Notes under the pieces: generated by a model
The model's database searches: none
Told to the model about the DNA's origin: nothing
What the model saw: the letters and a program-made list of their open reading frames with translations, nothing else
Translations under genes and position numbers: made by a program
Assembly (NCBI RefSeq): GCF_015207285.1
Contig: NZ_JADEXD010000046.1
Location: forward strand, 1 to 41,214
Length of the DNA: 41,214 bases
Source of the DNA: Tychonema sp. LEGE 07203
GTDB lineage: Bacteria; Cyanobacteriota; Cyanobacteriia; Cyanobacteriales; Microcoleaceae
Direction: 5' to 3'
Shown here: piece after piece, positions 1 to 41,214 of the stretch
How positions within the stretch are numbered: the stretch's first letter is position 1
Layout of the letters: each line of letters opens with the position of its first letter

Positions 1-591
1 GTTGTTGATATAGGGAGCAAGAATTCAAAATCGATCGAGTCGATCGACTTGCGTTTGCTGGCAAATCCCCAAGCAAGGGCAACTGCTGTCGATATTTTTC
101 GAGATTCTTTGAAATTTGGGGGGAATCTACCTTTAGTTCCCAAAAAAACCTCAGAAAATCAATTTTTGCGGAATTTGATTGTTGTAGATGATGTTTTGAA
201 TTGCGAGTTTTTGGGCAATCACACTCCGGCAATTGCTGGGCCCGAAAAGTTTGGTTACGAATTGCAACTAATTGACGATCGCACAGAGACGATCGCCGAT
301 AATTCAAGTGCAGAGCATTTCTCTCCGACACTGCTGCAAATTTTCATTCGCGGTAATTGCTTCCGAGGCAGCGCGGGTTTAACCCAAGCCGCTAAAGATT
401 GGTTTAAAAAATTATTAAGAACGGGAGAACTGCAAGCTGTACTAATTTACGGTAGTCCCTACGTTTTAGAGCAATTTTTGCCACATTTATCGAACAGCAT
501 TCCTTATGTATTTTGTTTCGGGCAGATGCCCGCAGCCCAATCTCTCGCTTTAGAATTGCTGTTCGGCGCTGACAAAACCGGCAATCATTGA
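1..591 (+). CDS. C-terminal part of a cyanobacterial GH3 family glycosidase (beta-glucosidase / beta-N-acetylhexosaminidase type), 5' end outside the window
   Basis: The reading frame is open from base 1 to a TGA at 589-591, so the gene starts before the window; the TTG at 49 is not needed as a start. The 196 visible residues resemble the C-terminal domain that follows the catalytic barrel in cyanobacterial GH3 enzymes. I recognise the segments RLLANPQARATAVDIFRDS, NLIVVDDVLNCEFLG, IFIRGNCFRGSAGLT and IYGSPYVLEQFLP. Such enzymes hydrolyse beta-linked sugars or peptidoglycan-derived N-acetylglucosamine. The catalytic aspartate lies upstream and is not visible, so substrate cannot be judged. 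The assignment rests on recall of the family pattern. Confidence 0.72.
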   Translation, partial: VVDIGSKNSKSIESIDLRLLANPQARATAVDIFRDSLKFGGNLPLVPKKTSENQFLRNLIVVDDVLNCEFLGNHTPAIAGPEKFGYELQLIDDRTETIADNSSAEHFSPTLLQIFIRGNCFRGSAGLTQAAKDWFKKLLRTGELQAVLIYGSPYVLEQFLPHLSNSIPYVFCFGQMPAAQSLALELLFGADKTGNH

Positions 592-946
592 GTTGTTCGA
601 CTCCTGAATATTTCCTTTGCTGTCTCAGAACTTAAATCGATATACCCGGTTTCTCGCCAAAAATTTTGCTGGCTGCAGCAAAGCATTGAGAAACCGGGAA
701 TCGGGCACTGGTGTCTGAGTCCGGAATAAAGTTTTGTAGCAGATTTGCCTGTTAGCCTCGAACATCTGCCGCGTCTCAAAATCCGAAAACAGATCCGATT
801 GCTCGATCGTCATTTCTATAACTTTTTTAAATCTAGCGGTGAAGAGTATCTGTGTATACAGAAAAAAATAACTTACATATTCAGAAGTTTGGACTATATT
901 ATTACCAGGGCCATAAATTTTTTTAGTAAAACCTTGAGGGCGCATT
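592..946. other. 355-bp intergenic gap with an inverted repeat
   Basis: No convincing gene is present; short reading frames on both strands lack family resemblance. The gap holds the inverted repeat at 645-698 and, just before the next gene, an AT-rich stretch (about 860-930). A GAGG Shine-Dalgarno-like motif sits a few bases before the ATG at 947. Confidence 0.6.
645..698. repeat. Inverted repeat of the AAACCGGG family
   Basis: CCCGGTTTCTC at 645-655 is perfectly complementary to GAGAAACCGGG at 688-698, with a 32-base spacer. A related but longer inverted repeat with the same core occurs at 8749-8813, and degenerate relatives are seen near 1964-2030. This suggests a dispersed small palindromic repeat family rather than a gene-specific terminator, although it could act as a terminator for the upstream GH3 gene. 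Confidence 0.7.
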
Positions 947-1180
947 ATGATTCAGTCAACTATTCACCGACTCCGTTACTCTTTAGATGTGATCCAGGAT
1001 GAAGCGCGCCATCTCGTGCACGAGGGCGTACTTAGCCGGCAACAGCCTATCTACACGCTTTGTCAGTTCATCCCGCCCCGAGAATGGTCTTGCGTCGAGG
1101 TAGAACTAGAAAAATGCGACTTCTTGCTGCGCGATCGCATCGCTGACCTGATCGGTTCGGAAAGCTGGGACAATGACTAA
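947..1180 (+). CDS. DUF4327 family small cyanobacterial protein
   Basis: This 77-residue protein matches the cyanobacterial DUF4327 pattern as I recall it: an N-terminal YSLDVIQDEARHLV region, then RQQPIYTLCQFIPPREW, then LEKCDFLLRDRIADLI, ending in an acidic WDND. The function is unknown. No signal peptide or membrane segment is seen, so it should be cytoplasmic. The ATG at 947 is supported by a purine-rich GAGG motif just upstream and by agreement with the family's usual length of roughly 70 residues. It stands alone between the GH3 gene and a convergent gene. Confidence 0.8.
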   Translation: MIQSTIHRLRYSLDVIQDEARHLVHEGVLSRQQPIYTLCQFIPPREWSCVEVELEKCDFLLRDRIADLIGSESWDND

Positions 1181-1254
1181 AGTTGAGTTCTGTTAAATAA
1201 GTTTGCAAGTAAGTTTGCAAATAAAATCCGGCTGTGTTAAAGATGCTTGATTCT

Positions 1255-1662
1255 TTAATCCTGGGAATTTTCGGCGCGCAAATTTTCCAATTGAGCCCTG
1301 AGCGCTGCCATCTGTGCAGTTAATTCTTGAATCTCTTTTACGTCAGGCTGTACAACCGAATCGACAGGAGTGTCAGTGGCTGTATCTGATTGCTGGTGCG
1401 AGACGGATTCGTCATTAGGTGCATTCTCCCTCTCGCCCGGTTGAGAGAAAATTGTATCGACAAAATTCCGCGCTTCTCGATCGGTCATTTCTCCTTTTTC
1501 CAGCAACTCATCCGCGAGAAGGCTCAAATCTGACTGCTTGAGCTTGTCGAGATTTTCTTCTCGCTTTAAAGGATCTTGCAATGTTTCCATTAAAAAGGAA
1601 GTTGCACCTAAAGTCAGGTGAAATCCAGTTTGCAGCATTTGAGGCAGGTTGTCGGGATTCAT
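1255..1662 (-). CDS. Small coiled-coil protein, phasin-like, conserved in cyanobacteria (unknown function)
   Basis: This 135-residue protein has three visible parts: an N-terminal helical region (residues about 1-50) that includes LQTGFHLTLGATSFLMETLQ; a polar, probably disordered middle (about 75-105); and a C-terminal heptad-like helix (about 108-132) rich in Leu, Ala, Gln and Glu that should form a coiled coil. The layout recalls small phasin-like or scaffold proteins, but no catalytic motif is visible and I cannot name a family with confidence. It converges with the DUF4327 gene across a 74-bp spacer. The ATG at 1662 is the first in frame. Confidence 0.65.
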   Translation of the reverse strand: MNPDNLPQMLQTGFHLTLGATSFLMETLQDPLKREENLDKLKQSDLSLLADELLEKGEMTDREARNFVDTIFSQPGERENAPNDESVSHQQSDTATDTPVDSVVQPDVKEIQELTAQMAALRAQLENLRAENSQD

Positions 1663-2086
1663 CTACAGATGCCACTAAAACAACGTTGTTGCGAGTTTTT
1701 AGTTCGCGAATTTCGCACGGGCGGCTGGTTTACCGCTTCTCTAGGGATGCGAAGTTGTCGCCGGCGCGATCGCCCGGAGTCTGGGAAAGTCAGTCTCTGG
1801 GGGACGCTTTTGGTTTGCGAACATACTAACTTTACCATTACTTTGCAAATTGAGAAATGTCAAGTATAAAGTTTTGTAATCAGCGGTTGAAATATCCTCA
1901 CAGCAACGATCGATCGGTAAGTCGATTTGAGATTGAACAAGAGTTACCAACTCCGATGGCAGAAACCCCGTTTCTAGGAAAAATTGACCGCCAGAAACGA
2001 TAAATATAGGAAGAAATGCGGTTTCTAGCCCGTCGCAAGTGCATAAATCCGATTAATTTGAGATGGGATCGTTGAAGATTTGAGGT
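1663..2086. other. 424-bp intergenic gap, no supported gene
   Basis: Short reading frames exist on both strands (for example 1581-1829 plus and 1741-1950 minus), but they overlap one another and resemble no family. The right half contains GAAACCCCGTTTC near 1964 and GCGGTTTCT near 2020, degenerate relatives of the AAACCGGG palindromes at 645-698 and 8749-8813. The left part should contain the promoter of the minus-strand coiled-coil gene. Confidence 0.55.
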
Positions 2087-3220
2087 TCACGGATACAGCG
2101 CCTCGCCGGTGGAGGGATCAAAAATAAATAGCCGATCGAAGTCAAGTTGTACCGTCAGCCGATCGCCCGATCGGCAGCGAACACTGGCAGGTACTTGCAA
2201 CTGTACAGTAGTTTCAGCGCTCAACAAAGGCAAACTCGCCCGGATTAAAGTTTCTCGCCCCAGAGGTTCCACTACTTTTACCTCAACGTCGAGAGGGACT
2301 TTTTCTAAAGCCCAAAGATCCCTTTTCAAATCATCATTTTCTGCTGCTGACGGCGTAAAAAATTCTATATTTTCTGGACGGATGCCCAAATCAAATCCTT
2401 GTCCTTCCTTCGGGTGCAATCTTTTTTGAAGTGACGGCGGACAAGCTAAAAATTGATTTCCCAATTGAAACGATTCGTTAACATAAATTGCGGGCAAAAT
2501 GTTCATAGCCGGATTGCCTAAAAATGCAGCAACCATGCGGTTAGCAGGTTTAGCATAGATGCTTTGTGGGGAGCCGATTTGTTGAATTTTCCCCTTATTT
2601 AAGACTACAATCTTATCAGCTAAAGTCATCGCTTCTACTTGGTCGTGGGTAACGTAAACTGTGGTAATTCCCAGCCGTTGATGCAGTTGTTTGAGTTCCG
2701 CCCTAGTGTCGTCTCGCAGTTGGGAATCTAGGTTGGAAAGCGGTTCGTCTAAGAGGAAAACTTTGGGCGATCGGGCGATCGCCCTTCCCAGTGCTACCCG
2801 CTGCTGCTGTCCGCCTGATAGCTGTTTGGGCTTGCGGTTGAGGAGATGGTCGATCGAGAGCGATCGGGCTACAGTTTCGACTCTTTCTTTAATTCTTGCA
2901 GCATCAACATTCCGCATCCGCAACCCAAATGCCAGATTTTCTGCGACAGTCATGTGCGGGTAAAGCGCGTAATTTTGAAACACCATTGCTACATCCCGCT
3001 GTCTCGCCGGAATATTGTTAACTAAATTATCTCCAATATAAAGATTGCCAGAATTTGCAGTTTCCAAACCCGCTATCGTCCGCATAATTGTCGATTTCCC
3101 GCAGCCGGAAGGCCCGACCAAAACCCAAAATTCTCCATCCGGAATTTTGAAACTTATATTTTCGATCGCGGTGACGTTTTGGTAGCGTTTGGTAATATTT
3201 TCTAAACGAACGTTTGCCAT
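2087..3220 (-). CDS. ABC transporter ATP-binding protein, MalK/UgpC/MsmX type
   Basis: The 377-residue protein is an ABC ATPase that energises import through partner permeases at the inner face of the plasma membrane. Visible motifs are Walker A GPSGCGKST (about residues 37-45), the Q-loop in AMVFQNYALYPHMT, the signature LSGGQQQRVALGRA, Walker B KVFLLDEPLSNLD and the H-loop in VYVTHDQVEAMTLAD. The C-terminal third (from about residue 240) is the TOBE regulatory domain typical of carbohydrate-import ATPases; IGSPQSIYAKPANRMVAAFL marks the junction. Length fits the family (360-380). No binding protein or permease gene is adjacent, so it is an orphan that may serve several sugar or osmolyte importers; the substrate is not determined. 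Confidence 0.93.
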   Translation of the reverse strand: MANVRLENITKRYQNVTAIENISFKIPDGEFWVLVGPSGCGKSTIMRTIAGLETANSGNLYIGDNLVNNIPARQRDVAMVFQNYALYPHMTVAENLAFGLRMRNVDAARIKERVETVARSLSIDHLLNRKPKQLSGGQQQRVALGRAIARSPKVFLLDEPLSNLDSQLRDDTRAELKQLHQRLGITTVYVTHDQVEAMTLADKIVVLNKGKIQQIGSPQSIYAKPANRMVAAFLGNPAMNILPAIYVNESFQLGNQFLACPPSLQKRLHPKEGQGFDLGIRPENIEFFTPSAAENDDLKRDLWALEKVPLDVEVKVVEPLGRETLIRASLPLLSAETTVQLQVPASVRCRSGDRLTVQLDFDRLFIFDPSTGEALYP

Positions 3221-3254
3221 TTGTTAATTGTTAATTGTTAATTGTTAGTAGCTT

Positions 3255-3762
3255 TTAACTTGTGTATTCCCAAAGCTTGTTTGACAGGAAAAATGTGCGG
3301 GCTAATTCTTCAACTGTCGGCATCAATTCAGCTTGGCGGAACCCTGCCACCAAAAAACGATAATATCCAGAGAGTACCATCTTTTTTGCCTTTGAAGCGT
3401 TCCCAAACAGTATCGCCTAATTGACGGGAATCTTTGAGGATCGATCGCACATTATAAAGTTTATCAGTCGCCCAAACCAATCTGACCGAGCTAGAAGCTG
3501 TGAGAATGCGATCGATCGCTGTGACGGTATCGCCAAACCGGCGGCGGATGGCTTCGCCGGTGGTGGGGCCGCCTCGATTTGCGATCGCGTCGCGAAACAA
3601 ACGTGCGATCGGCTCATCTTCCGAAGCCCCCTATTCTCAAGCTATACTAGCAGTGCCCAACAAATGGGCCGTGTAAGGAACGCCGCCACCTTTACAAACT
3701 CAAATAGCGTGCAACTCGGCGGCCTAGGTGAGGGCTTCGGAAAAACGGTTTGAAAGAATCAT
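3255..3762 (-). pseudogene. Decayed HD-domain hydrolase (RelA/SpoT-hydrolase-like) pseudogene
   Basis: Reading minus from an ATG at 3762-3760, one frame spells a recognisable HD-domain protein broken by four stop codons: TAG 3724-3726, TGA 3700-3702, TGA 3637-3639 and TAG 3631-3633. Conserved pieces include GGGVPYTAHLLGTASIA, GASEDEPIARLFRDAIANR (the HD pair now reads RD), GEAIRRRFGDTVTAI and RLVWATDKLYNVRSILKD. About 25-30 residues seem deleted between VTAI and the SVRLV region (near 3505-3520), where the family has a basic WRERKEAYI-type segment. A frameshift near 3370 moves the end into another frame that reads GYYRFLVAGFRQAEL and stops at 3255-3257. An AGAAGGA remnant precedes the old start. 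The family assignment is from memory. Confidence 0.8.
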
Positions 3763-3948
3763 GAAAGTCATCCTTCTGAATTGCTATGATATATAAATTG
3801 TATAGCCAAGTTGAATAGAAAGAAATAAAAAAACAATTTTTTGTTTCGATAGCTGATATCAACTAGCCTGAAAATAGAATCAAGTCATCAAACGCGATCG
3901 CTCTTCGATCGCCCCTCAACTTAGAATCATCAAACAGAGGTTTCGCTC

Positions 3949-4572
3949 GTGACAGCCACTACAATTTTACCCAAAACAGCCGACACAAAATTAGATCCCA
4001 AATCACAGCCGCCCGTAGAAAATACAGCAGAAATTCAACCAGAATCCGAGCCACAAAAAGTCATATCTCTCGAAGATTTTTTAGTCAAGCCTGCTGATAG
4101 AAAGGAGTGGGTTGACGGCAACTTAGTGGAGAAAACAGGAATCACATTCAAGCACGGTCTGGCTCAAGTCAATCTAGCTACTTGCTGGAAAAATTACAAA
4201 GATTCCAGCGCACAGGGAGGAGAAGTTGTTACAGAAGTCCGTTGCCGCACTAGCAAACAAGGCCGCCGTCCCGATGTCGCTTACATCACTCCCGAACTGC
4301 TGCAACAAGCAGGCAATTTTACAGCATTATCCCAAAGTTTTCCCCTGATAGCAGAAGTTGCTTCCCCCGAAGACAGCGGGGAAGAATTATTTGCCAAAGC
4401 TCAAGAATATTTGGCATCAGGTTGTTTAGAAGTTTGGCTGCTGTTTCCTGAAGCTAGATTAGTATTTGTGAATGCAGGAAAAAACTGGCTGTTGTTTGAT
4501 TCGGATGAAATCGTTAACACTCAAAGGGTACTTCCAGGTTTTAGCGTAGCTGTCAGCGAATTATTAGCATAA
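3949..4572 (+). CDS. Uma2 family (DUF820) PD-(D/E)XK endonuclease-like protein
   Basis: This 207-residue protein fits the Uma2/DUF820 family, which is greatly expanded in filamentous cyanobacteria and has a restriction-endonuclease-like fold; cellular roles are mostly unknown. Residues 1-45 form a polar, low-complexity extension. The core begins at SLEDFLVKPADRKEWVDG, followed by GRRPDVAYITPELL, LIAEVASPEDSGEELFAKAQ and YLASGCLEVWLLFP, the usual order around the predicted active site (Asp in RRPDV, Glu in IAEVASP, Lys in the following helix). The start is a GTG. The gene precedes thyX on the same strand, but a functional link is not implied. Confidence 0.88.
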   Translation: MTATTILPKTADTKLDPKSQPPVENTAEIQPESEPQKVISLEDFLVKPADRKEWVDGNLVEKTGITFKHGLAQVNLATCWKNYKDSSAQGGEVVTEVRCRTSKQGRRPDVAYITPELLQQAGNFTALSQSFPLIAEVASPEDSGEELFAKAQEYLASGCLEVWLLFPEARLVFVNAGKNWLLFDSDEIVNTQRVLPGFSVAVSELLA

Positions 4573-4608
4573 TAAACTTGCCAAGAATGTCATCTTATGA
4601 AATAATCT

Positions 4609-5379
4609 ATGATGTCGCAATTTCCAACTATAGGGATTTTCAAAAATAAACATCTAATGGATAGATTCAGAGTAGAAGTTATTTCTCAAACACCAAATCC
4701 TCAGCAAGTAGTTTATGCTGCACTCCATCAAGACTATACTGAGAATTTCGTATTTGACGAGCGGGATTCGTGGCCGTCTGAGGCAGAATGTGGAGAAATT
4801 ATCGTCAAAAGGCTCCTCGCAGGCGATCGGGGACATTACGGCCCCCTAGAGCATCCCCAAATTATCTTCAATTGCGGGTACTTTCCCCACAGCGTCATGC
4901 AGCAAGCCAGGACACATCGCGTAGGAGTATCATTTGACGTGCAATCCCTGCGCTACACGGGAAATCAATTTCTGGATGCAGCAGCCGGCAAAAAAGATAT
5001 CGAAGATATTTTTTACCTGCGTCCAGTAGATTATTATACAGACCGCGAAGGCAAAAAATACTACTATTCTCCCGAACAAAGACAAAAAGATTTAGAGTGG
5101 TGTCTAGAAGCCGCTAAACGTTACAAAATAGACTTCGACGGCGGAATGTCCGAAGAACACGCCAGAGGCAAATTACCCTTTGACTACCGCCAGCATTTTG
5201 TAGTCAGCTTCAATCTCAGGTCTTTCCTGCATTTTTCCGACTTAAGAAACAAGAAAAATGCTCAACTAGAAATTCAAAAACTCTGCGAAATGATGTGGCC
5301 TCACTTTGAAAATTGGGCCCCCGACATTGCCAAGTGGTACACAGCTACTCGTCTCGGAAAAGCCAGACTAGCGCCGTAA
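4609..5379 (+). CDS. thyX: FAD-dependent thymidylate synthase ThyX
   Basis: ThyX methylates dUMP to dTMP using methylenetetrahydrofolate and reduced FAD, replacing ThyA. The 256-residue product carries the ThyX signature as RTHRVGVSFDVQSLRYTG at residues 101-118, preceded by GHYGPLEHPQIIF; histidines in that segment belong to the flavin-binding region of the family. The C-terminal LRSFLHFSDLRNKKNAQLEIQ region (split by other residues in nearby positions) is also typical. Two ATG codons are adjacent at 4609 and 4612; the first is used here. The next two genes on the strand encode dUTPase and dCMP deaminase, both of which make dUMP, so the three form a coherent thymidylate pathway. Confidence 0.95.
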   Translation: MMSQFPTIGIFKNKHLMDRFRVEVISQTPNPQQVVYAALHQDYTENFVFDERDSWPSEAECGEIIVKRLLAGDRGHYGPLEHPQIIFNCGYFPHSVMQQARTHRVGVSFDVQSLRYTGNQFLDAAAGKKDIEDIFYLRPVDYYTDREGKKYYYSPEQRQKDLEWCLEAAKRYKIDFDGGMSEEHARGKLPFDYRQHFVVSFNLRSFLHFSDLRNKKNAQLEIQKLCEMMWPHFENWAPDIAKWYTATRLGKARLAP

Positions 5380-5537
5380 TAATTGCCATCATCGAAATTA
5401 TTCATCTCTCTCTCTTCTCCTCCTCTGTGTCCTCTGCGCCAAGAGCGGTTAAATCATTCCGATACAACTGAAGTTGGGATAGCTAAAAACTTTTGTTTCT
5501 TATCATTCTTTCTTCTTCCTTCCACTCACAAAACAAA

Positions 5538-5972
5538 ATGAAACTAAAAATCCTGCAACTCCATGAATCAGCCATAATTCCCCAATATGCCCATGATACT
5601 GATGCTGGATTGGACTTATTTTCTATAGATGAATTAGAAATAACTCCGGCAAAAAGCCAGTTAATTCATACAGGGATATCCATAGAATTACCAGAAAAAA
5701 CAGAAGCCCAAATTCGTCCCAGAAGCGGTTTAGCTCTCAAGCACCAAATCACCGTACTCAATTCACCAGGAACCATAGATGAGGGCTATCGAGGCGAAAT
5801 CAAAGTCATCTTAATCAATCACGGTAAAACTTCCTTTCAAGTCACAAAAGGCATGAAAATTGCTCAAATGGTAATCGCACCAGTAATTCACGCCGAAATT
5901 GAAGAAGTTAAAATGTTAAGTTCCAGCTCTAGGGGAGATAATGGATTTGGCTCGACTGGAATTTCCCAATAA
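5538..5972 (+). CDS. dut: Deoxyuridine 5'-triphosphate nucleotidohydrolase (dUTPase)
   Basis: dUTPase hydrolyses dUTP to dUMP and pyrophosphate, supplying the ThyX substrate and keeping uracil out of DNA. All five trimeric-dUTPase motifs are visible in the 144-residue chain: DAGLDLFS (22-29), PRSGLALK (61-68), [14 protein letters not shown] (78-91) with the catalytic Asp81, GMKIAQMVI (105-113), and the C-terminal arm [10 protein letters not shown] (132-141). The start at 5538 is preferred over an upstream ATG at 5493, whose 15 extra residues precede the usual MKLKIL-type N-terminus. It lies 158 bp after thyX and 38 bp before the dCMP deaminase gene. Confidence 0.95.
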
Positions 5973-6010
5973 ATCCCTCGTCTGAATATCATTCTAATTC
6001 TACATTTTAA

Positions 6011-6583
6011 ATGAACATCAACACACCAGATAACTACGAACCCCCTCACAGACCAAATTGGGACGAATACTTTTTAATGTTGGCAAAATTGGCTGCTACT
6101 CGATCGACTTGTCTGGCATTTCCCGTGGGTGCGGTAATCGCTAAAGACAGGCAAGTTTTAGCCACGGGTTACAACGGATCGCCGTCGGGTTCGGCACACT
6201 GCACGGCTCAAGGCTTCTGCTATCCTGGTTTGAGCAGTTGCGACGCCAGCAAAATTTTGCCGTCGCGGGCGGTTCATGCAGAAGCAAATGCGATCGCCAA
6301 AGCGGCCAAACACGGGATATCTACCGCTGGATCTAGCATTTACGTGACTTTAGAACCCTGCATTTATTGTTTGAAATTAATCATTTCTGCAGGCATTCGC
6401 GAAGTTTTTTATGAAACAGTTTTTAACAGCGGAGAAAAAGCTGAGTTGAGAGATTCTTTTATCGCTGAAGGTATTGTTGAGTTCACACAAATTAAGCTAT
6501 CTGAAGATACAGCAAATAGAGCAGCTTCATTTCTCCTGCATCCTACGTCTGTTCCAAAAGGCGATCGACCATTTGGTTCGTAG
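6011..6583 (+). CDS. Zinc-dependent dCMP deaminase (ComEB type)
   Basis: The 190-residue product belongs to the cytidine/deoxycytidylate deaminase superfamily. The zinc site is visible as HAEANA (His89-Ala90-Glu91) and PCIYC (residues 116-120), with the substrate-binding GYNGSPSGSAHC segment (53-64) characteristic of dCMP deaminases. The reaction is dCMP to dUMP plus ammonia. Combined with the upstream dut and thyX genes it provides both routes to dUMP followed by methylation. The C-terminal 25 residues are poorly conserved. No obvious terminator follows; a MITE-like element begins 17 bp downstream. Confidence 0.92.
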   Translation: MNINTPDNYEPPHRPNWDEYFLMLAKLAATRSTCLAFPVGAVIAKDRQVLATGYNGSPSGSAHCTAQGFCYPGLSSCDASKILPSRAVHAEANAIAKAAKHGISTAGSSIYVTLEPCIYCLKLIISAGIREVFYETVFNSGEKAELRDSFIAEGIVEFTQIKLSEDTANRAASFLLHPTSVPKGDRPFGS

Positions 6584-6600
6584 TGGGGATTTTAGGATCG

Positions 6601-6732
6601 AAAACTTAATAACTTAAGCATCTCCTACAGTCCTCTATCTCGTAAGTTGCGAGAAAGAAGGAGGCAGAGCCTCCGGATCTGCATTACCAGGCAGAGCCTG
6701 GTAACGAGAAATCGCTTAAGTTATTAAATTTT
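6601..6732. repeat. MITE-like element with 19-bp terminal inverted repeats and three internal hairpins
   Basis: Bases 6601-6619 and 6714-6732 are inverted copies with one mismatch (core TTAATAACTTAAGC). Inside are three perfect stem-loops: TCTCG/CGAGA at 6638-6654, GAGGC-AGA-GCCTC at 6661-6673, and TTACCAGGC-AGA-GCCTGGTAA at 6684-6704. It has no coding capacity. The GGCAGAGCC hairpin core resembles dispersed repeats I recall from filamentous cyanobacterial genomes. No target-site duplication was established. Confidence 0.75.
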
Positions 6733-6760
6733 CATTCCTTAGTCCGCATTCAGAATTTAA

Positions 6761-6858
6761 CAGTCAACAGTCAACAGTCAACAGTCAACAGTCAACAGTC
6801 AACAGTCAACAGTCAACAGTCAACAGTCAACAGTCAACAGTCAACATTCAACATTCAA
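6761..6858. repeat. Heptanucleotide tandem array CAGTCAA, 12 perfect copies plus 2 degenerate
   Basis: Bases 6761-6844 are exactly twelve CAGTCAA units, followed by two CATTCAA units at 6845-6858. The array runs into the stop region of the minus-strand gene ending at 6855. It is the longest perfect example of the short tandem heptamers found throughout this window. Confidence 0.97.
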
Positions 6859-7361
6859 TCAAACTCATTCACAGCTTGCAAATAGTCGATCGCCGCATCT
6901 ATTCTCGAAGAATACTTAAAAGCAAACTGATCGAACCAATATCTCTCATCGGAATTTTTATCCAACTTTTTCAGCCAAACCTGAGCTTGCCTAACCTTCT
7001 GCCTGCGGGTTTGGATGTCTAACTCTGACTGCACAATCTTTTCTGGGGGTTGCGGTGCTAGTGCATTCACTTCTTGAGCTTTATTTTCTGCTTTTTGCGG
7101 AGACTTAAGCGGTTTTTGTGCAGCAACTTCTTGATTTTTATTTTGTGCTTCGCATTCAGCCTTAATTTCAGCTAAATCCTTGTCTAAAGCACCAGCATAC
7201 AAATTTATATCTGTTGTTTTTAATGTTTGAGTTGACGGCACTGCTGCTGGTGGTGAAAGCGGTTGTGCTTCCACCGGCGGCTGACTTTTTAGCTCGCGAA
7301 GTTTTTGAGACGCTTGATATTCTGCCTTAAGTTCAGCTAACAGCCGATCGATCGATTCCAT
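6855..7361 (-). CDS. Coiled-coil protein, possibly Slr1339-type salt-stress family
   Basis: The 168-residue protein starts with MESIDRLLAELKAEYQAS, has a long polar middle rich in Gln, Pro, Ala and Lys (about residues 25-105) and ends with a conserved-looking helical block: RQAQVWLKKLDKNS, YWFDQFAFKYSSRIDAA, DYLQAVNEF. This start-and-end pattern matches my recollection of cyanobacterial proteins named after Slr1339 and linked to salt stress, but that name is uncertain. No catalytic motif or membrane segment is visible. Its C-terminal codons overlap the end of the heptamer array. It lies 70 bp downstream of the VWA gene on the same strand and may be cotranscribed with it. Confidence 0.6.
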   Translation of the reverse strand: MESIDRLLAELKAEYQASQKLRELKSQPPVEAQPLSPPAAVPSTQTLKTTDINLYAGALDKDLAEIKAECEAQNKNQEVAAQKPLKSPQKAENKAQEVNALAPQPPEKIVQSELDIQTRRQKVRQAQVWLKKLDKNSDERYWFDQFAFKYSSRIDAAIDYLQAVNEFD

Positions 7362-7431
7362 AAATTAAACCCCTCTAAAAAAATGCTTCCCAGCAACCAG
7401 GCACAAATATAATCCCGCACAATTCGCCCCC

Positions 7432-8037
7432 TCAATCAATTATTGCATTCAGCAATACCTCAGTCAGAGTCATTCCTTCGATATCATCCATCGTCACAGT
7501 ATCAACGATATCAAATTTAGCTCCGGCGCTTTGCAGTTCGTCATCCAATATCTTGAGAAACTTAGTAGCTTCGGGCGCATTCCCTACTTGAATAAAAGAA
7601 ATCGCCAACTCTTCATCTCGATCGATCTTCCGCGAAGCCTCTATAATCGTTTTCATCACTTCTTTGCGATCGTCCGGTTCGCCATCCGTCACCACTAATA
7701 TCGTTTCCCCATTTTGCTTAGTCTTACCGGAGGTTTTGCGGTGAAAATAACTGTTCAGAGCATCAACCAGCACCCCAGCTAAATTCGTAGTCCCCGAAGG
7801 TTCGTTTTCTTGGAATATTTGCACGACTTTTGCTGCTGTTACGTTGTCGTACCGTTTGAAGCGGCCCGAAAACACGTAAACTGTGATGCCGTCGGGGTCT
7901 AGTTCTTCGCATTTATTTGCCAGGGCGATCGTCGATTCTTGGATCAGCGCCCACCGACTTTTACCGCCAGGCTGGTCTTTGGTGTACATACTGCCGCTTT
8001 TGTCAATGATGATTGTATAATCCCGGTTCTGAAGCAT
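7432..8037 (-). CDS. VWA domain-containing protein
   Basis: The whole 201-residue protein is one von Willebrand factor type A domain. A complete metal-ion-dependent adhesion site is visible: DKSGS (Asp12, Ser14, Ser16), the threonine in SGTTNL (around 83-84) and Asp118 in VVTDGEPDD. Bacterial VWA proteins of this size mediate metal-dependent protein-protein contacts, often with MoxR ATPases or in tellurite/stress clusters, but no such partner is visible here. No signal peptide or transmembrane helix is evident, so it should be cytoplasmic. The likely partner or cotranscribed gene is the coiled-coil protein immediately downstream. Confidence 0.9.
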   Translation of the reverse strand: MLQNRDYTIIIDKSGSMYTKDQPGGKSRWALIQESTIALANKCEELDPDGITVYVFSGRFKRYDNVTAAKVVQIFQENEPSGTTNLAGVLVDALNSYFHRKTSGKTKQNGETILVVTDGEPDDRKEVMKTIIEASRKIDRDEELAISFIQVGNAPEATKFLKILDDELQSAGAKFDIVDTVTMDDIEGMTLTEVLLNAIID

Positions 8038-8156
8038 CAGATTTTCCTGTTAATTAAGTTTTTTTTCAAACAAAATCAAAAGCAGCGAGCAGAAGCGGTT
8101 TAATCTTAGTTGCTCGCTGCGTTTTTTAGTTGATTTGCGATCGCAAATAGCAGAAT

Positions 8157-8633
8157 TTAAGCTGTAACTAAAGCTTCTGTAAGCGGCTTCCAGCTAAAAA
8201 CTCGATCGCCCCCCATCTCTACTGCTATTTTAACTCGCGGTTCTAGCGTCGGCAAAACAGTCAAATACTCAACTTCCTGACTCGACAAAACCTGCCCTTC
8301 AATAATCCACAGCACCAGTCCTTTTGCTTTTGGCGGCAAATTGTCTAATTGAGTTTTCAACATCGGCGGTAGGTAGTAGGTATAACCGACAGCCCCTTCA
8401 TTGCCAGTAGTTTTCTTGCCCAAATGCGGAGGCCGCACCCCGTGAACCCCCGTCAAATACATCGCCAAATCGCCCAAGCCCCGCGCCGTAATCGTATAGG
8501 CACCATAGCCCGCAGCCCTCAGCCGCCGCAGGTAGCGGCCCTCAAATCCTCCCTCTAAAGGAACGTACAGGGCCAGGGACCCCGACTTTTCCAAATCCCG
8601 AATCATATCCGAACCAGTTGTAATCAGTCCCAT
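8157..8633 (-). CDS. ndhN: NAD(P)H-quinone oxidoreductase subunit N (NDH-1 complex)
   Basis: NdhN is an oxygenic-photosynthesis-specific subunit of the cyanobacterial NDH-1 complex, located on the cytoplasmic connecting arm on the thylakoid membrane and involved in cyclic electron flow and respiration. The 158-residue translation matches the family along its length: MGLITTGSDMIRDLEKSGSL at the start, then YLRRLRAAGYGAYTITARGL, YTYYLPPMLKTQLDNLP and KGLVLWIIEGQVLS. Length is as expected. It is divergent from the ribosomal cluster, an arrangement I recall from other cyanobacteria. Confidence 0.95.
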   Translation of the reverse strand: MGLITTGSDMIRDLEKSGSLALYVPLEGGFEGRYLRRLRAAGYGAYTITARGLGDLAMYLTGVHGVRPPHLGKKTTGNEGAVGYTYYLPPMLKTQLDNLPPKAKGLVLWIIEGQVLSSQEVEYLTVLPTLEPRVKIAVEMGGDRVFSWKPLTEALVTA

Positions 8634-8748
8634 AAATTTGTCTTGCCTGCAGTTTGAAATTTGGTCGATCGCACTCTTAGCGAGCTTGAAACATTATAAA
8701 TCCTCAAGCTCAGGCAAAAAGTTTAGTCCAAGACGCATTCGGAATTAA

Positions 8749-8813
8749 GAAACCGGGTTTTTCAGCTCGATCGAAGGTTTTGGGCAAGTATTGTCCTGAA
8801 AAAACCCGGTTTC
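8749..8813. repeat. Long inverted repeat of the AAACCGGGTTTTT family
   Basis: GAAACCGGGTTTTTCAG at 8749-8765 pairs with CTGAAAAAACCCGGTTTC at 8796-8813 with one extra A, giving a 17-bp stem with a 30-base loop. It lies between the divergent ndhN and rplC genes, upstream of the predicted rplC promoter. The same core is found at 645-698. Confidence 0.8.
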
Positions 8814-8851
8814 AGGTGACGGCACAACTCATAAAGTTATCCAGAACGGCC

Positions 8852-8881
8852 TTGACAAACCGCAAACACTTCATGTACTAT
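8852..8881 (+). promoter_or_regulatory. Candidate sigma70-type promoter of the ribosomal cluster
   Basis: A consensus -35 TTGACA occupies 8852-8857; TACTAT at 8876-8881, 18 bp downstream, matches the -10 consensus at four of six positions. Transcription would begin near 8888 and leave an untranslated leader of about 290 bases before rplC. It is the best-matching promoter seen in the ndhN-rplC interval. Not experimentally supported here. Confidence 0.5.
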
Positions 8882-9181
8882 TTTGAGTTGTCGCCGTAAG
8901 GGATACTGAGTAGCTTGCCGCTCAAGTCCTGGCGCAAAACAGCAAGACCGAGACAAAACTCGGAGATAGAACAGGTAAAAAACCTCGAATCTCAACCCTT
9001 GCAAAGCTTCCACAAGCTCGCTCCCAAATTTAAAACTCAAATTTTAAACACCGAGGAAAGCTGTTGGTTGATAACAGTTAATTGCAGGAACACTGAAATA
9101 AATGTTTCTGCACAAGAGCAAGCGGATTGACTTAAACCAAGCAATCCGAAACCTCTTGCGTAAATAAAAGGAAAAAAATCC
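8882..9181 (+). other. About 300-base untranslated leader of rplC
   Basis: No supported gene lies here; a 71-codon frame at 8915-9130 resembles no protein. A small hairpin CCGAG/CTCGG sits at 8948-8963. A GGAAAA purine stretch precedes the GTG start of rplC. A leader this long before a ribosomal operon could hold an autoregulatory structure, but none is clear by eye. Confidence 0.45.
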
Positions 9182-9817
9182 GTGTCTGTAGGCATTCTTG
9201 GTACAAAACTAGGCATGACTCAAGTGTTTGACGCTGAAGGAAGAGCAATCCCCGTCACCGTCATACAAGCAGGGCCTTGTACAGTAACTCAAATCAAAAC
9301 AAAACAAACTGACGGCTACGGTGCCGTTCAAGTTGGATACAGCGAAGTTAAACCAAAGGCTCTCAACAAGCCAGAATTGGGACACCTTGCCAAGTCGGGG
9401 GCGAATCCGTTGCGCCACTTGCACGAATACCGATTGGAAGACACCAGTTCCTTTGAATTAGGTCAAGAACTAAAAGCAGATACTTTTACGCCCGGACAGC
9501 TAGTAGATGTCATCGGTACCAGCATCGGTAAAGGTTTTGCAGGCTTTCAAAAACGCCACAACTTCAAACGCGGCCCGATGTCTCACGGTTCCAAAAATCA
9601 CCGCGAACCCGGATCGATCGGACCTGGAACAACTCCGGGACGTGTCTATCCCGGAAAAAAAATGGCAGGAAGGATGGGCAACGTTCAAGTCACCGTCCGC
9701 AAACTCACAATTGTCCGGGTGGATACAGAGCAAAATCTGTTGCTAATCAAGGGAGCTGTTCCCGGAAAAGCCGGAGCCTTGGTCAATGTTGTGCCTGAGA
9801 AAAAAGTAGGACGTTAG
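9182..9817 (+). CDS. rplC: 50S ribosomal protein L3
   Basis: L3 is an early-assembly 23S rRNA-binding protein near the peptidyl-transferase centre. The 211 residues begin [20 protein letters not shown] and include the conserved internal loop [20 protein letters not shown] and the [15 protein letters not shown] segment. Length is typical. The start is GTG at 9182, with AAAGGAAAA upstream. It is the first gene of the cluster; rpsJ, first in many bacteria, is absent here, as in cyanobacteria generally, where it lies with the str genes. Confidence 0.98.
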
Positions 9818-10008
9818 TGAGCAGTCAGCAGTCATTAGTCATTAGTGAGCAGTCAGCAGTCATTAGTTGGCGGTTAGCAATCAGCAACAACTAAGAACTA
9901 AAAGCTGAAAACTAAGAGCTGAAAACTAAGAGCTAATAACAGACAACAGACAACTGCCCAAAAACAACTACCGACAGACAACTAAAAAACAGACCGAGGA
10001 CAAAAAAT

Positions 10009-10641
10009 ATGGTTAATTGTGTAGTGCGAAATTGGCAAGGCGAAGAAGTTGGGGAAACAACTTTAGAGCTTCGTGTAGCCAAAGAAGAAAATGCGTCTCA
10101 CGTGGTTCACAGGGCTCTGAGACGGCAAATGGCAAACGCCCGTCAAGGAAATGCTTGCACCAAAACTCGATCGGAAGTCAGAGGCGGCGGCCGCAAACCT
10201 TGGCGTCAAAAAGGTACAGGTCGAGCCAGAGCAGGCTCAATCCGTTCTCCGCTGTGGCGGGGCGGCGGTGTCATCTTCGGACCAAAACCGAGAGACTTTG
10301 AAATCAAGATGAACAAAAAGGAGCGCCGTCTCGCTTTGCGGACAGCATTCCAAAGTCGCACCGATGACATGATTGTGGTAGAAGAATTTGCAGAGCAATT
10401 TCCCAGACCCAAAAGCAAAGAACTGCTGAGCGCGATATCCCGCTGGGGCATCGAACCCGATACAAAAGTTCTGTTAATCTTGCCAGAACCGCAACTTAAC
10501 GTCTACTTGTCAGGACGCAACATCGAATTAGTAAACGTCATTTTGGCAACTTCCCTAAATGTTTACGACGTTCTCGCCGCTGACAAAATTATCGTCACCT
10601 CTACAGCCATAGCAAAAATTCAGGAGATTTACGGTGAGTAA
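10009..10641 (+). CDS. rplD: 50S ribosomal protein L4
   Basis: L4 binds 23S rRNA domain I, lines the exit tunnel with a long loop and in some bacteria also represses its own operon. The 210-residue product has the tunnel-loop region [20 protein letters not shown] followed by [22 protein letters not shown] and the VIFGPKPR segment. Start is ATG at 10009. It is separated from rplC by a 191-bp spacer full of degenerate heptamers (TCATTAG, CAGCAGT, GAAAACT types) and overlaps rplW by 8 bases, implying translational coupling to that gene. Confidence 0.98.
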
Positions 10642-10942
10642 AATCGACCCCCGCGACTACGCAGATTTGATCCAGCGTCCGATTCTCACTGAGAAAGCTA
10701 CCCGAATGATGGAATTAAATCAATTCACATTCGATGTAGCTCCCAAAGCGACCAAGCCTCAAATCAAAGCAGCAATCGAAGAGCTATTTAAGGTTAAAGT
10801 CATCGGCGTAAACACCCAAAACCCTCCGCGCAAAAAGCGCCGAGTTGGTAAATTCGTCGGCTTTAAACCGGGTTACAAGCGAGCCACAGTAACTCTGACC
10901 GACGGAGACTCGATCCGCAAACTGCTATTCCCAGAAGTTTAA
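10634..10942 (+). CDS. rplW: 50S ribosomal protein L23
   Basis: L23 sits at the polypeptide exit and is the docking site for trigger factor and SRP. The 102-residue protein has [40 protein letters not shown] and a basic [19 protein letters not shown] loop, all typical. The GTG start at 10634 lies inside the last codons of rplD (8-base overlap), one of the few tight junctions in this otherwise widely spaced cluster. Confidence 0.97.
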
Positions 10943-11033
10943 AATTTAGTAATAGGTAATCGGCAATGGGTAGTCGCTAATCGGTAATCGGCAATTAAAA
11001 AGTATGAAAGATGAATTCGGACTTCACAACTTC

Positions 11034-11110
11034 TAATTACCAATTACCTTTTTCCCAATTACCAACTACCAATTATCAATTACCAATGACCAACTACCGA
11101 TTACCAAATT
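11034..11110. repeat. Degenerate AATTACC-type heptamer stretch before rplB
   Basis: The spacer upstream of rplB is built of variants of AATTACC, CAACTAC and CAATTAT in heptamer phase. It ends right at the rplB ATG and so replaces the normal ribosome-binding-site region. Confidence 0.7.
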
Positions 11111-11974
11111 ATGGGCATTCGTTCTTACCGACCTTATACCTCCAGCACCCGAGAAAAAACGGTCTCGGACTTTGCTGAAATTACCACGTCAGAACCAGAA
11201 AAGTCTCTAACCAGCAACAAGCACACCAAACAAGGCCGCAACAACCGAGGCGTCATTACCTGCCGCCACCGGGGAGGCGGTCACAAACGGCTTTATAGAG
11301 ACATCGACTTCCGTCGCGACAAACACAGCATTCCTGCTACCGTCAAGACGATCGAATATGACCCCAACCGCAACGCCCGCATCGCCCTCGTTTTTTATAA
11401 AGACGGCGAAAAACGGTACATCCTGCACCCGCTCAACTTAGCCGTCGGCACAGTAATTGTCTCAGGCCCCGACTCGCCGATCGAAATCGGCAACGCTCTC
11501 CCCCTGAAGAACATTCCCCTCGGTACCAGCATCCACAACGTCGAGCTAGTACCCGGAAAAGGCGGACAAATCGTCCGTTCCGCAGGCTCTAGCGCTCAGC
11601 TAATGGCAAAAGAAGGTAGCTACGTCACCCTCAAACTGCCCTCCGGCGAACAGCGCAAAGTCCGCGCCGACTGCTACGCCACCATCGGTCAAGTTGGCAA
11701 CACAGACGCTAGAAACATCAGCCTCGGCAAAGCCGGCCGCACCCGCTGGAAAGGCCGCAGACCCACCGTTCGCGGTAGCGTCATGAACCCGGTAGACCAC
11801 CCGCACGGCGGCGGCGAAGGCAGAGCGCCCATCGGGCGTTCTGGCCCTGTTACCCCTTGGGGCAAACCAGCATTGGGTGCCAAAACCCGCAAGAAAAACA
11901 AGCGCAGCGACGATTTAATCGTCCGTCGCCGCCGCAAATCTTCCAAGCGCGGCAAGGGCGGCAGACAAAGTTAG
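11111..11974 (+). CDS. rplB: 50S ribosomal protein L2
   Basis: L2 is needed for subunit joining and peptidyl-transferase activity. The 287-residue translation carries the [22 protein letters not shown]-binding region, the YIL(H)PLNL segment, and the highly conserved C-terminal [19 protein letters not shown] block with the critical histidine near the PTC, followed by a very basic tail. Length is slightly above the usual 275. The ATG at 11111 follows a 168-bp spacer of TAATCGGTAA and AATTACC-type repeats with no strong Shine-Dalgarno motif. Confidence 0.98.
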
Positions 11975-12073
11975 TCATCAGTCATCAGTCCGGAGTCATT
12001 AGTTTTTATTGATTGACAACTGACAGATGGCAGCAGATAACTGACAAATGACAACTGACTCACTAAAAAAACC

Positions 12074-12346
12074 ATGTCTCGATCGCTAAAAAAAGGCCCT
12101 TTTGTCGCAGACCACCTGCTGACAAAAATTGAAAAGCTCAACGCCGAAAGCAAAAAACAAGTAATTAAAACTTGGTCGCGCTCTTCCACAATACTGCCCC
12201 AAATGGTAGGTCACACGATCGCAGTTCACAACGGCAGACAGCACGTCCCAGTCTACCTCACCGACCAAATGGTAGGTCACAAATTAGGAGAATTTGCTCC
12301 TACTCGCACCTTTAGAACTCACAGTGATAAAAAGGCAAAAAGATAG
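12074..12346 (+). CDS. rpsS: 30S ribosomal protein S19
   Basis: S19 contacts 16S rRNA in the head of the small subunit and forms an intersubunit bridge with L5. The 90-residue product starts [20 protein letters not shown] and contains [20 protein letters not shown] and [13 protein letters not shown], matching the family closely. It follows rplB after a 99-bp spacer of CATCAGT/GACAACT heptamers. The ATG is at 12074. Confidence 0.98.
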
Positions 12347-12445
12347 CGAAATTAGGTGACAGGTAATAGGTAATCGGACAAACTTTTTTCCAAATTACTA
12401 ATTACCTTTTTCCCAATTGCAAATTACCTACTTACCCAAATCGAA

Positions 12446-12805
12446 ATGGTTATAGATACCACATCCGAAATTAAGGCGATCGCCCGTTACATCAGAACTT
12501 CACCATTTAAAGTGCGCCGAGTTCTCGACCAAATTCGCGGCAAAAGCTATCAAGAAGCACTGATTCTCCTAGAATTCATGCCCTACCGCGCCTGCGAACC
12601 GATAGTTAAAGTTTTGCGATCGGCAGTAGCCAACGCCGAACACAACGCCGGACTCGACAAAACCAAGCTAGTAGTTTCTCAAGCTTACGCAGACCAAGGC
12701 CCAGTCCTCAAGCGCTTCAGACCCCGCGCTCAAGGTCGCGCCTACCAAATCCGCAAGCCGACTTGTCACATCACCGTAATAGTAGCTCCGCTCCTAGAGG
12801 ACTAA
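12446..12805 (+). CDS. rplV: 50S ribosomal protein L22
   Basis: L22 binds 23S rRNA early and its beta-hairpin reaches the tunnel wall near the macrolide site. The 119-residue chain shows [33 protein letters not shown] and the hairpin-containing [20 protein letters not shown]. The ATG at 12446 gives a short N-terminal MVIDTTSE extension before the conserved AIARYIR. A spacer of about 100 bp with AATTACC-like repeats separates it from rpsS. Confidence 0.97.
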
Positions 12806-13006
12806 ACCAGGGAAAACGTAATAGGTAATAAACAGCTTAAAGTTGAAAAAATAGGTAATCGCCAATTACTTTACTTCAAGGAACGGAAATCAAGGAGTGG
12901 CAGACCGTTGTTTTTTACCTCTTCCTTCTCTCCCGACCACAACTAAAGTCTTGCTTCTTGCTTCTTCCTTCCCTATTACCAATTACCAATTAACTCATCA
13001 AATATT

Positions 13007-13735
13007 ATGGGCCAAAAAATACATCCAATTGGTTTTCGTCTCGGCATTACCCAAGAGCACCGCTCTCGCTGGTTTGCTGACCCGAAAAACTATCCAGAAT
13101 TGTTGGAAGAAGACTCCAAAATCCGCAACTACGTCCGCAAAACCCTCAGCAATGCTGGCATTTCCTCGGTAAGAATTGAACGGAAAGCCGATCAAATCGA
13201 CCTAGAAGTGTTCACCGCCAGACCGGGCGTTGTCGTAGGCCGCGGCGGAGCCGGGATTGAAACTTTGCGCGTCGGTTTGCAGCAGCTACTCGGCAACAAC
13301 CGCCAAATCCGCATCAACGTAATCGAAGTTCAGCGCGTAGACGCAGATGCCACGCTGATCGCAGAATATATTGCCCAGCAACTAGAACGGCGCGTATCCT
13401 TCCGCCGAGTCGTGCGCCAAGCAATCACCCGCGCCCAAAAAGTCGGCATCCAAGGCATCAAAATTCAAGTCAGCGGACGGCTCAACGGCGCAGAAATCGC
13501 CCGTACCGAATGGACGCGCGAAGGCAGAGTCCCGCTGCACACCCTGCGGGCCGACATCGACTACTCCTGCTGCACCGCTCAAACCATCTACGGTATTCTG
13601 GGTATTAAAGTTTGGGTTTTCAAAGGCGAAATTATTCCCGGACAAGAACAAGAATCTGCACCAAATGCAGCAGTACCCCGGACTAAACAAAAACGCCGCC
13701 GCCAGAACTTTGAAGATCGATCGAACGAAGGCTAA
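13007..13735 (+). CDS. rpsC: 30S ribosomal protein S3
   Basis: S3 lies at the mRNA entry channel. The 242-residue protein begins [20 protein letters not shown], has the type II KH domain motif [10 protein letters not shown], and the C-terminal domain with [20 protein letters not shown] and [14 protein letters not shown]. The last 25 residues are a low-complexity basic tail typical of cyanobacterial and plastid S3. Start ATG at 13007; the 201-bp spacer before it ends in AATTACC repeats. Confidence 0.98.
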
Positions 13736-13807
13736 CTAATTGTTAACTGTTAGTTGTCACTTGTTAAGTGTCAGTTGTTCCAAACCAACGAGCAATTAAC
13801 AATCACC

Positions 13808-13835
13808 AATTACCAATTACCAATTACCAATTACC
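13808..13835. repeat. AATTACC heptamer array, 4 copies, before rplP
   Basis: Four perfect AATTACC units occupy 13808-13835, 15 bases before the rplP ATG. Translated in the rplP frame they would yield a [14 protein letters not shown] peptide, which is why a longer upstream start was rejected. Confidence 0.95.
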
Positions 13836-13849
13836 CAACTCCCAAAGCC

Positions 13850-14269
13850 ATGTTAAGCCCTAAAAGAACAAAATTCCGCAAACAACAGCGCGGGCGAATG
13901 AGCGGTCAATCCACCCGCGGCAACACAGTTAGCTTTGGCGACTTCGCGCTCCAAGCGATCGAACCCGCCTGGATAACTTCCCGCCAAATAGAAGCCGGAC
14001 GGCGCGCCATGACCCGCTATATCCGCCGGGGCGGCAAAATCTGGATTCGTATTTTCCCCGACAAACCAGTCACCCAGCGGGCAGCAGAAACCCGGATGGG
14101 TTCCGGTAAAGGCTCACCAGAATTTTGGGTTGCCGTCGTCAAACCCGGCCGGATCATGTTTGAAATTGGTGGCGTAAACGAAGAAACCGCCCGCGAAGCA
14201 ATGCGTTTAGCATCCTTCAAATTACCAATCAAAACCAAGTTCATCACCCGCGAAGGAGACCAATCATAG
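13850..14269 (+). CDS. rplP: 50S ribosomal protein L16
   Basis: L16 helps position tRNA in the A and P sites and is a late-assembly protein. The 139 residues start [20 protein letters not shown] and include [20 protein letters not shown] and [20 protein letters not shown], the conserved loop that carries the arginine hydroxylated in some bacteria. The ATG at 13850 is chosen over an upstream in-frame ATG at 13754 because the extra 32 residues merely translate spacer repeats. Length equals the family norm. Confidence 0.97.
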
Positions 14270-14428
14270 CGACAATCGCCGCAGTAAAAGTAGGTCGGCA
14301 TCCGTCATAATTTTAAATTGCTGTAGCCGTTTAAAATCTGGCCTACACAACTTTTTTTCCTGCGACTTTCAGTATCTAGACAATTAGGTCTTCACGCTAT
14401 CCGATCGCTCACGATAAATCACACAACT

Positions 14429-14737
14429 ATGTCTTTGACCAAAATTAAGGAAGCCAGAGAATTAAGCGATGCAGCAGTAGCAGAGCAAATTTTAGCCGTC
14501 AAGCGCCAACTAATGGAACTGCGGCTCCTGCAAGCTACCGGCCGCATGGAAAAGCCTCACCTGTTCAAGCACGCCAAACATCGGCTGGCTCAACTAATGA
14601 CAGTTGAACGCGAACGCCAAATCGCAGCCGATGCCAAAGCTACAGCCGAAAAAGCCGCAGCCGTTGGAGCCGAACAGCCTGCTGCAACTGCAGCCAGCCC
14701 AGAGACAGAAGCAGCCGAGCCGGCGATCGCACAATAG
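14429..14737 (+). CDS. rpmC: 50S ribosomal protein L29 with an unusual Ala-rich C-terminal extension
   Basis: L29 surrounds the exit tunnel and contacts L23 and trigger factor. Residues 1-65 are a normal L29: an N-terminal helix with LSDAAVAEQILAVKRQLMEL, then RMEKPHLFKHAKHRLAQLMT. The remaining 37 residues are an extension rich in Ala, Glu, Pro and Thr ending AAEPAIAQ, so the protein (102 residues) is much longer than the usual 60-75. The 159-bp spacer before it, unusually, lacks heptamers. It is followed 38 bp later by rpsQ. Confidence 0.95.
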   Translation: MSLTKIKEARELSDAAVAEQILAVKRQLMELRLLQATGRMEKPHLFKHAKHRLAQLMTVERERQIAADAKATAEKAAAVGAEQPAATAASPETEAAEPAIAQ

Positions 14738-14775
14738 TTCAAAAAAACTCAATTGCACAACAAAGATAGGTAGCT

Positions 14776-15024
14776 ATGGCAGTTAAAGAACGAGTTGGCG
14801 TAGTAGTCAGCGACAAGATGGATAAAACCGTCGTGGTAGCGATCGAAAACCGCTCCTCCCACAGTAAGTACGGCAAAATCGTAGTCCGCACCAAGCGGTA
14901 CAAAGTTCACGACGCAGAAAATCAGTGCAAACCAGGCGATCGCGTCCGCATCACTGAAACACGCCCCCTGAGCAAAACCAAACGCTGGACGGTTGCTGAG
15001 ATTTTCGGGACAAAAAACGGCTGA
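14776..15024 (+). CDS. rpsQ: 30S ribosomal protein S17
   Basis: S17 is a primary 16S rRNA-binding OB-fold protein. The 82 residues include [38 protein letters not shown] and [18 protein letters not shown], the three hallmark segments of the family. Start ATG at 14776 with a GGTAG purine motif upstream. The downstream spacer (15025-15128) is filled with CAGTTAA/CAGTCAA heptamers. Confidence 0.98.
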
Positions 15025-15128
15025 TGGCGATCGCCCGATCGCTCCTAGATTAACAATCAGTCACCAGTTAACAGTCACCAGTCAACAGTCAACAGTTAAC
15101 ACTTAACAGTTAACAGTCAACAATCACC

Positions 15129-15497
15129 ATGATTCAACCCCAGACATACCTCAATGTCGCCGACAATAGCGGAGCCCGCAAACTCATGTGCATCCGCGTA
15201 TTGGGAGGCGGCAACCGCCGCTACGGCGGAGTCGGCGATGTCATCATTGCCGTCGTCAAAGACGCCATCCCCAATATGGGCGTCAAAAAATCCGATGTCG
15301 TCAGAGCAGTCATTGTCAGAACCCGCAAATCCTTGCGTCGCGACAGCGGCATGAGCATTCGTTTTGACGACAACGCCGCCGTGATTATCAATCCAGAAGG
15401 CAACCCCAAAGGCACTCGCGTTTTCGGCCCCGTCGCCCGCGAATTGCGCGACAAAAACTTTACTAAAATCATTTCCTTAGCCCCGGAGGTACTTTAA
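15129..15497 (+). CDS. rplN: 50S ribosomal protein L14
   Basis: L14 forms intersubunit bridges and is the landing site of the silencing factor RsfS. The 122-residue product starts [20 protein letters not shown] and includes [39 protein letters not shown] and [20 protein letters not shown]. Length is exactly typical. Its stop codon at 15495-15497 is followed after one base by the rplX ATG, one of the close junctions in the cluster. Confidence 0.98.
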
Positions 15498-15498
15498 A

Positions 15499-15861
15499 AT
15501 GTACGGAAAAAAGGGTAAAGCAACTAGCGAACCGCAGCGCTACAAAATGCACGTCAAAACAGGCGACACCGTGCAAATAATTACTGGCAAAGAGAAAGGA
15601 AAAGTCGGAGTAATCTTAAAGACAGATCCTAAAGCCAGCAAAATAATTGTTAAAGGTGTAAACATCATAACCAAGCACGTCAAGCCCCAGCAAGAGGGAG
15701 AATCCGGGAAAATAGTCACCTTTGAGGCTCCCATTCACAGCTCAAATGTCATGCACTATTCCGAAAAAGAGAAAATCGCCAGCCGCGTTTGCTATACATT
15801 TAGCGAAGATGGTCGTAAACTGCGACAGCTCAAAAAAACCGGAGAAATTCTCGATAATTAG
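15499..15861 (+). CDS. rplX: 50S ribosomal protein L24
   Basis: L24 nucleates large-subunit assembly and has an N-terminal KOW motif. In the 120-residue product the KOW segment is [20 protein letters not shown] (residues about 21-40), followed by [19 protein letters not shown] and [11 protein letters not shown]. The ATG at 15499 is preferred over an internal ATG at residue 17 because a strong GGAGG Shine-Dalgarno sequence lies at 15485-15489, correctly spaced and within the end of rplN. This implies tight translational linkage of the two genes. Confidence 0.97.
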
Positions 15862-15866
15862 TCATC

Positions 15867-15901
15867 AGTCCTTAGTCCTTAGTCCTTAGTCCTTAGTCCT
15901 T
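15867..15901. repeat. AGTCCTT heptamer array, 5 copies
   Basis: Five perfect AGTCCTT units occupy 15867-15901, immediately after the rplX stop codon, followed by CAACTGA-type heptamers up to the rplE start region. Confidence 0.95.
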
Positions 15902-15988
15902 AAAAGACAACTGACAACTGACAACTAACCACTGACAAAGAACAATTCCCTGACCAAGCCCAGGGACAGTCAACGAAACACAAAAACT

Positions 15989-16534
15989 ATGCCGGACAAA
16001 CTCAAAGTTCTTTATCAAGGAAAAATCGTTCCGAAACTGATGGATCAGTTTAAATATACTAATATCCATCAGGTGCCCAAACTCGTCAAAGTCACCGTGA
16101 ACCGCGGTTTGGGAGAAGCATCTCAAAATGCTAAGGCACTAGATTCATCCATCAACGAAATTTCTATCATCACCGGACAAAAACCAGTGGTGACGCGGGC
16201 AAAAAAAGCCATCGCCGGCTTCAAAATCCGCAAAGGAGTACCCGTTGGCGTGATGGTGACGCTACGCGCCGATCGGATGTATGATTTTCTCGATCGGCTG
16301 ATCAACCTCGCACTCCCCCGCATCCGCGACTTCCGCGGCATCAGCCCCAAAAGCTTCGACGGTCGCGGCAACTACAGCTTGGGTCTGAGAGAACAGCTCA
16401 TTTTTCCAGAAATAGAATATGACAGCATCGATCAAATTCGAGGCATGGACATTTCAATCATCACCACAGCAAACACCGACGAAGAAGGACGCGCTTTGCT
16501 TAAAGAAATGGGAATGCCGTTCCGGGACAACTAA
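15989..16534 (+). CDS. rplE: 50S ribosomal protein L5
   Basis: L5 binds 5S rRNA and contacts P-site tRNA and S13/S19. The 181-residue translation shows [60 protein letters not shown] and [20 protein letters not shown]. Start ATG at 15989 and length agree with the family. The 127-bp upstream spacer holds heptamers. In cyanobacteria rpsN, which follows rplE in many bacteria, is not in this cluster, and here rpsH follows directly. Confidence 0.98.
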
Positions 16535-16556
16535 GCACTAGAGTAAGAAGCAAAAG

Positions 16557-16961
16557 ATGGCAGCTAACGATACCATAGCAGATATGTTGACGCGCATTCG
16601 CAATTCTTGCATGGCGCGCCACCAAACAACACAAATTCCAGCTACAAAAATGACCCGTAGCATCGCCCAAGTCCTCAAAAACGAAGGCTTTATCAGCGAA
16701 TTTGAAGAAACCGAACCCGAAGGGATAAAGCGACACTTAGTGCTTTCTCTCAAGTACAAAGGCAAAACTCGCAAGCCAATTATCACGGCACTCAAGCGAG
16801 TCAGCAAACCAGGACTGCGCGTTTACTCGAACCGGAAAGAATTGCCCAGAGTATTAGGCGGAATAGGCATTGCCATCATCTCCACCTCCAGCGGCATTAT
16901 GACCGATAGAGAAGCTCGACGCCAAGGTTTGGGCGGTGAAGTGCTTTGTTATATTTGGTAG
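16557..16961 (+). CDS. rpsH: 30S ribosomal protein S8
   Basis: S8 is a primary 16S rRNA-binding protein of the platform and in E. coli represses the spc operon. The 134 residues contain [59 protein letters not shown] and the C-terminal [20 protein letters not shown]. The ATG at 16557 lies 22 bp after rplE with only a weak purine stretch upstream. A spacer of GTCATTA/GACTAAT heptamers follows. Confidence 0.98.
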
Positions 16962-17084
16962 TCATTAAGTCATTAGTCATTAGTCGCTGGTCATTGGCAA
17001 CAAACTAAAAAATCAATCACTAAGGACTAATAACTAAAGACTAATCATCAAGGACTAATAACTAAAAACAAAGGACAAAAAATT

Positions 17085-17633
17085 ATGTCGCGAATTGGCA
17101 AGCGTCCGATTAGCATTCCCACCAAAGTTACCATCACCCTAGACGGTCAAAAAGTAGCCGTCAAAGGCCCAAAAGGTGAACTTTCCCGAGTGATACCAGC
17201 AGAAATCCTCATGGGACTCGAAGGCGAGACATTACTCGTTACCCGCCGAGACGAATCTCGCGTTGCCAGACAACTGCACGGCTTGTGCCGCACCCTAGTC
17301 GCTAACATGGTCGAAGGTGTATCAGAAGGTTTTGTGCGCCGTCTGGAAATTGTCGGCACAGGTTATCGGGCACAGGTTCAAGGACGGAACCTGATTTTAA
17401 ACGTCGGTTACAGCAAACCCGTGGAAATGCCTCCTCCAGAAGGCATCACAATGGCAGTTGAAGGCAACACCAACGTGATTGTCTCCGGCATTGACAAAGA
17501 ACTCGTAGGCAATACAGCAGCCCGCATCCGCGCGGTGCGTCCGCCTGAAGTCTACAAAGGTAAAGGAATTCGCTACAGCGGCGAAGTCATCCGGCGCAAA
17601 GCTGGTAAAACAGGCAAAACAGGTAAGAAGTAA
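17085..17633 (+). CDS. rplF: 50S ribosomal protein L6
   Basis: L6 lies near the GTPase-associated centre. The 182-residue product starts [20 protein letters not shown] and contains [18 protein letters not shown], the [17 protein letters not shown] segment and the C-terminal [19 protein letters not shown] signature. Its stop is separated from the rplR ATG by two bases, so the pair is probably translationally coupled. Start ATG at 17085 follows a 123-bp heptamer-rich spacer. Confidence 0.98.
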
Positions 17634-17635
17634 AC

Positions 17636-17998
17636 ATGAAGCTTACTCGCAAAGAATCAGTCCACCGCAGACACCGCCGCGTACGGCGCAAGGTGTTCGG
17701 CACCGCCGAGCGTCCCAGATTAGCGGTATTTCGATCGGACCAGCACATCTACGCCCAAGTAATCGACGACACGGCACAGCACACTTTAGCTGCTGCGTCA
17801 ACCCTCGATCCCGAATTGAAAACCGAACTCACTTCGGGAAACAACTGCAGCGCCAGCAGCAAAGTAGGTCAGTTGATTGCCAAACGCTGTTCCAGCGCCG
17901 GTATAGCCAAAGTTGTATTCGATCGCGGGGGCAACCTCTACCACGGTCGCGTTAAAGCCCTCGCAGAAGCAGCTCGCGAAGCCGGGTTAGACTTTTAG
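17636..17998 (+). CDS. rplR: 50S ribosomal protein L18
   Basis: L18 binds 5S rRNA together with L5. The 120-residue protein shows [37 protein letters not shown] and [20 protein letters not shown], followed by [13 protein letters not shown] at the C-terminus, all typical. A GAAGAAG heptamer array begins at the base after its stop codon. Confidence 0.98.
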
Positions 17999-18033
17999 GA
18001 AGAAGGAAGAAGGAAGAAGGAAGAAGGAAGAAA
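17999..18033. repeat. GAAGAAG heptamer array, 4 full copies plus partial
   Basis: Four GAAGAAG units plus a partial fifth run from 17999, immediately after the rplR stop. A related purine-rich stretch occurs after rpsI at about 26835-26870. Confidence 0.9.
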
Positions 18034-18120
18034 GAAGCAATAAAATTCTTGATTCCTAATGGTTAATTCCTCATTGCAGACTACCAGTTACTAATCCTCA
18101 ATTCCCCAAACAACAAAACT

Positions 18121-18672
18121 ATGGCAGAACAAAAAGAACAGCGCACCAAGAAAAAAAGCAGCAGCAGCAACAACAAAGGACGCGAAAAAGAATCCGAATG
18201 GCAAGAACGGGTTGTTCAGATTCGCCGCGTTACTAAAGTAGTCAAAGGCGGTAAAAAACTCAGCTTCCGCGCCATAGTCATTATCGGCAACGAACGCGGT
18301 CAAGTTGGAGTGGGAGTCGGCAAAGCTAGCGACGTAATCGGTGCCGTTAAAAAAGGCGTCGCTGACGGTAAAAAGCACCTAATTGAAGTCCCCCTCACCA
18401 AAGCCAACTCCATCCCTCACCCCATCAACGGTGACGGCGGCGGAGCCAAAGTCATGATGCGTCCGGCCGCAGCCGGAACAGGCGTAATTGCAGGGGGAGC
18501 AGTGCGAACAGTTCTCGAACTAGCAGGAGTCCGCAACATCTTAGCCAAACAGCTAGGCTCCGGAAACCCGTTAAACAACGCCAGAGCAGCAGTCAACGCC
18601 CTCTCCACCCTCCGCACCTTGGCCGAAGTTGCTCAAGAACGCGGAATTCCAGTAGAAAACCTCTACGGTTAA
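18121..18672 (+). CDS. rpsE: 30S ribosomal protein S5
   Basis: S5 is involved in decoding fidelity and lies at the mRNA channel. The 183-residue chain has a Lys/Ser-rich N-terminal extension (residues 1-25), the double-stranded RNA-binding-like domain starting [20 protein letters not shown], the loop [20 protein letters not shown], and the conserved [20 protein letters not shown]. Start ATG at 18121; length is typical for cyanobacteria. rpmD (L30), next in many bacteria, is absent, and rplO follows. Confidence 0.98.
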
Positions 18673-18809
18673 GGACTAGGGAACGGGACGAATTGTCAGT
18701 TTTGAGTATTAAGTATTGAGTTTTGAATAAAAAATTTCATTTCTCAAAACTCAAAACTCAAAACTACCAATTACCAAATACCAAATACCAATTACCAAAT
18801 ACCAAAACT

Positions 18810-19256
18810 ATGAGATTGCAAGACGCCCGACCAAAAGCGGGTTCCACAAAACGCCCGCGCCGCTTGGGCAGAGGTATTTCAGCCGGTCAAGGCGCGAGCT
18901 CCGGTAAAGGGATGCGCGGTCAAAAATCTAGAGCCGGCAGCGGCACCAGACCCGGTTTTGAAGGCGGTCAAAATCCTCTCTACCGCCGCCTGCCCAAGCT
19001 CAAAAGCTTCCCGATCGTGAACCGCAAAGAGTACACTACCATTAATGTAAGTAAATTAGCATCGCTGCCAGCAAACACAGAAGTTACTCTCACCTCCTTG
19101 ATCGAAGCAAAAATTGTCACCACTGACGATGGGCCGCTGAAAATCTTAGGAGATGGCGAACTAAATGTGCCCCTGCAAGTGCGCGCCAAGGCTTTTACCG
19201 CAGGTGCTCGCACCAAAATTGAAGCCGCCGGCGGAAGTTGCGAATTAATTGCCTGA
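18810..19256 (+). CDS. rplO: 50S ribosomal protein L15
   Basis: L15 is a late-assembly protein threaded through the large subunit by its glycine/arginine-rich N-terminus. The 148 residues begin [20 protein letters not shown] and include the [20 protein letters not shown] segment and a C-terminal domain ending [18 protein letters not shown]. The ATG at 18810 is chosen over 18723: the 29 extra residues encode a repeated YQLPNTK peptide that is translated spacer repeat (ACCAAAT/ACCAATT type). Confidence 0.97.
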
Positions 19257-19358
19257 AGATTTGAGGTTTGAGAAAATGTCCAAATCTCAAATCCTCAAGC
19301 TTGCTATCAGAAAATGATTTAGTCGAAAATCCCAAATCTAAAATCCCAAATCATAACT

Positions 19359-20663
19359 ATGGACGTTAGTAGAGAAAAAGCGCCAACTGCACAAGAGACG
19401 TTCATGCAGATGGCTCAAGCTGCAGGTTTGCGGGGCCGCATCCTCGTAACCCTTGGCTTATTGATTTTAGTGCGTCTGGGTGTCCACTTGCCAGTCCCCG
19501 GTATCGATCGAGTTGCCTTTGCCCAAAACGTCCAAAACAGCCCTTTAATTGGCTTTCTGGACTTGTTTTCAGGAGGCGGCCTGTCAGCTCTGGGGATTTT
19601 TGCCTTGGGCATTTTGCCCTACATTAATGCTTCAATTATCGTGCAACTTCTAACCGCGGCTCTGCCGAGTTTAGAAGACTTGCAGAAAAATGAAGGAGAA
19701 GCTGGGCGGCGCAAGATATCTCAAATTACTCGGTACGTTTCTTTGGGCTGGGCAATTCTGCAAAGCATTGGCATTGCGATTTGGGTCAGCCCTTTTGCTC
19801 AAGCTCCAGCGCCTTTATTCATAGCACAAACTGCTTTGGCCCTGACTGCTGGGTCGATGTTTGTCATGTGGATATCGGAATTGGTGACGGAGCGAGGTAT
19901 CGGGAACGGAGCGTCGCTGCTGATATTTATCAACATTGTGTCGGTTTTGCCCCGTTCTTTGGGACAAACTTTTGAATTGGCCCAAAGTGGCGACAACGCG
20001 ATTGTCGGCCGCGTAATTGTGCTGCTCCTGGTATTTTTGGTGACGATTGTCGGGATTGTTTTTGTTCAGGAAGGTACTCGCCGGATTCCGATTATTTCGG
20101 CCCGCCGCCAAGTCGGCCGCAAGGTTTATCGGGAGAGTCGCAGCTATCTGCCCCTGCGCTTGAATCAAGGCGGAGTGATGCCGATTATTTTTGCATCTTC
20201 GGTGTTGATTGTGCCTTCTTTCCTCGCTCAGTCTCTAAATAACCCATTTTTAGTGCAAGTCGCTAATGTCTTGAGTCCTAACGGCCCTGCGCCTTGGGCT
20301 TACGCGCTGTTTTATCTGACTTTGATTCTGTTCTTCAGCTATTTCTACGCTTCGTTGATTGTCAACCCTGTAGATATGTCTCAGAACTTGAAGAAAATGG
20401 GTGCCAGTATTCCTGGCATTCGTCCCGGTCAGAAAACCAGCGATTATGTGGAGAAGGTTTTGAACCGTTTGACTTTCTTGGGCGCGATATTTCTCGGTCT
20501 GGTGGCAATTGTACCAACGGCTGTAGAAAGTGCGATCGGAGTGCAAACTTTTAGAGGTTTTGGCGCAACTTCCCTGCTCATTCTAGTAGGTGTGGCGATC
20601 GAAACTGCTAAGCAAATTCAAACTTACGTCATCTCCCAACGATATGAAGGAATGGTGAAGTAA
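19359..20663 (+). CDS. secY: Preprotein translocase subunit SecY
   Basis: SecY forms the protein-conducting channel in plasma and thylakoid membranes. The 434-residue product has about ten hydrophobic segments. Signature regions include LGVHLPVPGIDRVAF, FSGGGLSALGIFALGILPYI, LPSLEDLQKNEGEAGRRKIS (cytoplasmic loop), GIGNGASLLIFINIV and SLIVNPVDMSQNLKKMGASI followed by IPGIRPGQKTSDYVEKVLNR. Start ATG at 19359. It is followed five bases later by adk, an arrangement conserved widely in bacteria. Confidence 0.98.
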   Translation: MDVSREKAPTAQETFMQMAQAAGLRGRILVTLGLLILVRLGVHLPVPGIDRVAFAQNVQNSPLIGFLDLFSGGGLSALGIFALGILPYINASIIVQLLTAALPSLEDLQKNEGEAGRRKISQITRYVSLGWAILQSIGIAIWVSPFAQAPAPLFIAQTALALTAGSMFVMWISELVTERGIGNGASLLIFINIVSVLPRSLGQTFELAQSGDNAIVGRVIVLLLVFLVTIVGIVFVQEGTRRIPIISARRQVGRKVYRESRSYLPLRLNQGGVMPIIFASSVLIVPSFLAQSLNNPFLVQVANVLSPNGPAPWAYALFYLTLILFFSYFYASLIVNPVDMSQNLKKMGASIPGIRPGQKTSDYVEKVLNRLTFLGAIFLGLVAIVPTAVESAIGVQTFRGFGATSLLILVGVAIETAKQIQTYVISQRYEGMVK

Positions 20664-20668
20664 TCGCA

Positions 20669-21247
20669 ATGCAACTGATCTTTATGGGGCCTCCAGGGGC
20701 GGGAAAGGGAACTCAGGCTCAGCTTTTAGCCGCTCTCTGGAAAATACCCCACATTTCTACTGGTGACATCCTCCGCGCCTGCGTGGTGGCAAAAACAGCC
20801 TTGGGCCTACAGGCGAAAGCCTACATGGATGCTGGTGAGTTGGTTCCCGACCAGTTATTGATGGATATCATACAAGAACGCATGGATCAACCAGATGCAA
20901 CTGCCGGCTGGATTCTGGACGGCTTTCCCCGCACTGTCGCACAGGCAGCGTTTTTTGACACACTACTCTGTGATATTGGTACTGGGGGTAAGTCTGGTAA
21001 GGACTGCGATATCAGAGCTGTCAATTTGGACGTACCTGATAATGTTTTGGTGACTCGCCTGCTGTCGCGGGGCCGTCAAGATGACAATGAGGAGACGATC
21101 CGCCGCCGGTTGCAAGTTTATCGCGAACAAACTGAGCCTTTGATTGAGTTTTACAGCGACCGCGAACAGTTAGTTGCGGTTGATGGCGACCGCGACATGG
21201 AATTAGTCACGGCAGAACTGCAACAAGCTCTGTCTGGCGACTCTTGA
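20669..21247 (+). CDS. adk: Adenylate kinase (short-LID form)
   Basis: Adenylate kinase interconverts AMP + ATP and 2 ADP. The 192-residue protein has the P-loop GPPGAGKGTQA (residues 7-17), the AMP-binding HISTGDILR and DGFPRTVAQA motifs, and LLSRGRQDDNEETIRRRLQV, which replaces the long zinc-type LID with a short loop; this explains the length below the 210-220 of long forms. The ATG at 20669 lies 5 bp after secY. A 427-bp gap separates it from infA. Confidence 0.97.
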   Translation: MQLIFMGPPGAGKGTQAQLLAALWKIPHISTGDILRACVVAKTALGLQAKAYMDAGELVPDQLLMDIIQERMDQPDATAGWILDGFPRTVAQAAFFDTLLCDIGTGGKSGKDCDIRAVNLDVPDNVLVTRLLSRGRQDDNEETIRRRLQVYREQTEPLIEFYSDREQLVAVDGDRDMELVTAELQQALSGDS

Positions 21248-21674
21248 ACCCTCTCAACAGAGCTTGTTACTCACCAAATTTTGCTAAGATATGTTAACTA
21301 GGAGCTTTTTGTGCGATCGGGTTTTGTGAGGGTTGCTAGAAACAGGATTGAACTCGATACTAATTGCCACAACTTTACTCGAGTAAAGCTAAAGCAATCG
21401 AGAAAGTTGAGTCTTTAAGTCGATCGAGTCGCCCGAATAATTGCCCCCCTTCCCGTTTGACGGGTCCAAAACAGATACAATTCCCGGACAATCGCGGCAG
21501 TGATTCCCAAATGTTAGAGGAAAGTTCAAACTCTCAGATTTATTTTTTGAGTCGATTCTTCAATCTAAAATTCTTTAATTCTTCGATCGACTGACTCCTA
21601 CGAGTAAATCGGTTTTGAGGCAAACAGCGGGACACTCCTAGTTAATCAAATGTAGAGTTGAGGTAAATACCAAA
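21248..21674 (+). other. 427-bp gap between adk and infA, no supported gene
   Basis: The only sizeable frame (21364-21594) gives a low-complexity Ser/Asn-rich sequence that resembles no protein. The gap has several CGATCG sites and is a plausible place for an internal promoter or attenuator, but no clear -35/-10 pair or stem followed by a T run was seen. Confidence 0.5.
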
Positions 21675-21899
21675 TTGTCTAAGCAAGATTTAATTGAAAT
21701 GGAAGGGACAGTGACGGAATCCCTTCCCAATGCGATGTTTCGCGTTGACCTAGATAATGGGTTTAACGTGCTAGCTCACATTTCCGGCAAGATCCGTCGC
21801 AACTATATCAAGATTTTGCCTGGCGATCGCGTCAAAGTCGAATTAACTCCCTACGACTTGACCAAAGGCAGAATTACCTATCGCCTTCGGAAAAAATAG
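21675..21899 (+). CDS. infA: Translation initiation factor IF-1
   Basis: IF-1 blocks the ribosomal A site during initiation. The 74-residue OB-fold protein reads [20 protein letters not shown], then [20 protein letters not shown], and ends [10 protein letters not shown], close to full identity with the family pattern. The start codon is TTG at 21675, since no ATG or GTG lies at the right place; the upstream GTTGAGG is a weak ribosome binding site. A rare start in an initiation factor gene is notable. rpmJ follows after a 365-bp leader. Confidence 0.96.
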
Positions 21900-21949
21900 G
21901 CTTAGATAAAACTTTCTAAAAACTAATTCTAAGTTTAATTAGAGAGAAT

Positions 21950-21980
21950 TTGGTAAAAAGCTTCAAATTCATGATATAAT
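21950..21980 (+). promoter_or_regulatory. Strong extended -10 promoter upstream of rpmJ
   Basis: A perfect TATAAT lies at 21975-21980, preceded by TGA to give the extended -10 form TGATATAAT. A weak -35-like TTGGTA lies at 21950-21955 with a 19-bp spacer. Transcription would start near 21987, just before the hairpin at 21995-22015. This promoter would drive rpmJ-rpsM-rpsK-rpoA-rplQ separately from the upstream S10/spc part. Confidence 0.65.
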
Positions 21981-21994
21981 GCTACGTTTGTAGT

Positions 21995-22015
21995 GTTGGC
22001 GAGAAGGGCGCCAAC
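21995..22015 (+). promoter_or_regulatory. Hairpin at the 5' end of the predicted rpmJ leader
   Basis: GTTGGCG at 21995-22001 pairs perfectly with CGCCAAC at 22009-22015 around a 7-base loop (AGAAGGG). It would be the first structure of a transcript from the promoter at 21950-21980, possibly a 5'-stabilising stem. No T run follows, so it is not an obvious terminator. Confidence 0.65.
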
Positions 22016-22165
22016 AATCCACCAATGTACTGGGCCAAGTCACTGCTACGCCGTCAAATTATCGATCGCCCACATTTTTGTGCAAGCGAACTTTACCCCA
22101 GCAAGTGGGAGTAGGTGCAAGCGGGGCCCTTCATGAAACAACCCGTACTTTAATACAATTTAATC

Positions 22166-22199
22166 GAGGAGAGGTCTACACCTTGCCCAGCCTCTCCTC
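22166..22199 (+). promoter_or_regulatory. Leader hairpin upstream of rpmJ
   Basis: GAGGAGAGG at 22166-22174 is perfectly complementary to CCTCTCCTC at 22191-22199, with a 16-base loop. The 5' arm resembles a Shine-Dalgarno sequence but no start codon follows it, so a structural role is more likely. Confidence 0.65.
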
Positions 22200-22202
22200 C
22201 CA

Positions 22203-22255
22203 CCGCTCTACAGACCAGCGTGCCTGAGATCCGGTAGAGCGGGGTTCTCCAGGCA
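22203..22255 (+). promoter_or_regulatory. Candidate pseudoknot adjoining the rpmJ ribosome binding site
   Basis: Stem 1 pairs CCGCTCTAC (22203-22211) with GTAGAGCGG (22234-22242), nine perfect pairs. Its loop contains TGCCTG (22221-22226), which is complementary to CAGGCA (22250-22255). The latter overlaps the AGGA Shine-Dalgarno-like motif (22255-22258) before the rpmJ ATG at 22265. The second helix can be extended by three pairs across a one-base bulge. This topology could hide the ribosome binding site. The pairing is directly visible; regulation is inferred. Confidence 0.55.
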
Positions 22256-22264
22256 GGAAGAAAG

Positions 22265-22378
22265 ATGAAAGTTCGAGCATCTGTCAAAAAAATTTGTGAG
22301 AAATGTCGCGTCATCCGCCGTCGCGGTCGAGTGATGGTGATATGCACTAACCCGAAACACAAACAGCGCCAAGGTTAG
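22265..22378 (+). CDS. rpmJ: 50S ribosomal protein L36 (zinc-binding form)
   Basis: This 37-residue protein begins [20 protein letters not shown] and is a textbook L36, a late-assembly zinc-ribbon protein of the large subunit. The zinc ligands are complete: Cys11, Cys14, Cys27 and His32, making it the C+ form. The ATG at 22265 is preceded by AGGAAGAAAG. It is the first gene after the predicted promoter and structured leader and lies 83 bp ahead of rpsM, the usual order. Confidence 0.97.
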
Positions 22379-22461
22379 AAAACAGAAAGAGTGGGAACTG
22401 CACGCAAGTGCTGCCTCATTCAACATTGTAGCCAAACAGGAAAATTAGGGAGACAAAAAGT

Positions 22462-22845
22462 GTGGCACGGATTGCCGGGGTAGACCTTCCACGCGATAAG
22501 CGCGTCGAAATAGGTCTGACATACATTTTCGGAATAGGCCTGTCGCGGGCCCAAGAAATTATCGCTGCAACAGGCGTAAATCCTGACACTCGCGTCAAGG
22601 ATTTAACAGAAACGGACGTGACTGCTCTGCGGGCTCACGTAGAAAGCAACTACCAAATCGAAGGAGACCTCCGGCGCTGGGAGTCAATGAACATCAAGCG
22701 CCTGATGGATATCGGGACTTACCGGGGTAGGCGCCACCGTCTGGGTCTGCCGGTGCGGGGCCAGCGAACCCGTACCAACGCCAGAACCCGTCGCGGCGTT
22801 CGGCGAACAGTGGCGGGCAAGAAAAAGGCACCTTCCAAGAAGTAA
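22462..22845 (+). CDS. rpsM: 30S ribosomal protein S13
   Basis: S13 sits at the top of the head and contacts L5 and P-site tRNA. The 127 residues start [20 protein letters not shown] and contain the helix-hairpin-helix region [20 protein letters not shown], followed by [20 protein letters not shown] and a basic C-terminal tail that enters the decoding region. The start is GTG at 22462, supported by AGGGAG at 22447-22452. Length agrees with the family. Confidence 0.98.
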
Positions 22846-22929
22846 CTTCTTTTTGGAAAAACTACGCTGGGGGCTGCTGGCTCCTAGCGCTTCGGGACAT
22901 TAGTTGAGAGAAACGTTAAAGAGACTAAT

Positions 22930-23328
22930 ATGGCGCGACAACAAACAGGCAAGAAATCTGGTGCAAAAAAGCAGAAACGGAATGTACCCAATGGGGTAGG
23001 CTACATCCAGTCTACCTTCAACAACACGATTGTGACTATTACCGACCTTAACGGCGAAGTAATATCTTGGGCATCGGCAGGTTCCAGCGGTTTTAAAGGA
23101 GCGAAGAAAGGGACTCCCTTTGCAGCTCAAACAGCAGCAGAAAGTGCAGCCCGCAGAGCTAACGACCAAGGAATGCGGCAAATCGAAGTAATGGTGAGCG
23201 GGCCCGGAGCAGGGCGAGAAACTGCTATTCGGGCCCTGCAAGGGGCGGGACTGGAAATTACCCTGATTAGAGATGTTACTCCAATTCCTCACAACGGCTG
23301 TCGCCCTCCCAAGCGGCGTAGAGTCTAA
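22930..23328 (+). CDS. rpsK: 30S ribosomal protein S11
   Basis: S11 lies on the platform near the mRNA exit. The 132-residue product includes [60 protein letters not shown] and the C-terminal [18 protein letters not shown] that is nearly invariant. Start ATG at 22930, 84 bp after rpsM. rpsD (S4), present at this position in enterobacteria, is absent, and rpoA follows. Confidence 0.98.
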
Positions 23329-23502
23329 AACGATTTGAGATTTTAGATTTTAGATTTTGGATCGTGGTTAACTGCTTAAAGTCAAAAACTAATGGTTCTA
23401 ACTGTTGCCCCGTCCATCCAAAATCCGAAATCCGTTCAGGGGTATGCTCTGCAATCTAAAATCCCAAATCAAAAATCCAAAGTGGAAAAGGGAGGTCACT
23501 CC

Positions 23503-24447
23503 GTGGCGCAGTTTCAAATTGAATGTATAGAGTCTAACACTGACAAAGACCGCAGTCAGTACGGAAAGTTTGTCTTGGAGCCGCTCGCGCGCGGTCAGGG
23601 AACAACTGTCGGGAATGCGCTTCGGCGAGTTCTGCTGTCAAACCTGGAAGGAACTGCAGTAACTTCAGTCCGCATCGCGGGCGTCAATCACGAGTTTGCT
23701 ACGATCGAAGGGGTACGCGAGGATGTTCTAGAAATTCTCCTGAACATGAAAGAGGTCGTCCTCAAAACTCATTCTCAGCAGCCGCAAATTGGCAGGTTGC
23801 GGATTGAGGGGCCTGTGACTGTGACTGCCGATCGATTCGATTTGCCCTCTGAGGTGGAATTGATCGATAAATCGCAGTATATTGCAACTCTCTCCCCCGG
23901 CTCTGTTCTGGAAATGGAATTCAGAATCGAAAAAGGCATCGGATACCGCGCAGTAGACCGCAGTCGCGATGATGGGTCGGCTTTGGATTTTCTCCAAATT
24001 GACGCCATCTTTATGCCGATTCGCAAAGTCAACTACAGCGTTGAAGATGCTCGGGTAGGTGGGACGGTCGAGAAAGACCGGCTGATTATGGAAATCTGGA
24101 CAGACGGCAGCGTCACTCCTCAAGAAGCTCTGAGTCAATCTGCCCACATCCTGGTAGATTTATTTGCACCTCTCAAAGACATCACCCACGATTCTCTCAA
24201 ACCAGAGTATCCAGGTGAGGCAGATCCTACAAGCCAAATTCCGATCGAAGAATTGCAGTTGTCAGTCCGGGCTTACAACTGTCTCAAGCGAGCTCAGATC
24301 AACTCAGTGGCTGACTTATTGGATTATACCCAAGAAGACTTGCTCGAAATCAAAAACTTCGGACAGAAGTCCGCTGAAGAAGTGATTGAAGCTTTACAAA
24401 AACGCTTGGGCATTACCTTACCACAGGAAAAATCAGCTAAAAGTTAA
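23503..24447 (+). CDS. rpoA: DNA-directed RNA polymerase subunit alpha
   Basis: The alpha subunit dimerises to nucleate RNA polymerase assembly and contacts upstream promoter DNA. The 314-residue protein has the N-terminal domain with LEPLARGQGTTVGNALRRVL (dimerisation helix) and a C-terminal domain starting IEELQLSVRAYNCLKRAQIN and ending KSAEEVIEALQKRLGI. The start is GTG at 23503, fixed by a perfect GGAGGT at 23491-23496. A longer frame from 23392 was rejected because its extra 37 residues translate the ATCCCAAATC-type spacer. It follows rpsK after 174 bp. Confidence 0.97.
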   Translation: MAQFQIECIESNTDKDRSQYGKFVLEPLARGQGTTVGNALRRVLLSNLEGTAVTSVRIAGVNHEFATIEGVREDVLEILLNMKEVVLKTHSQQPQIGRLRIEGPVTVTADRFDLPSEVELIDKSQYIATLSPGSVLEMEFRIEKGIGYRAVDRSRDDGSALDFLQIDAIFMPIRKVNYSVEDARVGGTVEKDRLIMEIWTDGSVTPQEALSQSAHILVDLFAPLKDITHDSLKPEYPGEADPTSQIPIEELQLSVRAYNCLKRAQINSVADLLDYTQEDLLEIKNFGQKSAEEVIEALQKRLGITLPQEKSAKS

Positions 24448-24529
24448 TCAAAGGGTAATGGGTAATGGGTCATGGCAATTGGCAGCAGGCTCAAAAATGA
24501 AAAAACTTTTTCACGGGTAGCCAATTACT

Positions 24530-24578
24530 AATTACCAATTACCAATTACCAATTACCAATTACCAATTACCAATTACC
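24530..24578. repeat. AATTACC heptamer array, 7 perfect copies, before rplQ
   Basis: Seven perfect AATTACC units span 24530-24578, ending only seven bases before the rplQ ATG at 24586. The array therefore takes up the position where a Shine-Dalgarno sequence would be expected. Confidence 0.97.
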
Positions 24579-24585
24579 AACTACT

Positions 24586-24936
24586 ATGCGTCACCGCTGC
24601 CGCGTTCCCCAACTAAACAAACCGGCTGACCAGCGCCGCGCCCTACTGCGCTCGCTGACCACCGAATTAATCCGCCACGGTAAAATCACTACCACTCTCG
24701 CCCGCGCCAAAGCGCTGCGTTCAGAGGCTGACAGGATGATTACCCTGGCCAAAGATGGTTCCTTGGCCGCTCGCCGCCAAGCTATGGGCTATATCTACGA
24801 CAAACAGTTAGTACACGCCTTGTTTGAAGCAGCAGCAGAACGGTACGGCTCGCGCAACGGGGGCTACACCCGCGTCGTGCGAACTGTCCCCCGTCAAGGA
24901 GATAATTCCGAAATGGCGATCGTCGAACTGGTTTAA
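24586..24936 (+). CDS. rplQ: 50S ribosomal protein L17
   Basis: L17 lies at the exit-tunnel side of the large subunit. The 116 residues start [20 protein letters not shown] and continue [38 protein letters not shown] and the C-terminal [20 protein letters not shown]. It follows rpoA as in nearly all bacteria. No Shine-Dalgarno motif is visible because the heptamer array abuts the start. Confidence 0.98.
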
Positions 24937-25007
24937 TGCAATTTTGGGTTGGATATTTTTGATTTATGACTGAAAATCCCAAATCGGAAATCGACAACCC
25001 CAAATCG

Positions 25008-25808
25008 ATGCAGCGCGTTGCTCTGGTGATCCAATACCTCGGTACCAACTTTCACGGTTGGCAGCGACAGCCGAACCAGCGTACAGTACAAGAAGAAATT
25101 GAAACAGCAATATCGACTGTTCTGGAGCGCCCGGTCACGCTGCACGCTGCCGGGAGAACGGATGCGGGAGTTCACGCCGCTGCTCAAGTAGCCCATTTTG
25201 ATGCCTGCGGCCCAATTCCGGCTCACCGCTGGGCAAGCGTTCTCAACTCTCGACTGGCAAAAGATATTTTAATTCGAGCTTCCGCAAAGGTGGAACCTAC
25301 CTGGCACGCTCGGTTCTCAGCCAGTTGGCGGCGCTATCGCTACACCCTTTATACAGACCCGATCCCGAATTTGTTTGTGCGTCCTTTTGCTTGGCATTAC
25401 TATCACGCGCCTGTGGATGAATCTTTGATTCAAGCAGCAATGGCACCGCTAGTCGGGCGGCACCATTTAGCAGCTTTCCACCGGGCGGGATCTGCCCGCC
25501 CCCATTCCTGGGTGGACGTGCAAGCGGCAGAGTGTCACCGTTCTGGGCCTGTTATCTATATTGAGGTTCAGGCGAGCGGGTTTCTGTACGGGATGATGCG
25601 GCTGCTGGTGGGGTTGCTGGTGCAGGTGGGTCGCGGCTCCAGGCCGATCGACAATTTTACAGATATCTGGGTCAACGAACGCCGAGAAATGGTAAAATAT
25701 GCCGCTCCCGCTCAAGGTTTGTGCCTGCTGCGAGTTGGCTATCAAGACTTTCCCTTTTCTCAAGATGTCTGGTACGACACTCAGCCAAAATTAGTCATTA
25801 GTCAGTAG
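25008..25808 (+). CDS. truA: tRNA pseudouridine(38-40) synthase TruA
   Basis: TruA isomerises uridines 38-40 in the anticodon arm of many tRNAs. The 266-residue product has the IQYLGTNFHGWQRQPNQRTV opening, the catalytic motif AAGRTDAGVHAAAQVAHFD with its essential aspartate, the HYHAPVD region and a C-terminal QASGFLYGMMRLLVGLLVQV. The ATG at 25008 is preferred over 24966, because the preceding 14 residues (ENPKSEIDNPKS) look like translated spacer repeat. Linkage to rplQ and rplM is common in bacteria. Confidence 0.95.
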   Translation: MQRVALVIQYLGTNFHGWQRQPNQRTVQEEIETAISTVLERPVTLHAAGRTDAGVHAAAQVAHFDACGPIPAHRWASVLNSRLAKDILIRASAKVEPTWHARFSASWRRYRYTLYTDPIPNLFVRPFAWHYYHAPVDESLIQAAMAPLVGRHHLAAFHRAGSARPHSWVDVQAAECHRSGPVIYIEVQASGFLYGMMRLLVGLLVQVGRGSRPIDNFTDIWVNERREMVKYAAPAQGLCLLRVGYQDFPFSQDVWYDTQPKLVISQ

Positions 25809-25815
25809 TTATTAG

Positions 25816-25850
25816 TTATTGGTTATTGGTTATTGGTTATTGGTTATTGG
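25816..25850. repeat. TTATTGG heptamer array, 5 copies, then CAACAAATAACAAC units
   Basis: Five perfect TTATTGG units lie at 25816-25850 directly downstream of truA. The rest of the spacer to 25961 is made of CAACTAA, ACAAATAACAACCA and CAACTGA-type units, so the whole truA-rplM spacer is repeat derived. Confidence 0.93.
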
Positions 25851-25961
25851 CAACAACTAACAACTAACAATCAACAAATAACAACCAACAAATAACAACC
25901 AACAAATAACAAATAACAACTGCTTTCCTGACAACTGACAACTAACAACTGACAACTAACA

Positions 25962-26417
25962 ATGAACAAAAGTTACGTTCCTACTCAAGACTCCCTAGAG
26001 CACAAGTGGTACGTGGTCGATGCCGCCGACCAACGGCTCGGTCGTCTGGCAACTGAAGTTGCCACGTACCTCCGGGGAAAACACAAACCCACTTACACTC
26101 CTTCAATGGATACCGGCGATTTTGTAATAGTCATCAATGCTGAAAAAATCGCTGTTACTGGCAAAAAACGCACCCAGAAGATCTACCGCCGCCACTCTGG
26201 CAGACCGGGCGGCATGAAAACAGAAACTTTTGCCAAATTGCAAGCACGTTTGCCAGAAAGAATTGTCGAAGAAGCTATTCGGGGAATGCTGCCTCACACT
26301 TCTCTCGGCAGACAATTGTTTACTAAGCTGAAAGTGTACGCTGGCCCCAACCATCCGCACCAAGCTCAAAAACCAGAAGAATTAATTGTTCGCACGATTC
26401 CCGGAGGAAATGAGTAA
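25962..26417 (+). CDS. rplM: 50S ribosomal protein L13
   Basis: L13 is an early-assembly large-subunit protein. The 151-residue chain contains [60 protein letters not shown] and [20 protein letters not shown], matching the family throughout. It overlaps rpsI by one base (TAATG at 26415-26419), giving strict translational coupling for the rplM-rpsI pair. Confidence 0.98.
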
Positions 26418-26827
26418 TGCAAGCAACAGATACCGGCCGCGCCGTGTACTGGGGTACCGGTCGCCGCAAGCGTTCCGTAGCGCGGGTACGTTTGGTTCCC
26501 GGCACTGGCACGCTGACTGTCAACGGTAAAGAAGGGGATTTGTACCTGCAATTCAACCCAACTTATTTGGCTCTGGCTAAGGCTCCTTTGGAAACTTTGG
26601 GTCTGGAAAATGAGTACGATATTTTGGTAAAAGTCGAAGGCGGTGGCTTGACAGGTCAGGCTGACTCGATTCGCTTGGGTGTCGCTAGAGCACTTTGTCA
26701 ATTAGACCCGGACAACCGCAAGCCTCTGAAGACTGAGGGCTATTTGACTCGCGACCCGCGGGCAAAAGAGCGGAAAAAGTACGGTTTGCGGAAAGCTCGG
26801 AAGGCTCCTCAATACTCGAAGCGGTAA
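26417..26827 (+). CDS. rpsI: 30S ribosomal protein S9
   Basis: S9's C-terminal tail touches P-site tRNA. The 136-residue product shows [40 protein letters not shown] and the conserved end [20 protein letters not shown], with its terminal Lys-Arg intact. The ATG overlaps the rplM stop codon; GGAGG lies nine bases ahead in the rplM tail. A 204-bp spacer follows. Confidence 0.98.
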
Positions 26828-27031
26828 TCGAGCAAAGAAGGAAGAAGGAAGAAGGAAGAGGGAAGAAGGAACAATTATCCAGATTCCATCCTTCTTTTTT
26901 TCAAGGTCTATTTCTGATTCCTGATTCGCGCTTTCGCAGCCAACGATTGCGGAAAATTCCTGCTGTTGTTGGTAGGTAAGTCCGATGACAGCTAAAATGG
27001 TTGTAAAGTCAAAAATTAGAGAGTAAAAAAA

Positions 27032-27340
27032 ATGGCGAAAGCTGGTATTCACCCTGAGTGGTATCCGGAAGCTCAGGTTTATTGCAACGGGGAACACGTG
27101 ATGACGGTTGGCTCGACTAGACCAAAACTGCAAGTTGATGTTTGGTCAGGAAATCATCCTTTTTATACTGGCACTCAGAAGACTATTGATACTGAAGGTC
27201 GTATAGAACGCTTTAGGCGGAAATATGGGATGACAGATGTGGAAATGCCCAAGGTAGATGCTTCCTCTGAACCTCTGAAAATGGAAGACTCGAAAGCAGA
27301 TGCTGCTAAGGCTGCTGCGAAAGGCAAAAAGAAGAAGTAG
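27032..27340 (+). CDS. rpmE: 50S ribosomal protein L31 (zinc-free form) with Lys/Ala-rich tail
   Basis: L31 bridges the subunits near the head. The N-terminal 70 residues match the family: MAKAGIHPEWYPEAQVYCNG, the HPFYTGTQKTIDTEGRIERF segment and RRKYGM. The zinc ligands are largely replaced: Cys18 remains, but the CxxC before HPFYTG reads WSGN, so this is a C-minus form. The last 30 residues are a tail ending AAAKGKKKK, making the protein (102) longer than the common 70-80. It lies between rpsI and prfA, an arrangement I recall from other cyanobacteria. Confidence 0.95.
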   Translation: MAKAGIHPEWYPEAQVYCNGEHVMTVGSTRPKLQVDVWSGNHPFYTGTQKTIDTEGRIERFRRKYGMTDVEMPKVDASSEPLKMEDSKADAAKAAAKGKKKK

Positions 27341-27363
27341 CCGGAGTGTCATTTGTCCGCAGT

Positions 27364-27672
27364 TTGTTGAGAGTAGTTTTTGCTACCGACAACTTACCGC
27401 CCTCGGATTTGAGATTTTAGATGGAAGATTTGCTATGCAGACAGTTAAGTTCGATCGACATTCTATCCTAACTGCTCTTCAAATCTAAAATCTAAAATCT
27501 CAACTCTAAAATCGATAATTTGTTGAGAGTAGTTTTTGGTACGGACAAATTATCGCCCTGGAATTTGAGATTTTAGATGGAAGATTAGCTATTTGACCGT
27601 TGAGTGCGATCGATATTTTATCGCAATTTATCTTCCAATCTAAAACCTCAAATCTAAAATCTAAAATCGATT
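27364..27672. repeat. Two tandem 155-bp copies of a palindromic element between rpmE and prfA
   Basis: The unit starts with TTGTTGAGAGTAGTTTTTG at 27364 and again at 27520, an offset of 156 bp. Both copies continue with ACCGCCCT/TCGCCCT, TTTGAGATTTTAGATGGAAG, a CGATCGA-containing centre, and a right arm of AATCTAAAATCTAAAATC type. Left and right arms of each copy are nearly complementary, so each can fold into a large hairpin. No gene is present in this 350-bp gap. Confidence 0.85.
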
Positions 27673-27690
27673 GACGGAGGACAACTGACA

Positions 27691-28785
27691 GTGGCTGAAT
27701 CTTATTTGCTGGATAAATTGAAGTCGGTAGAGCAAACTTTTAATGAGTTGACTCGCCGCATGGCTGACCCGGATGTTGCTAGAGATAATTATGAGTTTCA
27801 ACGGGTGGCAAAAGCTCGATCGTCCTTGGAGGAAGTGGTCGATACTTTTGCTCTGTGGAAAACCGCGACTGATGATTTAGCGGGGGCGCGACAAGTGCTC
27901 AAGGAAGCTGCGGGCGATCGGGAAATGCAAGAAATGGCCGCCCTAGAAGTTGAGGAACTTGAGTCTAAATTAGAAAATTTGGAAGCTCGCTTGAAGGTTT
28001 TGCTGCTTCCCCGCGATCCGAACGACGACAAGAATATTATGCTGGAAATTCGGGCGGGTACTGGCGGAGATGAGGCCAGTATTTGGGCGGGAGATTTGTT
28101 GCGACTGTACACCCGTTACGCTCAAACTCAAGGCTGGGATGTGAAGTTGGTGAGCGAGTCACTGGCTGAGATGGGCGGGTTTAAAGAGGTGATTCTGGAA
28201 ATTGTGGGCGATAGCGTTTATAGCAAGCTGAAGTTTGAGGCTGGGGTGCACCGGGTACAGCGGGTGCCGGTAACTGAGGCGGGCGGCAGGATTCATACTT
28301 CGACGGCGACTGTGGCTGTGATGCCGGAGGTGGATGATGTGGAGATTCACATCGATCCGAAGGATATTGAGATGAGTACGGCTCGATCGGGCGGTGCTGG
28401 CGGTCAAAATGTGAACAAGGTGGAAACTGCGGCGGATTTGTTTCACAAGCCGACGGGGATTCGGATTTTCTGTACTCAGGAGCGCAGCCAGTTGCAGAAT
28501 AAGGAGCGGGCGATGCAGATTTTGCGGGCTAAGCTCTACGAGATCAAGTTGCAGGAACAGCAGGATGAGGTGAAGTCCCGGCGTTTGGCTCAGGTTGGTA
28601 CTGGTTCGCGATCGGAAAAAATTCGCACTTACAACTATAAGGACAATCGGGCTACCGACCACCGTTTGGGGGAGAATTTTTCGCTCAATACTGTCTTGGA
28701 AGGGGATATTGAGGAGATTATTCAGACTTGTATTTCTCAGGATCAGCAGGAACGTTTGGTCGAGTTGGCTGCTTCTACTAATTGA
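27691..28785 (+). CDS. prfA: Peptide chain release factor 1 (RF-1)
   Basis: RF-1 recognises UAA and UAG and triggers peptide release. The 364-residue protein has a helical domain 1 (residues 1-105), the codon-reading segment [20 protein letters not shown] (PxT motif as PVT) and the catalytic [15 protein letters not shown] with the methylated-in-vivo GGQ glutamine. The GTG start at 27691 is preceded by GGAGG at 27676-27680. It ends the ribosomal run; a convergent gene follows after 15 bp. Confidence 0.97.
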
Positions 28786-28800
28786 TTGAGTGATGGGGAA

Positions 28801-29217
28801 TTAGGCACATTGTTGGGTGTGTCTTTGTTCTGTGATGGCTCGGCGGATGTGGTGGAGCAGGGCTTCCCAAATTGCATCGGCGCTTTGAACGGGATACTTG
28901 AAATGTTCGAGGTCGTATTGTACTATAATTTCTAGAGGTGCTAGGGTTTGCTGGTTTCTACAACTGGCAATTGTGGCGATCGTCTCTTGCTCCCACCGGG
29001 AAAACAGTCTGTAGCTGAAAAAGGAACTGCATTTTTGTCCTTTCTTGTTCAGGTAAACGACTATTACTTGATGTTGTTTGGGATAAACTTTGACTATCCG
29101 GTTGACGGGCATTTTCAGGGCTTCGGCGGCTTCTGTTTTGGAGATTTGCCAGCGCTGGGGTTTGAGCCAACCGGAGGCTGTAAGGCTTTGACGGGTGTTG
29201 CGTGTCTTGCGAGTCAT
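28801..29217 (-). CDS. Hypothetical basic protein, unknown function
   Basis: I do not recognise this 138-residue protein. Its N-terminal 25 residues are rich in Arg, Lys, Thr and Ser; then comes an ISKTEAAEALKMPVNRIVKV segment that could be a helix-turn-helix-like or winged pair of helices, a strand-rich centre (VIVVYLNKKGQKCSSFFSY), and a C-terminal helical part including DAIWEALLHHIRRAITEQ. No signal peptide or membrane segment is visible. It is convergent with prfA and divergent from the two XRE regulators, with a 136-bp shared upstream region that probably holds promoters for both directions. Confidence 0.6.
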   Translation of the reverse strand: MTRKTRNTRQSLTASGWLKPQRWQISKTEAAEALKMPVNRIVKVYPKQHQVIVVYLNKKGQKCSSFFSYRLFSRWEQETIATIASCRNQQTLAPLEIIVQYDLEHFKYPVQSADAIWEALLHHIRRAITEQRHTQQCA

Positions 29218-29353
29218 TTTTAGGCCCCCCGACCTGCTACAAATACAATTACGATTTCAAAAGTATTTACACTCTAACTGGTAAACTTTTTGCTGTCAAG
29301 CAAGAAAGACAGATTTTTTGGTAGATAAGTAAACTAGGAGTTGTGTTGATCTG

Positions 29354-29716
29354 GTGACTAATACTGTGGACGCAGAAGCTAGGAAGAAACTGAGCGAAGT
29401 TGTTAAGCTAGCCCGTGGCGATCTGAGTTTTAGCGCTTTTGGTAGGCTATTGGGAGTCTCTGGGTCTGCTGTTCAGTATTGGGAAAAAGGCCAGGTACTC
29501 CCGGATACGAAAAATTTGACTCAGATTGCGGCAAAAGCGGGCTTTACAATGGAAGAGTTGATGGCTCATCTCGAAGGTAAGCCAATGCCGGAACCTGTCA
29601 ATACCAACGAGCTGCTGAAGAAAATTCAATGTATGCCACTGAGTGACTTAGCAGTGATTGTCCGAGCTGGTATGGAGCGACTGGCTGCTGCTGTAGCTTC
29701 TGGGAAGTATGGTTGA
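29354..29716 (+). CDS. XRE-family helix-turn-helix regulator, first of a tandem pair
   Basis: The 120-residue protein contains an XRE/Cro-type HTH at about residues 8-62: KLSEVVKLARGDLSFSAFGR, then LLGVSGSAVQYWEKGQVLPD and LTQIAAKAGFTMEELMAHL. The C-terminal part (LLKKIQCMPLSDLAVIVRAG) is a small helical region also found in the following gene and probably mediates oligomerisation. The start is GTG at 29354 after a GGAG motif. It is about 45-50 percent similar by eye to the next gene, 49 bp downstream. The target is unknown; autoregulation of the pair would be typical. Confidence 0.88.
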   Translation: MTNTVDAEARKKLSEVVKLARGDLSFSAFGRLLGVSGSAVQYWEKGQVLPDTKNLTQIAAKAGFTMEELMAHLEGKPMPEPVNTNELLKKIQCMPLSDLAVIVRAGMERLAAAVASGKYG

Positions 29717-29765
29717 TGCAGATAGACCAGTTTACTCGTAGGTACGATCGAGTAGCTTTTAAGTC

Positions 29766-30113
29766 GTGAACATCCAAAATAGACAAAAACTTAGCGAAAT
29801 CATCAAAACGGCGCGCGGAACAATGAGTCAACGAGCGTTTGGTAAGCTTTTAGGCGTTTCTGCGACTGCTGTTCAGCTTTGGGAAAGGGGCGATACGGTT
29901 CCAGAGACGGAAAACTTGGCTAAAATTGCTGCGAGAGCTGGTTATTCGCTGGAAGAGTTTCTCAGCTTTTTAGACGGCAATCCAGTCTCGCAACCACCAG
30001 AAATTAACGATATTGTCAAAAAAATTCAGTTTTTGCCTCTGAGTCAGGTGGCGCTAATTGGCAAGGCTGTAGCGGATAGATTCGCTGCGTCGGCTGAGGC
30101 TGCTGGGGAATGA
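29766..30113 (+). CDS. XRE-family helix-turn-helix regulator, second of a tandem pair
   Basis: This 115-residue paralogue of the preceding protein has the same two-part layout: HTH at residues about 6-60 (KLSEIIKTARGTMSQRAFGK, LLGVSATAVQLWERGDTVPE, LAKIAARAGYSLEEF) and the C-terminal IVKKIQFLPLSQVALIGKAV helix region. The start is GTG at 29766. Most differences lie in the recognition region (GSAVQYWEKG versus ATAVQLWERG) and in the tail. A tandem duplication of a whole gene followed by divergence is the simplest explanation. Confidence 0.88.
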   Translation: MNIQNRQKLSEIIKTARGTMSQRAFGKLLGVSATAVQLWERGDTVPETENLAKIAARAGYSLEEFLSFLDGNPVSQPPEINDIVKKIQFLPLSQVALIGKAVADRFAASAEAAGE

Positions 30114-30177
30114 GTTAGAGTCGATCGCCCGTTTTGCGAAGTAGAGTTCGATCGCCCTTATCAGAAAACCTCTCCCT

Positions 30178-30984
30178 CTATCCCTGACTCAATATGTCTA
30201 AAAACTCTTGGACAATGCGATCGGGTTCTTCGCGACATCTTTGGGCGTCGCAATAGTGGATGGTGAAGATGCCGTGGGATGCAAAGATGCGATCGCGCGT
30301 TTCATCTTTTTCTGTGTCGGGATGCCATATTTCCAGAATTCCCCATTTGCCTTGGTGAAATATGAGGAAATCTGGTTCTTGGTTTTGTCTACCTGCGGGT
30401 GTGGTGAGGCGGGCTTTGGAGTTGGGGAAGAATAGGGTGTTTGTGCGATCGAGCGCTTCGGCAATTTTTACTTGTTCTTCGCAGTGAAAGCGCAGATCGT
30501 TCCATTGATAAATCCGTTCTTTTATGCTCGACAAAATTCCCTGGTTATGTGCGTCTTCAGCCTTGATAATTTCATCTGATACTGTATGATAATCAGATAG
30601 AATTGCACCGTGTAAATCTGCTGACGAATCAGATTCACTTAAGTTTGCGAAGGATAGTCGGGCTCCGGTTAAATTAGCACCGCTGAGGTTAACTCCAATA
30701 ACTTGAGTTCGATGTAAAGTCACTTGATTTCGTCGCAAGTATCGCTTAAAAACAGAGCGTAAATTATTTTTTTTTACTTTTTCATCAAAAGCCTCTGAGA
30801 GTTGTTTCCAGAGTTTAGCCGCCAGTGCTTTGATGTATTCATCATTATATTGAGAGAGTTGAGAAATTTCCTCATAGGAATGTCTGCCTTCCCAGCATTG
30901 TCTGAAGATGAGTTCTTGCACGTCGTTTAAGCCTTCGCCATCGAGGAGAGTTTCGGCGATCGCGATTGCTTCATCAACGGTCAT
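30178..30984 (-). CDS. vWA-MoxR-associated N-terminal HTH + pentapeptide repeats + PD-(D/E)XK nuclease-like fusion
   Basis: Three parts are visible in 268 residues. Residues 1-88 resemble the N-terminal helical HTH domain of cyanobacterial signalling ATPases (vMAP/NACHT-type), including LNDVQELIFRQCWEGRHSYE and AAKLWKQLSEAF. Residues 94-130 are four to five pentapeptide repeats (VNLSGANLTGARLSFANL). Residues 160-268 resemble a PD-(D/E)XK nuclease domain: VKIAEALDRTNTLFFPNSKA, Glu203 and Asp205 in QEPDFLIFHQGKWGILEIW, and Glu218. Where relatives have EVDGEPFHPP, this protein has EIWHPDTEK, so part of the active-site loop appears lost or replaced. It may be a conflict or sensing protein; activity is uncertain. 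Confidence 0.75.
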   Translation of the reverse strand: MTVDEAIAIAETLLDGEGLNDVQELIFRQCWEGRHSYEEISQLSQYNDEYIKALAAKLWKQLSEAFDEKVKKNNLRSVFKRYLRRNQVTLHRTQVIGVNLSGANLTGARLSFANLSESDSSADLHGAILSDYHTVSDEIIKAEDAHNQGILSSIKERIYQWNDLRFHCEEQVKIAEALDRTNTLFFPNSKARLTTPAGRQNQEPDFLIFHQGKWGILEIWHPDTEKDETRDRIFASHGIFTIHYCDAQRCREEPDRIVQEFLDILSQG

Positions 30985-31049
30985 GGCTTAAGTTTCCTTA
31001 AAGTATATATTTGGTGAAGTTTTGACAATAGGAGGCGATGTTTTAGGAA

Positions 31050-31896
31050 TTAAGGCTGATGTTCATTCAACCAATTGGTTAAATCTGAGGCTGATGAAAA
31101 ATCCAGCAGCGCCTCTCCTAAATCCTCTAATTCTTCTACGGATAAAGTCTGAATTTGCTCGGTTGTTTCAGGTGCGATCGCACCAATCCGTCGAGTCAAC
31201 TGGCGAGTGACGAACGACAGCGCCTCATTTTTCCTGCCTTCTTTGAGACCTTCTTCGAGGCGATCTTCGCGAATTTCTTGGTATCACAGACCCGCGCATA
31301 GTTTCCTTCCTAAATAGTTGTCTGATTAAGTCTTTTTCAAATCTCAAACCTGCGAGCACTTGGGTACAAGCGAGTAAATCCGCTTGTTGGGTAGGTTCTT
31401 CTATTGTAGCAATCACAGTAGCGATTTGCTCTAACAAAGTTCGAGGCGAGTTGGTTTGAGATAGTGTCGCCAGCGGGAGCAAGCCGGGGACGGACAGCAG
31501 TAAAGCAGGGTCTTGCTCCCACAAGCGGATAACTCGATATCCGTGTCGGGTGTTCGCGTCTGTGTACTCGGATACAAAAACTTGTTCTGAGGCTGTTTGC
31601 TGCAAAAAGATTACTACTTGATTGATGGAACAGGAGTATTGCCGTTTCAGCCTGACGTAGTAGTCTAGCATTCTGAAGGCGATCGGCGGGTCGGAGTAGG
31701 GTCGGGTTTCAAATTCCAGATGCAGGATTTGGTTATCCGTTTGCAGGAAAACGAGAGAATCGGCTCGGATGGGCTCTTGAATTAATTCGGTTTTGAGTAC
31801 CTGAACGTCGGTGGGTTCGTCAATTGGTAGCAGCCAGCTCACGAAGGCGGCGGGGAATTTTTCTGCTAGATATTTGCAGGTGTTGTCGTAGGCCAA
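31050..31896 (-). pseudogene. Frameshifted Rpn-family PD-(D/E)XK nuclease / putative transposase with DUF4351 tail
   Basis: Residues 1-195 of the minus-strand frame starting at 31896 match the Rpn family (CKYLAEKFPAAFVSWLLP, ILHLEFETRPYSDPPIAFRM, LDYYVRLKRQYSCSINQVVI). Near 31280 the frame shifts: the original frame ends in an Arg-rich nonsense tail at 31225, while a neighbouring frame continues with QEIREDRLEEGLKEGR, then FVTRQLTRRIGAIAPETTEQ and LSVEELEDLGEALLDF (a DUF4351 domain) to a TAA at 31050-31052. A loss of two bases (or gain of one) near GTGATACC explains it. The initiation codon is TTG, which may be a further lesion. Rpn proteins promote RecA-independent recombination in E. coli. 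Confidence 0.8.
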
Positions 31897-31990
31897 GAAA
31901 GTTGGGTGGTGAGAGGGGTGATTTAGAAGAGTTTAACCCTAGGGGCATCTATCTGAGAGGAGATTTTTGGGGAATTTGGGGAAAGTCCTT

Positions 31991-32020
31991 ACTTTTTATC
32001 ACTTTTTATCACTTTTTATC
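31991..32020. repeat. ACTTTTTATC decamer, three perfect tandem copies
   Basis: Three exact copies of ACTTTTTATC occupy 31991-32020, followed by ACTGACA. They lie between the Rpn pseudogene and the small plus-strand gene at 32118; a decamer unit differs from the heptamer arrays elsewhere. Confidence 0.95.
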
Positions 32021-32117
32021 ACTGACAAAGCTGAACTTGACTCCTTAAAATACTCAAATGCCAGCAGATGGCTCGCGTTTATGTTTACAAATTACCCTAA
32101 TAGAGGAGTTGACAAAA

Positions 32118-32381
32118 GTGAGTTTACCATACAACCTTGTCGAGGCAATTCGGAATATTATGGCTACTTTGGCTTTGGCTCAAGGAATTTTATCGCCCTC
32201 ACAGGTTTCTGATATTCCCAACTCGACAATAATCGCTCAATTTGAAGAGCAAATCGGAATAGCAGACCAGGAAGAAAGAGAGAAAGTAGAAAGAGAACTA
32301 AAAAAAGTAAAATCCAATCAATCGACCATGCTAGAGATAGCCAAAGAAACAGGATACGGTAGCGGTGATTATGGCGGATAA
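32118..32381 (+). CDS. Small hypothetical protein with charged helical C-terminal half
   Basis: I do not recognise this 87-residue protein. It begins SLPYNLVEAIRNIMATLALA, followed by QGILSPSQVSDIPNS and a strongly charged helix (EEQIGIADQEEREKVERELK) that could form a coiled coil. The GTG start at 32118 is chosen because AGAGGAG lies at 32103-32108 and the upstream in-frame ATG at 32058 adds residues without support. It lies between the broken Rpn gene and a GUN4 gene; no clear partner. Confidence 0.55.
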   Translation: MSLPYNLVEAIRNIMATLALAQGILSPSQVSDIPNSTIIAQFEEQIGIADQEEREKVERELKKVKSNQSTMLEIAKETGYGSGDYGG

Positions 32382-32471
32382 ATCAATTTTAATTGATTTT
32401 TACCAGTAGAAACAACCATAAGGGGGATTGAGTTACAATCCCCCGCTACACTTACCAAAGGATAACTATCA

Positions 32472-33188
32472 ATGTGGATTTTGATTTTAATTGTGTTGGC
32501 TGTAGTTGCCTACTTCGTAATGTCACAGGCATCAAGCAGCAATCAATCTAGCAAGGCATCAAGTAGGACTAAAGCCAGTCAAGTTGATTATTCAAATCTT
32601 GAAGTATCACTTGACAGCAGCGCGAATACTTACTCTAACTACACACGCCTTCGCGATCTACTAGCGGAGGGAAAATGGAGAGAAGCTGATGAAGAAACAG
32701 GGAAGATAATATTCAGCGTAGGAAATTACACCTATGGTGAAATCGGTATCACTACAGCAACTCACGAAACCACCCCTTGTAAAGACCTTTCAACGATCGA
32801 TCGACTTTGGCTTAAATATAGCAATGGTCGCTTTGGGTTTAGTGTACAAAGGCGAATTATTTTAGGAATACGAGAGGATGCACTATTTATTCTGCTTTGC
32901 AAACCCAGTGAAAGAAAAGGAAATTCCTTGGAGGAGATGAATAAAATGATCGCATTACAAAATAATTTTCATAAACTCATAGGATGGTACATTCCTCATA
33001 AAGACGGCGGTGGCGATGTAAAAAAATATAACGATCTTACTTTTTCAATCCATGCTCCCTATGGACATCTTCCCACAGCTTATTGGCAGACTGGAGAGTA
33101 TGATGAGTCATGGAAAACTAAAAATGTGAATCATTTTATCTTACCACATTTCTTGAATAAGTTGTCCGTTTGTGGTATTGCTCTATAG
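32472..33188 (+). CDS. GUN4-domain protein with N-terminal membrane anchor
   Basis: GUN4 domains bind porphyrins and activate magnesium chelatase; many cyanobacteria have extra GUN4-like proteins with other N-termini. This 238-residue protein has one transmembrane helix (residues 2-17, WILILIVLAVVAYFVM), a Ser-rich linker (18-50) and the GUN4 core: YTRLRDLLAEGKWREADEET, a STIDRLWLKYSNGRFGFSVQ segment and PYGHLPTAYWQTGEY. The spacing between the halves is longer than in classical GUN4, with an insertion around residues 140-190. It is probably a tethered paralogue rather than the main chlorophyll-synthesis GUN4. ATG at 32472. Confidence 0.82.
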   Translation: MWILILIVLAVVAYFVMSQASSSNQSSKASSRTKASQVDYSNLEVSLDSSANTYSNYTRLRDLLAEGKWREADEETGKIIFSVGNYTYGEIGITTATHETTPCKDLSTIDRLWLKYSNGRFGFSVQRRIILGIREDALFILLCKPSERKGNSLEEMNKMIALQNNFHKLIGWYIPHKDGGGDVKKYNDLTFSIHAPYGHLPTAYWQTGEYDESWKTKNVNHFILPHFLNKLSVCGIAL

Positions 33189-33363
33189 TCAAAATCCCAG
33201 TTACCTAAACTTGTTTACACACTTGTATAGAAATGGGATTGAGTTACGATCGCCCTTTCACTCCTAAAAGCGATCGCACCTTCTCACCCCCACCTTTCTA
33301 CAACCTTCTCACATCGCCTGTTTTAAAAGTTTGTTAAGTGCGCTCGCGATTAAAAAATAAGAA

Positions 33364-33389
33364 AAAGGGCGATCAATCGATCGCCCTTT
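33364..33389 (-). terminator. Rho-independent-type terminator of the RelE toxin-antitoxin operon
   Basis: AAAGGGCGATC (33364-33374) pairs with GATCGCCCTTT (33379-33389) around an AATC loop. Read on the minus strand the 11-bp stem is followed by TTTTTC and further T-rich sequence, as expected for a terminator downstream of the toxin stop at 33442. On the plus strand it has a weaker T run. Confidence 0.65.
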
Positions 33390-33441
33390 CTTCCATATTA
33401 AAAAACCAGATAGAAAGAGGTGATCGCATAAACTAGCATTT

Positions 33442-33726
33442 TCAATAAACCTCATCATGGCTACCAATATCAAGCAAGAGAATTTCCTCATCTCCTGACT
33501 CTGGATTCTCAACAAAATTAAATACAATCCGACAGTCATACTCCACAGAACAAGCCCAAGAGCCGGCTAACTGACCTTTGAGTTTGTGTGTTTGCAGTGA
33601 TGGCTCGAAAGAGTTTTCTGCCAAAAGTCTTAAAATAGCTTCAACTTTGGGCTGTAGTTCCGGGTGTTTGCGGATGAGGGCTTTGTAAGCACGTTTAAAG
33701 GATTGAGCAAAGGTGATAAGTTTCAA
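33442..33726 (-). CDS. Type II toxin, RelE/ParE superfamily (mRNA interferase type)
   Basis: The 94-residue basic protein has the RelE fold pattern: an N-terminal ITFAQSFKRAYKALIRKHPE helix pair, the LQTHKLKGQLAGSWACSVEY strand region and the terminal RIVFNFVE and EILLLDIGSHDEVY strands that form the active-site sheet (Arg and His/Tyr residues typical of the RelE/YafQ branch). It would cleave mRNA on the ribosome when free. Its start overlaps the end of the upstream antitoxin gene by four bases, giving coupled translation. A terminator follows at 33364-33389. Confidence 0.88.
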   Translation of the reverse strand: MKLITFAQSFKRAYKALIRKHPELQPKVEAILRLLAENSFEPSLQTHKLKGQLAGSWACSVEYDCRIVFNFVENPESGDEEILLLDIGSHDEVY

Positions 33727-33935
33727 CGGTTTAGCTCCGCGATCGCTTCATTAACTGTACCTCGAAAGACCTTTCCAGATTGATAGTCTTGTTTTCCTTG
33801 TGCAATGTTAGCAGCAATTTCGGTGCGACGGCGATCGCTAAGTCTTCGGTGCATGATGACAAGTAAAGCAGTTTGTTCGTCTATAGACAAGGTTTCGATC
33901 TCGTCTAAAATACTGTCAAATGTTGAGGTTTGCAT
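33723..33935 (-). CDS. Antitoxin of the RelE-type pair
   Basis: The 70-residue acidic protein precedes the toxin gene and overlaps it by four bases, the usual antitoxin position. Its first half is helical (SILDEIETLSIDEQTALLVI) and its second half (RRRTEIAANIAQGKQDYQSG) resembles small cyanobacterial antitoxins annotated with RelE/StbE toxins. It lacks an obvious DNA-binding RHH or HTH of the best-known types, so the way it regulates the operon cannot be read from sequence. It should wrap the toxin and be degraded under stress. Confidence 0.75.
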   Translation of the reverse strand: MQTSTFDSILDEIETLSIDEQTALLVIMHRRLSDRRRTEIAANIAQGKQDYQSGKVFRGTVNEAIAELNR

Positions 33936-34107
33936 GGTGAGTTAGGTTTTGTGAGGATGATGGCTGTCTTATTTTACTTGAGTTTAAGGGAATTTGCTGA
34001 AGGCGATCGCACCTCCGATCGCCTGCTTTAAAGGTTTTTAAAGTTCGATCGCCCTTAACCAATAAGAAAAAGCGCGATCGCTCAATCGTCCCTTAAAGCC
34101 GACAGTG

Positions 34108-34500
34108 TTAAGGAATGAAAATCCGACCAACTCCTATATAGTTTTCGATGTAAAGTACAATCTCAATCAAGCGATCGACATATTGCTCCCGGTAGTCACG
34201 CTCAGCCACTCGATCGATGTTTCCAATAGTAACAACAGGTAGCGAAGTTGGTGAACTTTCTTCGCGAATAACTTGCTCTAACGAATCTGTTCCTTTCATA
34301 CTGCGATTTGCTGTCAGCAGAATCATCTGGTTGTCTTGAGCAAATCGCCAAACAATTCGATCGCTACTGTTAATTGGTAACTGAACTTCTTCAAAAATCA
34401 CGAAGCGAATCGATAGTAAATCAACCCAACCTCCGGCAGTTATGCTGCCAAAAAGCATGAGAGCTTGCCCCTCAATATTGTGGTAAATTATAAAAACCAT
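34108..34500 (-). CDS. DUF5615-like / PIN-like putative toxin partner of a DUF433 protein
   Basis: The 130-residue protein resembles a cyanobacterial family usually found next to DUF433 genes and sometimes misnamed ACP S-malonyltransferase: FIIYHNIEGQALMLFGSITA, WRFAQDNQMILLTANRSMKG, SLPVVTIGNIDR and a terminal IENYIGVGRIFIP. In relatives, as I recall them, the early motif reads DHN; here the Asp is Tyr (residue 6), which would remove a first PIN-type acidic residue. The ATG at 34500 follows the ancestral stop of the upstream gene (34506-34508) by five bases. Longer upstream starts lack support. Confidence 0.65.
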   Translation of the reverse strand: MVFIIYHNIEGQALMLFGSITAGGWVDLLSIRFVIFEEVQLPINSSDRIVWRFAQDNQMILLTANRSMKGTDSLEQVIREESSPTSLPVVTIGNIDRVAERDYREQYVDRLIEIVLYIENYIGVGRIFIP

Positions 34501-34595
34501 CAGCTTTATACAGCAAGTCTGGCTTTTCTTGCCTGAAGTTTTGTCCAAGCTGCCTGTCGATCGGGCTTTGGCGGCATTCCTGCAATCTGAGCGAG

Positions 34596-34874
34596 TCAAT
34601 CGCGATTGCGATCTTCCCAATACTGCCGGATTTCTTCTGCCTGTTGCAAAACAATTTGATACTCTGCTTCTACTTCAGTACGATTTGTTTCAATATAGGA
34701 TATCGCCGCGTTCAATTGTTCGTCGGTTATGTAAAACTGATGGCGGATTAGCTTGGGTGGATAGCCAGCGCAGATGTAATCCATGAGTTGATAAAGTGTA
34801 ATCCGCGTACCTGCGATCGTGAGTCCGCGCTCGGTGCGAATAATGGTTGATTTTCCGCTTGATACCGAAGTCAT
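34596..34874 (-). CDS. DUF433 family putative antitoxin, truncated by a premature stop
   Basis: The 92-residue protein is a DUF433 member: IRTERGLTIAGTRITLYQLM, DYICAGYPPKLIRHQFYITD and LNAAISYIETNRTEVEAEY. DUF433 proteins are often antitoxin-like partners of PIN-like proteins. After RNRD the frame meets TGA (34596-34598), but the same frame continues with LAQIAGMPPKPDRQAAWTKL and LQARKARLAV to a TAA at 34506-34508. Relatives have an Arg (CGA) where the TGA stands, so a C-to-T nonsense mutation appears to have removed the last 29 residues from an ancestral protein of about 122. Confidence 0.8.
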   Translation of the reverse strand: MTSVSSGKSTIIRTERGLTIAGTRITLYQLMDYICAGYPPKLIRHQFYITDEQLNAAISYIETNRTEVEAEYQIVLQQAEEIRQYWEDRNRD

Positions 34875-34963
34875 AGTTGTAACCTTTAAGCGATTATCTT
34901 CATTTTACCTTACTGTATCGACTCATAAATTCTCGCCCTCCCATTCAAATCCCTTGCACTCCA

Positions 34964-35329
34964 TCATACTTTCAAAGATTCTCGCTGCTGCTCCCTAGTA
35001 GGCACGACCTAAGCAGTATGAGGTCTAACATCAGGCGGTTGAAGCCCCAAAACAATTGATTTAGCCGGAATTCCCGCTGCGACTAACTCCTCAGCAATCA
35101 GGCGATCGATATTATTTGCTTGAATCCACACCTAACCGTCAATAATATCAATATGAATCACGCAATGGTGGATGCGCTGCTCGTTAAAGCAACCTATATT
35201 GATTAACATATAGCGGTCATTATTCGCGTCAAAAACTGTGGCTTTTTGCGTGCTGTAAAAAACGGGAATATCAGCGGATTCAGTCAGGAGTTAATTAACA
35301 ATATTTCTCTAATTGTTCAAGCTATTCAT
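34964..35329 (-). pseudogene. XisI-family (fdxN element excision controlling factor) pseudogene
   Basis: A minus-strand frame from about 35290 reads LLTESADIPVFYSTQKATVF, DANNDRYMLINIG, QRIHHCVIHIDIIDG, then TAG (35132-35134), then VWIQANNIDRLIAEELVAAG and IPAKSIVLGLQPPDVRPHTA, TAG (35009-35011), with the frame ending at 34964. The order FD..(R)DHYML..G, CVIHIDIIDGKVWIQ and EELVAAGIPAKSIVLG is the XisI pattern, so the first TAG likely replaces Lys and the second Tyr. The N-terminus (MxxLEQLEKYC-like, 35329-35300) is in a different frame, indicating a deletion. No xisH gene is visible next to it. Confidence 0.75.
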
Positions 35330-35550
35330 TATAATATTTTCTATGTTTTTGGTTTAGAAATAACAATATCTAGGCGGTTATTATCTAGCAATATGGCGCT
35401 GCTGATTTACGCTAGGAAAGGCTAAATATGCAAATCATAGAAACCAGTATCCACAAAGCGTCGGGATTTTCAACTTGTTTTTTTCATGCCCTGATTCAGC
35501 AACGCCTATATTTTTTGGTGCGCGGACATAAAGCTAATATTCCAGCTATT

Positions 35551-35644
35551 ATACCAATTTCATAAAGTAGCGCTAGACATTACCCCCCACGACTTCGGGG
35601 GGGGCTAAGACTTCATCTATACCATATCTTTAGAAAAATGGTAT
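35551..35644. repeat. MITE-like element bounded by ATACCA-type inverted ends
   Basis: ATACCAATTT (35551-35560) and AAAATGGTAT (35635-35644) are inverted copies with one mismatch. Inside is a GC-rich hairpin: CCCCCC and GGGGGG flanking ACGACTTC at about 35583-35604. The element ends exactly where the next one begins. ATACCA-ended repeats are, as I recall, common in cyanobacterial genomes. Confidence 0.6.
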
Positions 35645-35744
35645 TAAGCTGTCGGACAAATAAACATTGTCTGTTCATGGCGGGCGAGACACCACACAAT
35701 CCGGTATTTTTTTTTGAAATATAATTTAAATGCGCGACAGCTTA
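35645..35744. repeat. MITE-like element, copy 1 (TAAGCTGTCG ends)
   Basis: TAAGCTGTCG (35645-35654) and CGACAGCTTA (35735-35744) are perfect inverted repeats bounding 100 bp. The interior (CAAATAAACATTGT, then GGCGGGCGAGACACC, then an A/T-rich right half) closely matches bases 39075-39170, a second copy 3.4 kb away. Confidence 0.85.
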
Positions 35745-35796
35745 GTTGGTTCTTAATGTTGAGATTTTCCTTTAATAACATGAAGCATTAAAGAAA

Positions 35797-35967
35797 TTAA
35801 CTGGCTTTTAAATGCTCGTTTTTAGGTTCTGCCATTGCTTCAATTAAAGATTCTAAAGCTGCCCTTGCTTGCCTAGATTTTCCTTTTTTGAGAAGTGTCT
35901 GGACTGTGACAGCCGTTTGATAATCAGAACACACTGCTAACCAGTCCCAATCTTGTTTGGTCAGCAT
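35797..35967 (-). CDS. Small hypothetical protein, 56 residues
   Basis: A minus-strand frame from ATG at 35967 to TAA at 35797 encodes MLTKQDWDWLAVCSDYQTAV, then TVQTLLKKGKSRQARAALES, LIEAMAEPKNEHLKAS. It is preceded by AAAGGAT eight to fourteen bases upstream. The sequence is mostly helical with alternating hydrophobic and charged residues and uses codons like neighbouring genes, which favours a real gene. I recall small cyanobacterial proteins with a similar opening but cannot name a family. It stands alone in a region of decayed DNA, so it may be a surviving part of a lost locus. Confidence 0.55.
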   Translation of the reverse strand: MLTKQDWDWLAVCSDYQTAVTVQTLLKKGKSRQARAALESLIEAMAEPKNEHLKAS

Positions 35968-36170
35968 TGCCCTATCCTTTAAATTGCCTGTTTAGCTAAA
36001 TTTATCATAGCGATCGCCCCTCAACTCCCCCTGCCATGCCCCAACCCCGGACAATACTTAATAAAAACTTTACAAAACTTACCCGATCGCCCAACACGAG
36101 TTAGAGTTATCCTAGAAAATCCAGCAATCCTGCAAAGCCTCAACATTCCCGTCACTCATCCACTGGTTCG

Positions 36171-37334
36171 ATGACTCCAACCCAAAGCACCAAAACTACC
36201 ACCGCAACAGCAATTTATTCCTTGACAATTGCTCCCGCCTGTGTACTGCGCGGTCAAAACGCCCTAGCACAAGCCACAGAAGCCATCGCCCGTTTCGGAA
36301 ACCGCCCCCTCATCGTCGGCGGCAGCAACTCCCTCGCCGCCGCCCAACCCTACCTGCAACCAATCCTCGAAGGCAGGGCGAGCACGGGGGCATCGCCCCT
36401 ACAATCGGCATACACAGCCTACGGCATGGATTGCAGCGAAACCAGCCTCGAAACCCTCCGCGAGGAAGTCGCCACCCATCAAGCCGATTTCATCATCGGT
36501 GTCGGCGGCGGCAAAGCCTTGGATGCAGCCAAACTCCTAGCCCACCAGTGCAAAATTCCCATTGTCACCATCCCCACATCAGCAGCCACCTGCGCCGCGT
36601 GGACGGCCCTTTCTAACATTTATTCCGAACAAGGCGCATTTCAATACGATGTCGCGTTAGCCCGGTGTCCCGATTTGCTAATCCTCGACTACGGCTTAAT
36701 TCAAACAGCACCTCAAAGAACATTAATAGCAGGAATTGGAGATGCGATCGCCAAATGGTACGAAGCATCAGTCAGCAGCGGACACTCCGAACAAACAATG
36801 ATAATTTCCGCCGTCCAACAAGCTAGAATCCTGCGCGATATCCTGTTCCAAAAATCAGCCGCCGCCCTCAAAGAACCCGGTAGCGAAACCTGGCAAGAAG
36901 TAACAGACGCAGCCGTATTGCTAGCAGGAGTAATCGGCGGCATCGGCGGAGCCCAATGTCGCACCGTCGCCGCCCACGCCGTCCACAACGGCCTAACTCA
37001 TCTATTAGCAAGTCACGGCACATTGCACGGCGAAAAAGTTGCCTACGGTATTTTGGTACAACTGCGGTTAGAAGAAATGCTGCAAAACAATCAACTCGCT
37101 GCCACCGCCAGACAGCAATTGCTAAAATTTTACGCTGAGATTGGATTGCCCCAAACTTTAGACAATCTAGGACTCGGAGACGTTAGCCTCACACAATTGC
37201 AGCGCGCCGCCGACATAGCCTGCCAACCCAATTCCGACATCCACAGACTGCCGTTTAAAGTTGTTCCCGAACAATTAATGGCAGCAATGGTTTCTACCAC
37301 CGCACCTGTGGGAGAATCAAGAGTTAAGAATTAA
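36171..37334 (+). CDS. Iron-containing alcohol dehydrogenase family protein, glycerol-dehydrogenase-like
   Basis: The 387-residue protein is a group III metal-dependent alcohol dehydrogenase close to GldA. The NAD-binding glycine motif is GVGGGKALDAAK (about residues 107-118), followed by VTIPTSAATCAAWTALSNIY. Metal ligands are expected from Asp in AGIGDAIAKWYEA and the two histidines in AAHAVHNGLTHLLASHG and GTLHGEKVAYG. The first 12 residues are Thr-rich and may not be conserved. The substrate (glycerol or another polyol/aldehyde) cannot be fixed. It is followed on the same strand, after 244 bp, by an aminotransferase. Confidence 0.87.
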   Translation: MTPTQSTKTTTATAIYSLTIAPACVLRGQNALAQATEAIARFGNRPLIVGGSNSLAAAQPYLQPILEGRASTGASPLQSAYTAYGMDCSETSLETLREEVATHQADFIIGVGGGKALDAAKLLAHQCKIPIVTIPTSAATCAAWTALSNIYSEQGAFQYDVALARCPDLLILDYGLIQTAPQRTLIAGIGDAIAKWYEASVSSGHSEQTMIISAVQQARILRDILFQKSAAALKEPGSETWQEVTDAAVLLAGVIGGIGGAQCRTVAAHAVHNGLTHLLASHGTLHGEKVAYGILVQLRLEEMLQNNQLAATARQQLLKFYAEIGLPQTLDNLGLGDVSLTQLQRAADIACQPNSDIHRLPFKVVPEQLMAAMVSTTAPVGESRVKN

Positions 37335-37362
37335 AACATTTTGTAGTAAGGTTTGTAGTAAG

Positions 37363-37603
37363 GACTTTAGTCCTCTAAAGGCTGTGTTGGAAAAACTGAA
37401 GTCCTGACTGCGAACCAAGGACTGAAATCCTTACTACGAAAGACTAGAAACTAAAAACTCACAAAAAACAAATGACTTTGGATTGGATTACCCCTGACTA
37501 AAGTCCTCTAAAGGCTGTGTTGGAAGGACTGAAATCCTTACTACGAAAGACTAGAAACTAAAAACTGACAAAAAACAAATGACTTTGGATTGGATTACCC
37601 CTG
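37363..37603. repeat. Tandem duplication of the aminotransferase 5' region
   Basis: Copy A (37363-37495) and copy B (37496-37603) share AGTCCTCTAAAGGCTGTGTT, then GGACTGAAATCCTTACTACG, then AAGACTAGAAACTAAAAACT and finally the ATGACTTTGGATTGGATTAC start of the gene. Copy B lacks about 27 bp present in copy A. Copy A starts translation at 37472 but stops after nine codons (TAA 37499-37501); copy B leads into the full gene at 37579. Confidence 0.93.
37472..37501 (+). other. Nine-codon minigene MTLDWITPD created by the duplication
   Basis: The ATG at 37472 begins the same eight codons as the aminotransferase (MTLDWITP) and then meets GAC TAA at the duplication boundary. It has the same upstream context as the real start at 37579, so ribosomes may initiate on both. 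It could act as an upstream ORF or be inert. Confidence 0.7.
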
Positions 37604-38760
37604 CTGACAGGTTGCAAAAACTACCGCCCTACGTATTTGCCCGTCTCGACGAACTCAAAGCCCGCGCCCGCGAACAAGGACTAGATTTAATAGACTTAGG
37701 AATGGGAAACCCCGACGGTGCCACTCCGCAACCGGTAGTAGAAGCCGCCGTCGCAGCCATCCAAAATTCTGCAAATCACGGCTATCCACCCTTTGAAGGA
37801 ACTGCTAATTTCCGCCGCACAATTACCAAATGGTACAGCCGCCGCTACAATGTTGAACTCGATCCTGAAAGCGAAGCATTGCCTTTGTTGGGTTCTAAGG
37901 AAGGTTTAGCACATTTTGCGATCGCGTATATCAATCCCGGCGATTTAATCTTAGTACCGAGTCCTGCTTATCCCGTATTATTTCGCGGCCCGATTATTGC
38001 CGGTGCAAAAGTTCACAACATCACCCTCAAGCCAGAAAACGACTGGGTAATTGACTTAGGCGACATTCCCGACAGCGTAGCCGAACAAGCCAAAATACTC
38101 TATTTCAATTATCCCAGCAATCCGACGGGAGCAACAGCACCCCGCGAATTTTATAAAGATATTGTTGCTTTCGCGCACAAACATCAAATCTTGCTGGTTC
38201 ATGATTTGTGCTATGCGGAATTAGCCTTTGACGGCTATCAACCGACAAGTTTATTAGAAATTCCTGGCGGTAAAGAAATCGGTGTCGAATTTCACACCAT
38301 GTCCAAAACTTACAATATGGCCGGCTGGCGTGTCGGTTTTGTAGTAGGAAATAGCAAGATTATTCAAGGTTTGCGGACATTAAAAACTAACTTAGATTAC
38401 GGTATATTTTCCGCCTTGCAAACAGCGGCAGAAACAGCGCTGCAATTGCCGGACAGTTACTTGCACGAAGTCCAAAATCGTTACAGGACTCGCCGGGATT
38501 TCATGGTTGCAGGACTGGCAGAATTAGGGTGGAATATTCCCAAACCTCTGGCTGCAATGTATCTTTGGGTTCCCTGTACTCGCGGCATGAGTTCGACTGA
38601 TTTTGCTTTGAATGTTTTGCAGCAAACTGGTGTTGTGGTGACTCCTGGCAATGCTTTTGGCCCGGGCGGGGAAGGATATGTTAGAGTTAGTTTGATTGCA
38701 GATTGCGATCGGCTGGGAGAAGCTTTGCGGCGTTTGAAACAAGCAAATATTCGATATTAG
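37579..38760 (+). CDS. Class I/II PLP-dependent aminotransferase (aspartate/alanine or LL-DAP aminotransferase-like)
   Basis: The 393-residue protein is a fold-type I aminotransferase. Visible features are GMGNPDGATP (41-50), the substrate/phosphate region LLGSKEGLAHF (103-113), NYPSNPTGA (177-185), HDLCYAELAFDGY (208-220) with the PLP-ring aspartate, the Schiff-base Lys243 in MSKTYNMAGWRVGF and an active-site arginine near YVRVSLIADC. Cyanobacterial relatives are annotated as aspartate, alanine or LL-diaminopimelate aminotransferase; the presence of dapF 1.8 kb away hints at the latter but they are not adjacent or cotranscribed. ATG 37579 is the downstream of two duplicated starts. Confidence 0.88.
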   Translation: MTLDWITPADRLQKLPPYVFARLDELKARAREQGLDLIDLGMGNPDGATPQPVVEAAVAAIQNSANHGYPPFEGTANFRRTITKWYSRRYNVELDPESEALPLLGSKEGLAHFAIAYINPGDLILVPSPAYPVLFRGPIIAGAKVHNITLKPENDWVIDLGDIPDSVAEQAKILYFNYPSNPTGATAPREFYKDIVAFAHKHQILLVHDLCYAELAFDGYQPTSLLEIPGGKEIGVEFHTMSKTYNMAGWRVGFVVGNSKIIQGLRTLKTNLDYGIFSALQTAAETALQLPDSYLHEVQNRYRTRRDFMVAGLAELGWNIPKPLAAMYLWVPCTRGMSSTDFALNVLQQTGVVVTPGNAFGPGGEGYVRVSLIADCDRLGEALRRLKQANIRY

Positions 38761-39192
38761 TTATTGGACATGGGGCATAGGGCATGGGGAATTGGGTATT
38801 GAATTTAAAGTAAAATCTTGACGCAATTTACTAATTTATTAAATTCAACCTATCCTCATAACTTGCTGTTTCGGATATTTGGGGGAAATGTATGTTTGGC
38901 TGCGGGATAATGGGGGAAAAGGTAATTGGTAATTGGCGATCGATTCGGAATATATTACTCATTATATCGTTGACCGTTGCATCGTCAGGTGATTTAACCG
39001 GCGCTAGAACACAGAGAACACAGAGAGAAATGAATACAGGACGATGAAGAGAGGAATTGATATTACCCATTACCTAAGCTGTGGGGCAAATAAACATTGT
39101 ATATTCAGGGCGGGCCCGACACCCCACTCATTGTTCGATCGTTTTTTAACATACAATTGAAATGCCCCACGCCCTCGGCTAATTCCTAATAA
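38761..39192. other. 432-bp gap with the second MITE-like copy
   Basis: No gene is supported. The left part is AT-rich with GGCATGGGG/GGGCATAG repeats and an ACACAGAG tandem (near 39005-39025); the right part is the MITE-like copy at 39075-39170. A minus-strand 79-codon frame (38831-39070) translates repeats and was rejected. Confidence 0.5.
39075..39170. repeat. MITE-like element, copy 2 (TAAGCTGTGGGGCA end)
   Basis: Bases 39075-39170 align with 35645-35744 without large gaps: the left end TAAGCTGTGGGGCAAATAAA matches apart from three bases, and the centre GGCGGGCCCGACACC matches GGCGGGCGAGACACC. The inner inverted pair GTGGGGCA / TGCCCCAC (39081-39088 and 39163-39170) preserves pairing although both arms differ from copy 1, a compensatory change. 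The outer right end is disrupted by CCCTCGG. Confidence 0.8.
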
Positions 39193-40344
39193 CTACGCTT
39201 TTTTAATTTCCTGAATAACCCATTCAAAAGTTTCGATAACTTGCTTGAGGGCAGCTTCATCCTGCAAAGTAAACAAAGCCAAACTTGGAGACCTTCTTTC
39301 CCCAGGTTCCGTAGGTAAAGACAGACCGATCGAACTTAATTTGTTCCTTAATTCCAGCCATTTTTTTTCCTCGTTAAACGGCGGCTGCGAACCGTAATTA
39401 TGAGCTGAAATTTCCATTTTTCCAGCAATATTAACAGTAAACAACTGATAGGTTTTATTACTTTTTTGATGCAAGTTGGCGGCAAAGCCTCCGTAAGTAT
39501 CCCCCGTACCCCATTGAATTTCCACGAACGGTGCTTGACTTTTCACCCAAGCATAAATTGCTTTGGCGATTTGCGATTCTTCTGCGCCTCCTCTAGCCTT
39601 GATTTCCGCAAAAAATGACGGTTCATCCCAGCGCCTTCTTTCGCGCGTTGCGCTGGATTTTTTCTGCTGTGCTTCGGCTGTCTGGCCGATTACTCTGGGA
39701 ACTAAGGTTTTCAAACCGTCTTCACTTACATACTGCTTAATTTCCAGGGCAAAAACTTCCACCGGATCCATTTGTTCGTTGAGAAATTCGACAACTCGGC
39801 GCATTTCTGCGGAAATCTCGTCAGCGACAAAAACTAAGCGAATTTTACCTGCTTGCAAGTTAGTTTTAACCTTTTGCCAAAATAGGTCTTCATTAGCATC
39901 TGCGCCCAGAAACTCTTCAAAAATCTGTTCGGGATCGCGGCCCCGATCGCGACAATTAGCTTCAAACAGAGCAATAATTGAATCGACTGGCCAGTGAACT
40001 ACCGCATTAGCAGCATAGTCGATCGACTGACCCAAAACTTTTTGCCGCAGTTCGGCATTAGGAGTTCGCCTGACATCCACCAAAGTAGGAACTGCATTTT
40101 GGTCGAGAAACAAACGATCCAGCGACCACTGGACGGCGGTTTCCTCATCGGTAGGCACTGCTGCTTCCCGCGAAATTAACAGCCACTTCCGCGCCGTAGC
40201 CCGATCGATTTGGTCTCCCGCGATCAAATTCGGATAAGTTACTAGCAAGTCTTGTAACTGGTCTTCCGAGTCGTAGGGCTGTTCCATCATTTCTACCAGC
40301 CTGTCGTCATCCTGAATCAGATAAATACCTCCAGCCATGCACAT
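39193..40344 (-). CDS. Large hypothetical protein with PD-(D/E)XK-like N-terminal region
   Basis: The 383-residue protein is not firmly recognised. Residues 75-115 look like a NucS/RecB-type nuclease core: SLDRLFLDQNAVPTLVDVRR with acidic Asp81 and Asp90-x-Arg92 in place of the usual D/E-x-K, followed by ELRQKVLGQSIDYAANAV with the Q-x3-Y motif (Gln106, Tyr110). The middle (about 150-210, KIRLVFVADEISAEMRRVVE, EVFALEIKQYV) adds a second EIKQ element that could supply the missing lysine. The C-terminal 120 residues (EIQWGTGDTYGGFAANL) form a separate domain. It is a lone gene, possibly a restriction-like or DNA-repair protein. Confidence 0.65.
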   Translation of the reverse strand: MCMAGGIYLIQDDDRLVEMMEQPYDSEDQLQDLLVTYPNLIAGDQIDRATARKWLLISREAAVPTDEETAVQWSLDRLFLDQNAVPTLVDVRRTPNAELRQKVLGQSIDYAANAVVHWPVDSIIALFEANCRDRGRDPEQIFEEFLGADANEDLFWQKVKTNLQAGKIRLVFVADEISAEMRRVVEFLNEQMDPVEVFALEIKQYVSEDGLKTLVPRVIGQTAEAQQKKSSATRERRRWDEPSFFAEIKARGGAEESQIAKAIYAWVKSQAPFVEIQWGTGDTYGGFAANLHQKSNKTYQLFTVNIAGKMEISAHNYGSQPPFNEEKKWLELRNKLSSIGLSLPTEPGERRSPSLALFTLQDEAALKQVIETFEWVIQEIKKA

Positions 40345-40360
40345 TCACCTAGTAAATTTT

Positions 40361-40575
40361 AGATTTTAGATTTTAGATTTTAGTCATTAGTCAATAGTCA
40401 TTAGTCTGCAGCCAATGAGTTCTCAACAAGGAAGAAATTAGTCAGAATTCAAGAAAAATTTTGAATTATCCAATTTCAATTTTTTGTCAATTATACAAAA
40501 AACTGCCTTAAACCACCCATAGATGACTGATGACTGATGACTGATGACTGATGACTGATGACTGATGACTGATGA
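40361..40575. other. Spacer between dapF and the nuclease-like gene, repeat-rich
   Basis: Starts with TTTTAGA heptamers (about 40356-40382) and TCATTAG/TCAATAG units, then an AT-rich stretch (40440-40500) that should hold the promoter of the minus-strand nuclease-like gene, and ends in the GATGACT array. No gene seen. Confidence 0.6.
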
Positions 40576-40577
40576 CT
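40522..40577. repeat. GATGACT heptamer array, 8 perfect copies, running into the dapF stop
   Basis: Eight perfect GATGACT units fill 40522-40577. On the minus strand the last unit supplies part of the dapF stop codon (TAG at 40578-40576), so the array directly abuts the coding end. Confidence 0.97.
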
Positions 40578-41214
40578 AATCACTAATACAACCAGTAAAT
40601 ACTCGCTGTGCCGGCCCGGTCATGTAAATCCGCCCAGAAACTTCGGCCCATTCGATTTCCAAAACGCCGCCGGGGAGTTCAACTGCAGTTGTACGATCGC
40701 ACTTCCCCACCAACACCCCAGCTACCACAGCAGCACAAGCACCAGTCCCACAAGCTAGAGTAACACCTGCGCCTCTTTCCCACACCCGCATTTTTACGTA
40801 GTTCGGTTCTATGACTTGAATGAATTCGGTATTTGTACGCTGTGGGAAAGCTGGGTGGTGCTCAAACCCTGGCCCGACAGTTTCCAAAGCCACAGCCGAA
40901 ACATCGCCTACAAAAGTAATGCAGTGAGGATTACCCATGCTGACACAGGTAACAGACCAAGATTTACCGTCTACCTCGATCGGCACATCTATCACTTTGG
41001 CATCCGGTGCCGCCAAAGTTGTCGGAATTTCCGCAGCCAGCAGCCGGGGAACTCCCATATCCACCTTAACTTGACCGTCCGATCGCAATTCGGTGATAAT
41101 AACGCCCGCACCGGTGTGAATCCGGTACTCACTCTTAAATTCACTCCCCCCCTTAGCAAGGGAGAGGTCAATTTCCTTCGATTCACTCCCCCCCTTAGCA
41201 AGGGGGGGTTGGGG
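40576..41214 (-). CDS. dapF: Diaminopimelate epimerase DapF, 5' part outside the window, with an in-frame repeat insertion
   Basis: DapF converts LL- to meso-diaminopimelate for lysine and peptidoglycan synthesis. The C-terminal ~210 residues are visible: YRIHTGAGVIITELRSDGQV, VDMGVPRLLAAEIPTTL, MGNPHCITFVGD, WERGAGVTLACGTGACA with the second catalytic cysteine, and LPGGVLEIEWAEVSGRIYMT. The frame is open to the window edge. Upstream of SEYRIHTG, where relatives have a short loop, the frame reads PQPPLAKGGSESKEIDLSLA followed by KGGSEFK: two copies of a LAKGGSE peptide encoded by an inverted-repeat DNA motif (41147-41167 and 41185-41209). The frame is kept intact. Confidence 0.93.
   Translation of the reverse strand, partial: PQPPLAKGGSESKEIDLSLAKGGSEFKSEYRIHTGAGVIITELRSDGQVKVDMGVPRLLAAEIPTTLAAPDAKVIDVPIEVDGKSWSVTCVSMGNPHCITFVGDVSAVALETVGPGFEHHPAFPQRTNTEFIQVIEPNYVKMRVWERGAGVTLACGTGACAAVVAGVLVGKCDRTTAVELPGGVLEIEWAEVSGRIYMTGPAQRVFTGCISD

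Follow-up and report, generated by a model that had tools for sequence, protein, structure and literature searches.

A HEARO/IscB-type remnant in front of rpmJ in Microcoleus and its retained right end as the probable ribosome-binding module of a ribosomal operon

What is the structured leader in front of the rpmJ-rpsM-rpsK-rpoA-rplQ operon of Tychonema sp. LEGE 07203, and where does it come from? The window, that is the whole stretch of DNA analysed (41,214 nucleotides, contig NZ_JADEXD010000046.1), belongs, as we infer, to the genus Microcoleus. By Microcoleus leaders we mean the rpmJ leaders of 29 genomes of this genus; one of them (L029) is N over most of its length and was scored as a miss wherever letters were needed. 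A preliminary description had seen here a promoter, an early hairpin, two 9-bp helices and a pseudoknot, and had proposed a translation-controlled leader with a protein of the operon as its possible ligand. All of these features are present by letter and both 9-bp helices are kept in the genus, but the early hairpin and the pseudoknot did not hold up. As for the interpretation, the promoter and a structured leader containing the Shine-Dalgarno (SD) sequence remain, whereas the pseudoknot and the autoregulation do not. In our view it is highly probable that a remnant of HEARO, the omega-RNA element of IscB, lies between the 5' UTR and the rpmJ start, and that its right end was kept and would serve as the ribosome-binding module of the operon; more speculatively, its SD might be masked by a loop pairing. 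The features are as follows.

infA, ending at 21899: the gene upstream of the leader.
21972 to 21980, forward strand: extended -10 box TGATATAAT of the host promoter, recognised from its letters, its conservation in the genus and a similar box in relatives without the insertion.
21981 to 22009, forward strand: short ancestral 5' UTR (…GTAGTGTTGGCGAGAAGGGC), the left flank of the insertion; it aligns with GTAGTGTTGCCCAGAAAGGC in G008 and G006.
22010 to 22264, forward strand: HEARO/IscB-type element remnant of 255 bp, immediately 5' of the rpmJ ATGA, recognised from empty sites, left end, HEARO scrap and right end.
22010 to 22023, forward strand: degenerate HEARO left end GCCAACAATCCACC; in alignments HEARO copies begin GTCAACAACCC.
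22084 to 22125, forward strand: scrap of the HEARO RNA 3' end (AAGCGAACTTTACCCC…), found by nhmmer with a HEARO profile built in this analysis.
22159 to 22264, forward strand: right end, made up of hairpin P1, hairpin P2, a conserved TCTCC and the SD, and stopping at ATGA; described by covariance model R1, the structure being found also 3' of HEARO elsewhere.
22166 to 22199, forward strand: hairpin P1, 9 bp (22166-22174/22191-22199) plus U22175-G22190.
22182 to 22187, forward strand: CUUGCC in the P1 loop, complementary to GGCAGG at 22252-22257.
22203 to 22242, forward strand: hairpin P2 with a variable loop, 9 bp (22203-22211/22234-22242).
22255 to 22260, forward strand: SD AGGAAG, supplied by the element and overlapping GGCAGG, assigned from sequence and conservation.
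22265 to 22378, forward strand: rpmJ (L36), first gene of the operon, with its ATGA at the right edge of the element.

The operon's own promoter is supported by conservation. TGNTATAAT is present in 25 of the 29 Microcoleus leaders (three of the others read TATAGT, and L029 is N), and relatives without the insertion have a similar -10 box at the same place. In G008 and G006, which belong to the same family and another genus, …TATAATGCTACGTTTGTAGTGTTGCCCAGAAAGGC joined to ATGAAAGTTCGAGC precedes rpmJ, and the UTR runs directly into the start of the gene (…GTAGTGTTGCCCAGAAAGGC, then ATGAAAG). The window shares this promoter and UTR, and 255 bp separate them from an identical ATGAAAG. An empty site was found in 12 of 12 fetched places from other genera of the family (L114; L320-L330), and since these places were picked because a short leader match began at the rpmJ ATG, which favours empty sites, they are not a random sample. 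Scanning the 12 loci with R1 gave no match at E<=1. The site was filled in all 29 Microcoleus genomes searched, four of which matched the leader in part (G015, N; G018, a further insertion; G019 and G031, divergence). On the simplest reading, a single insertion would have taken place before the sampled Microcoleus genomes diverged. AAAGGC, a weak SD, precedes the rpmJ ATG at the ancestral site.

Outside Microcoleus, the insertion was absent in 11 of 12 named cyanobacterial records, one of which (L158) apparently duplicates L330. In the remaining record, Oscillatoria princeps (L138), rpmJ is preceded by an insertion whose end (around 2207-2300) looks by eye like the right end of a HEARO; R1 scored 16 bits there (E 0.05) and no HEARO was found at that place. 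It may be an independent HEARO-like insertion at the same rpmJ start codon.

At the left boundary of the insertion we found the GTCA(A/G)… left end of an omega-RNA. The HEARO start GTCAACAACCC is intact in 22 of the 29 leaders and degenerate in the window itself (GCCAACAATCC); L026-L028 carry other variants, L029 is N, and the two most divergent leaders (L030 and L031) show no clear left end. The scrap at 22084-22125 matched the HEARO profile with 10.5 bits (nhmmer, E 5e-4 in a 26.6-kb set) and more weakly in five other leaders (E 0.004 to 0.5), and short DNA matches to it occur at the HEARO 3' ends of G047:C5 and G053:C26. The right edge stands directly before ATGA, the remnant ending at 22264 and ATGA beginning at 22265, and the selected relatives provide the empty site in 12 of 12 cases. 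The Rfam HEARO model (RF02033) gave no match in the window at the gathering threshold, nor at E<=5 for 21900-22400, and no ORF of IscB length lies within the 255 bp. As RF02033 does not match and a scrap of the 3' end is what is left of the RNA, we speak of a remnant and not of a member, and the HEARO parentage of the rpmJ copy rests on the 14-nt degenerate left end, the short scrap and the right end. The sequence comparisons as a whole speak strongly for this anatomy and ancestry of the leader.

A second HEARO was noticed in the leader of G018 (L028 1785-2245; 138.7 bits, RNA model matched end to end). It sits between GGAAGAAAG, which holds the SD, and the rpmJ ATG, and its own end, CCGACTTTTTT, is without an SD. 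G018 appears to tolerate the displacement of the rpmJ SD by an SD-less element.

The degree of conservation differed between the parts of the leader. Among 28 leaders, mean identity was highest in the stretch from P2 to the SD (0.975), in the promoter (0.96) and in the P1 part (0.95), followed by the HEARO 3' end (0.88), the left end and the spacer (0.85 each), the P2 loop (0.75) and the HEARO middle (0.74). By these values the right end is kept best: it is conserved to the level of the promoter, whereas the HEARO middle has decayed. Conservation is fair in the spacer and left end too. TCTCCAGGCAGGAA occurs in 29 of 29 leaders and AGGAAGAAAGATGA in 26 of 29, with L028 (G018) reading on into its second element.

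Both 9-bp helices of the preliminary description proved to be real, and a structured leader holding the rpmJ SD is supported: among 20 distinct Microcoleus right ends, 489 of 490 cells of P1, P2 and the CUUGCC/GGCAGG loop pairing are paired, and sliding the partners lowers pairing to 40-59%. Within Microcoleus, both-side changes occurred in 9 cells, compared with a mean of 1.9 after shuffling, and none of 500 shuffles reached this value. Two weaker measures were the number of pairs with a both-side change (3 vs 1.4, reached by 23 of 500 shuffles) and the number of further pair types (10 vs 8.6, reached by 77 of 500). P1 is conserved in the genus and covaries, with 100% of cells paired and two pairs with both-side changes; in P2, which carries TGCCTG (22221-22226) in its loop, 99.4% of cells are paired, one pair changes from CG to AU or GU in five sequences, and the identity of the arms is 0.94 and 0.89, that of the loop 0.75. 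Taken alone, the whole leader does not fold unusually well (z -1.48).

The early hairpin (21995-22015, TTGGCG/CGCCAA) is present in the window; it is exact in 1 of 29 leaders, or in 3 of 29 if G-U pairs are allowed, and it spans the junction of host and insertion, and was rejected as a conserved element. For the pseudoknot that had been suggested between TGCCTG and CAGGCA (22250-22255), conservation of the two words had been named beforehand as the check. TGCCTG was exact in 18 of 29 leaders, 88.4% of 112 cells were paired, no both-side change was seen and only CAGGCA was conserved, so this pairing was rejected as well. CAGGCA can instead pair with the loop of the first hairpin in 29 of 29 leaders. 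This CUUGCC/GGCAGG pairing (duplex -9.9 kcal/mol) can form in 20 of 20 distinct sequences; five of its six pairs are invariant and no covariation was seen within the genus and, the pairing being nearly invariant, the data are compatible with it but do not prove it. In one dispersed copy (L050) it looks broken by eye.

Retained and covarying helices across the genus, together with an SD beside a possible long-range pairing, are what one would look for in an autoregulatory RNA bound by S13, S11, L36 or L17, for which the transposon would merely have been the source. Against this, the same architecture stands before unrelated genes (by eye ftsZ, ndhA, pfk and acpP) and ends IscB elements, as described below, and 23 of the 24 cyanobacterial rpmJ sites inspected outside Microcoleus are without the structure. 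The proposed pseudoknot is not conserved, and no ribosomal leader of Rfam matched: nothing in the window reached the gathering threshold, and at E<=5 the region 21900-22400 gave one chance-level match (Spd-sr07, 18.6 bits, cut-off 55). For lack of such a match an S4-type or other curated ribosomal leader was rejected, and co-occurrence with the genes of the ligand, another feature of autoregulatory leaders, was likewise not found. We consider autoregulation of this kind improbable, and a ribosomal-protein ligand of the leader has no support; a later exaptation of the leader for control is possible.

When the window's own genome was searched with the leader, a second place was found (L002), where about the last 30 bases matched. 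Two similar hairpins precede TCTCCAGGCAGGAAGAAAGATG there, the gene is unrelated, and the upstream gene has a V4R domain. In the family, too, short matches to the last 30 bases of the leader occur elsewhere in many genomes. With R1, built from 14 copies, matches were obtained in at least 19 of 386 cyanobacterial genomes, with at least nine copies in one of them; these whole-phylum searches were samples of 386 and 244 genomes, with strict filters and the best nine candidates per genome. Copies outside the training set reached an E-value of 4e-11 (G047). Removal of three duplicates and one weak match (L086 698-815, 14.1 bits) from the 56 R1 matches left 52 elements. All 52 are followed by (A/G)TGA, a count that is biased because R1 was trained on sequences ending in ATGA, and not every such start opens a long frame. 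The copies precede unrelated genes, by eye ftsZ, ndhA, pfk, acpP and fabH; here and below, the names ftsZ, ndhA, tig, argG, folD, efp and lysS were read by eye from translations and not obtained by a family search. Apart from rpmJ and the V4R copies, 28 of 41 distinct starts in this biased set open a frame of at least 60 codons, and an SD-like word is present in 35 of the 41, of which 25 open such a frame.

P1 is confined to a subfamily (rpmJ, V4R and a few others). In the dispersed copies, the strand just 5' of TTTCC pairs with the strand after TCTCC, and the latter often contains an SD-like word. The mean duplex energy of this outer stem was -9.1, compared with -6.9 (sd 0.37) for shuffled partners (0 of 1000), in a test that ignored kinship and used 24 unique strand pairs from the 29 of 52 elements that were usable, 23 being without the anchor motifs. 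In the window, the P1 form (-48.1) is more stable by 9.5 kcal/mol than the nested alternative (-38.6), and part of the SD stays unpaired in the fold. No Rfam 15 family scored above its cut-off for the right-end structure in the loci scanned, and known riboswitch families were dropped, as none did so on the dispersed copies; a CRISPR-repeat model touched the L033 element (21.6 bits, E 4).

Of the 44 distinct places scanned, which include orthologous copies, 17 have HEARO (RF02033) upstream of the right end on the same strand, and 14 of these score above the Rfam cut-off. In the other 27, no HEARO was detected within the fetched flanks, which are short, so that long elements can be missed. L080, L063 and L064 contain HEARO (cut by the locus edge in L064), an ORF and then the right-end structure. 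As scanned, these ORFs are 423-439 aa long; NCBIfam NF040563 identifies them as IscB (439-479 bits, cut-off 175), and Pfam assigns them RRXRR and HNH domains. The elements extend from GTCAAC across IscB straight into the right-end structure and end at RTGA.

Several details of such elements were also seen. The HEARO and IscB element L080 14-1611 (G052) stops at the ATG of an ORF reading as ftsZ. In L063 1501-1615 and L080 1501-1618 the iscB frame extends up to the right end, and a small hairpin TATGnnnCATA, formed from the last iscB codons, looks conserved in several copies. There are also minimal copies (L089 1026-1172 and L048 554-656), in which the first bases of HEARO seem to be joined to the right end with almost nothing in between. 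Neither of the two HEARO copies in the genome of the window has an R1-type end or an RTGA at the called boundary.

The 27 of 44 places without a detected upstream HEARO would agree with an independent, dispersed riboswitch-like RNA that merely has HEARO nearby. We think this very improbable, because GTCAAC, IscB and the structure form one continuous element that stops at RTGA, because L089 and L048 join the HEARO start to it almost without a gap, and because HEARO copies chosen regardless of structure often end, by eye, in related TTTCC-flanked hairpins at RTGA.

This last point comes from a boundary call made independently of R1, which takes the place where HEARO copies stop resembling each other. 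We compared 118 HEARO loci from among the best-scoring matches, and 108 gave a boundary. RTGA was present within a 22-base window at the called boundary in 91 of the 108 copies; the 17 without it looked mostly like ends inside the element. At many of the called ends a hairpin with TTTCC on either side could be seen by eye. Copies ending at ATGA were followed by an open frame of at least 60 codons in 28 of 49 distinct cases, compared with 155 of 783 for the remaining ATGA sites of these loci (Fisher p 3e-8), and for copies ending at GTGA there was no excess (6 of 35 vs 142 of 540); the frame test is crude, the copies are partly related, and the null includes internal in-frame ATGA. By eye, the frames after HEARO ends include rplR, tig, argG, folD, efp and lysS. 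An SD as a requirement for start-codon sites was rejected, because many HEARO ends without an SD also precede open frames. As Weinberg and colleagues are said to have described in 2009, HEARO inserts before ATGA or GTGA.

In L305 (G022) and L314 (G021), HEARO lies immediately 5' of the first codon of a frame reading as rplR; this ribosomal protein gene also occurs in the window's cluster. G009, G021, G022 and G047 have at least 31 HEARO copies each, and most of the fetched G009 copies, ending at GTGA, are not followed by long open frames.

According to our preferred reading, the comparisons show a HEARO mobile element, either non-autonomous or later deleted, between the 5' UTR and the rpmJ start with its right edge against ATGA. 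Its middle has decayed, and the right end, with two hairpins and a purine-rich SD directly 5' of the ATG, has been retained; it would now replace the separated ancestral UTR as the ribosome-binding module of the operon. The position and conservation of the right end and the weak ancestral SD suggest that it is the working ribosome-binding site of rpmJ. Less firmly, since GGCAGG next to the SD has a possible partner in the CUUGCC of the first hairpin loop (in other members of the family, in a strand flanking the second hairpin), translation of rpmJ might be set by how often this pairing masks the SD; such masking is speculative.

The right end might also have no function for the host, being a DNA hairpin of transposition that has not yet decayed, with rpmJ translated regardless. 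Right-end hairpins are expected in elements of the IS200/IS605 type, in G018 another insertion separates the SD from the ATG, and SD-less ATGA-ending HEARO copies also precede open frames, all of which would fit. A copy that lacks a full HEARO and iscB has nevertheless kept its right end as well conserved as the promoter, with compensatory changes, while its middle has decayed, and we therefore regard the absence of a host function as unlikely, though less so than the two alternatives considered above.

Start codons may themselves be a target of some HEARO/IscB elements. The target-adjacent motif ATGA would be a start codon plus one base, and the guide would be the gene's own 5' UTR. In one subfamily, a right end with a structured SD would keep the separated gene translated; insertion at essential genes would thereby be tolerated and protected, and such ends would become ribosome-binding sites of the host, as at rpmJ throughout Microcoleus. 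We offer this idea tentatively and find it somewhat doubtful. The rpmJ case itself shows how an RNA-guided mobile element from the lineage that gave rise to Cas9 can be taken into the leader of a ribosomal core operon, and it points to a testable explanation for the presence of such elements at the starts of essential genes. It also warns against a tempting reading, for a leader that is conserved and covaries in front of ribosomal genes is not necessarily sensing a ribosomal protein.

The position of HEARO before ATGA or GTGA is already known, whereas neither the structure of the right end nor the fact that a ribosomal operon has kept it turned up in the literature searches. Judged from the openings of abstracts and from passages of PMC8400943 and PMC9755519, these searches yielded no account of this leader or of HEARO/IscB ends acting as ribosome-binding sites.

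With HEARO RNA (RF02033) and the IscB omega-RNA elements, the window copy shares the left end GTCAAC…, the 3' scrap and the right boundary at ATGA, and relatives with the same right end carry a full HEARO and IscB. It differs from them in its length of 255 bp, in the loss of most of HEARO and of iscB, in that its conserved part is the right end, which lies outside the Rfam model, and in being the leader of a ribosomal operon. The alpha-operon leader of E. coli (Alpha_RBS in Rfam) forms a pseudoknot bound by S4. Like it, the Microcoleus leader is a structured RNA with a possible pseudoknot near the SD in front of alpha-operon genes, but the window gives no Rfam match, the leader precedes rpmJ and not rpsM, the operon is without S4, and the origin is a mobile element. 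MITE-like or PATE-like derivatives of IS200/IS605 are short and dispersed, have no transposase and keep both ends. The leader resembles them in all these respects, whereas the right end in the window carries an SD before a start codon and the copy has been kept in all 29 genomes searched of one genus.
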